Origin: Streptomyces sp. I6
GTDB lineage: Bacteria > Actinomycetota > Actinomycetes > Streptomycetales > Streptomycetaceae
Length of the DNA: 64,000 bases
NCBI GenBank assembly: GCA_003725745.1
Contig: RHDP01000001.1
Span: 2,325,501 to 2,389,500 of the forward strand
Reading direction: 5' to 3'
The notes under the pieces were generated by a model, which was not told where the DNA came from, searched no databases, and saw only the letters and a list, made by a program, of their open reading frames with translations. Positions 1 to 64,000 of this stretch are shown here, in pieces. The position numbers and the translations under genes are program-made. Position 1 is the first letter of the stretch. Each line of letters starts with the position of its first letter.

Positions 1-1
1 G

Positions 2-385
2 GTGCTGGGCAACCCCCCTCCGGGTGGTCCCGCCGACGTCGAGGGCGAGCCGTGGACGACGGGCGGGGAGCTGACGCCGGAGGACGGCGAACGGAGCGGG
101 GACGGCGACACGGCGGAGGACGGAGAACGGGCCGGGGACGGCGACACGGCGGAGGACGGAGAACGGGCCGGGGACGGCGATGAGCGTTCGCCCCGCGGCA
201 GGGACGAGGACGCCTCACCCGGGCCGCGCGACTCCGGATCGTCCCGGCCCCGCGAACGCGACTCCCGGGACGCCGGGGACGCCGGGGACGCCGACGATGC
301 CGGGGAAACCAGGGAGGCCCGGGGAGCTGGGGACGACCAGCCGCCGGCCACCACCACGCGCGGGCCGTCGCCGGCCGGCGGGTGA
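2..385 (+). CDS. C-terminal end of an unidentified protein (5' partial)
   Basis: An open frame enters from the left edge and ends at a TGA at 383-385. It shows a hydrophilic Asp/Glu/Gly/Arg-rich tail with a 12-residue repeat (TAEDGERAGDGD) encoded by 36-bp DNA repeats, then a Pro/Thr-rich end. There is no recognisable domain; this looks like a disordered C-terminus of a larger protein that begins outside the window. A GTG at position 2 makes a start there formally possible but unlikely. It converges on hppD and shares a terminator-like hairpin with it. Confidence 0.45.
   Translation: MLGNPPPGGPADVEGEPWTTGGELTPEDGERSGDGDTAEDGERAGDGDTAEDGERAGDGDERSPRGRDEDASPGPRDSGSSRPRERDSRDAGDAGDADDAGETREARGAGDDQPPATTTRGPSPAGG
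78..182 (+). repeat. 36-bp in-frame tandem repeat, about 2.9 copies
   Basis: Units start at 78, 114 and 150, each beginning CGGAGGACGG. The first copy differs at a few bases and the last is cut short. The period is a multiple of three, so copy-number change would add or remove 12 residues without breaking the frame. Confidence 0.8.
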
Positions 386-454
386 CCGGCGGACGACCGG
401 TGACTGACCGGTGAGTGAGACTGAGGACCGCGGTGCCGCGGTGCCGCGACGCCG

Positions 455-488
455 CGCGGCCCCACGGGTCAGGGTCCGTGGGGCCGCG
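455..488. terminator. hairpin between convergent genes
   Basis: A perfect 13-bp inverted repeat (455-467 with 476-488) has an 8-nt loop and lies 25 nt past the hppD stop. No T-run follows, as is usual in Streptomyces. It probably serves hppD and possibly the converging partial gene. Confidence 0.7.
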
Positions 489-513
489 GGGACGGAGCCG
501 GGCTCCGTACGGG

Positions 514-1781
<1,268 letters not shown>

Positions 1782-2255
1782 GTGGCGATCGATCATCTGG
1801 ACGGCAGGCTGATCGTGCTGCTCGCACGGGAGCCGAGGATCGGGGTCCTGGAGGCGTCCCGCCGGCTGGGGGTCGCACGCGGCACCGTGCAGGCGCGGCT
1901 GGACCGGCTCCAGTCGAACGGGGTCATCCGCGGTTTCGGGCCCGAGGTCGACCCGTCCGCGCTGGGCTACCCGGTGACCGCGTTCGCGACGCTGGAGATC
2001 AAGCAGGGGCAGGGGGCCGACGTGCGGGCCCATCTCGCCACCGTTCCCGAGGTGCTGGAACTGCACACGACGACCGGTCACGGCGACATGCTGTGCCGGC
2101 TGGTCGCGCGGTCCAACGCGGACCTCCAGCGGGTGATCGACCGGGTCGTGGGGTTCGACGGCATCGTGCGGGCGTCCACCGCGATCGTGATGGAGAACCC
2201 GGTACCGCTGCGGATCATCCCGCTGGTGGAACAGGCGGCGGAGGACGCCCGCTGA
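1782..2255 (+). CDS. Lrp/AsnC-family transcriptional regulator
   Basis: A 157-residue protein of the usual Lrp size. The N-terminal winged HTH spans about residues 5-55 (LDGRLIVLLAREPRIGV, then GVARGTVQARLDRL), followed by a RAM ligand-binding domain at about 65-145 with the TTTGHGDMLCRLVA core. It starts at GTG 1782 with AAGGGG 5 nt upstream. It is divergent from hppD, so by inference it senses an aromatic amino acid or keto acid and controls tyrosine degradation. The 3' end converges on the S16 protease gene. Confidence 0.93.
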   Translation: MAIDHLDGRLIVLLAREPRIGVLEASRRLGVARGTVQARLDRLQSNGVIRGFGPEVDPSALGYPVTAFATLEIKQGQGADVRAHLATVPEVLELHTTTGHGDMLCRLVARSNADLQRVIDRVVGFDGIVRASTAIVMENPVPLRIIPLVEQAAEDAR

Positions 2256-2318
2256 CCCGGTCGGCCCAACTGCCCCCACCGCCCTCACCGGCATCGGACG
2301 TGCGGCGCACCCGCGACG

Positions 2319-2339
2319 GGCGCCCCCGATCCGGGCGCC
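2319..2339. terminator. short GC hairpin between convergent genes
   Basis: GGCGCCC (2319-2325) pairs with GGGCGCC (2333-2339) across a 7-nt loop. It lies in the 173-bp gap between the lrp and S16 protease stops. No T-tract; a plausible but weak bidirectional terminator. Confidence 0.4.
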
Positions 2340-2428
2340 GTGCCCAGGCCGCCACGGCCCCGGGCCACGGGAACCCGGCGCGCACCACACCCCCGGGCCG
2401 GACCACGGGCGGACCACGGCCCCGCCGG

Positions 2429-3247
2429 TCAGCACTTCGGGATGCTGTCGCCCTTCTGCAGCGCCTTGAGCGACGACACCGCGTCCGTCAGCTCGGTGAC
2501 CGGGATCAGCGTCATGCCCTCGGGCAGCTGCTCTTCGGCCACGGCGCACTCGGCCTTGGGAACGAGGAACACGGTCGCGCCGTCGCGCGCCGCCGCCTGG
2601 GTCTTCAGCGCGACCCCGCCGACCGCGCCGACCTTGCCGTCGGCGTCGATGGTGCCCGTGCCCGCGATGTTCCGGCCGCCGGTGAGATCGCCGCCCGCAC
2701 CGTCGCCCGCGAGCTTGTCCACGATGCCGAGGGAGAAGAGGAGCCCGGCGCTCGGGCCGCCGACGTCGGCGAGGTGCAGGGTGACCTTCACCTTCGCGGG
2801 GTCCTTCTTGAGGTAGCCCAGGGCAGCGTCCACCGCGCTGTTCTGCGACTTCCGCATCTCGGCGGTGTTGTGCTCCTCGATCTCCTCGTCCGACCGCCCG
2901 GAGGGGTAGACGGAGTCGCGCGGCAGCACGGCGCGGTCCCTGCGCACCCACGCGTCCGCCACGTCGCCGAGATCGACCTCGGCCGAGGGACCGGTCGCCA
3001 CGATGGTCGTCATCCGCAACTGCCCCTGGGTTGGCCGTACGGGTGCTCCGGAGACGGTGATCACCGGCTTGCCCCGGTCGGTTCCCAGCACGTTCGTGGT
3101 CTGCCCGGGCTGGGCCACGGTGAACGGCAGGGGCGCGAGCGCCGCGACCGCGAGCAGCGATGCGACCGGCAGGGCGCAGACGGCGAGAGCCCGGGGGCGG
3201 GAGAGACGCGAGAGGCGAGAGAACACCCTGTCAATGTATCGGTCCAC
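2429..3247 (-). CDS. S16 (Lon-type) serine protease, membrane-anchored, no ATPase
   Basis: About 272 residues: an N-terminal transmembrane or signal-anchor segment (roughly residues 20-40, LAVCALPVASLLAVAALAPL), then a Lon proteolytic domain. The Ser-Lys dyad is visible as the Ser of GGPSAGL and the Lys of GGVALKTQAA. There is no AAA+ module and no clear PDZ domain, so it is shorter than the YlbL-like family (about 350 aa). Substrate unknown; the protease domain should face outside. The start is uncertain: GTG 3247 follows GGAG at poor spacing, and the frame stays open further upstream. Confidence 0.8.
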   Translation of the reverse strand: MDRYIDRVFSRLSRLSRPRALAVCALPVASLLAVAALAPLPFTVAQPGQTTNVLGTDRGKPVITVSGAPVRPTQGQLRMTTIVATGPSAEVDLGDVADAWVRRDRAVLPRDSVYPSGRSDEEIEEHNTAEMRKSQNSAVDAALGYLKKDPAKVKVTLHLADVGGPSAGLLFSLGIVDKLAGDGAGGDLTGGRNIAGTGTIDADGKVGAVGGVALKTQAAARDGATVFLVPKAECAVAEEQLPEGMTLIPVTELTDAVSSLKALQKGDSIPKC

Positions 3248-3503
3248 TCGCTCCGCCCGGATCGGGCCCGGACCCGGCGGCCCCTGCGGGGACCGTCCCG
3301 AGACCGGCTCAGGACCGGTTGGGGGGCCTCCCGGGGCCGGGGACGAAAGGCGACCGTGCGGCGGTCGGACGGTCGGCGCATCCGCGTGCGGCGGTCGAAC
3401 GGGAGCAGTGGGGACGGACGGCCCGAGCGTTCCGGCGGCCCGGCGGCCCGGCGACCGGGCAGCTCGCTCAGCCGGCGGCTCGCCTGCCCGGCCGCCCGCC
3501 GGT

Positions 3504-4145
3504 TCAGCGCAGTGCGTCCGCGACCTCGCGTGCCGCGTCCACCACCCTGGGGCCCACCCGTTCGGGGACCGAGTCCGCCAGCATGACGACGCCGACACTG
3601 CCCTCTATGCCGGTCACCCCGACGAGCGCTGCGGCGGCCCCGCTGGCGCCCGCCTCCAGTTCACCGTGGGTGAGGGTGTACGAGGGCTCGGCAAGACCCC
3701 CCTGACGTGCGGCGAGGATCGCCTTTCCCGCCGCTCCGCGGTCCAGCGGGTGGCGGAAGCCGGCCCGGTACGCCACGTGGTAGTCCGTCCAGGTCGGTTC
3801 GACGACCGCCACCGCGAGCGCCTCCGTCCCGTCGACCAGTGTGAGATGGGCGGTCGCGCCGATGTCCTCGGCGAGGGAGCGCAGCGCCGGCAGCGCCGCC
3901 TCCCGCACCAGCGGGTGCACCTGACGGCCGAGGCGGATCACGCCGAGCCCCACCCGGGCCCGACCTCCCAAGTCACGCCGGACCAGGGCGTGTTGCTCGA
4001 GGGTGGCGAGCAGTCGGTAGACGACGGTCCGGTTGACGCCGAGCCGGTTGGACAGCTCGGTCACGGTCAGCCCGTGGTCGGTGTCGGCGAGCAGTTTGAG
4101 GACACGCAGTCCTCTGTCGAGCGTCTGGGAGGTCTCCGCGGTCAC
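3504..4145 (-). CDS. IclR-family transcriptional regulator
   Basis: 213 residues, slightly short for IclR (about 250). An N-terminal winged HTH spans about residues 8-60 (LDRGLRVLKLLAD, then LGVNRTVVYRLLATLEQ), followed by an effector domain containing the typical YRAGFRHPLDRGAAGKAIL stretch. The start GTG 4145 has a strong GAAGGAGAGG Shine-Dalgarno. The ligand cannot be told. It is transcribed toward the S16 protease gene, 256 bp away. Confidence 0.92.
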   Translation of the reverse strand: MTAETSQTLDRGLRVLKLLADTDHGLTVTELSNRLGVNRTVVYRLLATLEQHALVRRDLGGRARVGLGVIRLGRQVHPLVREAALPALRSLAEDIGATAHLTLVDGTEALAVAVVEPTWTDYHVAYRAGFRHPLDRGAAGKAILAARQGGLAEPSYTLTHGELEAGASGAAAALVGVTGIEGSVGVVMLADSVPERVGPRVVDAAREVADALR

Positions 4146-4846
4146 GACGCCCTCTCCTTCGAGGTGAGTGCGGCGACGCTCTCGCGGCCAGCGGCACCGG
4201 TCCCATCGGCGACGCACGGAGAGGCCGCCGGCAGGCCATGGCACACCGGCTGCGCTCCGCGGCGGCGCTGCCACGGGGCGTTTCATGTGCGGGGACAGTA
4301 GCGAAGCCGGTTCGCTCAGCGGAAGACCTCGTCCAGAATCCGGGCGCCGAATGACCCTGCCGTCCGCTATCGGCGTGCAAGTCGGGACGACCAGCGACTT
4401 CGCGCGACACATCCCTCTTCGGCCTCCGCCGAAGAGGGACACCGCACCACCCTCGACACGGCCCGGGCGCACGGCCGGAAGGGAAGGCGGGAGCCGGGGT
4501 ACAGCGCGGCCCCAGGGGAACACCGGACCCGGGCGCGCGGGACCCGGGGCGCGAGAGCCACACCCCTGGAGAACGCACCACCTGGAGAACGCACCGTCTG
4601 CGGAAGGCACCGCCTGCGGAGCACCGGACCCACGGAGCACCGGCCCCGGGAACACAGGCCCGGGCAACGCAGCGCCCGCACCGGCCGGGCCGCGGGGCCC
4701 GAACCCGGCGGGTGCGGGGCAGGGTTACGGGATCCGCGGAACAGGCTCGCGGAGGCTGGTGCGCGCCGGTCCGGCGGCGGACCGGCGCATGGGAGCGCGA
4801 CAGGGCCCGGAAGCCGCCGTACGCGCCTGGCGGTCACCGCGTGCGC
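4146..4846. other. 701-bp intergenic region, no gene seen
   Basis: Very GC-rich sequence between the helicase stop and the IclR start. Apart from a strong hairpin at 4412-4439 it holds only short imperfect repeats built on GGAGAACGCACC and GGAGCACCGG (about 4565-4650). Open frames crossing it have Arg/Pro-rich composition and no ribosome site, so I do not call a gene. Confidence 0.6.
4412..4439 (-). terminator. 12-bp perfect hairpin downstream of the helicase gene
   Basis: Arms 4412-4423 and 4428-4439 (TCCCTCTTCGGC and its complement) pair perfectly around a CTCC tetraloop. It lies about 410 nt past the helicase stop and before the IclR gene, in the direction both genes are read. Confidence 0.7.
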
Positions 4847-6630
4847 TCACCGCATACGGGTGGCCCACTCCTGCACCTTCTTGATCCGCTCCCGGATCTG
4901 GCCCGCGGTCGCCTCCGCGCTCGGCGGCCCTCCGCACACCCTCCGCAGCTCCGTGTGGATCACTCCGTGCGGTTTGCCGCTCTGGTGGACGTACGCGCCC
5001 ACCATCGTGTTCAGCTGCTTCCTCAGCTCCAGCAGTTCCTTGTGCGAGACCACCGGCCGGCGCTCCGCGGGCAGTTCCAGCAGGTCCGCCTCCGCGTCCG
5101 GCTTCCTGCGGCTGTGCGCGATCTGCCGCGCCTGCCGCTTCTGCAGCAGCAGTTGCACCTGGTCCGGCTCCAGCAGGCCCGGGATGCCGAGGTAGTCCTG
5201 CTCCTCCTCGCTGCCCGGGTGGGCCTGCATGCCGAACTCGGCACCGTTGTACATCACCCGGTCGAAGACGGCGTCGGACTCCAGCGCCTCGAAGGGCAGC
5301 ATGTCCTGCTCGCCGGTGTCCTCGTCCTGCTGCCTGTTCGCCTCGTCCATCTCCTTCTCGGACTCGGCGTAGGGGTCCTCCTCCCTTCCTTCCTCGGGCG
5401 GTCGAGCGCGTGGTCCCGCTCGACCTCCATCTCGTTCGCGAAGCCCAGCAGCATCGGGATCGTCGGCAGGAACACGGACGCCGTCTCGCCGCGCCGCCGG
5501 GAGCGGACGAAACGGCCGACGGCCTGGGCGAAGAAGAGGGGCGTGGAGATGGTCGTGGCGTACACGCCGACCGCGAGCCGGGGGACGTCGACGCCCTCGG
5601 ACACCATCCGGACGGCGACCATCCAGCGGTCCTGGTTCCCGCTGAACTCGTCGATGCGCTTCGAGGCGCCCGCGTCGTCGGACAGCACGACGGTCGCCTT
5701 CGTACCGGTGATCTCCCGGATGAGCTTGGCGTAGGCACGCGCCGAGTCCTGGTCGGAGGCGATGACGAGACCGCCCGCGTCCGGGATGGCCTTCCTGACC
5801 TCGCCCAGCCGCTGGTCGGCGGCGCGGAGCACGTTCGGCATCCAGTCGCCGCGCGGGTCGAGCGCGGTGCGCCACGCCTGCGAGACGGCGTCCTTGGTCA
5901 TCGGCTCGCCGAGCCTGGCCGCGACCTCGTCGCCGGCCTTGGTGCGCCAGCGCATGTTGCCGCTGTAGGACAGGAAGATCACGGGACGGACGACGCCGTC
6001 GGCGAGGGCGTTGCCGTAGCCGTAGGTGTAGTCGGCGGCGGACCGGCGGATGCCGTCGTCGCCCTCCTCGTAGGTGACGAACGGGATGGGGTTGGTGTCG
6101 GAGCGGAAGGGCGTGCCGGTCAGGGCGAGTCGGCGGGTGGCGGGTTCGAACGCCTCCAGGCACGCCTCGCCCCACGACTTGGAGTCGCCGGCGTGGTGGA
6201 TCTCGTCGAGGATCACGAGGGTCTTGCGCTGCTCGCTGCGGTTGCGGTGGAGCATCGGGCGTACGCCGACACCGGCGTAGGTGACGGCGACCCCGTCGTA
6301 CTCCTTGCTGAGCGGACCGGCGCTGTAGTCCGGGTCCAGTTTGATGCCGATGCGCGCGGCCGCGGCGGCCCACTGCTTCTTGAGGTGCTCGGTCGGCGCG
6401 ACCACGGTGATCTGCTGCACGACGTGGTGATGCAGCAGCCAGGAGGCGAGGGTGAGCGCGAACGTCGTCTTGCCGGCGCCGGGCGTCGCCACCGCGAGGA
6501 AGTCACGCGGTTGTTCCTGGACGTACCTCTCCATGGCGCCCTGCTGCCAGGCACGCAGCTTGTTCGCCGTCCCCCAGGGGGCGCGGCCGGGAAAGGCGGG
6601 TGAGAGGTGGTGGGAGGCGGTAGTAGACAC
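4847..6630 (-). CDS. DEAD/DEAH-box helicase (frameshifted; probable 1-base loss)
   Basis: Superfamily 2 helicase of about 594 residues if repaired. Motif I is ATPGAGKTTFAL, motif II LDEIHH, motif III LTGTPFRSD, and motif VI AQAVGRFVRSRRRGE. The N-terminal two thirds reads in one frame to about 5390 (ALDRPRKEG); the rest (EEDPYAESEKEMDEANR to the end) is in the next frame. One missing base near 5380-5393, in the G-run of AAGGAAGGGAGG, restores the whole protein. Start GTG 6630 is chosen because the family begins S-T-T-A-x-H-H-L-S-P-A-F-P-G-R. The C-terminal 190 residues are Glu-rich and specific to the actinobacterial homologues. Role unknown, probably nucleic-acid repair. Confidence 0.85.
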
Positions 6631-6792
6631 GGTCTCCGGTTCGAGGCAGGGCTGCGGCGTTACGTAGGACAACCGGGCCACCCTACCGGTGCGGCCGCTG
6701 CCCGGGGGCCGCACCGGGCAGTGCGGGGAGGGGGTGAGACCCGCCTCACAGAGGCGGCCCGGGGCGCCCCGGCCCGGGCCCGCCGGCCCCGT

Positions 6793-7173
6793 TCACAGCG
6801 TGCGCAGCACGGCGCCGATCAGGGCCGGATCACCCATCTCGCCGGCCGCCACGGACACGACCAGGTCGTACGCCCGGTCCTGGTCGACCTCGGCGCCGTA
6901 GGCGCCGGTCCCCTCGACTCCCACAGCGAGGACCTCACCGTGGGAACGGAGCCAGTCCAGCAGCCGCCGGTATCCCTCCGGCGTGGTCTCGAACCGTTCG
7001 GTGGCCAGGTGCCGGCCAATGCCGTCGATGACCGCTGCCTGGTGGAGGTCAGTGTGGAGGTCAGTGTGGGTGTCGATCCCGCCGATCACCGCTGTCTCGT
7101 CCGCCGTGCTGGTGTGTGCCCCCTTCCGACGCTCGACGGTGGGAGGGCGCGAGCCGGTCGGGTAGCCGGACAA
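6793..7173 (-). pseudogene. IS110-family transposase fragment fused to a Doc-like C-terminus
   Basis: Residues from VIGGIDTHTD to VEGTGAYGAE are the N-terminal DEDD (RuvC-like) part of an IS110 transposase. The rest of the transposase is missing. After GAYGAE the frame continues into about 32 residues ending AYDLVVSVAAGEMGDP...VLRTL. By eye this tail resembles the C-terminus of Doc/Fic toxins (phage P1 Doc ends with ADLTVGAATGEIS...LRRL). A 12-bp tandem duplication (7043-7066) doubles DLHT inside the first catalytic motif. A relic of an insertion with deletion; no function expected. Confidence 0.75.
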
Positions 7174-7366
7174 GACAGTGACGGGACCTTTGGCCGGGCT
7201 CCTGACTTGTTGAATCGACCCCAGACGCTATGACGTCACGAACGCCCGTCCGGCCACGCGCCAGACGGCGTCGCCCGGCAGGCCGACGAGTCCCCGAGAG
7301 GACAACCGAAGCGTCAGTCAGGCGGAGAGTCAGACCCCCGGGCGATGCCATGGCTAATCCTCACTG

Positions 7367-8879
7367 TCAGGCGGGGCGGCGCTCGTGCAGCCGGGTGGCG
7401 ACCCAGGCTCCGAGCAGCGCGACCGCGGCCATGGGCAGGAACACCGCGGCGAAGGCGGCCGTGTGGGCGGCGCTCTCCACCCCCGCCTGGGCGACCGCGG
7501 CGCCGTGGCCACCCGCCGAGCCCCTCCCAGCGCGGCGAAGGCGGCGCCGCCCGCGGCCAGGAGGAGCACGTTGGACAGCCCGTCGGAGATCTGGAGGGCG
7601 GCGGAGTTGGTGCCTGCCTCCGCCGGGGCCGACAGCTTCAGCAGCAGCACGCTGGTGGAGGAGATGACCAGGCCCATGCCGAAGCAGCCCCAGGCCCAGG
7701 CGACCGCGACGACCCACGCCGGTACGGAGGGGATCAGCACGCTGGGTGCCGTCGCGATGGCCGCCGCGACGAGCACCATGCCCGCGACGGTCAGACGCTC
7801 CCGGTACACCTCGAGCCGCGGCCGGGACTGGACGAACGACCCCAGCGCCCAGGTCGCCCCGCCGACCGCGAGCGACAGGCCGGCCAGCGTCGGCGAAAGC
7901 CCTCTCTGGGTGACCAGCATCAGCGGTACGAAGGACTCCGCCGCGATGAAGGACCCGGCGGCCACTCCGCGCAGCAGCACCACCGACGGCAGCCCACGCG
8001 CCGCGCGGAACGTACCGCGCGGCATCAGGCCGAGCGCGGCCGGTACGAGCAGCGCGGCCCCCGCGGCGGCCGGGGCCAGCGAGAACCACCGCAGGTCCTG
8101 GGCCGCGTACTGGAGCACCCCGGCGCCGAGGGAGATGCCGAACGCCAGCCGGATCCTGCGCCGGTCGAGCGCCGGGACGGGCGCCAGGGGTCCACCGGGC
8201 CCGAGGCCCGGCGCCGTATCGCGGGCAGTGCCAGCGCGAGCGGGACGACGACGAGGGCGGGGATGCCGACGAACACCCAGCGCCAGCCGAGCTGTTCGGT
8301 GACCGTTCCGGCCGCGAGCGGTCCGACGACGGAGGGGATCACCCAGCTTGCGGCGAACGCCGCCATGATCGTCGGCCTCAGGTGCTCGGGGTAGGCCCGG
8401 CTGACGACGACGTACAGTGCGACGATCACCAGTCCGCCGCCCAGCCCCTGGACGGCCCGCCCGGCGATGAACCACCACATCGTGGCGGCCGTCCCGGACA
8501 GCAGCAGCCCCAGGCCGAAGGCGGTGATCCCGGCGCCCAGCGGCCCGAGCGGCCCGCTGCGGTCGGCCCACTGCCCGGACAGCACCATCGCGAACAGGCT
8601 TGTCGTGAAGTAGGCGGAGAAGGCGAACGCGTACAGCGGCACCCCGTCCAGCTCCCGCGCCGCCACGGGCATGGCCGTGCCGACGGCGGTCGCCTCGAAC
8701 GCGATCAGCAGGACGACGGAGACGATGCCGACGCTGAGGGCGCGCAGGCTCCGCCCGAGCACGCCACCGGTGAGGGTGGCGGTGGCGGTGGCGGTCCCGG
8801 GCGGGCCGGGAACACCGGCGGCCTGCCCGGCCGGCAGTTCGCCGGCACTGGCCGCGTCAGGTGGTTCGAGGGTGGTCAC
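7367..8879 (-). CDS. MFS efflux transporter (two frameshifts; probable base losses)
   Basis: Major-facilitator permease of about 504 residues after repair. The N-terminal half reads well (ALSVGIVSVVLLIAFEATAVGTAMP, GQWADRSGP loop, FIAGRAVQGLGGGLVIVALYVVVSRAYP). It shifts frame near 8187-8190 in a C4 run, resumes at PLAPVPALDRR, and shifts again near 7521-7530 (CCCCTCCC) before the end AFAAVFLPMAAVALLGAW. One base added at each site restores the frame. Start is GTG 8879. It resembles drug-exporting MFS proteins; the substrate is unknown. It lies between two mobile-element relics. Confidence 0.8.
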
Positions 8880-9035
8880 GCGCTCCAGAGTAAGGGGCGA
8901 GATTCGGGATGACCCCTGTCGCGGGGTGGAGGTCCGGTTCGGTCGTTGGTCCTAGGCCCGGTGGGAGCGGCTGGTGGCCGGCCCGCTCTCCAGCGGCTCG
9001 GCGAAGGGCGTGAACGTGAGTTGGTCACCGACTAC

Positions 9036-9863
9036 AGGGGTTGGCGCAGTGCTGATCAAGAGAGCCGGCCAGTTCTTCGACCTGCTGGACTTCGGACGCC
9101 GCGAGGGGGTACTGGACGGCCTGTCGCCCCGCTTCGTCCGTCACCCGGACCATCACACCATCAAGAAGGTCGACGAGAACGACGAGGAGATCGGCAAGGC
9201 CATCCCCGAAGCGGTTATCCGCCAGCTCGACCGGCACATCCACCTGCTGGGCAAGAACTTCCCCTACGGGGAGCTTCCTCCCGAGGCCGTCAACGCGATG
9301 CTTCGCACGGTCTATGTGGTCCTGCGGGACACCGGCCGGCGTCCCGCTGAGGTCGCCGGACTCGACCTGGACTGCCTGGAGTTCGACAACGGCGAGTACC
9401 AGCTCGTCTGGCACAACATGAAAGGCCGGCGACGGCGACGGCGCCTGCCGGTCCACCAGCAGACCGTGGACGCCATCAAGGCGTCGAGCCGTCCAACGTG
9501 AAGGCCGGAGGCAATGCCTGCCCGATCCGCTTCCCGTGCTCCGGGTGCGGTTCCTACCGCCCCGACCCCTCACACCTGCCCGCCATCGAGGACCAGGTCC
9601 GCAGCCTGAAGGCCAATCTGGAGCTGGCCCGCGCGATGGGCGCGGCCGACTACACGATCAGGGGCATGGAAGGCGAGATCGCGGACTACCTGAACGCGAT
9701 CAAGAAGATGAAGGCGAAGATGGACTCCATGCCCGACGAGGAACCCCACGAGGTCGAAGAGGCCAGCAAGATCTTGCGGCGCCTGCGCGCCGGCTCCGCT
9801 GCCTCCAGTCCGGTCGCCCTGCCCATGCCCGTCGTCCGCGCTGCCGAGGAGACCGGGGCGTGA
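9036..9863 (+). pseudogene. tyrosine recombinase (phage-type integrase) with its catalytic core deleted
   Basis: The first part (about 9060-9482) matches the middle of a long actinobacterial integrase: LRDTGRRPAEVAGLDLDCLEF carries the first catalytic Arg. The second part (about 9487-9860) is its C-terminal zinc-ribbon and coiled region (CPIRFPCSGCGSYRPDPSHLPAIEDQV). The frames differ and the segment that should hold the second Arg box (HxxR) and the nucleophilic Tyr is absent, so an internal deletion joins VDAIKA to EPSNVKAGG. The N-terminus is also missing. Its TGA overlaps the ATG of the DUF6262 gene (TGATG), keeping the normal operon layout. Confidence 0.8.
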
Positions 9864-10430
9864 TGGCCAAGCGCACCCCACTGACGTGCTCCGCGCGGCC
9901 AGGAAGAAGGAGAGCCTGGCCAAGCGGGCGAAGGTCCTCGCCGTCGTGGACGACATGAAGGGCAAGGGCGAGCCGATCACGTTCCTCGGCGTCGCCAAGG
10001 CCGCCCAGGTATCGAACTGGCTTGTCTACGCCGAGGGCGTGGGCGAGCACATCGAGGCCGCGCGCAAGGCTCAGACCACAGGCAGGGCTCGGGAGCGCAA
10101 GACCGGTGCCGCCGCCAGCCCGGCGAGCGTGGCGACCGACCTGGAACTGGCCCGCGCCGAACTCCGGGCCCTGCGGGAGGAGCGGGACCAGCTCAAAGCC
10201 GCAGTCCAGCGCGGCCTTGGACAGCGAGTCGGTCGAGCAGGTCACGCTGAACTGGTCTCCCGCATCAACGAACTCACTGCGGCCAACCAGGCACTTGCCG
10301 ACAAGCTGACCGCGCCGAGACCGACGCGGACGGCCTGCGGTCCGCGCTCACCGAGGCCCAGGACGACCTGATCTCCGCCCGGCAGGCACTGCGGAACATG
10401 GTGCGTGATCAGAACCGACCTCGCGACTGA
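9863..10430 (+). CDS. DUF6262-type integrase-associated protein (two frameshifts)
   Basis: Repaired length about 189 residues. It starts ATG 9863 (MAKRTP), overlapping the integrase stop. One base is missing near 9888-9893, giving VLRAARKKESLAKRAKVLAVVDDMKGKG..., and another near 10305-10312, after which ETDADGLRSALTEAQDDLISARQALRNM completes the protein. The N-terminus looks like a small DNA-binding domain (ITFLGVAKAAQVSNWLVYAEG), the rest a coiled coil. Such proteins sit directly behind large tyrosine recombinases in actinobacterial elements. With the recombinase gutted, it is an orphan. Confidence 0.7.
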
Positions 10431-10531
10431 CCCGATGGTGATTCAAGGTCGGGATCACGCTGAGAGTCTCTGCCCAGGGGCACCGTCCGGGTCGTAGACG
10501 TCAGTTCTCGCCTTCGGTGGCAGGCTGCACG

Positions 10532-11257
10532 TCAGCGTGCGTCCGAGTCGGCTGCCGGGGTCCTCCCGCGATGTGTGGGTCGCTGTCGGACGTGGACATC
10601 GGAAGTGTGAGGCGCGGTGATGACGCTGTGGTCGGGGATGGTGCGTGCGGCGAGGGTGACGCCGCTGGCGATCCGGCAGTCGCGGCCGAGGGCGAGGCCG
10701 GGGCCGAGGCTGATGCTGTTGCCGGTTTGGACCCGGTCGCCGATCAGTGCGCCGAACTGCGGTGTGCCACAGCGGTAGAGGCCGTCGGGAGTACGCAGGA
10801 TGATCTCCCGTTCAGGGTTGCTCATGTGGGGGCTCCACATGCTGATGGCCGCGATGGTCAGGTTGGCGGACAGATGGGCGTCGGCACCGGCGAGGGTGCG
10901 GTTGATACCGATGCGGTGGCCGAGGACAGCACGTTCGCCGAGAAAGGAGCGGGTGACCTCGCAGTTGAAGCCGACCGAGACGTCGGCGCAGAGTACGGAG
11001 CCGGCGCGGACGGTGGAGAACTCCCACACGCGTACGCGCGGCCCGATGATCACGTCGTCGCCGATGATCGCGGTCGGGTGGATCTGCGCGGTTGGGTGAA
11101 TACGGTGCGAGATCCGGGCGAGGGCCTGGCGGTGCCCGTCCTCCCAGAGCGCGAGGAAGTCGGACAGCTCGCTCTTCTCCAGGTGCTCGTAGGGGGTGCC
11201 GTCCAGCATTCCGCTGGTAGGAGCGGTGAGGTAGTCGCCGAGGCGGATGGTGGGCAT
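10532..11257 (-). CDS. left-handed beta-helix (hexapeptide) acyltransferase
   Basis: 241 residues. After a short N-terminal helix region the sequence is a string of hexapeptide turns (IHPTAQIHPTAIIGDDVIIGPRVRVWEFSTV..., ending LGPGLALGRDCRIASGVTL), typical of trimeric acyl- or acetyltransferases acting on nucleotide sugars. ATG 11257 follows AGGAAGG at 8 nt. It is divergent from a GT2 gene by 86 bp. With the neighbouring epimerase this suggests acylation of a sugar; the acceptor and acyl donor cannot be told. Confidence 0.8.
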   Translation of the reverse strand: MPTIRLGDYLTAPTSGMLDGTPYEHLEKSELSDFLALWEDGHRQALARISHRIHPTAQIHPTAIIGDDVIIGPRVRVWEFSTVRAGSVLCADVSVGFNCEVTRSFLGERAVLGHRIGINRTLAGADAHLSANLTIAAISMWSPHMSNPEREIILRTPDGLYRCGTPQFGALIGDRVQTGNSISLGPGLALGRDCRIASGVTLAARTIPDHSVITAPHTSDVHVRQRPTHRGRTPAADSDAR

Positions 11258-11343
11258 CGGTGGCCTTCCTGTGTGTGGTCGGTGGCCGTTCCCCGGGCGG
11301 CTAGCATCACCAGCACCGGACCTGAGGAACGGAGTGTTCATCC

Positions 11344-12296
11344 GTGCGTCACCCGCGCGTAGGCGTCGCCATCTTGACCATGGGCACGCGGCCCGCCGAG
11401 CTGGCCGATCTCCTTGAGTCGGTCGCCGGGCAGGACACGCCTGCGACGCGGGTGGTGGTCGTCGGCAACGGCTCGCCGCTGCCACCCCTCCCGAGTGGGT
11501 GACCGGTGTCGAGCTGCCGGAGAACCTGGGGGTGGCCGGCGGCCGGAATGCCGCACTGGCCCGGCTGCGAGAGTTCGGGGACGTCGATGTGGTGGTGGAC
11601 CTGGACGATGACGGTCTGCTGATCAGCACGGACGTGTTCACCCGGCTTGCTGAGCTGTACGCGGCGGACCAGCGGCTTGGTGTGGTCAGTTTCCGTATCG
11701 CTGACGAACACGGCCGTACCAAGCGCCGCCACGTTCCGCGGCTGCGGGCGGCGGATCCGATGCGGGGCGGGCTGGTGACGACGTTCCTCGGCGGCGGGCA
11801 CGGGCTGTCGATGCGGATGCTGGAGGCGATCGGCGGGTGGCCCGAGCCGTTCTTCTACGCGCACGAGGAGACCGACCTGGCCTGGCGGGCACTGGACGCG
11901 GGCTGGAAGGTGCTCTACGTGCCGGAGCTGGTCCTCCAGCATCCCTGGACGTCGCCGACCCGGCATGCGGTCTTCTACCGCATGGTCGCCCGTAACCGGG
12001 TCTGGCTGGCCAAACGGCATCTTCCCGCCCTCCTCGTCCCGGTCTACCTGGGCGTCTGGACGGTGATGACCGTGGCTCGCACCCGGTCGGCGGCGGGGCT
12101 GAGGGCATGGTTCGGCGGGTTCGTCGAGGGCCTGCGCACCCCGTGCCCGCCCCGCCGGCCGATGCGCTGGTCCACGGTGTGGCGGATGACCCGCCTGGGT
12201 CGGCCCCGGTCATCTGATCAAGCGGTCGCGGCCTCGGACTCCGCCCGCAGCCACGCGGGGATCGCCTCGGGCGTCTTGTCCAGCCAGTCCGCGTAG
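11344..12296 (+). CDS. family 2 glycosyltransferase (frameshifted; probable 1-base loss)
   Basis: About 317 residues once repaired. The N-terminus (VGVAILTMGTRPAELADLLESV...VVVVGNGSPLPPLP) and the body (ENLGVAGGRNAALARL, DLDDDG acid motif, EETDLAWRALDAGWKVLYVPEL) are in different frames joined near 11486-11494, where one C is missing in CCCTCCC. The ExDLxxR-like EETDLAWR and the GGRN motif are characteristic of rhamnosyl- or galactosyl-type GT2 enzymes. Start GTG 11344 with GGAG 9 nt upstream. The 3' end overlaps the convergent epimerase gene by about 79 bp; a stop at 12215-12217 in another frame could be the real end. Confidence 0.78.
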
Positions 12297-13320
12297 CGGG
12301 CCACCCCCTCCTTGAGGGTGATCGTGGGCCGCCAGCCGAGCACCGCTTCCATGCGGTGGGTGGACGCGCAGCCGCCGAGCGGGTCACCGGGCGGCATCGG
12401 TGTCTCCACGAACCGCGTGCCCGGGTACTGCTCGGCGACCAGTTCGGCAACAGTGCGGATCCTGGTAGGGGTGCCGGTTCCGATGTTGATCGTCTCGTTG
12501 TGCGCCCGCGGAGCGGCAAGGGCCCGCACGGTGGCGGCGGCGATGTCCTCGACGTGGACCAGGTCCCGGACCTGGTGGCCGCCGCCGTTGAGGTGCAGAG
12601 GCAGCCCCAGGGCGGCGCGGGTAGCGAACCAGGCCACCACCCACGAATGGCTGTTCTCCTTGATGACCTGCGGCTCCCCGTAGACGGAGAAATACCGCAC
12701 GACCGTGTACGAGGTGCCCACGGCGCCCAGCGTGAGAGCGGTCTGCGTCTCGCCCCACGCCTTGGTGTTGGCGTAGACCGACATCGGCCGCAGTGGCGTG
12801 TGCTCGTGGAACTGCGGCGGGACCCGCCCGTAGACGGCTTCCAGCAGCTTGCGCACGGTCCGGTATTCCTTGCACGGGCGTGCCCAGTCCTCCGGGTTCC
12901 CGTTGCCGTAGACGCTGGCCGAGGAGACGAAGACGAGGCGGCGGACCCGGTCGCAGGCGGCCACCGCGTCGAGCAGTACCTGGGTGCCGGTGATGTTGGT
13001 GTGGATCGCCGCCGTGGGCTTGCGGGTACAGGCGGCGACGTCGGCGAGGGCGGCGGCGTGGATCACGTAATCGGACTCGGCCACCGCCTTCCTGACCACG
13101 TCCGGATCCTGGATGTTGCCGACGATGACGTCCGGGTCGGTGGGGTCGATCCCGAACAGGTCGCGGTAGGTGTGCCGGGGGTATGCCTCCAGCGTGCACA
13201 GCAGGACCGGGCGGGCTCCCACCTGACGCAGGCAGGCGGCGATACGGCTGCCGATCAGCCCGGCTCCCCGGTGACCAGCACGGTTCGGCCGGGGAGTTCG
13301 TTCAACTGGATGTCGTGCAC
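12218..13320 (-). CDS. NAD-dependent sugar epimerase/dehydratase (frameshifted; probable 1-base loss)
   Basis: Extended short-chain dehydrogenase, about 367 residues when repaired. The Rossmann motif is split: VLVTG is in one frame and GAGLIGSRIAACL in the next, with one base missing in the CCCC run at 13265-13269. Catalytic features are present: VFVSSASVYG (Ser) and YANTKAWGE (YxxxK). Start GTG 13320 with GGAGG 4 nt upstream. A nucleotide-sugar 4-epimerase or 4,6-dehydratase is most likely. It belongs to the acyltransferase/GT2/deformylase cassette. Confidence 0.82.
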
Positions 13321-13352
13321 GGTGCCTCCATGTCGTGGTGAGGTGTGCGGTG

Positions 13353-13595
13353 TCACCGGCCCGCCTGGCGGCCCTGCTCACGCTTGGCGATGAGCTGCTC
13401 GAACTGGATCGCGTACAGCTCCACCTGGTCCGGGGTCAGGACGAGCACCGACGTGGTGGTTCGACCGTCGGCGTGGTGGACCTCGATGTCCAGGGCGGCC
13501 TGCTGAGCGCGGTGGTCGTACGTCGCGTCCCGCTTCAGTGGCGTCGCGTGGGTGACCGGCGCCCATACACCTTGGTCAGCCCGGGGCGCCTTCAC
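13353..13595 (-). CDS. small hypothetical protein upstream of the epimerase
   Basis: 80 residues, not recognised. It is soluble, with a central beta-rich stretch (AALDIEVHHADGRTTTSVLVLTPDQVELYAIQFEQLIAKREQGR). GTG 13595 has GGGGAGA about 7 nt upstream, and the gene sits 32 bp before the epimerase start, so the two are probably one operon. Composition and ribosome site support a real gene; function unknown. Confidence 0.6.
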   Translation of the reverse strand: MKAPRADQGVWAPVTHATPLKRDATYDHRAQQAALDIEVHHADGRTTTSVLVLTPDQVELYAIQFEQLIAKREQGRQAGR

Positions 13596-13805
13596 CTGGC
13601 TCTCCCCTCAGGGACCGCTTGCGGGTTGGAGACGTTCAGCAGGTACAGCACGCGCATGGGGCGTCGCCTCCCTCATCTGCCCGGACGGGTCGATCCGGGT
13701 CGGTAAGGGAAGGAAACCGGCGACGTGAGCCGTGACGGGATGATGAACTTGGATCACTCACGGTTCATTCATGCTCACCAACAAGCGACGCGGGGCGGGG
13801 CTTCG

Positions 13806-14780
13806 ATGGACGCGCACAGCGAGGAGATCACCGTCGAGCAGGCGGCCGAGGACTTCGCGGCCGAGGTGGCCAGGTGGCGGGAGGTACGCGGCATGTCCAA
13901 GCGGGCGTTAGCCCAGGCCATGGGCTTCGACCCGTCCTACGTCAGCCACATGGAGTCCGGACGCACCAAGCCCAGCGAGGAGTTCGCCCGGCTCGCCGAC
14001 GCGGCTTTGAACGCCGGGAAGGCGATCTGGCGGCGCTGGTGCGACTACGAGCAGGCACGCACCCGCAGCAAGCGCCCGCCCACCGCCCCGCCGGTCCCGC
14101 GCAGGCCCGAGCAGCCGTACGCCACCGGTTCCGCCCTCGTGGTCGAACACGACGCTGCCCGGCTCCAGTACGACGGCCGTTCGTACCGGCTCACCATGCG
14201 CCGGCTGCTGCGGAGCACCGGCACCGAGCCGGTGACCCGCTACCTGATCCGCATCTCCGTCGACCGGTACCCCGGCGACCCGGAGCGGTCCAACGCGCAC
14301 TACCGAGTCCACCCGCTGACTTGGGATGAACTCGACCTCACGGCGACCTGCCGGGGCGAGGCGATGCGCTGGCAGGCCAAGCACGACCGCGACGCCTTCA
14401 AGGAAGTCTGGCTGCTGTTCGACAACGAACACAGCCGCTTCCCGCTCTATCCCGGCGAGTCCGTGTGGATCGAGTACGCCTACACCGTCAGCGACGACAA
14501 GTGGGGCAACTGGTTCCAGCGTGCCGTCCGTCTGCCCACCGAACAGCTCGAAGTCCAGCTCGCCTTCCCCGCCGACCTCGACCCGGTGGTCTGGGGCACC
14601 GAGACCTCGATGACCGCTGAAGCTTCCCCGCTGCGGACCCCGCCCGTTCGCAGCGACGACGGTGACCTACGGCAATTCACGTGGATCACGGCCACACCCG
14701 CTCTGCACGCTCGGTACCGTCTTGAGTGGCGGTTCAGGGCACGGCCCGAACGCAACACGGATCAAGGGGAGTTCAGGTGA
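13806..14780 (+). CDS. XRE-type HTH protein with an unknown beta-rich C-terminal domain
   Basis: About 324 residues from ATG 13806. An XRE helix-turn-helix occupies about residues 20-75 (WREVRGMSKRALAQAMGFDPSYVSHMESGRTKPS). Then come a linker and about 220 residues of a beta-rich domain (YDGRSYRLTMRRLLRSTGTEPVTRYLIRI, ending YRLEWRFRARP) that I do not recognise. A longer start at GTG 13725 has AAGGAAA upstream and cannot be excluded. A TGAAC-N14-GTTCA dyad at 13744-13767 could be its operator if the later start is right. Its TGA overlaps the next GTG (GTGA), so it is translationally coupled to the deformylase. Confidence 0.8.
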   Translation: MDAHSEEITVEQAAEDFAAEVARWREVRGMSKRALAQAMGFDPSYVSHMESGRTKPSEEFARLADAALNAGKAIWRRWCDYEQARTRSKRPPTAPPVPRRPEQPYATGSALVVEHDAARLQYDGRSYRLTMRRLLRSTGTEPVTRYLIRISVDRYPGDPERSNAHYRVHPLTWDELDLTATCRGEAMRWQAKHDRDAFKEVWLLFDNEHSRFPLYPGESVWIEYAYTVSDDKWGNWFQRAVRLPTEQLEVQLAFPADLDPVVWGTETSMTAEASPLRTPPVRSDDGDLRQFTWITATPALHARYRLEWRFRARPERNTDQGEFR

Positions 14781-15346
14781 TTCACTTGCGGCCCAGCCAG
14801 CGGATGCGAGGCCTCGGAGTCGTCCAGCACGGCGCCGGCATCCTCGCCGAACCATCCCGCGCCTTCGACCTGCCCGCCGAGCGCGACGAGGCCGAGCGCA
14901 TCATCGACGAGCTGTTCGCCGCCATGGAGCGGATCGGTCAAGTCCACCCCTTCGCCAAGGGCATGGGCATCGCCGCCCCGCAGATCGGCATCGGCCGTGC
15001 CGCCGCCGTCGTCCAGCCGCCCGGCGACGCACCGGCCATTATCCTGCTCAACCCGAAGATCACCAAACGCTGCGACGAGATGGACGAACAGTACGAGGGC
15101 TGCCTGAGCTTCTTCGATGTCCGCGGCCTCGTACCCCGCCCCCTGAAGATCACCGTCAAGACCACGGCCCTGACCGGCGAGACCGTCACCACCGTGTACG
15201 AGCGGGGCCTCGCCCGCCTCATCCACCACGAGATCGACCACCTCGACGGCCTGCTCTACACCGCCCGCATGAGGACTGGCGTCGCCCCCATCCCCGTGGA
15301 GCAGTACCGGCAGACCGGCCGGGCCTGGGTGTACGAGGGCGCCTGA
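14777..15346 (+). CDS. def: peptide deformylase
   Basis: 189 residues with all three deformylase motifs: GMGIAAPQIGI (motif I), EGCLSF (motif II, metal-binding Cys) and HEIDHLDG (motif III, HExxH). It removes formyl groups from N-formyl-Met peptides. GTG 14777 overlaps the previous stop, with AGGGGA upstream. Motif I reads GMGIAAPQ rather than the common GLAAPQ. Being in an accessory cassette with sugar enzymes and an HTH regulator, it is probably not the housekeeping copy; it may deformylate a pathway intermediate or protect against a deformylase inhibitor (inference). Confidence 0.92.
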   Translation: MIHLRPSQRMRGLGVVQHGAGILAEPSRAFDLPAERDEAERIIDELFAAMERIGQVHPFAKGMGIAAPQIGIGRAAAVVQPPGDAPAIILLNPKITKRCDEMDEQYEGCLSFFDVRGLVPRPLKITVKTTALTGETVTTVYERGLARLIHHEIDHLDGLLYTARMRTGVAPIPVEQYRQTGRAWVYEGA

Positions 15347-15433
15347 CCGCCCTTCCTCTGGGCAGCGCAGAGGACTTGCCTTACATGCCTGAAGGGCTAA
15401 TTCAGCGTTGCCCTACAAGTTCGGGTCGACACC

Positions 15434-15828
15434 CTAGACAACGGTGATGCCGTGGGCCAGGCCGAAGTTGCCGTGTCCACCCGGCCATGCGCGGCTCGGC
15501 CACAGTTCGGGGCCGTCGCTGGACCACCAGCCCGGCAGGAGCTCGCCATCGGCCCTGACCGGCTCCGTCAGGCGCACCAGGTAGGACATCGTCCAGCTCG
15601 ATCACCGTCTCGTCCGGGCCGCGGTGCTCACCGAGGGGGATGACGTGGGGCAGGTAGGCGGGGATGCGGCAGACGTTCTCCGTATGGGGGTAGAGCGGGG
15701 GGAACGAGAGCTGGGCGCGCAGTGCGCCGTCGGTGCCCGCGGGAACACGCTGGTAGACGTCCTCCAGGCCCGCGCCTCCGGCTGTCGGGGTGAAGCGGGA
15801 CGTGAGCGTGCCCGCGGAGCGGGCCGGG
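15434..15828 (-). pseudogene. relic of class I lanthipeptide genes: LanB piece joined to LanC piece
   Basis: Read on the minus strand, about 15828-15590 encodes a LanB-like stretch (AGGAGLEDVYQRVPAGTDGA, then QLSFPPLYPHTENVCRIPAY and LPHVIPLGEHRGPDETVIEL), typical of the lantibiotic dehydratase core. At about 15588 the frame switches to a LanC piece (MSYLVRLTEPVRADGELLPGWW, then PGGHGNFGLAHGITVV and TAG at 15434-15436). GHxNxGLAHGI is the LanC hallmark. Everything between and around them is missing. A large deletion has fused two neighbouring genes of a lost lanthipeptide cluster. Confidence 0.75.
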
Positions 15829-16027
15829 GTGACGGCGAGGAACTCGGCGCCGAGCTGGGTCCCATCCCGGGCAGGCTGCCGATCACCTCAGCATGTGGAT
15901 GCTCGCGGAACCGGGCGTCGATCTGGGCGTCGAGCTCGGCGATCTCCTCGTCGAGGCCACCGGCGGGCTGATCAGCGCCCTCCACGGCGTGCGGCTGTGC
16001 GGCCCGGTGTCCCCGGAACGCCTCCAC
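15829..16027 (-). pseudogene. IS110-family transposase C-terminal fragment
   Basis: Contains DEEIAELDAQIDARFREHPH and AEVIGSLPGMGP followed, one frame over, by LGAEFLAVT. The GxLPGMGPxxGAEFLA motif marks the C-terminal (Tnp-20/HhH-like) domain of IS110 transposases. It abuts the lanthipeptide relic at about 15828, so the element or its decay probably created that junction. No terminal repeats seen. Confidence 0.7.
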
Positions 16028-16117
16028 ATCGCTCCCTCACCAACTGACACGGCCGGCCGGGGTCGGTCTCCGTCAAACGGCTGTCGCGTCCGGTGCGCCG
16101 CCCGGGATGCCCCGCCG

Positions 16118-18418
16118 CTACGGCGTGGCGACCGCCGCCTGCGGCCGGATCGGGAGGCGGTTGACCGGGCGGCCGGTGGCCGCGCGGACGGCGGAGGCGA
16201 CGGCGGCCGGGAGGTGACGACCGGAACGGCGCTGGCCGCCTTCGCGCCGAAGGGGCCACCACGTCGCGCTCCTCGACGAGTCTGACGATGCGGATGTCGG
16301 GGGCGTCGAGGGCCGTCGGCAGGGCGTAGCCGGTCAGGTCGGGGTGGCGGACCAGACCGCGGGCCGTGCGGAGGTGCTCGGTGAGCGCGGCACCGATGCC
16401 CTGGGTGACGCCGGCCTCGATCCGGGTGGCGAGTTGTGCGGGGTTCAGGACGCGGCCCACGTCCTGGGCGACGGCCATCTCCACGACGCGCACGGAGCCG
16501 AGTTCGACGTCGACGTCGACGACCGCGCGGATCGCGCAGAAGGCGAGACCGACGAAGGCGTCGCCCTGGCCGTGGTCGTCGAGGGGTTCGGTGGGATGCG
16601 GACGGCACTGCGCGGTGGCCCAGAGCTCCTTGCCGTCCATGGCCTCGGTGACCGTCGTGGACAGCACGCCGTCATACGAGGTGATCTTGCCGTCGGTGAT
16701 CTGCAGCAGTTCGGTGGACATGCCGAACTTGTGGGCCAGCGGCTGTAGCAGCTGCGTACGGACCATCTTCGCCGCGCGCTCGACCGCACCGCCGGAGACC
16801 CAGGTGTGCCGCCCGTGGGCGGCGGGGCCCGCCGGAGGCTGGTCGGTGTCGACGGGGGCGACGCGCACCTCCTCGATACCGAGCGTCTCCTGCACGATCT
16901 GCCGGGCGAGGGTGGAGAATCCCTGCCCGGTCTCGACGGCCGCGCAGATGACCGTGGCCACACCGTCCTGGACCTTCACCGTGGCCGTGGACACCTCGTC
17001 GGTTCCCTCCGCACCGAGCATGTGGACCATGCCCAGTGCGTAGCCGACGCCGCGCCGCACCGCGCCGGGCTCGCCCGCGCCCTCGGGTCCGCCGGGCAGC
17101 AGCCACGCGTCCTGGGGGTGTCCTTGGGCAGGGGCGGGAGCGGGAAGTCGCGTACGGCCTGGAGCAGTTCGGCCACCGGGGCCGGGCAGGTGACGGTCTG
17201 CCCGGTGGGGAGGATGTCGCCGGTGGCGAGGACGTTGCGGAGGCGGAGCTCGGCCGGGTCCAGGCCCAGCTTCGCCGCCAGCTTGTCCATCTGGGCCTCG
17301 TAGGCGGCGCAGACCTGCAGCGCGCCCTCGCCGCGCACATGGCCGGAGGGCGGGTTGTTGGTGCGGACGGCCCAGCCCTCGATGAAGGCGTGCGGCACCA
17401 CGTACGGCCCGCAGGCGAAGGCGACGGCGGCGGCGAGGGACTCCGACGAGGCGTCCGCGTACGCGCCCGCGTCCAGCAGGATCTGCGCCTCCACCTTCAG
17501 CAGCCTGCCCTCCGCGCTCGCGTGGTGGCGGTAGCGGAGCAGCGCCGGGTGGCGGTGTGCGTGGCCGAGGAAGGACTCCTCACGGGTGGCGGCGAGCTTG
17601 ACCGGGCAACCGGTGCGCAGGGCGAGCAGCCCCAGCGGGATCTGGAAGCCCGGGTCCTCCCGGTCGCCGGTCGCGCCGGGCACGCCGGTCACGACGACCT
17701 TCACGCGCTCCTTGTCCAGGCCGAAGCAGGCGGCGGCGAGGTCGCGGTCGGTGTGCGGGTCGGTGGAGGCGGTGTAGAGCTCGACCCCGCCGTCGGGGCG
17801 GGGCACGGCGAGACCGGCCTCGGCGCCGATGGGGGCCGGGTCCTGGCGGCCGATGCGGTAGAGCCCTTCGACCACGACCTCTCCGCTGACCTCAGGGTCG
17901 CCGAAGCTCAGCGGGATGTGGCGGATGAGGTTGCCGTCCGGGTGCAGCGGCTCGGCGGCGAAGGCCTTCTCGGGGTCGGTGACCGGCTCGAGGACCTCGT
18001 ACTCGACGATGATCGCCGCGGCGGCGAGCCGGGCCGTGTCGGGATGGTCGGCGGCGACCGCGGCGATGGCCTCCCCGTGGTGGCGGACGACGCCGGAGGC
18101 GAAGACGGGCCGGTCGGCGACCCCGCGTCCGTATGCGGCGTCGCCGGGTACGTCGGCGTGGGTGACGACCGCCCGGACACCGGGCATCTCGGCGGCGGCG
18201 GAGGTGTCGACGGCGGTGATCCGGGCGTGGGGGTGCGGGGATCGCAGGATCGCCGCCCAGAGCAGGCCCTCGGCCCACAGGTCCGAGGCGTAGGGGAAGG
18301 TGCCCTCGGTCTTGGCGCGGGCGTCCGCCTGAGGGAGGGCGGCGCCGAGGCCGTGAGCGGGCGGTTCCTGCTCGGGACCGTCGACCGCGGGGGCTGCGAT
18401 GGCCGCGTCGTTGCTCAC
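16118..18418 (-). CDS. molybdenum hydroxylase large subunit, xanthine-dehydrogenase type (three frameshifts)
   Basis: Molybdopterin-binding subunit, about 767 residues after repair. It opens with the Ald/Xan-dehydrogenase hammerhead domain (TFPYASDLWAEGLLWAAILRSPHPHARI) and continues through RGEGALQVCAAYEAQMDKLA to the cofactor domain (VETGQGFSTLARQIVQETLG, AQDVGRVLNPAQLATRIEAG). Single bases are missing near 17113-17118, 16252-16257 and 16205-16213, all in G/C runs. With them restored the protein ends ...IRPQAAVATP at TAG 16118. GTG 18418 overlaps the Fe-S gene stop (GTGA). It is the last gene of the operon; the substrate is probably a purine or another N-heterocycle. Confidence 0.87.
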
Positions 18419-20673
18419 ACCATGCCTCCGTCATGCGGGTGGGGCTGCACACTACCGGCGCCCGGGGGTGCCTGGTGCGGGATGCGGGCCCCGTCCTGGG
18501 CCGCTTCGCGGCTTCCGTCGCCGGCCTCGGCGGCCGCGGCGGCGCTCGCCCCGCGTTCGGCGGCCACCTCGCGCACGGCGTCGAGGACGCCCCGGTAGCC
18601 GGAGCAGCGGCAGAGGTTGCCGGAGAGGGCCTGGCGGGTTTCGAGTTCCGTGGGGGCGTGGTTGCCCTCCAGCAGGTCGTGCACGGTCATGGCCATGCCC
18701 GGGATGCAGAATCCGCACTGGACGGCCCCGCACGCGGCCAGGGCGCGCTGGACGTCGGAGGGTTCGCCGTCGGCGGCCAGGCCCTCGACGGTGCGGACCT
18801 CGGAGCCGGCCGCGGTCGCCGCCGGCACCAGGCAGGAGGCCACGAGCCGGCCGTCGACCTGGACGTTGCAGGCGCCGCACTCGCCCTGCGAGCAGCCGTC
18901 CTTGGCCCCCGCGAGACCGAGGCGCTCACGCAGCACATAGAGCAGGGACTCGCCGATCCACGCGTCGGTGACGGGCCGGTCGGCTCCGTTCACGCGCAGG
19001 ACGTACGAGCTGTGCGGGTGCTCGTCGTTCGCCGTCGACGCGGGGGCGGCCGCGGCACCCTCCGGGTCGGCCGCAGCACCCTCCGCGCCGACCGCGGACA
19101 TGCCTCCGGCGGCTTCCTCCCCGCCCGGCGGGGCGCCCGGCGGGTCCTGACGAACCGAGTCGGGCGGGTCCTGGCGGGCCTCATCGGCTCCCGGGGCTCC
19201 TACGGTTCCCACGGTTCCCACGGAGACGACGCCCCCGGTGTCCCCGGTGTCCCCGGTATCCCTGGTATCCCCGGTGCGGCCGGCCTCCGGGCTCTCGGTA
19301 CGGGCGGTGGTCCCCGCATGGTCGAACTCGGTGCGGTCGGGCTCCGCGCGGTCCGCCTCCGTGCGGTCCAGCTCGGTGTGATCCGCCTCTACGTGGCCGG
19401 CCTCCATGTCGCCGGCCTCCATGTGGCCGGCCTCCATGTGACCGGCATCCATGTCGCCGGCCCGCGGGCGGCCCGCTGCGGACGGTTCGACGGGAGACGT
19501 CCCGCTCCGGTCCGGGGCGGCAGCGGCAGCGGCAGCGGCAGCGGCAGCGGACGCTTCGTCACCGGCGCCGGGGTGCGCACCCTCGCCGTGCGGGTCGTGC
19601 CCCGCTTCGGCGGGCTGCTCGGTGCCGGGTCCGGCGGCGGATCCGGCTCGCCCCTCCTGGGCGGGGTACCCCTCCGCCGCCCAGGGGGCGGCCGCGCCGC
19701 CGGGAAGGGTGGCGGGGTAGCCGGCTCCGGACACCGGCGTGCCGGAGGCGGGCGTACCGCCGAGTGGGGTGCCCTCGGCCGGGGTGCCGCCGTCGGGCGT
19801 CGTGGCCCACGGGGCAGGGGCACCTCCGGGCAGGGTGGCGGGCGGGGTGCGTCCGCCCCACTGCGCCAGGGCGGACGCCGAGAACTCGCCCGACTCCTCC
19901 GGGAGGTCCCCGTGGGCGACGGGAATGGTCCACCGGCCGGTGAGGTCTCCCGCGGCCGCTGCCCCGGCGGGGCCGGACGACGGCTCGTCAGCCTCCGGGA
20001 ACGTCCACTGACCCGTGGCGTGCGGGTCGTGGCCCTCGGCCGCGCCACGGGTGGTGCGGGGATGGCCGCCGCCCTCCGCGCCGTGGCCGCCCCGGGAGTC
20101 GCCGCCGAGCGGAGCGGGACCGGGATGCGCTTCGTGCCCGGTGCGGGGCTCGCCGCCACCGTGCGGCTCCCGGCCGCCTCGCGACGTCCCGTGCGGGTCG
20201 GGTGCTCCGTGCGGGTCGGGTGCTCCGTGCGGGTCCGGCACTCCGCGCGGGTCAGGTGCTCCGTACGCACCGTCCGGGCCGTAGGCATCGTGCTGTTCGC
20301 CGCCCCGGGAGTCTCCGCCGTCCCGGGGACCGGAGCCGGGGTACGCCCGGTGCCCGGCGTAGGGCTGCTGCCCGGCATACGGCTCGTAGGGGTTCTGCGG
20401 CTGTCCGGCCCCCGGAGCCGCCCAGTGGTGCGAGGCGTCCGGAGCCTGCTCCGGAACGGTCCAGCCCGCCGCCCGGCCCTCCTGGTCCGCCGGCGGGATC
20501 TGCGGAGGCACATAGCCGTGGCCCGGCGCGGCGAGCGGGGCGTCGAGCAAGTCGTCGGACGGCAGGTGGACGAACGCCGTGGCCTCCGCGTCGTACTCGC
20601 CGCCCTGCGGGACGGGTTGCCAGCCGCCCCCGTGCGGGGCCGTATCCCGGGACTCGTTCTCCTCGGAGCTCAC
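18415..20673 (-). CDS. 2Fe-2S subunit of molybdenum hydroxylase with a 550-residue low-complexity N-terminus
   Basis: 752 residues, against about 160-200 for a normal small subunit. Residues 550-700 are the canonical electron-transfer module: plant-type cluster Cys594, 599, 602, 614 (CSQGECGAC...C) and the second cluster Cys653, 656, 688, 690 (CGFC...CRC). Residues 1-549 are Gly/Pro/Ala/Glu-rich and repetitive: DPHGA repeats, two WTFPEA/WTIPVA boxes after TGQ or TGR, GGTPAxGTP repeats, an Ala10 run, and GHMEAG repeats. The frame is open throughout and GTG 20673 overlaps the FAD gene stop (GTGA), so the long form is genuinely coupled. A function for the extension is unknown. Confidence 0.85.
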   Translation of the reverse strand: MSSEENESRDTAPHGGGWQPVPQGGEYDAEATAFVHLPSDDLLDAPLAAPGHGYVPPQIPPADQEGRAAGWTVPEQAPDASHHWAAPGAGQPQNPYEPYAGQQPYAGHRAYPGSGPRDGGDSRGGEQHDAYGPDGAYGAPDPRGVPDPHGAPDPHGAPDPHGTSRGGREPHGGGEPRTGHEAHPGPAPLGGDSRGGHGAEGGGHPRTTRGAAEGHDPHATGQWTFPEADEPSSGPAGAAAAGDLTGRWTIPVAHGDLPEESGEFSASALAQWGGRTPPATLPGGAPAPWATTPDGGTPAEGTPLGGTPASGTPVSGAGYPATLPGGAAAPWAAEGYPAQEGRAGSAAGPGTEQPAEAGHDPHGEGAHPGAGDEASAAAAAAAAAAAPDRSGTSPVEPSAAGRPRAGDMDAGHMEAGHMEAGDMEAGHVEADHTELDRTEADRAEPDRTEFDHAGTTARTESPEAGRTGDTRDTGDTGDTGGVVSVGTVGTVGAPGADEARQDPPDSVRQDPPGAPPGGEEAAGGMSAVGAEGAAADPEGAAAAPASTANDEHPHSSYVLRVNGADRPVTDAWIGESLLYVLRERLGLAGAKDGCSQGECGACNVQVDGRLVASCLVPAATAAGSEVRTVEGLAADGEPSDVQRALAACGAVQCGFCIPGMAMTVHDLLEGNHAPTELETRQALSGNLCRCSGYRGVLDAVREVAAERGASAAAAAEAGDGSREAAQDGARIPHQAPPGAGSVQPHPHDGGMV

Positions 20674-21547
20674 GACAGTGCCCTCCCCAGCGCTCGTCGG
20701 GCCAGCGCGGCGACCACGCGCCGCAGGTGCAGGACCGCGGGCGGCAGCTGCTCGTCGCCCTCCTGGTCCGGGATGCAGGCGGCCGCCACGTACTCGCCGA
20801 AGGCCGCCAGCGCCTCCGGGGCGAGTCCGCGCTCACCGTCCCAGTCGATCAGCGAGGCGATCCAGCGCTCCGCCTCCAGCGGGCGCAGCGGCATCGGGGC
20901 GATCGCGCCGACCGCGCAGCGCACCCCGCGCCGTGCCGGGTCGAGGACGACGGCGACGGACGCCGTGGCCCGGCCGGGGCCGGTGCGCCCGGTGGCCTTC
21001 AGGAACACCTGCGGGGCGTGCAGGAGCGGTACGCGCACGTAGCCGACGAGTTCGGCGGGGCCGAGCAGTTCGCGGCCGGCGAGCAGATGGGAGACGGGGA
21101 TCTCACGGGCCGCTCCGCCCGGTCCCGCGATCACCAGGTCGGCTTCCAGGGCGGCCAGCACCGGCAGGGTGTCGCCGGTGGGGGCGGCGGTGACGATGTT
21201 GCCCCGAGGGTGCCCGCGTTGCGGATCTGCGGAGGTCCCGCGGCCCGGGCCGCGGCGGCGAGCGCCGGGATGAGTGCGGCGAAGTCGGGTCGGCCCATGC
21301 GGGAGTGGGTGAGTCCGGCACCGAGCAGGGCGTGGCCGTCCTGGTACTGCCAGCCCCGGATCTCGTTGATACGGCCGAGACCGACGAGGCCCGCGGGCCT
21401 GAGCCGGCCCTTGTTGACGGCCGCCATCAGGTCCGTGCCCCCGGCGACCGGCACGGCGGCGGGCATGGCGGTGAGCGCCGCCACGGCCTCGTCGAGCGAG
21501 GCCGGCAGCGTCACGGACTGCGCCGCTTGCGGTGCGTGCGTGGTCAA
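20670..21547 (-). CDS. FAD-binding subunit of molybdenum hydroxylase (frameshifted; probable 1-base loss)
   Basis: About 292 residues after repair. The N-terminus has the PCMH-type FAD fold (PVAGGTDLMAAVNKGRLRPAGLVGL, RNAGTLG). One base is missing in the GCCCC run at 21201-21207, after which NIVTAAPTGDTLPVLAALEADLV and the CO-dehydrogenase flavoprotein C-terminal domain follow. It passes electrons from the Fe-S clusters to NAD+ or another acceptor. It probably starts at TTG 21547 (AAGGGG upstream), because the frame further up has no better candidate. First gene of the three-gene operon. Confidence 0.83.
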
Positions 21548-22007
21548 CCCAGCTGCCCCTTCCCGGTGTCCCGGCTGTCCGTTTGTGTTGCCGTACCGTA
21601 CGTGCTCACAGTCCGGACGTGGCAACTCTGGCACATCTTCCGGGCGGTCCGGCGCTGGGGTCCACGAAGGACGCATCCACCCCAGACCTCCCGGAACAAG
21701 CGAAATGGCCGAATTGCCACGGCATTGCCGTCACAGGCGAATTGCCGGTCGAAGGCACTCCTTGTACGACTTTTTCCCACGGGGTCCACGGTCCCAGGGA
21801 GCCGGATCGGGAACAGCCCGTTGGGGCAGGGCTCACACGTTTGGGGGCGCCCCCTCGATCGGGCGTCCGAGCACAGATGCTCACCTCTACCGCGGCCGCG
21901 CCCCCGGGCGGGCGGCGACCGGCGCCGGATGCGGGCGGCCGGGGCCGGACACGCGTCGCGGCCTCCCGCGATTGATCACGCGAGAGGCCGCGGCCCCCGT
22001 CCGGGGG
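21548..22007. other. 460-bp intergenic region upstream of the hydroxylase operon
   Basis: Noticeably less GC-rich between about 21690 and 21790 (GGCGAATTGCC, TTGTACGACTTTTTCCC). It should hold the leftward promoter of the FAD/Fe-S/Mo operon. No open frame with a ribosome site is convincing and no regulator gene is adjacent. A CCCCC-GTCC-GGGGG mini-hairpin at about 21993-22006 touches the DUF4287 stop. Confidence 0.5.
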
Positions 22008-22229
22008 TCAGGCGCCGTTACTTTCCGCCGTCTTCGGCGAGGGTGTCGCGACGAGCGCGTTGGCGTGGCCGTGGCCCAACCCGTGCTCGGCCTTGAGCCA
22101 GGAGACGAGTTCCCCGTGGCGGGTCAGGGGCGAGGAGCGGATCAGGTCCTTCCACTCGGCTACCGGGCGGCCGTACTTCTGCTCGATCGAGGGGAAGTAG
22201 CTGGCCGGGCCCTTCGGTTGTTCGGTCAT
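22008..22229 (-). CDS. DUF4287 domain protein
   Basis: 73 residues: EQPKGPASYFPSIEQKYGRP, then VAEWKDLIRSSPLTRHGELVSWLKAEHGLGHGHANALV. This is the full-length DUF4287 pattern (SYFPSIEKKYGRPIxEW...GLGHGHANALV), a small helical domain common in actinobacteria. Function not established. ATG 22229 has only a weak GGGAAC upstream. It stands alone between the hydroxylase promoter and a membrane-protein gene. Confidence 0.88.
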   Translation of the reverse strand: MTEQPKGPASYFPSIEQKYGRPVAEWKDLIRSSPLTRHGELVSWLKAEHGLGHGHANALVATPSPKTAESNGA

Positions 22230-22309
22230 GCTGACGTGTTCCCATCCGTTCGCAGTCGGTGGTTCCGGATTGCCGCCCCGCCGAAGCGGCGGGCGGGAAA
22301 GGGGGGTTG

Positions 22310-22981
22310 CTACCGCCTCACCGGCGGTGCCGCCGCCATGAGCCGGGCGGTGACCGCGGTGAGCCAGAGGAGGCCGAGTCCGGCTCCCGCGGTGAAGGCC
22401 AGGACACCGGCGGACGATCCGGCGAAGCCGGCGAGGACCACCGCCGGCGCGACACGGGAGGCGACGGCCCAGTCGCGTCGGCCCTGGGCGGCGAAGTGCC
22501 GGGCGAATACGAGGAATGCGGCACAGAGCGCGAGATAGCCCACCACGCCGCTGAACATATGGACGGCGCCCTGCGTGCTCAGGGAGACGGCCCTGGCCTC
22601 GGGGGCACCGGCGGGGAACCCGGCGCCCGGGTCGGCGGCGAACACCCCGGCGAGCAGGAACGATCCACCGAACACGCCGATCAGCCGCGGAGCCCAGGTG
22701 CCGCCGGGCGTCCCGCGCAGCGCCCGGCTCATTCCGGCCGCGCCGGCAAGCAGCAGGACACCCGTGAGCAGGAAGGCGGTGATCTGGATCCATCCGAGAT
22801 CGCCGAGGCTGAGCTGACTGAGGGCGTTGCGGGTGAAGTCGAAGCCGTCACGGGTGAGGCCCTGAAGCAGACCGGCGCCCAGGAACAGCGGACCGGCCAC
22901 GGCGGCGCCCGACAGCAGGGCCCGGGCCGCGGGCCGGGCCGGTGCGCACGCCGCGATCGGGGCACTGGTGGTCTGGGTCAT
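22310..22981 (-). CDS. DUF998 integral membrane protein
   Basis: 223 residues with six hydrophobic segments, e.g. LLSGAAVAGPLFLGAGLLQGL, ITAFLLTGVLLLAGAAGM, LIGVFGGSFLLAGVFAADPG and VVGYLALCAAFLVFARHF. The DFTRNALSQLSLG loop is characteristic of DUF998. ATG 22981 has a strong AGGAGG site 7 nt upstream. It is divergent from a TetR repressor across three repeated operator-like sequences, so it is almost certainly that repressor's target. Transport or sensory role unknown. Confidence 0.9.
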   Translation of the reverse strand: MTQTTSAPIAACAPARPAARALLSGAAVAGPLFLGAGLLQGLTRDGFDFTRNALSQLSLGDLGWIQITAFLLTGVLLLAGAAGMSRALRGTPGGTWAPRLIGVFGGSFLLAGVFAADPGAGFPAGAPEARAVSLSTQGAVHMFSGVVGYLALCAAFLVFARHFAAQGRRDWAVASRVAPAVVLAGFAGSSAGVLAFTAGAGLGLLWLTAVTARLMAAAPPVRR

Positions 22982-23010
22982 GCGATGTCCTCCTCGACGG
23001 AACCCATGCC

Positions 23011-23083
23011 GGAACTGGACGGTGTGGTACTGAGTGGAACTGGACGGTACAGTACCCACACGGGAACTGGACTGTCCAGTACC
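23011..23083. promoter_or_regulatory. three direct copies of a 21-bp operator between DUF998 and tetR genes
   Basis: GGAACTGGAC starts at 23011, 23036 and 23063, each followed by a GT/GTCC half and AGTACC or a near copy. The third copy contains a perfect dyad ACTGGAC-T-GTCCAGT (23066-23080). The first two are imperfect versions. Start-to-start spacings are 25 and 27 bp. TetR dimers bind such dyads; the array covers the whole divergent promoter region. Confidence 0.8.
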
Positions 23084-23099
23084 GGAGTTGGGAGGCGGC

Positions 23100-23720
23100 A
23101 TGGAAGCAAGCGAGCACGGCCGGTCTGCGCTCAAGCGCCAGGCGATCATGGAAGCCGCGACCAGCGCTTTCCTGGGCAGGGGCTACTCCGGCACCAGCAT
23201 GGACGACATCGCGAGGCTGGCCGCGGTGTCCAAGCAGACCGTCTACAAGCACTTCTCCGACAAGGAGAAGCTGTTCGCCGAGATCGTCCTGGCCACCACC
23301 GACCGGGTCGACGGCATGGTCGATCTGGTGGCCCGCATCCCGGCCGACGCCGACACCCTGGAAGAGAACCTGACCCGTCTCTCCCGCCGATTCCTGGCCG
23401 CGCTCACCGAGCCCCAGGTCCTCCAGCTGCGACGCCTCGTCATCGCCAACGCGGACACCTTCCCCGAACTCGGCGCCGACTGGTACGAGCAGGGCTTCGA
23501 ACGGGTCCTGGCCACCCTCGCGGCCACCTTCGAGCACCTCGCCGACCACGGGCTGCTCCACATCGACGAACCGCTGCTGGCCGCACACCACTTCTCCGGC
23601 CTGCTGCTGTGGATCCCCGTGAACAAGGCCATGTTCCACGGCAGCCCCCAGCACACCGAGGCCGAGCTCGACCACTACGCCACGGCCGGCGTCCGGGCGT
23701 TCCTCGCCGCCTACCGCTGA
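23100..23720 (+). CDS. TetR-family transcriptional repressor
   Basis: 206 residues. The HTH occupies about residues 10-57 (KRQAIMEAATSAFLGRGYSGTSMDDIARLAAVSKQTVYKHFSDKEKLF). The rest is a helical ligand domain of the AefR/TetR_C type (FPELGADWYEQGFERVLATLAATF). ATG 23100 follows GGGAGG. It probably represses itself and the divergent DUF998 gene through the triple operator. Ligand unknown. Confidence 0.95.
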   Translation: MEASEHGRSALKRQAIMEAATSAFLGRGYSGTSMDDIARLAAVSKQTVYKHFSDKEKLFAEIVLATTDRVDGMVDLVARIPADADTLEENLTRLSRRFLAALTEPQVLQLRRLVIANADTFPELGADWYEQGFERVLATLAATFEHLADHGLLHIDEPLLAAHHFSGLLLWIPVNKAMFHGSPQHTEAELDHYATAGVRAFLAAYR

Positions 23721-24048
23721 CCGCCTGCCACTCGCCGCTTCGCCGCGCATCGCTCACCGCTCACCGCCTACGGCTGGCGGCCGTGGGCCGGCTGCACCCC
23801 GGGCCCGACGCACACGGGAGACGCGGCCACCCGGAACCGGAGCCCGGAACCACGTCGTCGCGGCCCGCGGTCGACCGGCCCTCCGCCCTGTCGGCCGGTC
23901 GCCCTGCGGCCGCACCGCGACCCCCACCGGCGCCGCGCGCCCCGACCCGCCCGCGCGCCCGTACTCGTCGACCGGATCCGGCCACGGTGGTCCGGATGCT
24001 CGACGCGCCCGTTCCCACTCCGGACGGTCCCGTCACAAGATCGCAAGC

Positions 24049-24519
24049 ACATACCGGAGCGCCTCGTACGAACTGATCAGCGCTGTGTGGGGTGGGAAGC
24101 CACCGAAGTCAGCGCTGAGGGTGCTCCGCACCCATGTGTGGCGGATCCGGCAGCTGCTGCGCACCGCCGGCGGCGAGACGCTGCCGAGGTCCGTGAGGGA
24201 CGGACACAGCGTCACCCTCGCCGTACCGGTGTCGACGCCCTGCACGCCGCGCAGTTGGCGGCGGCCCTCGCTCGCTCCTGCCGGGCGGGGACCCACGAGG
24301 AGGGTGCGAAACTCCTCGACCAGGCCTGAGCCCCTGTGGTGTGGGGAACCGCCGCCCGAAGTCCCCGGGCCGTTCGCCGACGGTGAGCGGGCACGGCGGC
24401 GCCGTCGCGCCCCCACTCAGACACTCGACGACCGACCACGCGAAACGCTCGGCGGGGAAACCCCGACCGAGCGCCTGCGCGAACTGCTCACGACCTGGTC
24501 AAACCGGCTCCGGCGCTGA
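24049..24519 (+). pseudogene. decayed SARP-type (BTAD) regulator fragment
   Basis: Pieces in several frames match a SARP/AfsR regulator: LISAVWGGKPPKSALRVLRTHVWRIRQLLR (end of the OmpR-like DNA-binding domain), then GVDALHAAQLAAALARSCR and EGAKLLDQA (start of the BTAD domain), then EPLWCGEPPPEVPGPFADGERAR. The N-terminal HTH, the bulk of BTAD and a continuous frame are missing. No start codon with a ribosome site. Flanking sequence from 23721 has no other gene. Confidence 0.6.
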
Positions 24520-24603
24520 GACGACCTCCCGGAAACCACCCGTCCGGGTGGGGCCGTTCCCCAGCCGGAAGGGGCGACCTGGACCGGCTGTCCGGCTGTC
24601 CGG

Positions 24604-24891
24604 CTACTTCTTGTCCTTGCCGCCCTTGTCCTTGTCCCCGCCGGGGCCCATGGACTCGTAGATCTCCTTGCACATCGGGCACACCGGGTACTTCTTCGGG
24701 TCGCGTCCCGGCACCCAGACCTTGCCGCACAGTGCCACCACGGGAGTGCCGTCGAGGGCGCTCGCCATGATCTTGTCCTTCTGGACGTAATGGGCGAAGC
24801 GCTCGTGGTCGCCGTCGCCGTGCGACACCTGGGGTGTCGGCTCCACGAGGGTGCCCGTACCTGCCCCGCGCTCGGGCTCGAGAGTGCTCAT
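24604..24891 (-). CDS. DUF3039 domain protein
   Basis: 95 residues. The conserved block HYVQKDKIMASALDGTPVVALCGKVWVPGRDPKKYPVCPMCKEIYE carries Cys-x(n)-CPMC, a probable zinc site. The C-terminus is Lys/Gly/Asp-rich (GGDKDKGGKDKK). A conserved actinobacterial family of unknown function; I recall it next to yqgE and murA in Streptomyces, as here. ATG 24891 is the start that gives the family N-terminus MSTLEPE. Confidence 0.9.
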   Translation of the reverse strand: MSTLEPERGAGTGTLVEPTPQVSHGDGDHERFAHYVQKDKIMASALDGTPVVALCGKVWVPGRDPKKYPVCPMCKEIYESMGPGGDKDKGGKDKK

Positions 24892-24921
24892 AGGTGCCAA
24901 GGGTACTCAAGCCGCGCGGAT

Positions 24922-25491
24922 TCAGTTCAGCGACGGGTCGTCCGGATAGGTGGCCACCATCGCGAGCTCGCTGCGCTGCCGACGCAGCACGTTCCGCCAC
25001 AGCGACTCGGGCCTCGGGGAGGACACGTCGCCGGGCTCGGACTCCACGACGTACCAGGCGCCCTCGCCCAGCTCGTCCTCCAGCTGGCCGGGACCCCAGC
25101 CCGCGTACCCCGCGAAGATCCGCAGCGAGCCGAGCGAGGAGGCGAGCAGTTCCGGCGGGGCCTCCAGGTCGACGAGGCCGATCGCCCCGTGGACCCTGCG
25201 CCAGCCGAGAGGGCCCTCGTCGCCGGGGATCACGGCGAGGCCGAGCGCCGAGTCCAGGGAGACGGGACCGCCCTGGAAGACCACACCGGGCTCACCGGCC
25301 AGACCGGCCCAGGACTCCAGGATGTCGCCGACGCCGACGGGGGTGGGCCGGTTGAGGACCACACCGAGCGACCCCTCCTCGTCGTGGTCGAGCAGGAGCA
25401 CCACCGCGCGGTCGAAGTTCGGGTCCGCGAGGACCGGAGTGGCGACGAGCAGCCGCCCTGTGAGGGAGGACACCTCGGTCATGGGAGACAT
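24922..25491 (-). CDS. YqgE/AlgH family protein (DUF179)
   Basis: 189 residues. Family features: SLTGRLLVATPVLADPNFDRAVVLLLDHDEEGSLGVVLNRPT at the N-terminus, FQGGPV, and GYAGWGPGQLEDEL near residue 130. Soluble; function unclear despite wide conservation. Two in-frame ATGs (25491 and 25482) are possible, and MTEVSSL at 25482 is the commoner family start. It is divergent from murA across 277 bp that should hold both promoters. Confidence 0.92.
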   Translation of the reverse strand: MSPMTEVSSLTGRLLVATPVLADPNFDRAVVLLLDHDEEGSLGVVLNRPTPVGVGDILESWAGLAGEPGVVFQGGPVSLDSALGLAVIPGDEGPLGWRRVHGAIGLVDLEAPPELLASSLGSLRIFAGYAGWGPGQLEDELGEGAWYVVESEPGDVSSPRPESLWRNVLRRQRSELAMVATYPDDPSLN

Positions 25492-25768
25492 GATCCCGCA
25501 TCTTCGCCCTCCACGGGGAGCGGGCGTCCCGGTCCCGGCCGACGCAGCTCAGGGCGCACCGCTGCAGCCGGAGGGCGCGCCACCGGAACAACCGGATGGT
25601 GACCCTCCGCAAGCATGTCGGAACAGAGTGCATTGTGCCGGATTCATTACACCCGAGGGGTGCCCTTGGCCTTACGGGACGGGGGTAGGAGGGCCTTAAC
25701 CTTTTCTCTGGCCCTGCCCGACCTCCTCCCCGGGGCTCCCTGGGGGGACCCTCCGGAACGCGAGATTC

Positions 25769-27109
25769 ATGACCGGCACAGACGATGTACTGCTTGTCCA
25801 CGGCGGAACCCCGCTGGAGGGCGAGATCCGCGTCCGCGGCGCCAAGAACCTGGTGCCGAAGGCTATGGTCGCCGCGCTGCTCGGCAGCGAGCCGAGCAGG
25901 CTGCGCAACGTGCCCGACATCCGCGACGTGCGGGTGGTACGAGGGCTGCTGCAGCTGCACGGGGTGACGGTGCGGCCGGGCGAGGAGCCCGGCGAACTGG
26001 TGCTCGACCCGACGTATGTCGAGAGCGCGAACGTCGCGGACATCGACGCCCACGCCGGTTCCTCGCGCATCCCGATCCTGTTCTGCGGCCCGCTGCTGCA
26101 CCGGCTCGGGCACGCCTTCATCCCGGGTCTGGGCGGCTGCGACATCGGCGGCCGGCCCATCGACTTCCACTTCGACGTGCTGCGGCAGTTCGGCGCGAAG
26201 ATCGAGAAGCGGGCGGACGGACAGTACCTGGAGGCCCCGCAGCGGCTTCGCGGATGCAGGATCCGGCTGCCGTACCCGTCAGTCGGCTCCACCGAGCAGG
26301 TGCTGCTGACGGCCGTGCTGGCCGAGGGTGTCACCGAGCTGTCGAACGCGGCGGTCGAGCCCGAGATCGAGGACCTGATCTGCGTCCTGCAGAAAATGGG
26401 CGCGATCATTTCCATGGACACCGACCGGACCATCCGGATCACCGGCGTCGACCGCCTCGGCGGCTACACCCACCGGGCGCTGCCGGACCGCCTGGAGGCG
26501 GCCTCCTGGGCGTCGGCGGCGCTGGCGACCGAGGGCAACATCTACGTGCGCGGCGCGCAGCAGCGGTCGATGATGACCTTCCTGAACACCTACCGGAAGG
26601 TCGGCGGCGCCTTCGAGATCGACGACGAGGGCATCCGCTTCTGGCACCCGGGCGGCTCCCTCAACGCGATCGCCCTGGAGACGGACGTGCACCCCGGCTT
26701 CCAGACGGACTGGCAGCAGCCCCTGGTGGTCGCGCTGACGCAGGCGGCAGGCCTGTCGATCGTGCACGAGACGGTGTACGAGTCCCGGCTGGGCTTCACC
26801 TCTGCGCTCAACCAGATGGGTGCGCACATCCAGCTGTACCGGGAGTGCCTGGGCGGCTCGGACTGCCGCTTCGGCCAGCGCAACTTCCTGCACTCGGCCG
26901 TCGTGTCCGGGCCGACGAAGCTCCAGGGCGCGGATCTGGTGATCCCGGACCTGCGAGGCGGCTTCTCGTATCTGATCGCGGCGCTGGCGGCGCAGGGGAC
27001 GTCCCGGGTGCACGGGATCGACCTGATCAACCGCGGCTACGAGAACTTCATGGAGAAGCTCGTGGAGCTCGGCGCCAAGGTCGAGCTGCCGCGGGGCGCG
27101 GTCGTCTGA
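25769..27109 (+). CDS. murA: UDP-N-acetylglucosamine 1-carboxyvinyltransferase
   Basis: First committed enzyme of peptidoglycan synthesis: transfers enolpyruvate from PEP to UDP-GlcNAc. 446 residues, slightly longer than the usual 418-430, with the EPSP-synthase double fold. The N-terminal GAKN is at residues 24-27, and the catalytic loop GLGGCDIGGRPID carries Cys124, the residue alkylated by fosfomycin, so this copy is predicted sensitive. ATG 25769 fits the family N-terminus. It is followed 42 bp later by a very strong terminator, so it is probably monocistronic. Confidence 0.97.
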   Translation: MTGTDDVLLVHGGTPLEGEIRVRGAKNLVPKAMVAALLGSEPSRLRNVPDIRDVRVVRGLLQLHGVTVRPGEEPGELVLDPTYVESANVADIDAHAGSSRIPILFCGPLLHRLGHAFIPGLGGCDIGGRPIDFHFDVLRQFGAKIEKRADGQYLEAPQRLRGCRIRLPYPSVGSTEQVLLTAVLAEGVTELSNAAVEPEIEDLICVLQKMGAIISMDTDRTIRITGVDRLGGYTHRALPDRLEAASWASAALATEGNIYVRGAQQRSMMTFLNTYRKVGGAFEIDDEGIRFWHPGGSLNAIALETDVHPGFQTDWQQPLVVALTQAAGLSIVHETVYESRLGFTSALNQMGAHIQLYRECLGGSDCRFGQRNFLHSAVVSGPTKLQGADLVIPDLRGGFSYLIAALAAQGTSRVHGIDLINRGYENFMEKLVELGAKVELPRGAVV

Positions 27110-27151
27110 CCGCGGTCCCCAGGCCCTCGGAGGGTCCGACCAGCCCGTGCC

Positions 27152-27196
27152 GCCGAGTGCCGGCCCGGCCGCGGGGCGGCCGGGCCGGCACTCGGC
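27152..27196 (+). terminator. murA terminator, 21-bp perfect hairpin
   Basis: Arms 27152-27172 and 27176-27196 are perfectly complementary (outer sequence GCCGAGTGCC) around a GGG loop, starting 42 nt after the murA stop. This is the longest perfect stem I found in the window. Confidence 0.88.
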
Positions 27197-27748
27197 GTTC
27201 TTCCACGGCCCCCGGCACCCGTCCGGGCGAGGTGCGGCCGGGGCGGGCTGACGGCGCTGCTCGGCACGGGCGCCGCCGCGGGCCGCGGGCCGGGCACGCG
27301 GTGAGTACACCCGAGCCGCATCCCGCGAGCCCGAACCGCACCTCGCGGGCACGAACGGCACCCCCGGGGCTGACATTTCCCGGGGCTGGCACCTCCCCGG
27401 GCTGAGCGGCGCGGACCAACCGAGCGGGACGGCAGGTGCGGCCCCGGGCGCCCGATGCGTACGCCCGGGTCAGGCGCTCGCCGCTCGAGCCGTACCGTAC
27501 GGGAACACGGACACGGACACGGACGGACCACCCGAGCGGCAGCGGCGGCCGTCCGCGGAGCCACGGGGCGCCGCGTGGGCGCGGCGCACTCCCCGGGCCC
27601 GGGGCTCCCCGTCGTCCCTGTGCACCCGTGCCCCCTGGAAACCGCCGTGCGCCCACGGGTTCTTTGCACCCGTGAGCGCGGCGCACGGCCGTCGGCGTCC
27701 CGGGAGCGGGAGACCGGCCCCGGGCCCGTACCGCCCCGGAACAGCACA
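27197..27748. other. 550-bp intergenic region, no gene seen
   Basis: Between the murA terminator and the hup terminator. It contains only very GC-rich sequence and short GGACAC and CGGGCAC repeats. Frames crossing it are Arg/Pro/Gly-rich on both strands with no ribosome site. Confidence 0.55.
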
Positions 27749-27782
27749 AGGGCGGCCACCCCCGACGGGAAGTGGCCGCCCT
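27749..27782 (-). terminator. hup terminator
   Basis: AGGGCGGCCAC (27749-27759) pairs with GTGGCCGCCCT (27772-27782), 11 bp with a 12-nt loop, 14 nt beyond the hup stop codon. Confidence 0.85.
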
Positions 27783-27795
27783 CGCTGTCTGGGGC

Positions 27796-28077
27796 TTACT
27801 TGCCCTTCGCGGCTTCCTTGAGCTTGGAGCCCGCGGAGACCTTCACGCTGTAGCCGGCCGGGATCTGGATCGGGTCGCCGGTCTGCGGGTTGCGAGCGGT
27901 GCGAGCGGCACGGTGGGTGCGCTCGAAGGTCAGGAAACCGGGGATGGTGACCTTCTCGTCGCCCTTGGCGACGATCTCGCCGACGACCTCGGCGAAGGCG
28001 GCCAGCACAGCGTCGGCGTCCTTGCGGGTCACCTCGGCACGGTCGGCCAGCGCGGCCACCAGCTCACTGCGGTTCAT
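27796..28077 (-). CDS. hup: HU-family nucleoid protein
   Basis: 93 residues, the standard HU length without the Lys/Ala-rich tail of HupS. Starts MNRSELVAALADRAEVTRKDADAVLAAF. The DNA-binding arm is TFERTHRAARTARNPQTGDPIQIPA (the conserved RxxRNPxTGxxIxIPA signature). ATG 28077 has GGGAG 7 nt upstream. Bends and compacts DNA; monocistronic, with its own terminator. Confidence 0.97.
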   Translation of the reverse strand: MNRSELVAALADRAEVTRKDADAVLAAFAEVVGEIVAKGDEKVTIPGFLTFERTHRAARTARNPQTGDPIQIPAGYSVKVSAGSKLKEAAKGK

Positions 28078-28635
28078 GTTCTTACTCCCGTGTTCTTCTT
28101 GCCTGTGAGGCGTGAGATCGAAGCCGATGCTGCCAGGGCCCTCGGACAGTTCCCCGGACCCGGGTCTGCTGTCAGACCCTCGCGCCCAATTGAGCATCCT
28201 GCCCCCACCAGCGGCGGGAAAGCCAATCCGGCACCCTCCGGAGTCACACGAAAAGCGCCACTGGCTCGTTCCGGTGACGTTCCGTCGACTCCCTGCGGAC
28301 TCCGTGAAGCCGAAACGGCCGGAGGAAGCCCGCCGGAGGTGGGTCCTCCGAAGTCGCGCGGCCCGTCGCGGGCTCATGGTCCGCCACCCTACGGGCGGTC
28401 TTCCGGGCCCGCGACTCGCGACGCGCCGGACTCGGGCCGCGCCGGCGTCCGGCACCGCGCCGTCCCGCCGCCCGCGCGGCGTCCCGGACGGCCCCGGCGA
28501 CCTCCCCCGGCCCCGCGCCCGATGACCCGCGACACCGCGGGCTCGGACCGCGCCGGGCTCGGACCGCGCCCGGTCTCGCGCGGGATGCCCCACCACACCC
28601 CGGGCCCCGCGACTCCCGCCGGGCTCCCGCCGGGC
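28078..28635. other. 558-bp intergenic region between malic enzyme and hup
   Basis: Must contain the hup promoter (leftward), probably in the less GC-rich first 120 bp. The rest is a repeated CGCGCCGGG/CCGGGCCC-rich sequence with no convincing frame. No clear terminator for the malic enzyme gene was found. Confidence 0.5.
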
Positions 28636-30068
28636 TCAGACCACGCCGGCGCCCGACACCGCCGCACCCGCCGCCCGCGCGGCGTCCCGGACGGCCCCGG
28701 CGACCGCGCCCGCGACCTTGTCGTTGAAGACGGACGGGATGATGTAGTTCGGGTTGAGTTCGTCCTCGGTGACGACGTCCGCCAGCGCCGCGGCCGCGGC
28801 GAGCATCATCTCCGTGTTGACCGTGCGGGACTGCGCGTCCAGGAGGCCGCGGAAGACCCCCGGGAAGACCAGCACGTTGTTGATCTGGTTCGGGAAGTCG
28901 CTGCGGCCGGTGGCCACAACTGCCGCGGTCTGCCGGGCGATTGCCGGGTCCACCTCGGGGTCGGGGTTCGCGAGCGCGAAGACGATCGCGTCGTCCGCCA
29001 TCCCCGCGACGTCCTCCGGACCGAGCACGTTCGGGGCGGAGACGCCGATGAACACGTCGGCACCGCGCACCGCCTCCCTCAGCGTGCCGGTGACGCCCTC
29101 GGGGTTGGTGTTGTCCGCGATCCACCGCAGTGCCGAACCGGGCGCGGCGTCCACCAGGTCCTCGCGGCCGGCGTGCACGACGCCGTGGATGTCGGCGACG
29201 ACGGCGTGCTTGACGCCCGCGGCGATGAGGAGTTTCAGGATGGCCGTGCCGGCCGCGCCGGCGCCGGACATGACGACCCGGACGTCCCCGACCTCCTTGC
29301 CCACCACGCGCAGCGCGTTGGTGAGGGCGGCGAGCACGACGATCGCGGTGCCGTGCTGGTCGTCGTGGAAGACGGGGATGTCGAGGGCCTCGCGCAGCCG
29401 TGCCTCGATCTCGAAGCAGCGGGGGCGGAGATGTCCTCCAGGTTGATGCCGGCGAAGCCGGGGGCGATGGCCTTGACGATCTCGACGATGGCGTCGGTGT
29501 CCTGGGTGTCCAGGCAGATCGGCCAGGCGTCGATACCGGCGAAGCGCTTGAAGAGCGCCGCCTTGCCCTCCATGACGGGCAGGGCGGCCTTCGGGCCGAT
29601 GTTGCCGAGGCCGAGGACCGCGGAGCCGTCCGTCACGACCGCGACGGAGTTGCGCTTGATGGTGAGGCGGCGGGCGTCCTCGGGGTTCTCGGCGATCGCC
29701 ATGCAGACGCGCGCCACACCCGGGGTGTAGACCATGGAGAGGTCGTCGCGGTTGCGGATGGGGTGCTTGGACTGCATCTCGATCTTGCCGCCGAGGTGCA
29801 TGAGGAACGTCCGGTCGGACACCTTGCCGAGGGTGACTCCCTCGATGGTGCGCAGCTTCTCGACGATCTCGTCGGCGTGCGTTGTGGAGGTCGCCGCGAT
29901 GGTGACGTCGATCCGGAGCTTCTCGTGCCCGGACGCCGTGACGTCGAGACCGGAGACCGAGCCGCCGGAGGACTCCACCGCCGTGGTGAGCTGCGAGACT
30001 GCGGTTCCGCTCGCGGGCACCTCCAGCCGGACCGTCATCGAGTACGAGACGCTGGGCGCCGTTGCCAT
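28636..30068 (-). CDS. malic enzyme with N-terminal ACT domain (frameshifted; probable 1-base loss)
   Basis: Oxidatively decarboxylates malate to pyruvate. About 477 residues when repaired. An ACT-like domain occupies about residues 5-85 (YSMTVRLEVPASGTAVSQLT), then the malic core: YTPGVARVCMAI, VAVVTDGSAVLGLGNIGPKAALPVMEGKA, GINLEDISAP, then one missing base in the G5 run at 29421-29425, then CFEIEARLREALDIPVFHDDQHGTA (metal/substrate) and the NAD(P) site VVMSGAGAAGTAILKLL. ATG 30068 with GAGGAAC upstream. The ACT domain suggests amino-acid or metabolite control. Confidence 0.9.
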
Positions 30069-30245
30069 GGCCGAGTTCCTCTGCTTTCCCTAGCTTCGTT
30101 GCCGCACCGCCCGGGTGAGGACCGGGCGGGGCCATCCGATGGTCGCACCTACCTGCCGGTAGCAGGTAATACTGGTCGTTTTGGTTTCGGAAAACTCTTT
30201 CCACCATACGAGAAGTTTGGGATGAACAGAAGAACGGACAAACGA

Positions 30246-30282
30246 AAGAGGTCCGCCTCACCCGTGGTGACGCGGACCTCTT
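30246..30282 (-). terminator. helD terminator with T-rich tail
   Basis: AAGAGGTCCGC (30246-30256) pairs with GCGGACCTCTT (30272-30282), and inside it TCACC pairs with GGTGA around CGT, giving 16 bp with one C/C mismatch. On the minus strand the stem is followed by a T-rich stretch (TTTCGTTTGTCC), the nearest thing to a classical intrinsic terminator in the window. It lies about 300 nt beyond the helD stop. Confidence 0.85.
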
Positions 30283-30497
30283 CCCGATGTCCGATGACAC
30301 CGACCCGCCATGCTCGCCTCGCGGCAAGTGGTCCCTCTGGGGGACGAAGGTTGGGCCCGGGGGCTTGGATCGGGCCGGTGCCACACACAGGCTAACAAAG
30401 AGTCCCCGAAGGTGATTCCCCCTTGGCGAGTTGACCCGCTCGCCCGTCCGCCGCACCGGGCCGCCTCGCCCGGCCGACCCCGCCGACCCGGCCAAAC

Positions 30498-30594
30498 CCT
30501 CAGTCCCTCAGCCCGTCAGCCCCCTCAGCCCCTCAGCCCCTCAGCCCCTCAGTCCCTCAGTCCCTCAGTCCCTCAGTCCCTCAGTCCCTCAGCA
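30498..30594. repeat. 8-bp tandem repeat CCTCAGYC, 12 copies
   Basis: Seven units of CCTCAGTC, four of CCTCAGCC-like sequence (one CGTCAGCC, one extra C) and a terminal CCTCAGCA. The array begins outside helD and runs over its stop codon, so the last codons and the TGA of helD are themselves made of repeat units. With an 8-bp unit, expansion downstream of the stop would not change the protein. Confidence 0.9.
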
Positions 30595-32866
30595 GGTCCG
30601 GGACCCCGTCCGCGTCCGGCTCGTCGCGCCGGCCGGAGACCACCGTGAGCCGCTGGGTGGCGCGGGTCAGCGCCACGTACAGCACCCGCAGACCGGCCGG
30701 CGACTCGTCGGCGATCTCCGCGGGGGACACCACCACCGTCGCGTCGTACTCCAGCCCCTTCGCCTCCAGCGAGCCGAGGGCGACCGCGCGGTCGCCGAGT
30801 CCGTCGAGCCAGCGGGCGGCCTCCTCGCGCCGGTCCATCGCGACGACGACGCCGACGGTGCCGTCGACCTCGTCCAGCAGGCGCCGGGTCTCCTGCCGCA
30901 CCGTCCGCTCCAGGTCTCCCGCGGCCACCGCGAACCGGGGCCGCAGGCCCGTCGAGCGGACGGCGCGGGGCGCCACCATCCCCGGCATGGCCAGCGTCAG
31001 CACCCGGGCGGCCAGCTCGGCGACCTCGGAGGGGTTGCGGTAGTTCACGGTGAGCTCGAAGCGGCGGCGCGGCCGGGAGCCGAGGCCCTCGTCGCGTGCC
31101 TCGGCGGCCTCGTCCGGGTCCGACCAGGACGACTGGGCGGGGTCCCCCACGATCGTCCAGGTGGCGTGCCGCCCGCGGCGGCCGACCATCCGCCACTGCA
31201 TGGGCGTGAGGTCCTGCGCCTCGTCGACGATGACATGGGCGTATTCGGTGCGCTCCGCGGCGAGCCGCTCGGCGCGCTCGCGCTGGGACTCCTCGCGCTG
31301 CGGCATCAGCTCCTCCAGCCCGGTGAGCTGGTCCAGCGGGTCGACCTCGCGCTTCCGCTTCGGGCGGCCGGGGGAGCCGAGGATCGCCTGCAACTCGTCG
31401 AGGACCGCCACGTCGTGGACGGACAGGCCGTCGCGTCTCAGGCTGCGGGCGACCCTGCGCACCTCGCCGGGGTTGAGGACGCGGCGGGACCAGCGGCCCA
31501 GCCGCCGCTCGTCGGCCATCGCGGCGAGCACCCCGCGCGGTGTCAGCTCGGGCCACCACGCGTCCAGGAAGCCGGCGAACGCGTCCTCCGAGCTGACGTC
31601 CTCGTCGAAGGAGGACCGCAGCTCGGCGGCGAGTTCCGGGTCGCTGTGCCGTCCGGCCGCCCCCGACCTGGCGTACAGGGCGTCCAGGAGCAGTCTGCGG
31701 GCGCGCGGCCGCAGCAGGTTGACGGGCGCGGTGCCGCCGAGGACGCTGTGGCGGATCCGCTGGAGTTCGTCGGCCTCCAGCTCCAGCCGGCGGCCGAAGG
31801 CCACGACCCGCAGCCGGTCGGGCGGGCCGCCGAGTTCCAGGGCGCCGCGGGCCGCCTTGCGCAGCACCTTCGCCATCCGCAGGGAGCCCTTGACGCGGGC
31901 GACCGCCGGATCGTCGTACACCGTGGCCTCGGCGCCGTCCACCAGGGAGCCCACCGCCCGGATCGCGACCTGCCCCTCCTCGCCCAGCGAGGGCAGCACG
32001 CCCTCGGTGTAGGCGACCAGCAGCGGGGTCGGGGAGACGACGAGGATGCCGCCGGCGTACCGGCGCCGGTCCTGGTAGAGCAGGTACGCGGCCCGGTGCA
32101 GCGCGACGGCCGTCTTCCCGGTGCCGGGTCCGCCGGAGACCTCCGTGACCGAGGCCGCGGGTGCCCTGATCACCAGGTCCTGCTCGGCCTGGATGGAGGA
32201 CACGATGTCCCGCATGGTGTGGGTACGGGCCTGGCCGAGCGCGGCCATCAGGGCACCGTCGCCGATGACGGGCAGTTCGGCGCCGCCGAGGCGGGCGGTC
32301 AGCTCGGGGCGCATCAGGTCGTCCTCGACGCCGAGGACCCGGCGGCCCTTGGAGCGGATGACCCGGCGGCGCACCACACGGCCGGGGTCGACCGGCGTGG
32401 AGCGGTAGAAGGGCGCCGCGGCGGGCGCCCGCCAGTCGATGACCAGGGGCGCGTAGTCGGAGTCGAGCACGCCGATCCGGCCGATGTGGAGCGTCTCGGC
32501 GATGTCGGCGTGCTGCCCCTTCTCGTCCGACCGCACGGCGTCCTCGGCGGGCTCGACGGAGGTGTACGCACCGTCGGGCCCCCTCTTGCCGTCCTTGCCG
32601 CGCAGCAGGTCGATCCGGCCGAAGAGGAAGTCCTCGAACTCGCTGTTGAGCCGGTTGAGGTGGATCCCGGCGCGGAACACCTGGGCGTCCCGTTCGGCGA
32701 GCGCGCCGGGCGTGCCGACCTGGCCGCGTTTGGCGGCGTCGTCCATCAGGAACTCCGCCTCGTGGATCTTCTCCTCGAGGCGGCGGTACACCTGGTCCAG
32801 ATGGTCCTGTTCGACAAGGATCTCGCGGTCCCGGACCGAGTCGACAGCGGCTTCCTGCGCGGCCAC
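30581..32866 (-). CDS. helD: HelD-type RNA-polymerase-associated helicase
   Basis: 761-residue UvrD-like SF1 ATPase. An N-terminal coiled coil (residues about 10-85, the part that enters the RNAP secondary channel in HelD) precedes the conserved LVIDWRAPAAAPFYRST block. Walker A GGPGTGKT is at 245-252, then VIVDEAQDLTPMQWRM and the C-terminal helicase motifs LEAKGLEYDATVVV and YVALTRATQRL. HelD proteins release stalled RNA polymerase from DNA using ATP. Start GTG 32866 has AAGGGGG upstream. I saw no rifamycin-associated element, so it looks like the housekeeping paralogue rather than HelR. Confidence 0.9.
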   Translation of the reverse strand: MAAQEAAVDSVRDREILVEQDHLDQVYRRLEEKIHEAEFLMDDAAKRGQVGTPGALAERDAQVFRAGIHLNRLNSEFEDFLFGRIDLLRGKDGKRGPDGAYTSVEPAEDAVRSDEKGQHADIAETLHIGRIGVLDSDYAPLVIDWRAPAAAPFYRSTPVDPGRVVRRRVIRSKGRRVLGVEDDLMRPELTARLGGAELPVIGDGALMAALGQARTHTMRDIVSSIQAEQDLVIRAPAASVTEVSGGPGTGKTAVALHRAAYLLYQDRRRYAGGILVVSPTPLLVAYTEGVLPSLGEEGQVAIRAVGSLVDGAEATVYDDPAVARVKGSLRMAKVLRKAARGALELGGPPDRLRVVAFGRRLELEADELQRIRHSVLGGTAPVNLLRPRARRLLLDALYARSGAAGRHSDPELAAELRSSFDEDVSSEDAFAGFLDAWWPELTPRGVLAAMADERRLGRWSRRVLNPGEVRRVARSLRRDGLSVHDVAVLDELQAILGSPGRPKRKREVDPLDQLTGLEELMPQREESQRERAERLAAERTEYAHVIVDEAQDLTPMQWRMVGRRGRHATWTIVGDPAQSSWSDPDEAAEARDEGLGSRPRRRFELTVNYRNPSEVAELAARVLTLAMPGMVAPRAVRSTGLRPRFAVAAGDLERTVRQETRRLLDEVDGTVGVVVAMDRREEAARWLDGLGDRAVALGSLEAKGLEYDATVVVSPAEIADESPAGLRVLYVALTRATQRLTVVSGRRDEPDADGVPDLLRD

Positions 32867-32968
32867 CGTGGCCCCCTTCTGACGTGCACTGGGCAGCCGT
32901 CAACCGTACGCGAAGGGGGCCGTTATGTCAGGCGGGAGGTCCGCTGTCGTGTTCCGGGTGTCCTCGGC

Positions 32969-33820
32969 TCAGGCGCCGACCTCCACCAGGCGCTTCCCGT
33001 CGAAGGTGCGGACCTCGAAGTGATCGATCTCGTTGCGATCCATGGCGGCGCCGCCGTGGATGTACAGCGGCTTCCTGGCCTCCTTGTCCGTACTGTCCGC
33101 GATGCCGTAACCGCGCTCCGGGACTGACCAGGAACTCACGACCTCCTCCTCGCCGCTCTTGGAGACGGCGACGAGGCTGCACTTCAGCGGACCCTTGACG
33201 TTCTTGAGTTCCAGGACCGCGTGGGTGCCCCAGCCCTTCTCCTCCAGCCCGACGGTGGCGGAGACCCGGGTGGCCGCGTCCGTCGCCTCGACCTTCTCGT
33301 CCATGCCGTCGAAGAACACGTCCTCCGCCGCACTGGTCGGATGGGCTGCCGCGGCGTTGCCCGCCGTGGCGTCGTCCTGGGTGACGACCACCGCGACGGC
33401 TGGTCCTCCCAGGATGAGCACGGCCGACGCCGCGATCATGTACATACTCCGGCGGCGCTTCCGGGAGCGCTTCACCGCCACCTCGTCCACGAGCCGGTCC
33501 AGCAGCTGCGGGCTCGGCGCCGTCGGGACCGTGGCCGCGGAACGGGCCGGGGGCTGCATGATCCTGCTGTCGAAGGGCAGCGCGGTCGGCTGCTCGGGAA
33601 CGGCCGGTCGCGCCGGCGCCTCGGCGAGCATCGCCAGCATCGGCTCCATGCCCGCGAACTCCTCGAGGTGGGCGGCACAGATGTCGCAGCCGGCCAGATG
33701 CGCCTCGAACGCGGTGGCTTCAGCGTCGTCGAGGATGCCGAGGACGTACGCCCCGGCCGTCTCGTGGACCGACCCCTCTTCGGACTGTCCGAACTGCCCG
33801 AACTGGTCCTGCCTGTTCAT
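32969..33820 (-). CDS. rsuA: anti-sigma factor (ZAS type), RsuA
   Basis: 283 residues. The N-terminal zinc anti-sigma domain has H41-x3-C45-x2-C48 (HLAGCDIC). A single membrane span at about 126-146 (MIAASAVLILGGPAVAVVV) follows a Lys/Arg cluster, and about 135 residues lie outside. It sequesters SigU at the membrane. Coding overlap of 4 bp (ATGA) with sigU and the position next to helD match what I recall for S. coelicolor SCO2953/2954. Confidence 0.92.
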   Translation of the reverse strand: MNRQDQFGQFGQSEEGSVHETAGAYVLGILDDAEATAFEAHLAGCDICAAHLEEFAGMEPMLAMLAEAPARPAVPEQPTALPFDSRIMQPPARSAATVPTAPSPQLLDRLVDEVAVKRSRKRRRSMYMIAASAVLILGGPAVAVVVTQDDATAGNAAAAHPTSAAEDVFFDGMDEKVEATDAATRVSATVGLEEKGWGTHAVLELKNVKGPLKCSLVAVSKSGEEEVVSSWSVPERGYGIADSTDKEARKPLYIHGGAAMDRNEIDHFEVRTFDGKRLVEVGA

Positions 33821-34404
33821 GCCGTGACCCCCCTCTCCTCCAGAGCGAGCTTCATGGAACGCAATGCGTAGAACACCCGGGACCGCACGGTCCCGCTGGG
33901 TATGCCGAGCTTCTCGGCCGCCTCATTGACCGTACGCCCTTTGAAATACGTCTCGACGAGTACTTCCCTGTGAGCAGGGGTCAAATCATCGAGCGCATCG
34001 GATAGCGTCATCAGCCACAACGCCTTGTCGATCTCGTCCTCCGCGGGCATGACCTCCAGCGGCGACGGGTCGACCTCCTGCGGCCGGGCCTGCCGGCTGC
34101 GGTGACCGTCGATGACGATACGCCGTGCGACCGTCACCAGCCAGGGTCGGACAGAGCCGGTGGCCCGATTGAGCTGACCGGCATTCTTCCAGGCACGGAT
34201 GAGCGTCTCCTGTACCACGTCCTCGGCACGCTGGCGGTCGCCGGCCACGAGGCGGAGCACATAGGCGAGGAGGGGTCCGGCGTGCTCCTGATACAGCACG
34301 CGCATCAGCTCCTCGTCAGGGACGGATGTGCTGGTGCGCGACGAGTCGGCGCGATGCCGGGCCCTACCTGAACGGTCATCGGCCACGGCGGCATCCTTGC
34401 GCAC
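33817..34404 (-). CDS. sigU: ECF RNA polymerase sigma factor SigU
   Basis: 195 residues with sigma-70 regions 2 (LYQEHAGPLLAYVLRLVAGDRQRAEDVVQETLIRAWKN) and 4 (ALDDLTPAHREVLVETYFKGRTVNEAAEKLGIPSGTVRSRVFYALRSMK). GTG 34404 has GGGAGG 6 nt upstream. It is co-transcribed with rsuA. The promoter lies in the 185-bp gap to the CGNR gene; I could not identify an autoregulatory promoter with confidence. In S. coelicolor SigU release affects differentiation and secretion (family knowledge). Confidence 0.94.
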   Translation of the reverse strand: MRKDAAVADDRSGRARHRADSSRTSTSVPDEELMRVLYQEHAGPLLAYVLRLVAGDRQRAEDVVQETLIRAWKNAGQLNRATGSVRPWLVTVARRIVIDGHRSRQARPQEVDPSPLEVMPAEDEIDKALWLMTLSDALDDLTPAHREVLVETYFKGRTVNEAAEKLGIPSGTVRSRVFYALRSMKLALEERGVTA

Positions 34405-34588
34405 CTGAACCTCCCGGTCGAGACCCTGTCTGATGTCTGACTGCTTATCTGTCGTCCATCACTACGGAGGAGTCCGCCGATCCACTCAACGCGAGCGGGA
34501 AAAACTTTCGGGATTCTTCGGCGGGATGCCGAGAACAGCGTCGGCCCGGTGCGCATTACGGGTGGTACCGGCACAAGATGACGGTGTG

Positions 34589-35179
34589 TCAGGCCTGGGT
34601 GACGGCGGCGCGGCGCCGGTGCCGGGCCACCCGCTCCCGGTTGCCGCACACCTCGCTGGAGCACCAGCGGCGGCGCCGGCCCCGGGATGTGTCCAGATAC
34701 ACACGGCGGCAGCCGTCGCCCTCGCAGCGGCGGAGCCGGCCGCGGGCCACCGGGTCGGTGAGCAGGTCCACGGCGTCGCGGGCGACGGCGGCGAGCAGCG
34801 CGGCGCACTCGGGGCGGGAGATCGGGGCCCGGACGAGTTCGCCGTCGTCGTCGCGCACGGCGGTGACGGCGGGCGGGGCGGTGGCGGCGAACGCGTTGAG
34901 CCGTGCCAGGGGCCCGTCGGGACCACCGTGGCGCACCGGTGCGGGTCCCCCCGTACGGCGGTCGATCTGGGCGTCCACCAGACCTCCCACACAGGCGCGG
35001 AGTTCCCGGAACGGCGCGACCCAGCGGGCGTTCACCGCGCCCAGCGGTGTGCCCGGTGGCAGCAGACCGGCCGCCATGAGCCAGCTGCCGAGCTCTTCGC
35101 GGCCCTCCGGCCGCGCCGCCACGAGATCCAGGCAGACGCGCCCGGAGTCGAACCGCCCGTCGTTCGAGCCGATGCCCAT
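34589..35179 (-). CDS. CGNR zinc-finger (ABATE domain) regulator
   Basis: 196 residues. The N-terminal ABATE/DUF1470 domain (FDSGRVCLDLVAARPEGREELGSWL) is followed by the C-terminal zinc finger CEGDGCRRVYLDTSRGRRRRWCSSEVCGNRERVARHR, the CGNR signature. Probably a stress-responsive DNA-binding protein. ATG 35179 is chosen by homology; it has no clear Shine-Dalgarno and the frame is open further upstream. Confidence 0.9.
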   Translation of the reverse strand: MGIGSNDGRFDSGRVCLDLVAARPEGREELGSWLMAAGLLPPGTPLGAVNARWVAPFRELRACVGGLVDAQIDRRTGGPAPVRHGGPDGPLARLNAFAATAPPAVTAVRDDDGELVRAPISRPECAALLAAVARDAVDLLTDPVARGRLRRCEGDGCRRVYLDTSRGRRRRWCSSEVCGNRERVARHRRRAAVTQA

Positions 35180-35470
35180 GGGTTCAGGGTGCCCGGGCGA
35201 ACGCGCCGCGTGAACCCCCCGCGCGCGGTCCCCCGGGCGCGGTATCCCGGATGCGGTATCCCGGGTGGGTGGCGGGACCGGATGCACTCCGGCCGCCCGC
35301 GGGACGGGGCAGGCGCGCCCCCGCTCCCCGGGCGGCAGGCATCCCGCCCCGGGCGTCCGCGCGTTCGCCCGCCCACGACCCCCCGCGGATCCCGTGACCT
35401 CCGTGGCCCCACGTGACCCCGTGACCCCCGTGACCCCCGTAACCCCCGTGACACGAGCGTCCCCGGCCCG
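35180..35470. other. 291-bp intergenic region with a 9-bp repeat
   Basis: Extremely GC-rich spacer upstream of the CGNR gene. Apart from four GTGACCCCC-like units (35413-35452) I see nothing interpretable in it. Confidence 0.5.
35413..35452. repeat. 9-bp tandem repeat GTGACCCCC, about 4.5 copies
   Basis: Units start at 35413 (8 bp), 35421, 35430, 35439 (GTAACCCCC) and 35448 (partial), ending 19 bp before the nnaR stop codon. Confidence 0.8.
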
Positions 35471-36625
35471 TCAGGTGTCCGCGTACTTGGTGCCGGCCGC
35501 CGGGTCGAGGGCGAGGCGGTAGCCGCGCTTCACCACGGTCTGGATGAGGTTGGCGACGCCGAGTGCGGTGCGCAGACGGGCCATCGCCGTCTCCACGGCG
35601 TGCTCGTCCCGCCCGGCGCCGGGCAGCGCACGCAGCAGATCGGCGCGGGAGACCACCCAGCCGGGGCGGCGGGCCAGGGCGTTGAGCAGCGACATCCCGG
35701 CCGGCGGCACCGGGCGGACACGGCCGTCGACGAGGACGGCATGGCCGCGGATCTCGACCCGGTGGCCGGCCACCGGCAGCGTCCGGGCCCGTGCGGGCAG
35801 CTCCACGCAGAGCAGTTGCACGAGCGGGCCGAGCCGGAACCGCTCGGGCTGGACCGTGTCCAGCCCGAGCGCCTGGAGCGGAAGGGCCGTGACCGGCCCC
35901 ACACAGGCCGGGAGCACATCGTGGGCGAGTGCGTCCAGCAGCTCCGGCAGCAGCCCGCGCTCCTCGGCACGGGAGAACAGCGACGCCGCGGCCGGGGCGC
36001 TCGTGAACGTCAGCGCGTTCAGCGACCGCCCCACCGCCGCGTCGAGCAGCCGGTCAAGCGGAGCGAGATCATCCGGCGGCATCCACCGGTAGACGGGGAC
36101 GACGACGACCTCGGCGCCCCCGGCCCGCAGCGCCTCCACGAACCCGGGCAGCGGCTCACCGTGCAGTTGCAGCGCCACCCGGCGGTCCGCGACGCCCTCG
36201 GCCAGCAGCCGGTCGAGCACCTCGGCCATCGACTCGGACGTGGGCGACCACGCCTCCGTCAGACCGGCCGCCCGGATCGCACCCTTCACCTTCGGCCCGC
36301 GGGCGAGGAGTTCGACACCGCGCAGGCAGGAGAGCAGTTCCTCGCCGAAACCCCAGCCGTCGGCCGCCTCCACCCAGCCCCGGAATCCGATGGCGGTGGT
36401 GGCGACCACCACGTCCGGGGCGTCGTCGATGAGCTCCCTGGTGGCGGTGAGCAACTCGCCGTCGTCCGCGAGGGGAACGATCCGCAGGGCGGGCGCGTGG
36501 AGCACCGTCGCCCCGCGCCGTTGCAGCAGCGCGGCGAGTTCGTCCGCGCGCCGGGCCGCGGTGACCCCCACCGTGAAGCCCGCGAGCGGGGCGACCGCGG
36601 GAGCGCCGTGCTGTTCCTGGTACAT
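35471..36625 (-). CDS. nnaR: NnaR-type nitrate regulator: uroporphyrinogen-III synthase-like domain plus winged HTH
   Basis: 384 residues. Residues about 10-260 form a HemD-like fold (FTVGVTAARRADELAALLQRRGATVLHAPALRIVPL); the C-terminal 100 are an OmpR-type winged helix (RVEIRGHAVLVDGRVRPV, LRALPGAGRDEHAVETAMARLRTALG, TVVKRGYRLAL). The fusion and the adjacent narK match NnaR (SCO2958), which works with GlnR on nitrate/nitrite assimilation genes. It is unlikely to be the heme-pathway HemD. ATG 36625 lacks a good ribosome site. It is transcribed after narK, 75 bp apart. Confidence 0.88.
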   Translation of the reverse strand: MYQEQHGAPAVAPLAGFTVGVTAARRADELAALLQRRGATVLHAPALRIVPLADDGELLTATRELIDDAPDVVVATTAIGFRGWVEAADGWGFGEELLSCLRGVELLARGPKVKGAIRAAGLTEAWSPTSESMAEVLDRLLAEGVADRRVALQLHGEPLPGFVEALRAGGAEVVVVPVYRWMPPDDLAPLDRLLDAAVGRSLNALTFTSAPAAASLFSRAEERGLLPELLDALAHDVLPACVGPVTALPLQALGLDTVQPERFRLGPLVQLLCVELPARARTLPVAGHRVEIRGHAVLVDGRVRPVPPAGMSLLNALARRPGWVVSRADLLRALPGAGRDEHAVETAMARLRTALGVANLIQTVVKRGYRLALDPAAGTKYADT

Positions 36626-36700
36626 GCCGACCGAGCCTGGCAAGGGTGCGTGACAGGCTCGGTTCGGCTGCGTTTCCCCGTGGTTACGAGGCACTCCTGC

Positions 36701-38053
36701 TCACACCTCGGCGTAGCTGAGCTGCGGCTTCGTCTCGGTCGTGGCGGCCGGCCCGGCGGTGCGTGCGGGCTTGCGAAGGTATACCGCCCAGGTGACCGCG
36801 CAGCACACCGCGTAGCAGACGAGGAAGGCGACGAAGGCGCCCGTGCCCGTCCCGGCGGTGAGGAACGACTGCCGGAAGGCCAGGTTGATGGCGAGCCCGC
36901 CGAGCGCGCCCACCGCGCCGATGAGCCCCATCGACGCCCCGGACAGCCGGCGCCCGTACGCCTCGGCCGCCTCTCCCGTCATGCCGCCCGCCAGCGCCTT
37001 GGCCTGGAAGATGCCGGGGATCATCTTGTACGTGGAGCCGTTGCCGAGCCCGCTGAGGATGAACAGGGCGATGAAGCCGGCCAGGAACACCGGCAGCGAC
37101 TCGGACACGGAGGCGAGGATGACGGCGACGGTGGCCGCGGCCATCGCGGCGAAGGTCCACAGCGTGATCCTGGCCCCGCCGAAGCGGTCCGCGAGCGAGC
37201 CGCCGACGGGCCGGATGAGGGAGCCGAGCAGCGGCCCGATGAAGGTGAGCGACGCGGCCTGCAGCGGGGTGCGCCCGAACTGGGTCTGGAGCACGAGGCC
37301 GAAGGCGAAGCTGTAGCCGATGAAGGAGCCGAACGTCCCGATGTAGAGGAACGACATGATCCAGGTGTGCGGGTCCCCGGCCGCCTCCTTCGCGGCTCCG
37401 GTGTCGTTCTTCACGGGCGCCAGGTTGTCCATGAACAGCGCGGCGCACAGGGCGGAGAGCACGATCAGCGGGATGTAGACGCCGAGGACGATCCTGGGCT
37501 GGGCGGCGCCCGCCAGCCCGATGACCAGCAGCCCGACGAGCTGCACCACGGGGACGCCGATGTTGCCGCCGCCCGCGTTCAGCCCGAGCGCCCAGCCCTT
37601 CCTCCGCAGCGGGAAGAAGGAGTTGATGTTGGTCATCGAGGAGGCGAAGTTGCCGCCGCCGACGCCGGTGAGCGCGGCCACCGCGAGGAACGTCCCGTAC
37701 GACGTGCCCGGCTCCATGACGGCGAACGCGGCCCCGGTCGGCAGCAGCAGCATCAGCGCGCTGAAGACCGTCCAGTTCCGGCCGCCGAAGCGGGCCACGG
37801 CGAAGGTGTACGGCACCCTGATCACGGCCCCGACCAGGGTCGCGGTCGCGATCAGGAAGAACTTGCCGGCGGGGTCGACCCCGTACTCGGGCCCCATGAA
37901 CAGGACCATCACGGACCACAGCGACCAGATGGAGAAGCCGATGTGCTCGGACAGGACGGAGAAGTAGAGGTTCCGCCGGGCGATCCGCTCGCCCCTCTCC
38001 TTCCAGAAGGTCTCGTCCTCCGGGTCCCACTGCTCGATCCACCTGCCGGCCAT
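36701..38053 (-). CDS. narK: nitrate/nitrite transporter (NarK/NasA MFS)
   Basis: 450 residues, 12 transmembrane helices. The nitrate-signature segments are visible: LTGVGGGNFASSMTNINSFFP and GWALGLNAGGGNIGVPVVQL. Imports nitrate or exports nitrite in the plasma membrane. ATG 38053 gives the family N-terminus MAGRWIEQWDPEDETFW. Co-directional with the regulator nnaR. I looked for a GlnR box upstream and found only partial matches. Confidence 0.93.
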   Translation of the reverse strand: MAGRWIEQWDPEDETFWKERGERIARRNLYFSVLSEHIGFSIWSLWSVMVLFMGPEYGVDPAGKFFLIATATLVGAVIRVPYTFAVARFGGRNWTVFSALMLLLPTGAAFAVMEPGTSYGTFLAVAALTGVGGGNFASSMTNINSFFPLRRKGWALGLNAGGGNIGVPVVQLVGLLVIGLAGAAQPRIVLGVYIPLIVLSALCAALFMDNLAPVKNDTGAAKEAAGDPHTWIMSFLYIGTFGSFIGYSFAFGLVLQTQFGRTPLQAASLTFIGPLLGSLIRPVGGSLADRFGGARITLWTFAAMAAATVAVILASVSESLPVFLAGFIALFILSGLGNGSTYKMIPGIFQAKALAGGMTGEAAEAYGRRLSGASMGLIGAVGALGGLAINLAFRQSFLTAGTGTGAFVAFLVCYAVCCAVTWAVYLRKPARTAGPAATTETKPQLSYAEV

Positions 38054-38160
38054 GGCGCGCCTCCACTGCTGCTCCGGGTAGTGGACCCGACGGTAGGCAG
38101 CGCCGGTTTCAGCTTCGTGGCGTGAGATGACCGGGGTGGAACCTTGCGCTCACCCGCTGC

Positions 38161-39437
38161 TCAGCCGCGGTGTGAGCGGGTCCCGCCGGGCCCCGTCCCG
38201 GCACGTGGCGCCTTTCGGCGCGTGGTGCCGTTCGGCCAGAGCCTCGGGCGGCGCTTGGCGGCGACGTCCTCCGCCCAGCCGAAGAGCATGATGCACGCGG
38301 CGATCAGAGCCCAGGTGAAGAGCAGGACCGGCACCCAGCTCTCCATCAACCAGGGGAGGTGCTTCCACATGATCTCGAAACCCCAGAGCTGGTTCCACAT
38401 CGTCGCGGCGCCGAGGATGCAGAGGTTGTGCCACAGATAGACCGTGACCGCGCGCGAGTTGAGCAGCGTGATCGTGCCGGCCCAGGCGCGCAGCCTCGGT
38501 GGCCACTCCCGCCAGGAAGGGCTGATGTGGAGCAGCAGCAGCACCGCGCCGAACGACCAGACGGCCTGTGCGAGCGGGATGCTGTCGAGGTCGTACCCGG
38601 TGCGGAAGCCCTCGCGCAGCGCCCACCACAGACCCACGGCCATGATCACGGGCGCGACGGACGGGATGATGTAGCGCGGCAGCCGGCGCAGGACGCCTTC
38701 CTGGTGCGCCATGCCGAGTATCCAGCAGGCGCCGAAGGTGCTGAAGTCGGTGATCGCGGAGTTGGTCCGGTCGGAGATCCACGGCATGTTGCCGGAGGCG
38801 ATGAGGGCCGACAGCGCCAGCGGTGCGACCAGCGTCAGCCACGGAACCCTGCGCAGCGCCCACAGCAGCAGCGGCGAGAGCATGACGTACCAGAGGTACG
38901 CCCGCAGGTACCAGAGCGGGCCGGCGAGGTTCTCACCCCACGATTCGCCGAGGATCCCGGGTACGCCCGCCAGTTCGGCCGCGTACGGCGGGTCGCTGAG
39001 CGGGACGATCCAGTACAGCAGGTGGAACCACCACCAGCCGGGGTACCCCTCGGCGTCGGGTCCCCAGCCCTGGAGCACCATGCCGGTCACGCCGACGGCG
39101 CCGAGCACCCACAGCGGGGGCAGCAGCCGCCTCATCCGCCGCGGATCACCTGGACCGCGGGCCGCTTGAGGGAGCGGGCCATCAGGTTGCCCGCCAGCGC
39201 GAACATCACGCCCATGGACGGGAAGAGGAGCGGCAGCCACGCCCAGCCGACCAGGTGGTAGAGGACGACCCGGAAGAGCGCGAGCGCGCGCAGCAGGTCG
39301 AAGTACAGGTCGCGGCCCCCGGTGGGCTCGGCGGCGGGTGCCTCCGGAGCCGGATTCCCGCCATGCCGCGTCGGTTCGAACGGGGTCGTGCCGGTGCTGC
39401 CGGTCGTTCCGGTGGTGCCGGTGGTGCCGGTGGTCAT
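38161..39437 (-). CDS. acyltransferase 3 family membrane protein (frameshifted; probable 1-base loss)
   Basis: About 425 residues when repaired. A Gly/Thr-repeat N-terminus (TTGTTGTTGTTGSTGTT) precedes RDLYFDLLRALALFRVVLYHLVGWAW, the acyltransferase-3 start with the catalytic-type His (YHLVG). After MARSLKRPAVQVIRG one base is missing near 39133-39140, then about ten membrane spans follow. ATG 39437 has GGAGG 8 nt upstream and overlaps the matB stop (ATGA). It would O-acylate a cell-surface polysaccharide, presumably the product of MatB. Confidence 0.85.
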
Positions 39438-41631
39438 CCGACGGGCCTCCGCTCGTCGCTGCCCTGGCGCTGCGTCGGTATCGAACCCGGCGCCTCCACC
39501 ACTCCCGTGCGCCGCAGCTTCTGCCAGCGGAGCCGGCCGCCGGTGAGGGCGGTGATCCAGGACTGCAGCAGCACGACGTACATGAGCTGCCGGTACAGGA
39601 GCTGCTGGAGCGGCAGGGAGATCAGATGCACCATGCGTTCCTTGTCGAGCCGGAACGCGTAGGCGGCGCAGACGGCCTGGATGGCGAGGACGCCGAACCA
39701 GGCGGCGATCGTCTTCTGTGTGGGGCCGAAGACGATTCCGTAGAGCAGGAAGACGTCGATGAGCGGGGCGAGCAGCGGGAACAGCACCATGAACAGCGAG
39801 ACGAGCGGGAGGCCGACCCGGCCGAAGCGGCCGGAGGGCCCGCTGTCGATCACGGCGCGGCGGTGCTTCCAGATCGCCTGCATCGTGCCGTAGGACCAGC
39901 GGTAGCGCTGGGACCACAGCTGCTGCACGGACTCCGGGGCCTCGGTCCACGCCCGGGCGCGCTCGGCGTACACCACGCGCCAGCCGTCCCGGTGGATGGC
40001 CATCGTGATGTCGGTGTCCTCGGCGAGGGTGTCGTCGCTCATGCCGCCGACCCGTTCCAGGGCCTCGCGGCGGAAGGCGCCGACGGCGCCGGGGATCGTG
40101 GGCATGCACCGCAGCACGTCGTACATGCGGCGGTCCAGGTTGAAGCCCATCACGTACTCGATGTGCTGCCAGGCCCCGATCAGGCTGTCCCGGTTGCCGA
40201 CCTTGGCGTTGCCGGCGACCGCGCCGACGCGCGGATCGCCGAAGGGCTGGACCAGTTCGCGGACGGTGGACGGTTCGAAGACCGTGTCCCCGTCCATCAT
40301 CACGATGATGTCGTGGCGGGCGTTGCGGATGCCGTTGTTCAGGGCCTCCGGCTTGCCCGCGTTGGCCTGCCGGACGACCCGCACGTTGGGCAGCCACAGG
40401 TCGTCGACGATGTCGGCGGTGCCGTCCGAGGAGCCGTCGTCGATGACGATGACCTCGATCGGGTGGTCGCTCTCCATCAGCGAGCGCACCGTGTTCTCGA
40501 TGCACTCCTTCTCGTTGTACGCGGGAACCAGCACCGTCACCGGTTCGGTGACGGCCGGGCCCCAGCGGAAGCGGCGGCGGCGCACCTTGCGGGCGTGGCC
40601 GAAGGAGAGCAGCAGCATCAGGCCGAAGCGGAGGAAGACCAGGACGCCGATCACGGCGAGTCCGACGGTCAGCGCCGATGTGGTCTTCTCGGAGACGGTG
40701 ACGGCGCCTACCCAGGCCTTGCCCTTCCACAGGTCCGGTCCGGTGACGGGGGTGTGGGCGCTGGGGGCGCCGAGGGCCTCGGTGAGGTTCGCGAACCGGT
40801 AGCCGCGGTCCTTCATGTCGGGCAGGAAGCGGTCGAGGGCGGCGACGGTCTGGGAGCGGTCGCCACCGGAGTCGTGCATCAGCACGATGGAGCCCTTGGT
40901 GCCCTCGGGGGTGGCCCGCTCGATGATCGCCTCGACGCCCGGGCGCTTCCAGTCCTCGCTGTCGGTGTCGTTGAACGCGGTGATGTAGCCGCGGCTGCCG
41001 ATGTACTCCGTGACCGGCCAGGACTTGTCGTCGAGGGCGGCCGAGAACGACGAGTAGGGCGGACGGAAGAGCGAGGTGCGGATGCCGGCGGCGCCCGCCA
41101 GCGCCAGCTGGTTCTGCGAGAGCTCCCAGTCGATCCGGCTCTGCGTCTGGAGCGCCAGATCGGGGTGGTTGAAGGTGTGCAGGCCGATCTCGTGGCCCTC
41201 CGCGACCATCCGCCGCACCAGGTCCGGGTGGCGGGAGGCCATGGTGCCGGTCACGAAGAACACCGCGTGGGCGTCGTACTCCTTCAGCCTGTCGAGGACC
41301 TTCGGCGTCCACACCGGGTCGGGGCCGTCGTCGAAGGTCAGCACCAGGTTCTTGTCGGGGACGCTGAGCGCCTTGGGCTCGCCCGGGCGCGGGCGTCGAT
41401 GACGGGACCGCCGCCGAGGATCTGCGAGGGCACCTGCCCGTTGGAGACCGGGGGGCGCACACGGTGGTCGGCGAGGATCTCGCTGTGCACATAGCCGCGC
41501 AGCATGAGCATCGCGAGGAGCGCGACGAGGAGGAGCGAGGGCAGCAGGTAGCGCATGGGCAGCCTGCGCCGCACGGCGGACCTCCTGGCGCTCTTCCGGC
41601 GTCGGACGGCCCTTCTGCCGGAGGCGGTCAT
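39434..41631 (-). CDS. matB: MatB: polysaccharide deacetylase fused to processive GT2 synthase (frameshifted; probable 1-base loss)
   Basis: About 732 residues when repaired. An N-terminal membrane anchor (YLLPSLLLVALLAMLML), one base missing at 41385-41392, then a NodB-type deacetylase (LTFDDGPDP, HTFNHPD, RPPYSSF). A membrane span leads to a GT2 domain with DDGSSDGTAD, the DxD-type DGDTVF, AEDTD and QRYRW (the QxxRW processive motif), then C-terminal membrane spans. Same architecture as MatB of S. lividans/S. coelicolor (SCO2962), needed for poly-beta-1,6-GlcNAc and pellet formation. ATG 41631 directly follows the matA stop. Confidence 0.9.
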
Positions 41632-42368
41632 CTAGCGGGCACCTTCCCCGGCCAGTTGCTCGCCCTGCGCCACGGGTTCGCCGGGCGGTTCTTCCGTGCC
41701 GGTCTCGGTCGGCACCGGATCGGCCGGGTCCGTCGGCTGTTCCCCGCCTGCCGTGCCGCCGCCGCCTCCGGCGCCGCCCGGCGCCGTGGACACGGTCGGC
41801 TGGGGGGCGGTCGTGGCACCGCTGGTGCCCCCGGCGCCGCCGGGGTGGCCGTGCCGGTGCCGGAGTCGCCGGCCGGGCTGCTGCTCCGGTCGCCGGCCGG
41901 TTCACCGGCGGACTCGGCGGGCTGCCGCTGCACGGCGGCGGTGCTGCCGGAGGGCGAGGGAACGCCGGCGACGACCTCGGCGCCGGCGGGGGCGGTCGGT
42001 GCCTCGGAGGGCCCGGGCGTCTCCTCGGCGGTGTCCGCCTTGTCGTCCGTTTGGCCGGGTATGAGAAGTGACGGAGCGTTGGAGTTGCCGCCGATGAGTG
42101 CGATCACAAGGGTCACGGCGTAGCCCGCGCAGGCCAGCGCGAGTACCCATCCGATGCGACGGAACTTCTTGCTGCGCCGGCCGCTCTCATCGACGAACAC
42201 CGGCCCGTCGGCGTCTTCCTGGAGAGGGGCCTCAGGGGTCGTCCGGGCAGCCTGGAGTCTTCTGAACTCCACGCTGTCGATCTGGATCGTGACCTCGTTG
42301 GGGTCATGGGTGTGCCCTATTCGGGACTTTTCTCGCCTGTTTTCCACTGCTGTACGCTCTTCCCCCAC
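41632..42368 (-). CDS. matA: MatA-like membrane protein (frameshifted; probable 1-base loss)
   Basis: About 245 residues. A cytoplasmic N-terminus (HDPNEVTIQIDSVEFRRLQ) leads to one membrane span (GWVLALACAGYAVTLVIALIGG), then an extracellular Ser/Pro/Gly/Thr-rich tail. The C-terminal 70 residues are Arg/Pro-rich as read. Adding one base in the CCCCC run at 41828-41832 turns them into a Gly/Thr/Glu-rich tail ending at TAG 41632, one nucleotide before the matB ATG. Assigned MatA from position and layout only. Start uncertain: GTG 42368, or a second GTG 21 bp further in. Confidence 0.65.
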
Positions 42369-42446
42369 TGAACGGAGAGGTGGGAGCGCCGGCGGAACCG
42401 GACGCCTGCCGTCGGACCGGGCCCCCTAAACCCGGGCCGAGCACCC

Positions 42447-43472
42447 CTACCACGTTGCACCCGGACCATGAATGTAGCGCACGCCGGGGACGCCCGGGAC
42501 GCGGAGTCCCGTGTTCCGTGCCATAGCGGCCCGGTCCTCGTCCGGCAGCCAGCCGTCCGGCGGAAGGTCGAGCCACCCCTCCGCAGCGGCCAGTCCGGCC
42601 GCTGCGGAACCGAGGACGCCGAGGCCGGGGTGGCTCAGACCGCGCCGCCAGACCAGCGAGACGGGCGACAGCGGCACGGGGCCGGCGAGCGGCCGGACGA
42701 CCATGCCCGGCACGGCGAGGAACTCGGTGCTCGCCAGCACCGACCAGCCGTGCTTGCGTACCACCCGCACGAACTCGTCCTGCCCGGCTATCTCGGGGAA
42801 GGGCGCGGCCATGCGGATTCCGCGGCCGGCGAAGAGCCGGGCGGCCAGGTCGGTCCACTCGGCGGTGGCCGCGTTGCCCGCGCCCGTGTAGAGGGTCTCC
42901 CCGGCCAGGGCGTCGAGCGGTACCTCGTCGAGCGCCGCGAGCGGATGTCCGTCGCCGAGCAGTACGGCCATCCGCTCGTACCGCACCGGCTGATGGGCCA
43001 GTTCGGAGCGCAGCGCCGCGTCGATCCCGGCGATCCTGCCGAAGGAGACGTCGAGCCGGCCGGCGGCGATCTCCGCGGCGGCGCCGGTGAGTCCGCTGAG
43101 GTAGCGGGCCACGAACTCCAGGCCGGGGGCGGCCCTGCGGGCCTCGCCGAGCACCCGGTAGGCCGTCCCCACCGGGGCGCCCACGTCGACGAGCAGCGGC
43201 CGTTCCGCGTCGGTGAAGGCGGCGGCCAGCGACTCGTGGGCGTCCAGCACCCGCCGCGCGTACGGCAGCAGCCGCTCGCCGTCGGCGCTGAGCCGCACCT
43301 GCCGGGTGGTGCGCACGAACAGTTCGGATCCCAGCAGCCGCTCCAGCCGCCGGATGTCGCGGCTGAGGGCCTGCTGGGCGACGTACAGCCGGGCGGCGGC
43401 CCGGGTGAAGTGCAGTTCGGCCGCGACGGCGAGGAAGGCGCGGAGCAGACGTGGTTCGAGGTCCCGGGGCAC
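42447..43472 (-). CDS. LysR-family transcriptional regulator
   Basis: 341 residues. N-terminal winged HTH (LLRAFLAVAAELHFTRAAARLYVAQQALSRDIRRLERLLGSELFVRTTRQ), then a periplasmic-binding-like effector domain. Start GTG 43472. It is divergent from an MFS gene across an 83-bp gap, which holds a TCCGAACA-x2-TGTTGGA near-palindrome; it probably regulates that transporter. Confidence 0.94.
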   Translation of the reverse strand: MPRDLEPRLLRAFLAVAAELHFTRAAARLYVAQQALSRDIRRLERLLGSELFVRTTRQVRLSADGERLLPYARRVLDAHESLAAAFTDAERPLLVDVGAPVGTAYRVLGEARRAAPGLEFVARYLSGLTGAAAEIAAGRLDVSFGRIAGIDAALRSELAHQPVRYERMAVLLGDGHPLAALDEVPLDALAGETLYTGAGNAATAEWTDLAARLFAGRGIRMAAPFPEIAGQDEFVRVVRKHGWSVLASTEFLAVPGMVVRPLAGPVPLSPVSLVWRRGLSHPGLGVLGSAAAGLAAAEGWLDLPPDGWLPDEDRAAMARNTGLRVPGVPGVRYIHGPGATW

Positions 43473-43555
43473 CCCCAGAACTTACAACAGCAGTGCGTCA
43501 ATGGGCTCCGAACAGGTGTTGGACCTACGAGGGACCCCACGGCGAGCCTTGACCC

Positions 43556-44923
43556 ATGCCGCAGCCGAACGCACCCCGGACGACCGCCTCCGGGAACCCG
43601 CCCCGGATCACCACGCCCGGGACCCCACCCCGGATCACCCTGTCCGCGCACTCACCGAGGACGTCCGGCTCCGCGCACTCACCACGGATGACCACGTCCG
43701 GCGGGACGCTGGTCCTGGCGGCCCGGAGTCCGGAGCCCGGGCGCTCCCGCCCACCCGGCCCGTACCGCCGGCTCTTCGCCGTCCCGGGGGCACGGGCCTT
43801 CACCGCCGGGAACCTGCTCGCCCGGCTGCCGATGGGCATGTTCGGCGTCAGTGCCGTGATCATGATCGCCGGGGAGCGCGGCTCCTACGCCCTCGCCGGC
43901 GCCGTCGCGGCGACCGGCCTGGCCGCCACGGCGCTCGTGGCCCCCTGGACCGCACGTCTCGTCGACCGCCACGGTCAGGCCCGCGTCGCCGTCCCGGCCA
44001 CCGCGCTGGCCGTGGTCGGCCAGCTCGCCCTGGTGCTGTGCGTCCACCACGGGGCCCCCGACTGGACGCTGTTCGCCGCGTACGCCGCGACCGCCACGAC
44101 GCCCAACACGGGCGGGATGTCCCGGGCCCGCTGGGCGCATCTGCTGAAGGACGACCCGGCCGCCCGGCACACCGCGAACTCCTTCGAGCAGGCGGCCGAC
44201 GAACTGTGCTTCATGCTGGGGCCGGTGCTCGCCGCCTGGCTCTGCGCGGGGCTCTTCCCGGAGGCGGGGACCCTGGTCGGCGCGGGGCTGCTGCTGACCG
44301 GCGTGGTCCTGTTCGCGGCCCAGCGGTCCACCGAGCCGCCGGTGTCCGGCCGGACCGCCGAGATCGGCTCCCCGCTGCGCACGCCCGGTATGGTCCCGAT
44401 GCTCGCCGTCTTCCTCGCCACCGGAGCCGTCTTCGGCTCGACGGAGGTCGTCACGATCGCCTTCGTGGACGGCCCGGCGGCGGGTGCGGTGCTGGCCCTC
44501 CAGGCCGCCGGCTCATGCCTGGCGGGCCTCGCGTACGGCCGGGTCCGCCGTACGGCCCGGCTGCGGACCTGCCTGGCGGCGATGACGGCCCTCATGACGC
44601 TGCCGCTGCTCGCCGCGGCCGGCACGGGCTCGCTGCCCGCGCTGGCCGGCGCACTGCTGGTCGCCGGGATGGCGACGGCGCCGACCATGGTGACGGGGAT
44701 GGGCGCGATCCAGCGCCTCACCCCCGAGGGGCGGCTGAACGAGGGCATGACCCTGGCCGTGACGGCGCTGCTCGGCGGGATCGCGGCCGGTTCCGCGGCG
44801 GGCGGCTGGACGGTGGAGCTGGCGGGCGCGGCCCACGGCTACGCCATCCCGGTGACGGCCGCCGCGCTGGCACTGGCGCTGACGCTGCTGCCGGCGGGCA
44901 CCACGAAGACCCGGCCGTCCTGA
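43556..44923 (+). CDS. MFS transporter
   Basis: 455 residues with 12 predicted membrane spans after a long hydrophilic N-terminus containing repeats (PPRITTPGTPPRITLSAHSP...). The real start may be an inner ATG at 43688 (MTTSGGTLVLAAR). Signature loop LVDRHGQARVAVPATALAVV after helix 2 matches drug-type MFS. Substrate unknown. The stop codon lies inside a 12-bp hairpin. Confidence 0.85.
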   Translation: MPQPNAPRTTASGNPPRITTPGTPPRITLSAHSPRTSGSAHSPRMTTSGGTLVLAARSPEPGRSRPPGPYRRLFAVPGARAFTAGNLLARLPMGMFGVSAVIMIAGERGSYALAGAVAATGLAATALVAPWTARLVDRHGQARVAVPATALAVVGQLALVLCVHHGAPDWTLFAAYAATATTPNTGGMSRARWAHLLKDDPAARHTANSFEQAADELCFMLGPVLAAWLCAGLFPEAGTLVGAGLLLTGVVLFAAQRSTEPPVSGRTAEIGSPLRTPGMVPMLAVFLATGAVFGSTEVVTIAFVDGPAAGAVLALQAAGSCLAGLAYGRVRRTARLRTCLAAMTALMTLPLLAAAGTGSLPALAGALLVAGMATAPTMVTGMGAIQRLTPEGRLNEGMTLAVTALLGGIAAGSAAGGWTVELAGAAHGYAIPVTAAALALALTLLPAGTTKTRPS

Positions 44924-44934
44924 CGGCCGGGTCT
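44907..44934 (+). terminator. hairpin spanning the MFS stop codon
   Basis: AGACCCGGCCGT (44907-44918) and ACGGCCGGGTCT (44923-44934) are perfect complements with a CCTG loop. The TGA stop (44921-44923) sits in the loop/right arm, so the terminator overlaps the coding end. Confidence 0.8.
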
Positions 44935-44952
44935 CGCCCGCAGGGGGGTGCG

Positions 44953-45057
44953 GTGCCGGGGGCGGACCCTCGGAGAGAACGCATCACCGGCACCTCCCAC
45001 GAGGAGAACGCCGAGATCCTCGACGAGCTGCGCCGGGATGACGGGGCCACCGAGTGA
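44953..45057 (+). CDS. short antitoxin-like protein upstream of a PIN toxin
   Basis: 34 residues from GTG 44953 (AGGGGGG about 5 nt upstream): PGADPRRERITGTSHEENAE, then ILDELRRDDGATE. The Glu/Arg-rich tail resembles VapB C-termini, but the DNA-binding half is absent. It may be a truncated antitoxin. Its TGA overlaps the toxin GTG (GTGA), the usual coupling of such pairs. Confidence 0.5.
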   Translation: MPGADPRRERITGTSHEENAEILDELRRDDGATE

Positions 45058-45454
45058 TCGTCATCGATGCGTCCGACCTGACCGACCGCCTCATCGCGAC
45101 CGGACCCGCCGCCGCTCATGTCCACCACCGCGCATCACGGGCGAGCAGGTCTACGCCCCCGCCCACCTCGACCACGAGGTAAGCCGCGCCATCGTCCGCA
45201 ACAAACAGCGCAAGAACATCACCGAACGCCAGGCAGGCCAGGCCATCACCTACCTGGCCCAGTCCGGTGCGCAGCGCATCCCGCTGCCCAGCCTCCTGCC
45301 CCGCGCCTGGGAGCTGCGCGACAACACCCATGTCGGCGACGCGCTCTACATGGCCCTCGCCGAGGAGCCGGGCTGCCCGCTCGTCACCACCGACACCAAG
45401 GTCGCCGGAGTCCCCGGCATCCGCTGCGTCGTCGAAACGCTCGCCAAGACCTGA
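45054..45454 (+). CDS. PIN-domain ribonuclease, VapC-type toxin (frameshifted; 1-base loss)
   Basis: About 133 residues when repaired. VIVIDASDLTDRLIATGPAAAHVHHR is in one frame and ITGEQVYAPAHLDHEVSRAI...VGDALYMALAEE...LVTTDTKVAG in the next, one base missing at about 45128-45133. The four PIN acidic residues are present (IDAS, DHEVSRA, VGDALY, TTD). Would cleave RNA if expressed. Either a consensus error or a dead toxin next to a truncated antitoxin; the second is plausible for this gene. Confidence 0.75.
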
Positions 45455-45522
45455 CCCGGCGCGGCCAGTGCACCGGAGCCCAGCCCGGTCCCGGCTGACT
45501 CGCTCTGCCCCACGGCATGCGG

Positions 45523-45566
45523 AAGACCCCCTGCCCTGGCGAAGTTCTCGCAGGTCAGAGGGTCTT
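45523..45566. terminator. bidirectional terminator between vapC and ssrA
   Basis: AAGACCCCCTG (45523-45533) pairs with CAGAGGGTCTT (45556-45566) with one G-T pair and a 22-nt loop. It lies 17 nt beyond the ssrA 3' end and 69 nt beyond the toxin stop. Confidence 0.75.
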
Positions 45567-45583
45567 TGCTCACATGGGATGAG

Positions 45584-45950
45584 TGGAGATGGCGGGAATC
45601 GAACCCGCGTCCAACGGTGCGGAACCAGGGCTTCTCCGTGTGCAGTCCGCTGCGATTTTCTCAGCCCCGGAGATCACGCGGACAAGTCTCCGACGGGCTC
45701 AGTCACTGCTTGTTGTCCCTCTACACCCCGTGACCGGGTCTAGAGGTGGAGTTCCCTAGCTGATGCCAGGATCCGGGTCGGGAACAGCCCCGGGCTGACA
45801 CTTCGCGAGTCGCTACTCAGGCAGCGAGGGCGAAGGAATCGCGCTTGGTGTTGGCGATTATTGGTTGCGACATATGGTTTACGAGATCATTGCCGCTTCC
45901 TCGACACGCTTCCCCTGCTTCGACATCCGCTGTCGAAACCGATCATCCCC
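45584..45950 (-). ncRNA. ssrA: tmRNA (ssrA)
   Basis: About 367 nt. The 5' end GGGGATGATCGGTTTCGACA (from 45950) and the 3' end with the TPsiC arm GGGTTCGATTCCCGCC and CATCTCCA (to 45584) form the alanyl-tRNA-like domain; CCA is not encoded. The tag reading frame starts at GCC 45855 and ends TGA 45817. Rescues stalled ribosomes together with SmpB, whose gene lies about 290 bp upstream on the same strand. Confidence 0.97.
45817..45855 (-). other. tmRNA proteolysis-tag reading frame
   Basis: Encodes ANTKRDSFALAA then TGA, 12 codons. The hydrophobic ALAA end is the ClpXP/ClpAP degron. From memory, the S. coelicolor/S. lividans tag is longer (ANTKRDSSQQAFALAA), so this copy lacks four residues in the middle. 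Confidence 0.9.
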
Positions 45951-46164
45951 ATGTTGATTTTTCAATGCCTGCCCCCTCGAGGAGGGCAGGAGCCATCGTA
46001 CGTGACCAACGCATGGACGTGCCAGCGTATTCCGCGCGTCCGGCCCGGGGCCGCCGGCGCGGCCCGGCGCTGCGGCACACCCGGAGCCGGTGGTGCCGTC
46101 GGCCAGGCCCGGCGGAGGCGCGGCGCCCGCGTCCGGCCGACGCCTCGGCGGCCTGGTCCTGCCC

Positions 46165-46204
46165 GGTCCTGCCTGCTCGGGGCTGGTCCTGCCTACTCGG
46201 GGCT
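46165..46204. repeat. 20-bp direct repeat, two copies
   Basis: GGTCCTGCCTGCTCGGGGCT (46165-46184) is followed immediately by a copy with one G-to-A change. It lies in the 287-bp gap between ssrA and smpB, which otherwise holds no gene. Confidence 0.75.
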
Positions 46205-46237
46205 GGTCCGGCCGGGGGCCCGGCGCCCGTGTCCGGC

Positions 46238-46717
46238 TCAGGCCCGCTGCCGCCGCCGCGCCGCCGAGATCGCCCGGTCGGCCTCACGGCGGTCCTGCTT
46301 CTCCCGCAGGGTCTGCCGCTTGTCGTACTCCTTCTTGCCCTTCGCCAGGGCAATCTCGACCTTGGCCCGGCCGTCCTTGAAGTACAGGGCCAGCGGCACG
46401 ATGGTGTGGCCCGTCTCCTGGGACTTGGACTCCAGCTTGTCGATCTCCGCCCGGTGCAGCAGCAGCTTCCGCTTCCGCCGGGCGCTGTGATTCGTCCAGG
46501 TGCCCTGGCTGTACTCCGGCACATGCACGTTGTGCAGCCACGCCTCGTGACCGTCGATGTGGACGAACCCGTCCGCCAGCGAGGCCCGTCCCTGGCGCAG
46601 CGACTTCACCTCGGTGCCCATCAGCACGAGACCGCACTCGTACGTGTCGAGGATGTGGTAGTCGTGCCGCGCCTTCTTGTTCTGCGCGATCAGCTTGCGC
46701 CCTTTTTCCTTAGCCAT
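46238..46717 (-). CDS. smpB: SsrA-binding protein SmpB
   Basis: 159 residues, normal SmpB length. Core [29 protein letters not shown], then [21 protein letters not shown] and the C-terminal basic tail [23 protein letters not shown] that enters the decoding centre. Brings alanyl-tmRNA to stalled ribosomes. ATG 46717. Co-directional with the peptidase gene 18 bp upstream and the ssrA gene downstream. Confidence 0.97.
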
Positions 46718-46735
46718 AGTGCGGTCATTTTCGCA

Positions 46736-47904
46736 CTATGACCCGGCCCCGAGGCCACTCAATACCGTCTGCGCCCGCTCCTCGGCCCGCTCGTTCACAG
46801 CCAGGTCCGGGACGATGCCCGGCCGTCCACGTCGTGACCGGCCGGAGTGCGGTAGTGGCCCACGGTGAGCTCCGCGACGGACCCGTCGGGCAGCTGCTCG
46901 GGCATCTGCACCGACCCCTTCCCGAAGGTGCGGGCACCGACGGTGACGGCGCGCCCCCGGTCCTTCAGGGCGCCGGTGACCAGCTCGGCCGCGCTCATCG
47001 TGCCGCCGTCCACCAGCGCCACCACCGGCCGGCCGGTGTCCCCGCCCGGCCTGGCGTAGAGGGCCTTCTGCTCACCGCGTACGTCGTAGGTGGCGACCAG
47101 CCCGCCGTCCAGGAAGGCGGACGCCGCCGTGACGGCCTCGGAGACCAGCCCGCCGCTGTTGCCCCGCAGGTCCAGCAGGACACCGGCGCCCTCGGGTGCC
47201 GACTCCACCGCCTGCCGCACCCGCTCCCCGGCCCCCTTGGTGAAGGCAGCGACCTTGATCAGCACGGCCCTGCCCTCGAGCTTCCTGACGGTGACGGCCT
47301 CGGTGGCGAGCCGGGCCCGCCGTACCGTCCGGCTCCAGGCGCGGTCGCCGCGCTGGAGCCCCAGCACCACGGACGAGCCCGGCCCGGCGCTCCCGCCGTC
47401 ACCGCGCAGCAGCCGGACGACCTCACTGACCGGCCGCCCGTCTATCCGGGCCCCGTCGACCGTGCGCAGCTGGTCGCCCACGCGGACGCCGGCCCGGTCG
47501 GCCGGACCGCCGCGCTGCAGGCGGGCGACCTCGACCCGGCCGTCGGCACCGCGCCTGGCCCACAGCCCGACTCCGGTGTAGGAACCGTCGAGGGCGCGCG
47601 CGAACTCCTCGTACTCGCCCTTGTCGTACACGGCGCCCCAGCGGTCCCCGCTGCGGCTGACGACCTCCTCCGCGGCCTTGGCGCCGGACTTGCCGTCCGC
47701 GGCGGCCTCGGCGGCGGCGCGTGCGATCTCGTCGCGGTCGACCGTGGCGGCGGCGGCGCGCACGTGCGGCTCGGGCGGCTCGTCCTCGGCACGGGGCATC
47801 AGGCCCGTCGCGGAACCGGTGGCGAGGGCGCTCGCGAACACCAGTGTCAGGACCACCCCGTGGCGCAGGCCACGGGGCGCCTTCGGTGATCCAGAGCCCA
47901 ACAT
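46736..47904 (-). CDS. C-terminal processing peptidase, S41 family (frameshifted; probable 1-base loss)
   Basis: About 389 residues when repaired. Signal or anchor (GVVLTLVFASALATGSATGL), PDZ domain (YTGVGLWARRGADGRVEVARL...GVRVGDQLRTVDG), then the protease domain with LDLRGNSGGLVSEAV, nucleophile Ser in GTMSAAELV and Lys in TFGKGSVQ. As read it ends early; one base missing in the CCC run at 46818-46820 restores GIVPDLAVNERAEERAQTVL and a TAG at 46736. Exported; cleaves C-termini of envelope proteins. ATG 47904 chosen because the signal peptide begins there. Confidence 0.87.
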
Positions 47905-47928
47905 GGCGCCCACTCTAGGACAAGCGAA

Positions 47929-47962
47929 GGGCGCCGTAGGGCCGTTGACCCGTACGGCGCCC
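47929..47962 (-). terminator. hairpin after ftsX
   Basis: GGGCGCCGTA (47929-47938) pairs with TACGGCGCCC (47953-47962), starting 10 nt beyond the ftsX stop and ending 24 nt before the peptidase start. Terminator or attenuator of the ftsEX message. Confidence 0.7.
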
Positions 47963-47972
47963 GGGGCGCTCG

Positions 47973-48890
47973 TCACACCTTCAGGTACTTGCGCAACGCG
48001 ATGAAGGCGGCCATGGAGGGCATCAGCAGCCCGATCACGAGGACGAGCGGCAGTACCGCTATCACGGCGTCCCAGCCGATGAAGTTGACCAGCGGCATCT
48101 TCTCGGAGAGCGCCAGCCCGCCGTCGATGAGGAAGTACCGGCCGACCAGCAGCATCACAGAGGCGACCAGGCCGCCGAGCAGGCCGGCGAAGGCGGCCTC
48201 CATGATGAACGGCATCTGGATGTAGAAGCTGGACGCTCCCACGAGCCGCATGATCCCCGTCTCACGCCGCCGGCTGAACGCCGACACCCGCACGGTATTG
48301 ACGATCAGCATCAGTGCGATGACCAGCATCAGCCCCATGATGAACAGGGCGGCGACGTTCATGCCCCGCATCATGTTGAAGAGGTTCTCCAGGATGCTGC
48401 GCTGGTCCTGGACGGACTGGACCCCGTCCCGGCCGGCGAACGCGGTCGCCACCACCTTGTACTTCTCCGGGTCCTTCAGCTTGACCCGGAACGACTCCGG
48501 CATCTGGTCGGGCGTGATGACCGTGGCGATGGCGGTGTCGCTGTACTGCTCGCGGTAGTGCTTGTAGGCCTCTTCGGCGGTCTCGTGGTGGACCTTCTCG
48601 ACGATGGCCATGTCCTCGAGGTCGGACCTGATCTGCTCCCGCTGCTCGGCGGTGACGGCACCCTTCGAGCACTGCCCGCCCGCCTCCGCGTCGTTCTTGT
48701 TGCAGAGGTAGAGGGAGACGTTGACCTTGTCGTACCAGAAGTCCTTCATGGCGCTGACCTGTTCACGCATGAGCAGGGCGCCACCGAAGAGGGCGAGCGA
48801 CAGGGCAACGGAGACGATCACCGCGAAGGTCATCGTCAGGTTGCGGCGGAGACCGACGCCGATCTCCGACAGTACGAACTGGGCGCGCAT
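47973..48890 (-). CDS. ftsX: cell-division protein FtsX
   Basis: 305 residues: cytoplasmic N-terminus, TM1 (MTFAVIVSVALSLALFGGALL), a large extracellular loop of about 120 residues containing two Cys (LYLCNKN...GGQCSKG), then three C-terminal spans (AALFIMGLMLVIALMLIVNTVRV, FAGLLGGLVASVMLLVG, AVIAVLPLVLVIGLLM). Works with FtsE to regulate peptidoglycan hydrolases at the septum. Directly follows ftsE (41 bp). Confidence 0.97.
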   Translation of the reverse strand: MRAQFVLSEIGVGLRRNLTMTFAVIVSVALSLALFGGALLMREQVSAMKDFWYDKVNVSLYLCNKNDAEAGGQCSKGAVTAEQREQIRSDLEDMAIVEKVHHETAEEAYKHYREQYSDTAIATVITPDQMPESFRVKLKDPEKYKVVATAFAGRDGVQSVQDQRSILENLFNMMRGMNVAALFIMGLMLVIALMLIVNTVRVSAFSRRRETGIMRLVGASSFYIQMPFIMEAAFAGLLGGLVASVMLLVGRYFLIDGGLALSEKMPLVNFIGWDAVIAVLPLVLVIGLLMPSMAAFIALRKYLKV

Positions 48891-48931
48891 GGCGAGTGTT
48901 TCAGCCTTTCCTCTACCTGCTCAGTGCCTGC

Positions 48932-49621
48932 TCAGTGCTGGTAGCCGTAGACACCGCGCGCCTGGTCGCGTACGAGCCGGCCCTGTTCGAGCTCGATGAC
49001 GCGCTTGCGCATCTGGTCGACGATGTTCTGGTCGTGGGTCGCCATCAACACCGTGGTCCCGGTCCGGTTGATCCGGTCCAGCAGTTTCATGATGCCGACG
49101 GAGGTCTGGGGGTCGAGGTTTCCGGTCGGCTCGTCCGCGATCAGCAGCATCGGACGGTTGACGAACGCACGGGCGATCGCCACGCGCTGCTGCTCGCCGC
49201 CGGAGAGCTCACCGGGCATCCGGTCCTCCTTGCCGCCGAGACCGACGAGATCGAGGACCTGGGGAACGGCCTTGCGAATCTCACCGCGCGGCTTGCCGAT
49301 GACCTCCTGCGCGAAGGCCACGTTCTGGGCCACGGTCTTGTTCGGCAGCAGACGGAAGTCCTGGAACACGGTGCCCAGCTGCCGGCGCATGTGGGGCACC
49401 TTCCAGTTGGACAGGCGCGCGAGGTCCTTGCCGAGGACGTGCACCTGTCCCCGGCTGGCGCGCTCCTCGCGCAGGACCAGCCGCAGGAAGGTCGACTTGC
49501 CGGAGCCGGACGAGCCCACGAGGAAGACGAACTCGCCTTTCTCGATCTCCAGGGAGACGTCGCGCAGGGCTGGACGGTTCTGCTTGGGGTAGCTCTTGGA
49601 GACGCTGTCGAATCGGATCAC
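48932..49621 (-). CDS. ftsE: cell-division ATP-binding protein FtsE
   Basis: 229-residue ABC ATPase. Walker A GSSGSGKS at 37-44, Q-loop FQDFRLL, signature LSGGEQQR at 139-146, Walker B LLIADEP with the FtsE-typical TGNLD after it, and the H-loop MATHD. Starts ATG 49621 ([11 protein letters not shown]). First gene of ftsEX. From memory prfB lies near ftsE in S. coelicolor; it is not in this window. Confidence 0.97.
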
Positions 49622-49936
49622 GGATGCACCACGGTCGGCCGGGAGTATGTGTGCGTGACCATACGCGAACGAGGATGGCGCGTGCAGTCACCGCCCGGAG
49701 TTGCGCGATTTGTCGGATTGATAACGCCCTTTCGCCTCCGTCTCCAGCCCCCGGAACAGGCCTGATCCGACGGGGCGCGCCGAATCGCCCGCGAGCTGGC
49801 ACAGTGGTACCGGGAACGATCGCGGTTCCCGGAGCGTTGCGCGGAGAGACACGCGGAGAAGCACCGGGGAACCACAGGGGAACGCCGGAAGAACGGACTC
49901 CGCCGGCGGCTCCGCCGCGCGGGAGGAGGAGAGCGC
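49622..49936. other. 315-bp region between ftsE and a small membrane-protein gene
   Basis: Divergent promoter space. No gene is supported. About 49620-49740 is less GC-rich (TGTGTGCGTGACC, GATTGATAACGCC) and probably holds the ftsE promoter. Confidence 0.5.
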
Positions 49937-50131
49937 ATGACCTACGACCGACTGGTGTGCGCCAACTGCGCCGCGCCCGTCGCGGAGGGCCGCTGCCCCG
50001 TCTGCCGGGCCAATCGCGAGCGCCTGCAGCAGAACGGCCCCTTCGCGGGCCTGAACCCCGCGGCGCTGGTCGCACTGCTGGTGGTCCTCGTGGCGGCGCT
50101 GGCCCTCCTGGCGCACCAGACCACCGCCTGA
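49937..50131 (+). CDS. small zinc-ribbon membrane protein
   Basis: 64 residues. Two CxxC knuckles (LVCANCAAP, RCPVCRA) form a zinc ribbon, followed by one transmembrane helix (ALVALLVVLVAALALLA). ATG 49937 has an excellent GGAGGAGGAG site. Conserved next to ftsEX in Streptomyces as far as I recall; function unknown. Confidence 0.88.
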   Translation: MTYDRLVCANCAAPVAEGRCPVCRANRERLQQNGPFAGLNPAALVALLVVLVAALALLAHQTTA

Positions 50132-50258
50132 CGGGCCGAACCGGAGCCGGGGAGAGAAGGGGACGCGGGCTCTCCGGGCCCCGGCCGCAGGAAGAGCCGA
50201 GGGTGGAGCCAGAGGGAAGGACGGCCCGGCACCCGCGCGCCTACCGCCGAGAAACCAC

Positions 50259-50288
50259 GGGCCCGGAGAGCCTCAGCCCTCCGGGCCC
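50259..50288. terminator. hairpin between convergent genes
   Basis: GGGCCCGGAG (50259-50268) pairs perfectly with CTCCGGGCCC (50279-50288), 10-nt loop, followed by TT. Serves the zinc-ribbon gene and perhaps the surface-protein gene that ends at 50370. Confidence 0.78.
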
Positions 50289-50369
50289 TTGTCACACTCC
50301 GTAACGAAATGCTACCGAGAGCCACATCCGCTCCGGGTGTATCAGCCCGGCCGTACGGGCGGGCGCGAA

Positions 50370-51113
50370 TCAGACGGCGGCGCGGCCACCGACGAGGCGG
50401 GGCAGCATACGGAAACCGATACCGCCGGCGATCATCGTCGCTGCACCGACCAGCAGGAACGTGGTCTCGGTGGCGCCGGTCTCGGCCAGCTCCTCCTTGG
50501 CCTTGCCCTGCTCGACCGGCTGCGAGCCGACGGAGTCGGTGTCGGTGTTGTCGACACACTCGGCGCCCTCGACGCTCACGGTGCAGCCGTCGCCACCACC
50601 GGTCGCGGCGGAGCCACCACCGGTCGCGGCGGAGCCGCCGGCGGTGGTGGTGGAGCCCCCGGTGCTGGAGGAACCGCCGGCGGTCGCGGACCCCGCGATA
50701 GAACCGCCCTGGTCACCGCCGGTGACGTTGCCCCCCGTGGAGGCCGGGTCCGTCGGGGTCGTGGGCTCCACCGTCGGCTCCGTGGGCTCCGTGGGCTCCG
50801 TCGTCGGCTCCGTGGGATCCGTGGTCGGCTCCGTCGGGGTCGTGGGCTCCGTCGTCGGCTCCGTGGGATCCGTGGTCGGCTCCGTCGGGGTCGTGGGCTC
50901 CACCGTCGGGGTCGTGGGCTCCACCGTCGGCTCCGTGGGATCCATCGGGCAGGAGGCGTCTTGCGGGATACACGGGTCATCAGCCGTCTCGGCGCTGATG
51001 CTCAGGTCATCGTCGAAGGCCTGGGCCGCACCCGCGGCCGTCAGGGAGGCGCCCGCGGCGATCACCGCGCCGGCCGCGATCCGCGCGACGCGAACCCGCG
51101 TCTTCTTGGTCAT
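50370..51113 (-). CDS. LAETG cell-wall-anchored Thr/Pro-repeat surface protein
   Basis: 247 residues. Signal peptide (ARIAAGAVIAAGASLTAAGAAQA, cleavage near residue 32), a short N-terminal segment with two Cys, then Glu/Asp-Pro-Thr-Thr repeats (residues about 60-120), a Gly/Ser/Thr-rich stretch with GGSAATG repeats, and the sorting signal LAETG followed by a membrane span (TTFLLVGAATMIAGGIGFRML) and Arg tail. Substrate of a class E sortase (LAxTG). ATG 51113. Role, such as adhesion or stalk, unknown. Confidence 0.88.
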   Translation of the reverse strand: MTKKTRVRVARIAAGAVIAAGASLTAAGAAQAFDDDLSISAETADDPCIPQDASCPMDPTEPTVEPTTPTVEPTTPTEPTTDPTEPTTEPTTPTEPTTDPTEPTTEPTEPTEPTVEPTTPTDPASTGGNVTGGDQGGSIAGSATAGGSSSTGGSTTTAGGSAATGGGSAATGGGDGCTVSVEGAECVDNTDTDSVGSQPVEQGKAKEELAETGATETTFLLVGAATMIAGGIGFRMLPRLVGGRAAV

Positions 51114-51435
51114 CTGCTGCTACCCCCAGTAGCTCATTCGTTTGTAGTGCAGCGTCAGGGGCGGTGACGGTCCAGGGGTTGCGCTTCCACTCCCCCGCTC
51201 ACACCCGCCCCACAGGTACGCATGCCGCGCGTCAGCCTTCCCAGTTTCCGCGAACGCGTCAAGTTTCATTGCGCGCGCGATGCCCGAATTAGGGTCAGTT
51301 GCCCGAGGCGGAGGCAGATAACTGTGACGTAAGAGGGGAAGTTCCGCCTACTCAAAGCCAGTTGCCTTATCGACAAAGCGAGCCACCAGCGGCTTTTCGC
51401 TTCCCGCCCGCGAATCACGAGGACGGCGACCGGAG
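51114..51435. other. 322-bp intergenic region
   Basis: Upstream of the surface-protein gene and downstream of the DUF397 gene. Less GC-rich around 51245-51370 (TTTCATTGCGCGCG, GCCTTATCGACAAAG). It should contain the surface-protein promoter. No gene or clear hairpin seen. Confidence 0.5.
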
Positions 51436-51666
51436 TCACTCAGAGGAGATCGGCCGGGCCCTGAGAGAGCCGACGAAGGCCGTCCATGCGGTCGCACCGA
51501 ACACCACAGCGGGGCCATGGGGGTTCTTGCTGTCCCGGACGGGGACGCAGGCGGTGCAGAGGTCGCCGACTTCGAGGCATTCACCGCTGCTGCCGCCGCT
51601 GTAGCTGGACTTGCGCCACTTCGGGGCGGTGCCGGCGGCGGGGCTGACGTGCTCACCGCTGTGCAT
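51436..51666 (-). CDS. DUF397 protein
   Basis: 76 residues with the DUF397 pattern: WRKSSYSGGSSGECLEVGDL, VPVRDSKNPHGPAVVFGATAWTAFVGSL. Small partner protein encoded beside DUF5753-type XRE regulators. ATG 51666 overlaps the regulator's end by 14 bp, so the pair is one operon. Confidence 0.93.
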   Translation of the reverse strand: MHSGEHVSPAAGTAPKWRKSSYSGGSSGECLEVGDLCTACVPVRDSKNPHGPAVVFGATAWTAFVGSLRARPISSE

Positions 51667-52477
51667 GCTCGTACTCCTCCGCGACGGTCCTGATCAGAGC
51701 CAGGGACTCGCGGTGCGAGAGCGCGTCCCCCAAGGCGTGATCGTAGACCGCCTGGCACTCGCGCACCACGGAGAGCACTTCGAGCACCCGGCCCGTCTTC
51801 AGGGCTTCGACATAGGCGACGGGAGGCAGGTCGTCGAACCACATGAGCGAGACAAAGCCTTCCAGGAGCGAGTGGAGGCCCAGGGAGAACGGCAGGACAT
51901 GCACCCGGATCCGACGGCTCTCGCCCAAGTCGGCAATATGGCGCAGCTGTTCGCTCATGACTTTCGGACACCCGGCACCCCTCCGCAGCACCGCCTCATC
52001 GAGCAGCGCCCAGAACACCGGCGAATGGAAGTCGTCGAGAATGCGGGCACGGGCGAGTCGCGTACCGAGGAGCCTGTCGCGTTCGGCCTCCGTCTTGGAC
52101 GGGAAGCCCGAGCTGAGCACCTCACGTGCGTACGACTCCGTCTGGAGGACGCCCGGCACGAGCTTCGGCGCGTACTCCCGGATCGCCTTCGCCTGGCGCT
52201 CCAGTTCCAGCGCCTCCGCGAAGTGCTCCGCGACCTTGCCCTCCTTCAGCGACGGCAGGAACCGCTCGAAGAACCCTCCGCTGTCCATCACGCGATCAAG
52301 TCGGCGCGCGTCCTCCACGTCCGGTCTGCGCCTGCCCGCCTCGATGTGCGCGATGTGCGTGCGGGACATGACCACCCGCCGGCTCAACTCCTCCTGTGTG
52401 AGTCCGGCCGCCTCACGACGGCGCCTCAGCTCGGCCCCGTACGTCTCGCGGGACTTCGGGTTGTCCTCGATCGCCAT
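51653..52477 (-). CDS. XRE-family regulator with DUF5753 domain
   Basis: 274 residues. HTH at about residues 13-70 (YGAELRRRREAAGLTQEELSRRVVMSRTHIAHIEAGRRRPD), then the DUF5753 domain (YAPKLVPGVLQTESYAREVL, VHVLPFSLGLHSLLEGFVSLMWFDD, VAYVEALKTGRVLE). Part of the XRE-DUF397 pairs abundant in Streptomyces and linked to developmental control (WhiJ-like). ATG 52477 with GGGGGAG upstream. Confidence 0.93.
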   Translation of the reverse strand: MAIEDNPKSRETYGAELRRRREAAGLTQEELSRRVVMSRTHIAHIEAGRRRPDVEDARRLDRVMDSGGFFERFLPSLKEGKVAEHFAEALELERQAKAIREYAPKLVPGVLQTESYAREVLSSGFPSKTEAERDRLLGTRLARARILDDFHSPVFWALLDEAVLRRGAGCPKVMSEQLRHIADLGESRRIRVHVLPFSLGLHSLLEGFVSLMWFDDLPPVAYVEALKTGRVLEVLSVVRECQAVYDHALGDALSHRESLALIRTVAEEYEHAQR

Positions 52478-52692
52478 GTGCAACTCCCCCGGTGTGAGGC
52501 TGTGGTTGCCCCCATCGCCACTACCGAGCGTAGAGCACTGCGTCCCTTTCCGTGACCGCACTCGGATGGCGGCCTCTGGACGACCACCGGTCCCCGCGGA
52601 AGACACGGAGACCGGCCCGGAGCGCGGGTGGGGAGTGTGGCGCTCCGGGCCGGCCATGAGGCCCGCGTCAGCCGCGGGCGCGGCGCCTGGAA

Positions 52693-52736
52693 GGGGCGGC
52701 CGGTCCCACCCTTGTCGGGTGGGTTCCGGCCGCCCC
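52693..52736 (-). terminator. terminator of the RiPP operon
   Basis: GGGGCGGCCGG (52693-52703) pairs with CCGGCCGCCCC (52726-52736), and inside it CCCACCC pairs with GGGTGGG, giving 18 base pairs with a 5-nt loop. It lies 80 nt beyond the last precursor gene. Confidence 0.88.
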
Positions 52737-52815
52737 GGCGGCCGGGACTTACTCAGGTGCCGGGCACGGGCCCGGTCACCGGCTGTCCGTCAGCGGCCTG
52801 TGGCACGGCACGCAC

Positions 52816-53001
52816 TCAGGCGCTGCTCGCCGTGCCCGCGCTGCTGAAGCATCCCGACGGCGTGGAGATGGAGCTGCCGGTGGCGGCGCAGCCCACGGTG
52901 CTGCCGGGCGAGTGGGACGTCGGCAGGACCTCGAGTTCCGGCGCCTCCTGGTCGAGGCGAAGGTCGAGTGCCAGGCCGGTGGCCGGGGTGATGTCGTTCA
53001 T
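52816..53001 (-). CDS. RiPP precursor peptide 1
   Basis: 61 residues. Leader contains LALDLRLDQEAPELEVLP; the core after HSPG is STVGCAATGSSISTPSGC followed by FSSAGTASSA, rich in Ser, Thr, Gly, Ala with two Cys. ATG 53001 has GGGAGGG 5 nt upstream. Last of four homologous genes behind azole- and dehydration-enzyme genes, so Cys/Ser/Thr are the expected modification sites. The cleavage site after PG is inferred from alignment with peptide 2. Confidence 0.85.
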   Translation of the reverse strand: MNDITPATGLALDLRLDQEAPELEVLPTSHSPGSTVGCAATGSSISTPSGCFSSAGTASSA

Positions 53002-53042
53002 GTTTCCCTCCCGTATGACGGTGTGTGCGGGTGTGTGCGGGT

Positions 53043-53104
53043 GTCCGCCGGCGGACCGGCGGGGGTCGGCGATGTCTGCGGCATGTCCTCGGACCCGCCG
53101 CAGA
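53043..53104 (-). other. palindrome and stem-loop between precursors 1 and 2
   Basis: A perfect 14-bp palindrome GTCCGCCGGCGGAC (53043-53056) and an 8-bp stem TCTGCGGC/GCCGCAGA (53075-53082 with 53097-53104). Confidence 0.6.
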
Positions 53105-53158
53105 CGTCCGGGCCGGCGGGGCGAACGGCTCGAGACCGTCGCCCGTGCCTGCGCGGTC

Positions 53159-53338
53159 TCAGTGGCTGCTGGCGGTCGACGCGCTGCTGACCGAAGCGGC
53201 GGGGCAGGACGCGCAGCTGATGCTTCCCGCGCTGCCGACGGTGCTGCCCGGGGCGTATCCGGCCGGCAGCACCTCCAGCTCGGGGCGCTCGCCCTCCAGC
53301 ACGAGTTCCAGTACGTCGGTCTCGGGCAACCTGTCCAT
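53159..53338 (-). CDS. RiPP precursor peptide 2
   Basis: 59 residues. Leader VLELVLEGERPELEVLPAGY; core after APG is STVGSAGSISCASCPAASVS followed by SASTASSH. Two Cys in a CASC motif. ATG 53338 has AGGAGAGA 6 nt upstream. The EVLP leader and the S/T/G/A-rich core align with the three sister genes. Confidence 0.85.
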   Translation of the reverse strand: MDRLPETDVLELVLEGERPELEVLPAGYAPGSTVGSAGSISCASCPAASVSSASTASSH

Positions 53339-53391
53339 GATGTCTCTCCTCTACTCGTGTGACCGGCGTGTCCGCCGGCTCGTCTGTCGGT

Positions 53392-53422
53392 GGCCGGCCG
53401 GGGCCCGGTGGCCCGGCCGGCC
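53392..53422 (-). other. stem-loop between precursors 2 and 3
   Basis: GGCCGGCCGGG (53392-53402) pairs perfectly with CCCGGCCGGCC (53412-53422) around a 9-nt loop, just beyond the stop of precursor 3. Confidence 0.7.
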
Positions 53423-53436
53423 GTGGTGCGGGCGAG

Positions 53437-53595
53437 CTACTTGGAGCTCAGGGTGCTCGCGGTCCCCCAGGTCATGGCCGGGCAGGAACCGGAGCCGACG
53501 GTGGCGGCGGAGGAGACGTTGCCGGCCGAGTACTCCTCGGGGAGCACCTCCAGCTCGGGCTTTTCCTGGTCCAGACGCAGGTCGAGGTCGTTCAT
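53437..53595 (-). CDS. RiPP precursor peptide 3
   Basis: 52 residues. It begins MNDLDLRLDQEKPELEVLPE; the core after YSAG is NVSSAATVGSGSCPAMTWGT followed by ASTLSSK. One Cys and one Trp. ATG 53595 has AGGAGACC upstream. The leader is nearly identical to peptide 1, with 8 extra N-terminal residues lacking. Confidence 0.87.
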   Translation of the reverse strand: MNDLDLRLDQEKPELEVLPEEYSAGNVSSAATVGSGSCPAMTWGTASTLSSK

Positions 53596-53623
53596 TGCGG
53601 TCTCCTGTCATGTGGTGGGTGGT

Positions 53624-53647
53624 GCGGCTCCGGGGATCCGGAGCCGC
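53624..53647 (-). other. stem-loop between precursors 3 and 4
   Basis: GCGGCTCCGG (53624-53633) pairs perfectly with CCGGAGCCGC (53638-53647) around GGAT. Confidence 0.75.
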
Positions 53648-53683
53648 GGTCGGGTCCGTGCGGCCCGACGCGAGCGATCCGTG

Positions 53684-53845
53684 TCAGGTGGAGCTGGCGG
53701 AGCCGGCGCTGCCGATGGTGCCCCCGGGGCAGGAGAAGGATCCGGCCGTGCTGGCGCTACCGGCGCAGTTGCCGGCGGACTGGGTGTCGGGGAGCACCTC
53801 GATCTCGAGGCTCTCCTGCTCGATGCGCAGATCGAGTTCGTTCAT
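53684..53845 (-). CDS. RiPP precursor peptide 4
   Basis: 53 residues. It begins MNELDLRIEQESLEIEVLPD; the core after QSAG is NCAGSASTAGSFSCPGGTIG followed by SAGSASST. Two Cys. ATG 53845 with AAAGGA 8 nt upstream. First precursor downstream of the enzyme genes, 85 bp from the elimination-subunit stop. Confidence 0.87.
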   Translation of the reverse strand: MNELDLRIEQESLEIEVLPDTQSAGNCAGSASTAGSFSCPGGTIGSAGSASST

Positions 53846-53873
53846 CACGCTGTCCTTTCGTGATCTTCAGGCT

Positions 53874-53893
53874 GCGGCCCCGGACGGGGCCGC
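53874..53893 (-). other. stem-loop between enzyme genes and precursor array
   Basis: GCGGCCCC (53874-53881) pairs with GGGGCCGC (53886-53893) around GGAC, 37 nt past the elimination-subunit stop and 28 nt before the precursor 4 start. Position suits an attenuator or a 5' end-protecting structure. Confidence 0.65.
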
Positions 53894-53930
53894 TACGGCG
53901 CCCTTGCCGGACGCCGGGTCTCGGGGCCCG

Positions 53931-54950
53931 CTAGGGGGCGGTCGTGCCGGAGGGCGCGTCGGGATGCGCCCGGGGTGGCGCGGGGGGATCGGAGTGTTCC
54001 GCCCGAGCCGCCACCCGCCCGAGCACGGCCTCTTCGAGGGGGAGGAAGCCGAGCCGGTTGAGCGTCATGTGCATCTGCATCAGCAGCAGACGCGAGGCGA
54101 CGGCATCGGAGTCGACGGCCAGAGCACGTCGTACGCCGTCCGCGAGGTCGCGGCCCAGCGCGTCGGCGGCGGCGGGCAGCGCCGACACGGACTCGGCGTC
54201 GGTAGCGGCGGTGTCCGGCAGCGCGCACGCGGTCCCGGCGTCGGCGTCGGTAGCGGCGGCGCCATCGGTGGCGGCGGTGTCCGGCAGCGCTTCGGCCTCC
54301 CGGTCACCGGTGGACGGTCGTCCCCCCGCCGGCCACCGTTCGGCGATCCGCTCGGTCTCCCGGAGCCAGGCCGGGTCCCCGGCGAGCAGGCCCGTCCAGT
54401 GGCCCCAGTGCAGCTGCCAGATCCGCTCGCGCTGCCTCCGGCCCAGCGTGCCCAGGCAGGACCGCATCACCCGCACCGCGAGGTGTGCCCTGGCCGTGCG
54501 GTCCGCTCCGGTCGCCCGTACCGCGCCCAGGCTCAGTTCGCTGCTTGCCTGGAAGACCTCCTCGGCGATGTCGACGGCCGGAGGGGATCCGTAGTAGTGG
54601 TGCTCCCGGCCGTAGAGGCCGAGGCTGAGCCGGCGGCTGCCGTGACCGGGCAGGCCCTCCTCCGCCCGCGGGTGCAGCCGCCGGACCTCCCCCCGGGCGG
54701 GCGGGGGGACGTGCTCCTTCCACAGGGCGCGGCCGGCCTCCCAGCAGTCGTCGAGCACGGCCGGGGTGCCCCGGAAGCGCACCCGCAGATGCGGGCCGCT
54801 CGCATCGGCGTAGCGGAGGAAGAACCACCGCCGGACGCCCGCCCCTTCGGCAGCGTCGACCCAGCGGGGGACCAGGTCGGCCAGCAGGAGTTCGCCGTCC
54901 CGGTGCCCGGTGTGGTGGATCCGGGCGTAGAGCCATTCCTCGGTGGCCAT
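53931..54950 (-). CDS. thiopeptide-type biosynthesis protein, SpaB_C / elimination-domain fold
   Basis: 339 residues. The N-terminus WLYARIHHTGHRDGELLLADLV, then WFFLRYADASGPHLRVRFRG, matches the C-terminal domain of LanB enzymes and thiopeptide-type bacteriocin proteins. As a stand-alone protein paired with a glutamylation subunit it should eliminate glutamate from glutamylated Ser/Thr, leaving dehydroalanine or dehydrobutyrine. A pyridine-forming cycloaddition role is the alternative, but only one such protein is present. An Ala/Asp/Thr linker (about 225-255) interrupts the fold. ATG 54950 is 1 nt from the LanB stop. Confidence 0.8.
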   Translation of the reverse strand: MATEEWLYARIHHTGHRDGELLLADLVPRWVDAAEGAGVRRWFFLRYADASGPHLRVRFRGTPAVLDDCWEAGRALWKEHVPPPARGEVRRLHPRAEEGLPGHGSRRLSLGLYGREHHYYGSPPAVDIAEEVFQASSELSLGAVRATGADRTARAHLAVRVMRSCLGTLGRRQRERIWQLHWGHWTGLLAGDPAWLRETERIAERWPAGGRPSTGDREAEALPDTAATDGAAATDADAGTACALPDTAATDAESVSALPAAADALGRDLADGVRRALAVDSDAVASRLLLMQMHMTLNRLGFLPLEEAVLGRVAARAEHSDPPAPPRAHPDAPSGTTAP

Positions 54951-54951
54951 C

Positions 54952-57539
54952 TCAGCTCCACTCCCGGTCGTCGACCCGCGCCGGGCGGGCGAAGTGCACG
55001 CAGTGCTCGACCACCCGGGCGTCCGGGTCCGCCGCTGCGGGGCGCCGCGGCAGGCACTCGGTGAAGACCACCACCGTGTCCGGCCGTTCGGTGAGGCGGT
55101 CCAGCAGGTCCAGGCCGGTGGAGGAGGCGAAGGCCAGCCACAGGGGCTTGCGGGCCCTGTCCCCGCGCCGCGGGGCGCCGCTCTCGCCCCTGACGTACAC
55201 CTCGGCGGGCATGCCGTGCTCGCGCCGCCAGGCGTCCGTCCGCTCCAGGAAGTCCGCCGTCTCCTCGCCCGGTTCCCGGCGCGGCACCTCGGACGCCTCG
55301 ATCCGCCACCGCGCCCGCCGGACCGCCGCACCCGCCACGACGTGCCGGGCCGTCACCGCGTGTCCCGTCTCCGCCGGGTCGTCCGGGCGGGTGCCGTCGG
55401 CGAGGCCCGGGGGCAGCCACCAGGGGTCCGCCAGGACGAGCAGGAACCGGGCCGCTCCGCCGACCAGGTGGCGCGGGACGGTGCCGAGGTAGACGGGGGC
55501 CACCGGGGTGCCGCTGCGGCGGCGCAGCTCCAGCGTGTTCACCCGGCTGTCGTGCGCCAGTTCCAGCTCCTCCAGCGGTACGCACGGACCGGACCGGCGC
55601 GGCGCGGTGGGCCAGTGCAGCGACGTGGGGAGGACACCGCAGCTGTCCCCCTGCAGGGGATTGACCTCGCGGGCCGGGACGAACTCCAGGCACTCGGCGT
55701 CCGGATACAGCGTGCGCACCCAGGCGCGGAGCCGTTCGGCGAAGCCCGCCCCGCGCGGGCCCCCGGTGGACTCGTACAACCGGTGGAAGCGGGCGACCAG
55801 CCCTCCCGTACCCGACGAGACCTGGTTGACGACGAGGAGCGGGCCGTCGTCGTACTCCTCGCAGTCCTGGTAGACGACGGCGACCGAGGGCAGGCAACTC
55901 GACCGCCCCGGACGGGCGGGGCGGGCCGTGCCGGGGGTGGGACCGAAAGCGGCCCCGGGGTCTTCGGTGCCACCGGGAGCACCGCGCCCGGCGGGGCCCC
56001 CGGGCTGGCCGGGGATTGCGGGCCCGCCGGGGATTCCGAAAGCGGCCAGCTCCTGAAAGAAGCCGAACACGTCGTCGCAGACACCGTCCGGGCCGAACCG
56101 CGCCACGAACGCGTCGGTGAGCGCCTGGTACTCGGGAGACACCCGCAGGCTGTCGCACGCGGCCCCGGCATGGCGCCGCAGAACCGCGGCCCGCTCGTCG
56201 TCCCGGGGCGGGCCGGGAGGGTGCCCGCCCGGTCCTCGTAGACCAGGGTCACCTCGCGCAGCGGCCAGTCGTCCGCGGCTCCGAGCGCGTCGAGGGTCTC
56301 CTCCAGCGCTTCGCGCAGCCGCGCCAGGCCGGCGGCCCGGGCCGCCGGGCCGCCGCCGGCGATGGTCGCCAGCTCGCCCGTGGCGGTCAGCAGCCGCCCC
56401 GCCGCCCGGCGGTCCGACGGATCGGGGGACGCGGCCAGTGCAGCGGCGACCCAGTCCAGGAGCCGGTCCTGCGGACAGGGGTCGTCGATGTCCAGCAGAC
56501 CGGCCTCCAGGTACCGGGCCAGCCGGACGGCGGGCAGTCCCCGCGGATCCCGCAGGGCGGCGAACAGGTCCTCCCTTCCGCCGGCGTCCAGGACCTCGTC
56601 GTCCGACCAGGCCCAGCCGTCGGTCACCGACTGCCGGGGCTCGCTCAGCCGGGCGGTGGGGCCCGCGGCGCGCAGGGAGCCGTTGACCCGCCAGCGGACC
56701 AGGCCGCGCACCCCGTCCCGGACCGCCGCGGCCCGCAGCAGCACCCGGCCGACCAGGGGGTGCAAGGAGACCCGGACCCGTGCGCCGTGGTCCGCTCCCG
56801 GGACGGCGACATGGGTGAGCGACGACAGCGGGCTGGCCTTGAGCGCGGACCGTACGGCGTACCCGTACGCGGTGAGGCGTTCCCCCCGGTCCAGCGGCCG
56901 CCCGCCCGGCTGCCGCACGCGGCGGGAGAACACGGGTGAGACCAGCGCCAGCGCGCCGGACACCGCGGGCAGGCCCATGAGGTGCCGCAGCGTCCGCTCC
57001 TCGGCCGGTTCCGCGGCCCCGGCACGCAGCCGCAGCAGCTGCCGCAGCCCGGCGAGGGCCCCGGCCCGTTCCACCCAGCGTTCCAGTGCCGAGGTGTCCC
57101 TCGGCATCGGCGCGAGTGCCTCGCGGACCAGTGCGAACAGCTCCGGCGCCACGGGGTCCGGCCGTCCGGCGTGCGCCGCCCTCCGCCAGCGCAGCACCGA
57201 CCGGCGCGCGCCGGTGGTCGGCATCAGCGGTACGGCGTCGTACAGCAGTCCGGTCACCGCCGGTGCCAGGGCGGCCAGTTCCCGGCGGGCCGCGGCGATC
57301 CGGTCCAGGACCTCGGCGACCTGCTCGGCCGCCAGGGGTGCCACGTCGGCCGCCGGAAGCCCGGCGACCCTGCTCAGGGCCGGGCCCTCGGCCAGGAGGT
57401 GTCCGGCGGCAGGTGTGTCCACGGCCGGCGTCGCGGTCGGGAGACGCGTGGCGGTCGGGGCCTGCGCCGCCGCGGAGGGCTGCGCCACCGCCGGAACCCG
57501 GGGCGAGGGCGAGGGCTGCCTCTCGGTCGAGGTCGTCAT
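54952..57539 (-). CDS. LanB-type dehydratase, tRNA-Glu-dependent glutamylation subunit (frameshifted; probable 1-base loss)
   Basis: About 862 residues when repaired. After a Pro/Ala-rich N-terminus come PVAPELFALVREALAPMPRD, VSGALALVSPVFSRRVRQ, YGYAVRSALKASPLSSLTHVAV and VRGLVRWRVNGSLR, typical of the lantibiotic-dehydratase N domain. One base is missing in CCCGGGG at 56201-56210 (after GTLPARP), then RDDERAAVLRRHAGAACDSLRV continues to the C-terminal half (AECLEFVPAREVNPLQGDSCG, VLPTSLHWPTAP). It transfers glutamate from Glu-tRNA to Ser/Thr of the precursor. ATG 57539 overlaps the M50 gene stop (ATGA). Confidence 0.83.
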
Positions 57540-58678
57540 CACGCGCCCCCGAACAGCACCAGCAGGGAACGTACGCAGAACACCGCGACGAGCAGCGCGT
57601 AGGCCAGGCAGACGACTCCGAACACCTGGTAGCGCAGTTGCCGGGAGCGGCTCCGCACGGCGAGCCAGCTCGGCGGCGGCTCCCGCAGCACCCGGCACCG
57701 CAGCGCGGTGAAGGCGCGCGAGCGCAGGTTCAGTGTGCCCATGGCCGACTCCAGCGCGTGGTATCCGTCGGTGGGGAGCAGCGGGTTCAGGTTCGCCAGC
57801 AGCAGGCCGATCTGCAGCCAGACCATCAGCACGCAGAGCTGCCCGAACTGGCCCTCGGCGTACCTCGACAGTGCCGACCAGCCACCCAGCCACAGCACGT
57901 CCTGGGCCACTCCGGCCAGGGCGATGACCACCCGGGACCCGCGGCCGGGGAGCCGGTGGGCGTCGGTGCGGTCCACATAGGCCACGGGGACCAGGTAGAA
58001 GAGGAGGCCGACGCCGATCTCCCGGACGGGGACGCCGTAGTAGCGGCAGGCCAGTCCGTGGGACAGTTCGTGCAGCCCGGTCTGCAGCAGCATGCTGCAG
58101 ACGACGATCGTCCAGCCCCACACCGGGAGGGACAGGTCCGGCCCGCCGGACGCGAGGGGAGCGGCGAGCACCGACCCCGCACCCCACACGGCAAAGACGG
58201 CGGCGGCCGTCCAGAGGAGGCCGAACGGGAGCGGTGCGCGGCGGAGCAGCGCGGCGGGCGGGTCCAGCACGGCGTTGACCCGGGAGCCCACCAGCGGCCG
58301 GCGAGGCATGTGACTGCGGCGTGCGAAGCGCACGGCCGAGGTGTCCCGGCCGCCGTCCGGGGGCACGCTCAGCAGTCCGGCGGCGCGCAGTTCCCCGAGG
58401 AAGTCCAGCACCACCTGCTGGGTGGAGCCGTCACCGCCTCCCGTGCGCGAGGCGCGGGCGGCGAACTCCCGCCCGGTCATGGAGCCGTCGAGGGCCGTGA
58501 GGATCGCGGCCCCGCTCTTCGACAGCCGGGTGTAGTGGCCGCTGACCGGGTCGTAGGCGAGCGGTTCGTGGTGCAGACCCTCGGTGATCTCGACGTCGGG
58601 GCGCATGGTCGGGCGCTCGGTGTCGAGCCAGGACGGCTCAGCGCTGCCGGAGGCGACGTCGGTGGACGGGGCGGTCAT
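57539..58678 (-). CDS. M50-type membrane metallopeptidase with N-terminal PqqD-like domain
   Basis: 379 residues. Residues about 35-95 look like a PqqD/RRE-type winged helix (YTRLSKSGAAILTALDGSMTGREFAARA). Then come about eight membrane spans with the zinc motif HELSHGLACRYYGV (HExxH) and NLNPLLPTDGYHALE, the second metal-ligand motif (NxxPxxxxDG) of site-2-protease-like enzymes. It could cleave leaders at the membrane or help export. ATG 58678 overlaps the next gene's stop (ATGA), so it is firmly in the RiPP operon. Confidence 0.83.
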   Translation of the reverse strand: MTAPSTDVASGSAEPSWLDTERPTMRPDVEITEGLHHEPLAYDPVSGHYTRLSKSGAAILTALDGSMTGREFAARASRTGGGDGSTQQVVLDFLGELRAAGLLSVPPDGGRDTSAVRFARRSHMPRRPLVGSRVNAVLDPPAALLRRAPLPFGLLWTAAAVFAVWGAGSVLAAPLASGGPDLSLPVWGWTIVVCSMLLQTGLHELSHGLACRYYGVPVREIGVGLLFYLVPVAYVDRTDAHRLPGRGSRVVIALAGVAQDVLWLGGWSALSRYAEGQFGQLCVLMVWLQIGLLLANLNPLLPTDGYHALESAMGTLNLRSRAFTALRCRVLREPPPSWLAVRSRSRQLRYQVFGVVCLAYALLVAVFCVRSLLVLFGGA

Positions 58679-59469
58679 CACCGCTCCCCGGTACGGTCGG
58701 CCGGTGCCGGTGCCGGTGCCGGTGCCGGGGCGGACCGGACCGGACGGGGGGAGCCGAGGGCCAGTCCGATCAGCTGTGCCCGGCCGGACCCGTCGATGCC
58801 CAGATGGGTGCGTCCCGCCGCACCGAGCACACCGGCGAACACGGAGCCGGCGGCTCCGAGGGAGAGGGCCGCGAGCCACGTGGCGTGGGCCAGCGCCGCG
58901 CCGCGCGCCAGCAGCAGCCGGTGGCCCCCCGCCCCGTGCCGTTCGGCGGTCGCCGCCAGGTCGCCGTGGACCACTACCAGGGCCGGGGCATCGCCGAACT
59001 CCAGTTGCAGCACGAGGTCGGCGAGCGGCGGCAGGTCGCGCGGCTCGGGCTCCAGCCGCCGCTCCCCGGGGACATAGTGGTGGCAGCCGTCCGGAACGCC
59101 CAGGAGCCGCTGGACCAGTACGGTCGCGGACGGCGCCGGGAGTGTGGGGAAGGCCGGCCGCCACAGCCGCTCGTCCTGCTCGAAGGCGTAACCGAGGGCC
59201 TGGACGAGGACGTCCCCGTCCAGGGGTTCGGGTGCCCAGTGCCGCTGGGCGGTGCGGCGGCGCAGCGCCTGGACGGGGTCGCCGGGCAGTGGGGGAGCCG
59301 CGCCGGGCCGGAAGCCGGCGGTGGCGGTGGACGCCGTGGCGGCCGTGGCGGTGGACACGGTGGCGGACGCGGTGGCCGTGGTGGCGGACGCGGTGGCCGT
59401 GGTGGCGGACGCGGTGGGCGGTGCGGCCAGCAGCTCCTCGGTGAGGCGGGCCGTGTCGATCAGCGGCAC
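58678..59469 (-). CDS. nitroreductase-fold protein, SagB/McbC-like
   Basis: 263 residues. An Ala/Thr/Ser repeat linker (SATTATASATTATASAT) near residue 25 is followed by a nitroreductase-like domain (LRRRTAQRHWAPEPLDGDVLVQALGYAF...RGAALAHATWLAALSLGAAGSVFAG). Several FMN-site residues expected in active azoline dehydrogenases are not obvious, so it may be a partner of the larger fusion protein. GTG 59469 has AAGGGAG and overlaps the fusion gene's end by 10 bp. Confidence 0.7.
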   Translation of the reverse strand: MPLIDTARLTEELLAAPPTASATTATASATTATASATVSTATAATASTATAGFRPGAAPPLPGDPVQALRRRTAQRHWAPEPLDGDVLVQALGYAFEQDERLWRPAFPTLPAPSATVLVQRLLGVPDGCHHYVPGERRLEPEPRDLPPLADLVLQLEFGDAPALVVVHGDLAATAERHGAGGHRLLLARGAALAHATWLAALSLGAAGSVFAGVLGAAGRTHLGIDGSGRAQLIGLALGSPRPVRSAPAPAPAPAPADRTGER

Positions 59470-61217
59470 GAGCCGCTCCCTTCGTCGTGGAGCCGAACGG
59501 CGGCGGTGATGAGCGCGGGCCCGGCGGCACCCACGAGGAGTTCCCGGTGCCGTTGCAGGGGGTGGGGGTCGAGCAGGCCGTGCGCCAGCCCGATCGCCCG
59601 GGCCGTGAGAGCGAGCTGGGCCAGCGCGCATCCGGTGTCGAGGTTCCCCACGCGGTAGGCGAAGGGACCGTACTTCCGGGCGACGCGGCCGACGTCCGAG
59701 GCGAGGACCAGGTGCACGCCGGGCCGTGTCCCGCCGTCCTCGGCTTCCCCGCCCAGTGCCGCGAGGAGGGTGCCGAGGTGTTCGGTGTGGGGGTGCATGG
59801 CGGTGAGCGCGTGGTCGGCGGCGTCGTAGTAGTGGACGCCGTCGGGGAGGCCGGGGACGTCCCGGAGCAGCGCGTAGACATGGGGGGAGCCCAGGTTGCC
59901 GCCGGTCGGGGCCCACCGGTTGACCCGGGTGGGGTCGGTGGACTCCCCCTCGTCGCCGGGGCCGCGCAGCCCGGCGGTGAAGCGCATCAGCGCCGCCAGG
60001 GCTTCCGGCCACGGTGGCGGTTCCGCGCCGGCGGTGAGCTTCTCCAGGTCCGCCAGGGAAGCGTCGGGCAGCGGAAGCCGCGGGTTGTTGGGGTACCTCA
60101 GCCGCTCGAACTGGAGCCCGACGTTCTCCGGGCGGAAGTGGTGCTGGTGCGCCTTGGGGTTGACCAGATGCCGGGGAGGGAAGGCCACGGCGTGCTCGTA
60201 GTGCAGCGGCCCGTCCTCCGGGAGGCCGTCGCGACCCGCGGCGGTCGGGTAGCAGGCACGGCAACCGACTTCGGGGGTCAGTTTGTACGTGGTGGTGGAC
60301 AGGTCCGCGAGGTCCACCACGAGCCGCCCGCCGAGGGACTGGACCGGCTCGCCCCGCAGCAGCAGGGCCCGCAGTTCCTCGGCGATCAGTCCGGCCGCGG
60401 TCGCCGCGCCCGGGGTGGGGGCCGCGTCCAGGAACTCCTCGGGTGGCAGGGGCCGGAGCGCGACGGCGCCACGGGCGCAGTGCGCGCAGGCGGTCGCCGA
60501 CGGGTCCACCAGGGGCCCCACGGCGACCCGTCCGTCCCGCTCGTCCGCCAGCAGCAGCCGGCTGCCGCGCCGGGCGCTCTCCTCGACGATCCGGTCGACC
60601 GTCGCGCGGGGCGCCGCGAGGTCGGCCACGACCAGTGCGTCCTCGGGTGCCTCCTCGCCGGGCGCGAGCGGGAGCACATCGGTGATCCCGAGATCGGCCA
60701 GTGCCGTCCGCAGGGGCTGCTGCCAGGACGCCCGTACGCTCAGCCGCACCCGGGCCCGTGCCGCGGCGAGCGCCGCATGGCTGGAATGGGGGTGGACGCG
60801 GGCGCAGTCCAGCGTCCGCGACATCCAGACCGCGGCCGGCTCCGACGGCCCGTCGCCCTCCGGTGGGGGTACGGTCTGTGCCGCGTCCTCCAGCACCCCG
60901 GCGAAGTAGAGGGTGGCGACGGCCTGGTGGACGGCCGAGTCGCTCCAGCCGGTCGCCCGGGCCAGCCCGGCGATGTCCCGGCTGCCGTCCAGGAGGGGCA
61001 GCAGGAGCCGCCGGAGGGCCGAGGCCGAGGCGCCGCGCAGATGCTGGCGTTCGGCGCCTCCGTCGATGACCACGCCGTCCGGTGTGTCGACCACATGGAG
61101 CCCCCGGCAGAGCTGCGGGCGGGCGGGAAGGCGGAACTGGGGATCGGTGCTCACGGCCGCGGCGACGACCGCCGCGGGCGTGCCGCGCTGTCCCGGCTCG
61201 CTGACGAGGGCGCTCAC
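59460..61217 (-). CDS. E1-like leader-binding domain fused to azoline dehydrogenase (nitroreductase)
   Basis: 585 residues. Residues 20-120 resemble the RiPP-recognition/E1-like region of TOMM cyclodehydratases (FRLPARPQLCRGLHVVDTPDGVVIDGG, then an HTH-like ATGWSDSAVHQAVATLYFAGVL). A Rossmann-like middle has zinc-type Cys (CAHC, CRAC). Residues 360-585 are a SagB-type nitroreductase (RWAPTGGNLGSPHVYALLRD, YYDAADHALTAMHP, GNLDTGCALAQLALTARAIGLAHGL) that would oxidise azolines to azoles with FMN. GTG 61217 overlaps the upstream stop (GTGA). Confidence 0.8.
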   Translation of the reverse strand: MSALVSEPGQRGTPAAVVAAAVSTDPQFRLPARPQLCRGLHVVDTPDGVVIDGGAERQHLRGASASALRRLLLPLLDGSRDIAGLARATGWSDSAVHQAVATLYFAGVLEDAAQTVPPPEGDGPSEPAAVWMSRTLDCARVHPHSSHAALAAARARVRLSVRASWQQPLRTALADLGITDVLPLAPGEEAPEDALVVADLAAPRATVDRIVEESARRGSRLLLADERDGRVAVGPLVDPSATACAHCARGAVALRPLPPEEFLDAAPTPGAATAAGLIAEELRALLLRGEPVQSLGGRLVVDLADLSTTTYKLTPEVGCRACYPTAAGRDGLPEDGPLHYEHAVAFPPRHLVNPKAHQHHFRPENVGLQFERLRYPNNPRLPLPDASLADLEKLTAGAEPPPWPEALAALMRFTAGLRGPGDEGESTDPTRVNRWAPTGGNLGSPHVYALLRDVPGLPDGVHYYDAADHALTAMHPHTEHLGTLLAALGGEAEDGGTRPGVHLVLASDVGRVARKYGPFAYRVGNLDTGCALAQLALTARAIGLAHGLLDPHPLQRHRELLVGAAGPALITAAVRLHDEGSGSCR

Positions 61218-61873
61218 CGCTCGCCTCCCGCCGCGGTGCCCGTGGCGAGCGGCAGCTCGTCGGCGAGCCACCGCCAGCCGTCGTCCGGGTCCACCGGCGT
61301 GCCGCACTCCTCGCAGCCGTGGACGCCGATGACCGTGTCGGAGAACAGCGACCGGCTCAGCATGTTGTAGAAGGTCACCTGCCCGGGTACGGCACCGTCG
61401 CCGGTGCGGTAGCGGGTGAGGAGGTCCACGGCGAGGCCGGCCGCGATCATGGCCTGCGCGTCGGTGAACCCGGCGATCCCGTGGCCGGGGTCGGCCGCCC
61501 TCGACTCCTGCAGGGCCCGGGAGACCTCGCGCCCCCGCTCGTGCTGGGTCCGGCGCCGGGTGTAGCAGGAGTGGCAGGGGCCCTCGCCCGGCACGACCAG
61601 GGGGCCGATCCTGATGAGGGGGAACTCCTGGACGACCGGGAGCCAGGTCGTGCGGCACGCGCTGTGCAACCGGGCGACCCCCTCCAGGAGTGCGGGTTCG
61701 TCCCGCCAGAGGGCGAGCACGCGGAGCGTGGTGTGGGGCCACTCGGCGGACCGGCTCCCGAGGGCGTCGGCGGTGGCGGAGGGCCAGTCGGTGAGCGCGG
61801 TCAGGTGGTCGGCGACCCTCCTGCCGAACGTCCCGGTCCACAGGATGTGCGCGGGTGCGGTGGTGAACGGCAC
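61214..61873 (-). CDS. TOMM cyclodehydratase E1-like partner (ocin-ThiF type)
   Basis: 219 residues. HILWTGTFGRRVADHLTAL begins a ThiF/E1-like nucleotide-fold domain. CHSC and CEEC (about residues 100 and 190) form the structural zinc site. The stretch FPLIRIGPLVVPGEGPCHSCYTRR is the TOMM hallmark. It should deliver the precursor leader to YcaO. GTG 61873 with AGGAGAG upstream, 12 bp after ycaO. Confidence 0.83.
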   Translation of the reverse strand: MPFTTAPAHILWTGTFGRRVADHLTALTDWPSATADALGSRSAEWPHTTLRVLALWRDEPALLEGVARLHSACRTTWLPVVQEFPLIRIGPLVVPGEGPCHSCYTRRRTQHERGREVSRALQESRAADPGHGIAGFTDAQAMIAAGLAVDLLTRYRTGDGAVPGQVTFYNMLSRSLFSDTVIGVHGCEECGTPVDPDDGWRWLADELPLATGTAAGGER

Positions 61874-61885
61874 GGCGGTTCTCTC

Positions 61886-63250
61886 CTAGGCGAAGGGCTG
61901 CGGGTGGGGGTTGAGTGCGTGTTCCGGGTGACTGGTGAGCCCCATCGCGACCGGTGCCCGGTAGAGCCGGGGGTGCGCCAGGTAGCGGTTGCGGTGCACG
62001 AAGGACAGCGGCATCAGCTGGGGTACGACCACCCGTACCGAGCGGAGTCCGGCGCGCCGGGCCTCGTCCGTCGTCAGCTCCACCGCGATCACCTCGGCGT
62101 CCACCGCGGCCAGCCGCTCCACCAGCCAGGACAGCTGCCGTTCCGGAGGGCCGGCCGGTGCCCGCGGGAGGTCCGCGGGCACCCGGGTGGTGCGCTGCCC
62201 GCTCAGCAGGAAGTCGAAGGCGTCACGCCGCTCGGGGCGCCCCATGTGGAGGGCGCCGTGCAGCACACTGGTGAAGTCCCGCGGGTCCTCGGGGACGGTG
62301 TGCGGGGCCTGCAGGGCGATGCGCGAGGAGGCCGCCTCCCGGTAGATCTTGCGGATGACCTCGGCGGGGTCGGTCCCGGTCGCGCACATCACGAGCTGGC
62401 CCAGGGTGTCGTTGTGGTCGCTGAGCACGACCGCGTAGACCGTGGGAACGCCCACGTCCGTGGTGGCGTCGTAGAAGCGGTACTCCACGAAGCCGTCCCT
62501 GACCCGCCGGTGCTGCTCCCGCAGGGACGGCTCGCCGGCGACGTCGATCTCCGGCAGTTCGAGGCGCTGGAGCCAGACCAGCGCGATCGCGTCGCGTTCG
62601 ATCGCCTCGCAGATACCGTTCACCAGCGCCTGGTGCAGATCCGAGTGGATCGCGCAGCCGGTCGAGATGGGGTTGGCGATCCGCTCTCCCATCGCCTCGT
62701 GCGCGGTGAACAGCCAGACGTAGGACGCGGGGATCCAGACCGGGCGGCTGCGGGTGAGCGACCAGCCGCGCACCCAGCGCTGCGGCAGCGAACTGTCGGG
62801 GTGGATCAGCCAGTTCGCCTCGTCGGACAGCTCCGTCTCCGAGCAGCGCGGGAGCGCGTCGAGGTCGACCGCCTCGTCGCCGAGCTCGTCCGCGGTCGCC
62901 CAGCGCACCAGTTGCGGCTGGTAGAAGGAGTTGGTGTAGCGCTCCAGGGCCTCGGCGACACTGATCAGCCGGGCCCGCTCGGGGTCGGTGCCGCCTCCGG
63001 CACCGTCCAGCCCCTGGGGCTGGGCGGGGGTGTCGGACCAGAGGGCGGTGGGGTCGCCGATGGACGAGACGAAGACCGAGTAGGGGGGCTCGCCCGGCAG
63101 GTTGGGAAGGAGCTGGGACCCCCGCACCGGCCGCCCGGCAGGCCCGACGACGGCCTCCAGCCGCCGGAGCCCGGCGAGGTCGTCCTCCGTCGCGCCGTCC
63201 CCCCGGTCCGCGGCGGCGGTCCGGTCGTCCCTCGCACGTGCATCCAGCAC
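61886..63250 (-). CDS. YcaO-domain cyclodehydratase
   Basis: 454 residues. ATP-binding YcaO signatures: SVAEALERYTNSF, NPISTGCAIHSDLHQALVNG and ICEAIERDAIALVWLQRLEL. The C-terminus NPHPQPFA is the Pro-rich end that organises the active site in azoline-forming YcaOs. It phosphorylates the amide backbone and cyclises Cys/Ser/Thr to azolines. GTG 63250 is preceded by AGGAGG at 6 nt. First gene of the operon; all following genes overlap or are spaced under 15 bp until the precursor array. Confidence 0.93.
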   Translation of the reverse strand: MLDARARDDRTAAADRGDGATEDDLAGLRRLEAVVGPAGRPVRGSQLLPNLPGEPPYSVFVSSIGDPTALWSDTPAQPQGLDGAGGGTDPERARLISVAEALERYTNSFYQPQLVRWATADELGDEAVDLDALPRCSETELSDEANWLIHPDSSLPQRWVRGWSLTRSRPVWIPASYVWLFTAHEAMGERIANPISTGCAIHSDLHQALVNGICEAIERDAIALVWLQRLELPEIDVAGEPSLREQHRRVRDGFVEYRFYDATTDVGVPTVYAVVLSDHNDTLGQLVMCATGTDPAEVIRKIYREAASSRIALQAPHTVPEDPRDFTSVLHGALHMGRPERRDAFDFLLSGQRTTRVPADLPRAPAGPPERQLSWLVERLAAVDAEVIAVELTTDEARRAGLRSVRVVVPQLMPLSFVHRNRYLAHPRLYRAPVAMGLTSHPEHALNPHPQPFA

Positions 63251-63675
63251 TGGCTGCCTCCTGTCATCCGTGCGCAGCGATCGGCTGAAGCCAACCGGTG
63301 GGCCGGTGGAGGAGGCATCACGCGTCGGGGGTGAAACGCGTTCCGGGGGCTGGACGGCGTGAGGGTGACGGAGCATCACCCGTCGTGCGAGGCGACGTGG
63401 CGGGCACTCCCACGCCGGGCGGCACCGCACACCCACCGGACGCCCCCACGCCGGGCAGCACCACACACCCACCGGACGCCCCCACGCCGGGCAGCACCAC
63501 ACACCCACCGGACGCCCACACCCCGGGCAGCACCACACACCCACCGGACACCCACACCCCAGGCAGCACCCCACCGCACACCCACCGGACACCCACACCC
63601 CAGGCAGCACCCCACCGCACACCGGCGTCGGCGACCGGGGAGCGTGGTCCCGGCGCCGGCGGGGGCCGTGCGGGA
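63251..63675. other. 425-bp upstream region of the RiPP operon
   Basis: Lies between ycaO and the luxR-type gene, both read leftward. It should carry the operon promoter, probably in 63251-63400. The rest is dominated by a 36-bp tandem array. No separate gene supported. Confidence 0.55.
63409..63625. repeat. 36-bp tandem repeat, about 5.5 copies
   Basis: Unit contains ACACCCACCGGACGCCC, CCACGCCGGGCAGCACC and variants. Copies begin at 63409, 63445 and 63481 at exact 36-bp spacing, then diverge (GACACCCACACCCCAGG) with a 6-bp insertion in the last ones. Contiguous, without spacers, so not a CRISPR. Confidence 0.88.
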
Positions 63676-64000
63676 TCAGCCCCGGGGGCTGATCAGGCCG
63701 CGCTCCGCGGCGACCCGGACCGCGTCGCGTCTGCGGCCGACCTGCAGCTTGCGGTAGACGGCCTGTACCTGCGTCTTGACGGTGTTGAGGGACACGTGGC
63801 GGCGGGCGGCGATCTCGTCCAGCGTCAGGCCGAGCGGCAGCAGCCGCAGGACGTCGAGCTCGCTGCGCGTCAGCGAGTCGGCGGCCGCGTACGGCCCGGG
63901 GCCCGTTGCGGCCGCCTCACCGGGGGACGGCTGAGCGTGTGACAGACGGGGTGACAGGGCGGGTGACAGAGCGGGTGACGGCGCGGGTGACTGGGCGGCG
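63676..64000 (-). CDS. LuxR-type (GerE HTH) regulator, C-terminal part (runs off the window)
   Basis: The minus-strand frame ends at TGA 63676. The last 70 residues are a GerE/LuxR helix-turn-helix: LTRSELDVLRLLPLGLTLDEIAARRHVSLNTVKTQVQAVYRKLQVGRR, then RDAVRVAAERGLISPRG. The preceding sequence is a Ser/Pro-rich linker from GTGAC repeats at the window edge. Probably the pathway regulator of the RiPP operon; its sensory N-terminus (LAL-ATPase or other) is outside. Confidence 0.85.
   Translation of the reverse strand, partial: AAQSPAPSPALSPALSPRLSHAQPSPGEAAATGPGPYAAADSLTRSELDVLRLLPLGLTLDEIAARRHVSLNTVKTQVQAVYRKLQVGRRRDAVRVAAERGLISPRG

Follow-up and report, generated by a model that had tools for sequence, protein, structure and literature searches.

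Goadsporin enzymes require an X-S/T/C-X motif in their substrates, and in this system Dha arises where an azole follows. The spongiicolazolicins are grouped with goadsporin as peptides carrying azoles and dehydro residues. According to a review, strain CWH03 produces spongiicolazolicins A and B (described by Suzuki et al. 2021, doi 10.1007/s00253-020-11016-w), which have 29 and 28 residues, respectively. Spongiicolazolicin B is reported to fragment into tripeptide blocks, and the species, Streptomyces pacificus, is described as "spongiicolazolicin-producing" in a cited title. Here, we analyzed a 64,000-nucleotide stretch of the Streptomyces sp. I6 genome (the window). We estimate a probability of roughly 0.87 that its biosynthetic operon is a copy of the spongiicolazolicin operon, encoding a goadsporin-type linear azole/dehydro pathway with four precursors. 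This assignment saves re-discovery work and provides masses to look for.

Gene content of the operon

Every part named in the original prediction lies on the minus strand, in the interval 52819-63376, and the prediction was borne out on this point:

61889..63376, minus strand: YcaO cyclodehydratase, 496 aa when read from the chosen ATG (the true start is uncertain)
61217..61873, minus strand: E1-like leader-binding partner, 219 aa (TIGR03882 55.6 bits, cut-off 36.9)
59463..61217, minus strand: E1-like/SagB-type dehydrogenase fusion, 585 aa (TIGR03882 37.3 bits, cut-off 36.9)
58681..59472, minus strand: second SagB/nitroreductase-like protein, 264 aa (PF00881 23.2 bits, slightly below the cut-off of 23.5)
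57542..58678, minus strand: PqqD-like domain with M50 intramembrane protease (PF02163 E 3.4e-9; motifs HELSH and NPLLPTDGY)
56202..57539, minus strand: lanB glutamylation protein, 5' part ending at a frame break (third-position GC shift)
54955..56142, minus strand: lanB glutamylation protein, 3' part, beginning at the first start codon past the frame break
53934..54950, minus strand: SpaB_C (Lant_dehydr_C) protein, 339 aa, glutamate elimination likely (PF14028 E 7.5e-34)
53687..53845, minus strand: precursor A1, 53 aa, core NCAGSASTAGSFSCPGGTIGSAGSASST (NF033482 56.3 bits; triplet pattern)
53440..53595, minus strand: precursor A2, 52 aa, core (G)NVSSAATVGSGSCPAMTWGTASTLSSK (NF033482 63.9 bits)
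53162..53338, minus strand: precursor A3, 59 aa, core STVGSAGSISCASCPAASVSSASTASSH (NF033482 57.8 bits; triplet pattern)
52819..53001, minus strand: precursor A4, 61 aa, core STVGCAATGSSISTPSGCFSSAGTASSA (NF033482 54.6 bits; triplet pattern)

The YcaO protein matches PF02624 (E 1.4e-66) and TIGR03604 (302.1 bits against a cut-off of 219.25) and is 96% identical to its CWH03 homologue across 460 aa. CWH03 also carries further YcaO genes, as well as a second SpaB_C in another cluster, a possible alternative source of spongiicolazolicins. The E1-like partner had no match in the Pfam scan. The fusion protein, which can be aligned with homologues of four relatives, scored 77.3 bits on TIGR03605 (SagB), slightly below the cut-off of 78.4, and 28.1 bits on PF00881 (cut-off 23.5); a plasmid search with it returned five records, none of which reached 80% query coverage. 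Homologues of the second SagB-like protein are present in relatives, and its start is uncertain because it was read from a CTC codon. Several enzyme scores in the operon thus fall slightly below curated cut-offs (TIGR03605, PF00881), a point against the assignment.

The PqqD-M50 protein is likely the leader protease; its PqqD-like domain, like the frame break in lanB, had been overlooked in the original prediction. Its M50 motifs are conserved in the alignment of relatives, its score on the PqqD-related model TIGR04353 is 20.3 bits (under the cut-off of 35), and close relatives occur in 16 of the 392 sampled Streptomyces genomes. The epipeptide protease EpeP is thought to both cleave and export, so there is precedent for operons that lack an exporter. 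One further locus, L020 in genome G010 (E 0.006), was discarded as a chance hit with no window protein matched there.

Precursors shared with the spongiicolazolicin producer

The CWH03 genome has the same operon (locus L029), with proteins 80-96% identical to those of the window. The entire A4 precursor and the cores of A1 and A2 are identical in the two strains, and the A3 cores differ at two residues. Three of the four cores are thus the same in both strains, which speaks against cores of an unknown kind; the original prediction had not recognized these sequences. That prediction had also held that a characterized cluster with the same precursor family would refute it, and CWH03 provides such a cluster, unless its products stem from another one. 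We infer that spongiicolazolicins A and B originate from the CWH03 copy of this operon. All four precursors match the NCBIfam model NF033482, "thiocillin family RiPP" (54.6-63.9 bits, cut-off 25), so the precursor family is already known to annotation, and this public label could mislead genome miners.

Counted from the first triplet, the cores of A1, A3, and A4 have 28 residues, or 29 with the Gly before, while that of A2 has 28 with its Gly and 29 with the Ala preceding Gly. There are two Cys each in A1, A3, and A4 and one in A2, all at triplet middle positions. With all azoles formed, the calculated [M+H]+ values are 2269.783 (29 aa) and 2212.762 (28 aa) for A1, with up to three Dha; 2526.035 and 2454.998 for A2, with up to four; 2346.868 and 2289.846 for A3, with up to six and with the same masses for the CWH03 A3; and 2328.846 and 2271.824 for A4, with up to five. 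Each Dha lowers the mass by 18.011, and the mass series of A3 and A4 overlap when resolution is low.

A triplet register organizes the cores

The cores are built from X-(S/T/C)-X triplets flanking a CP/TP hinge. Of 64 distinct precursor tails, 60, including those of A1, A3, and A4, fill all eight non-anchor middle positions of this pattern. A2 fits it except for an Asn at the first middle position; this Asn occurs in two A2 tails, one of which is common to the window and CWH03, and two tails from locus L044 lack the spacer and keep the triplets. Across the 64 tails, Ser, Thr, or Cys occupies 502 of the 512 non-anchor middle positions, compared with a shuffle mean of 0.529; the two hinge positions served for alignment and were excluded from this count. 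The sample started from 101 candidate frames out of 29 sequences, chosen for S/T/C-rich tails, which biases composition and leaves register unbiased. We dropped 16 frames, comprising 12 from L017/L018/L019 (tails identical to retained L042 and L037 tails), one thiopeptide-like frame (L022), two from L033 and L035, and one on the minus strand (L046), and added three A2 precursors by hand. The final set holds 65 distinct 40-residue tails, of which 64 have the CP/TP hinge and one (the orphan described below) lacks it; the 64 contain 61 distinct 28-residue cores. Many of the tails are from related strains and are not independent. The A2 precursor of L031 and one L044 precursor were missed by the filter and lie outside the 64.

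When all six frames of the window were scanned, a nine-position triplet pattern, derived from this precursor family itself and permitting Asn at the first position, matched the four precursors and nothing else; 50 mononucleotide shuffles of the window (3.2 Mb) gave no match. Chance as the origin of the pattern is therefore rejected by the shuffles of both tails and window. The core strings had no match in the literature searched, which also contained no paper combining at least four of goadsporin, M50, SagB, azole, and tripeptide; within that search, the triplet pattern around the hinge appears to be new. The rule in 64 tails suggests that natural multi-precursor operons use the motif reading shown in vitro for goadsporin enzymes.

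Proposed pathway

From these genes and cores we infer the following chemistry, order of steps, protease role, and cleavage site. The acidic leader (...LEVLP...) would be held by the E1-like proteins while YcaO cyclizes each X-(Ser/Thr/Cys)-X triplet at its middle residue, giving an azoline that the SagB-type enzymes would oxidize to the azole. LanB would then glutamylate Ser or Thr directly before an azole, and the SpaB_C protein would eliminate glutamate to give Dha or Dhb. The PqqD-M50 membrane protease would cut close to the (A/P)G junction to remove the leader, and might also release the product. The predicted end products are linear, 28-29 residues long, and carry eight or nine azoles.

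Alternative readings

Pyridine synthase and elimination functions of SpaB_C proteins are expected to have a common fold, and a thiopeptide cluster, in which the operon SpaB_C or one elsewhere forms a pyridine from two Dha, would agree with the "thiocillin family RiPP" matches of the precursors and with a weak match of SpaB_C to the TbtD/PbtD pyridine synthase model NF045556. That match, however, reaches only 26.9 bits against a cut-off of 325, whereas the general model TIGR03891 gives 82.2. A SpaB_C profile built from ten relatives ranked 5ehk (which we take to be MibB) at 1.5e-19, ahead of NisB (1.4e-7), TsrE (3.9e-6), and TbtD (3.9e-5), supporting, at the level of sequence, a closer kinship with elimination-domain dehydratases than with pyridine synthases. 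The conserved HMxxNR of SpaB_C aligns with HMTCNR of 5ehk, its His presumably corresponding to NisB H961, whereas in TsrE an Asn replaces the His (in a low-scoring alignment). The operon holds a single SpaB_C, the genome's other one sitting in a separate cluster, and no protein of the window genome exceeded the NF045556 cut-off; that other SpaB_C, at 91.3 bits, is also below it, so the cut-off alone leaves room for a divergent synthase. On the SpaB_C profile preference, the NF045556 score, and the LanB match described next, we rejected the thiopeptide reading as very improbable. The original prediction had expected no pyridine from a lone SpaB_C and had proposed weighing pyridine-synthase against elimination profiles, a comparison that the pyridine model did not win. 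It had likewise noted the absence of LanC, and no operon protein matched a lanthionine cyclase in the Pfam scans, on which basis a class I lanthipeptide was also rejected.

The LanB of locus L016, intact there, matched PDB entry 9jhq ("Goadsporin biosynthetic protein") at E 5.6e-40 and 6ec7, presumably TbtB, at E 1.6e-13, which supports the goadsporin protein as its probable closest match; the Pfam scan gave no match for the window pieces or for the intact CWH03 copy. Together with the SpaB_C profile, this upholds the predicted goadsporin class of linear peptides with azoles and Dha/Dhb. The LanB subunit that had been predicted is present but is not one open frame in the window assembly, in which the gene is interrupted near 56.2 kb and third-position GC switches frame between about 56250 and 56160. 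If genuine, the break may leave the window strain without Dha formation. A decaying operon, with lanB a pseudogene and azoles alone made, is suggested by this break and by the single open lanB frame of the two sister genomes (L016 and L029), but it is unlikely. Codon-position GC is coding-like on either side, both lanB parts are 80-82% identical to CWH03, like SpaB_C, genome completeness is 87.42 versus 100 for G274, and a YcaO of the second cluster is likewise split over two frames here but matched unbroken in G274 and CWH03; these points together suggest assembly errors. It is very unlikely that the window encodes a different goadsporin-type pathway and that another CWH03 YcaO cluster makes the spongiicolazolicins. 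CWH03 and the window genome do each contain another cluster that has YcaO and SpaB_C genes, yet in the latter (L022) the only precursor-like frame that the filter found is thiopeptide-like, STSCSSTSTCSSTTSTTSCSA, and the triplet pattern has no match. The published tripeptide-based MS pattern and the length of 28-29 residues suit the A1-A4 operon.

An orphan fifth precursor

Outside the window and 4.5 Mb from the operon, the window genome (G000) carries a fifth precursor at C1:6915019-6915168. Such orphans were found in three genomes, each also bearing the operon, and a precursor placed away from the operon appears to be new as far as searched. The orphan of genome G534 is 96% identical to that of the window genome although its operon enzymes are only 53-80% identical, which favors, tentatively and at somewhat less than even odds, a reading in which the motif-reading enzymes of the operon modify the orphan in trans to a goadsporin-like eight-triplet peptide and such precursors move between genomes as single genes, useful only where the operon is present. 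The orphan offers a direct test of enzyme action on remotely encoded substrates.

Comparison with known systems

The daptide M50 protease model NF041824 covers most of the window M50 protein, including its PqqD-like part, at 138.6 bits (cut-off 300), and no daptide precursor or partner enzyme was recognized here. Nostatin A, in the accessible part of its report (PMC11583998), shares Dha/Dhb-azole-residue tripeptide blocks but has a nitrile hydratase-like leader. Carnazolamide and the dehydrazoles, as far as the available text of PMC10676384 goes, likewise combine azoles with dehydro residues, dehydrated solely beside azoles, but a LanM-type domain performs the dehydration in place of a split LanB.

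Goadsporin (Streptomyces sp. TP-A0584) resembles the window operon in its YcaO, oxidase, and split LanB, its X-S/T/C-X rule, and Dha before azoles. It differs in having one precursor with 19 core residues rather than four with 28-29, and in its GodB transporter-peptidase and GodH acetyltransferase, which have no counterpart in the operon interval (no match in Pfam scans of the operon proteins), so that, judged by its own proteins, the operon does not fit goadsporin in the strict sense; the window operon in turn has the PqqD-M50 protease and two E1-like and two SagB-like proteins. The features that define the class were found here: YcaO with a flavin oxidase (PF02624; PF00881 above cut-off for the fusion), separate glutamylation and elimination proteins, the former frame-broken in the window assembly, and X-S/T/C-X triplets in an operon without a pyridine synthase. 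Its precursors are shared with the spongiicolazolicin producer through A4 and the A1/A2 cores, which would presumably extend to the products. Relative to the CWH03 operon, the window has two changes in the A3 core and the broken lanB. The spongiicolazolicins themselves match the window operon in their 28-29 residues and their tripeptide pattern, and they have the linear azole peptide structure predicted for its products.

Operon organization and its counterpart in S. pacificus

The operon runs on the minus strand from 63376 to 52819 of the window in the transcriptional order ycaO, E1-like gene, E1/SagB fusion, second SagB-like gene, PqqD-M50 protease, lanB, SpaB_C and four precursors (A1 to A4). 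The fusion scored 77.3 against the SagB model TIGR03605, just below its curated cut-off of 78.4, the second nitroreductase-like protein fell just under its own (23.2 vs 23.5), and LanB matched no model in the Pfam scan. The same kind of scan of the operon proteins found no ABC transporter, acetyltransferase or LanC, bearing out the predicted absence of the last among these proteins; an exporter or immunity gene may lie farther out. In the profile scan, one flank opens with an adjoining HTH/DUF5753 gene, beyond which lie genes that we take from their translations to be ftsE/ftsX/smpB-like, and the opposite flank carries a gene with an AAA domain and, presumably, a LuxR-like end.

Scanning genome contigs with the E1/SagB alignment yielded 21 loci, the best of which, from Streptomyces pacificus CWH03, has the same operon order. 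Its proteins are 96% (YcaO), 95% (E1), 94% (E1/SagB), 94% (M50), 87% (second SagB) and 82% (SpaB_C) identical to those of the window, with the LanB pieces at 80% and 82%. The original prediction had held the cores to be of an unrecognized kind, a view not supported here, as A4 is identical in CWH03 and so are the cores of A1 and A2, with two core residues changed in A3. According to the relevant part of a review, strain CWH03 yields spongiicolazolicins A and B, of 29 and 28 residues, for which that text states that antibacterial activity was not found; fragmentation of spongiicolazolicin B is described as giving tripeptide blocks (excerpt of PMC11583998), and the compounds are placed together with goadsporin in a passage of PMC10676384.

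CWH03 has four YcaO matches, one in the operon and three on another contig, which also carries its second SpaB_C. In the homologous second cluster of the window genome (L022), a thiopeptide-like precursor alone passed the precursor filter and zero triplet-pattern [X-(S/T/C)-X] matches were found. These comparisons build a strong but inferred case that the operon would be the source of spongiicolazolicins A and B. Its chemistry is of a known kind, and its product is very likely a known one. L022 itself (C1:6466000-6484000 of the window genome, G000) holds YcaO-, SagB-, LanB-, SpaB_C- and M50-like stretches and the precursor frame STSCSSTSTCSSTTSTTSCSA. The sister genome G274 shows two additional SpaB_C matches close together at C1:7128739-7131639, remote from its operon.

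A probable elimination role for SpaB_C

The intact LanB of the G274 operon matched PDB 9jhq, "Goadsporin biosynthetic protein" (E 5.6e-40), and 6ec7, which we take to be TbtB (E 1.6e-13). A SpaB_C profile built from ten relatives matched the lantibiotic dehydratase 5ehk, presumably MibB (1.5e-19), 9g04 (1.2e-9), NisB (1.4e-7), TsrE (3.9e-6) and the pyridine synthase TbtD (3.9e-5). The HMxxNR motif, its His included, was aligned with 5ehk, and the Arg-rich strand with NisB, whose R786A, R826A and H961A mutants are described in part of PMC4979651 as glutamylating without elimination. Against the pyridine synthase model, the window SpaB_C reached only 26.9 bits and the genome's second SpaB_C (that of L022) 91.3 bits, likewise below the cut-off of 325. 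Taken together, these results favor a predicted role in elimination over cycloaddition, as originally proposed. The precursors at 52819-53845 carry the NCBIfam label NF033482, "thiocillin family RiPP", although a search of the operon turned up no pyridine synthase.

Interrupted lanB

The third-position GC of lanB switches frame between ~56250 and ~56160 in the window, while the gene is a single frame in G274 and CWH03. One YcaO of the second cluster likewise appears as two matched pieces in different frames, with one piece each in G274 and CWH03. In all, two frame breaks were seen in RiPP genes of the window genome, at window 56160-56250 and at G000 C1:6468466-6468481, in genes that are in one piece in both of those genomes. 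Completeness is 87.42 for the window genome and 100 for G274. Both breaks are likely indel errors of the window-genome assembly, though the lanB break may be real in the organism.

Spread among Streptomyces

M50 protease, LanB and triplet precursors occur together in 19 of the 21 loci. A filter that undercounts (at least one missed in each of L031 and L044) gave four precursors at 12 of these loci, five at 5 and three at 2. In the remaining two, L033 and L035, YcaO and the fusion are accompanied by a different precursor type. In L033 and at L035:6515-6703, the precursor ends ASCTTSSVSTSSSSSSS, which we presume to be berninamycin-like. At the threshold used, 13 of the 21 loci gave a SpaB_C match. 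M50 matches at E ≤1e-20 came from 66 of 392 Streptomyces genomes; 16 of these exceeded 360 bits (next best, 103 bits) and are provisionally taken as having the operon type. The protease (window 57542-58678) has a PqqD-like front domain. Its family profile gave weak matches to two proteins that bind lasso-peptide leaders, TfuB1 (E 0.011) and TbiB1 (E 0.64); the protein is perhaps a leader-guided protease.

An orphan fifth precursor

A further precursor, with core STVGTGSSVSTIGGTAGTIGTVGCG, lies 4.5 Mb from the operon in the window genome.

Copies of the orphan precursor
L021:10020-10169 (G000 C1:6915019-6915168), window genome
L054:8068-8217, further copy
L074:9240-9389, further copy

Of 392 Streptomyces genomes, 3 carry it, and each of these 3 also has operon-type precursors and the protease. 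CWH03 itself is among them, as G608, with matches at the same positions as in G297. Four further genomes match at ≤59% identity, each with three clustered matches, as in the operon. The CWH03 and G534 copies are 82% and 96% identical to the window-genome copy, the G534 operon enzymes (L075) being far less similar to those of the window (53-80%). The sites differ between genomes, as the flanking DNA that the window genome has in common with G534 spans only ~380 bp and that in common with CWH03 ~165 bp; transposase- and maturase-like frames presumably lie alongside the window-genome copy. By tblastn, precursors alone matched in the 18-19 kb around each copy and no operon enzyme was found, with 1044 masked or unknown bases in the L021 range. 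Between the window genome and CWH03, non-synonymous divergence is below synonymous for the whole orphan (0.104 vs 0.362) and for its core (0.045 vs 0.288), both from a small sample. We hypothesize that the operon enzymes modify the orphan. Precursors encoded at a distance have been described for heterocycloanthracins. The orphan was not found in the literature searched. Its core lacks the CP hinge and has a goadsporin-like arrangement, with a spacer between two blocks of four triplets each.

A triplet pattern shared by the family

When 64 distinct tails of precursors, many from related strains, are aligned with the CP/TP hinge as anchor, S/T/C fills 502 of 512 non-hinge middle positions (eight per tail), 15 of 448 third positions and 367 of 576 first positions. 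All eight middle positions are filled in 60 of 64 tails; over 2000 rounds of within-core shuffling, occupancy averaged 0.529 (maximum 0.594) and no round produced more than three full cores. Two of the four exceptions are A2 forms, the window's included, in which Asn occupies the first of the middle positions, and two are L044 precursors (12337-12696 and 13140-13319) without the single residue after the CP hinge, leaving the triplets uninterrupted. This family-wide pattern was not found in the literature searched. The goadsporin core reads ATV STI LCS G GTL SSA GCV. The published description gives 19 core residues and confirms T2, T5, C8, S4, S9, S14 and S15. On this reading, goadsporin and the operon cores share the same layout of triplets with a spacer.
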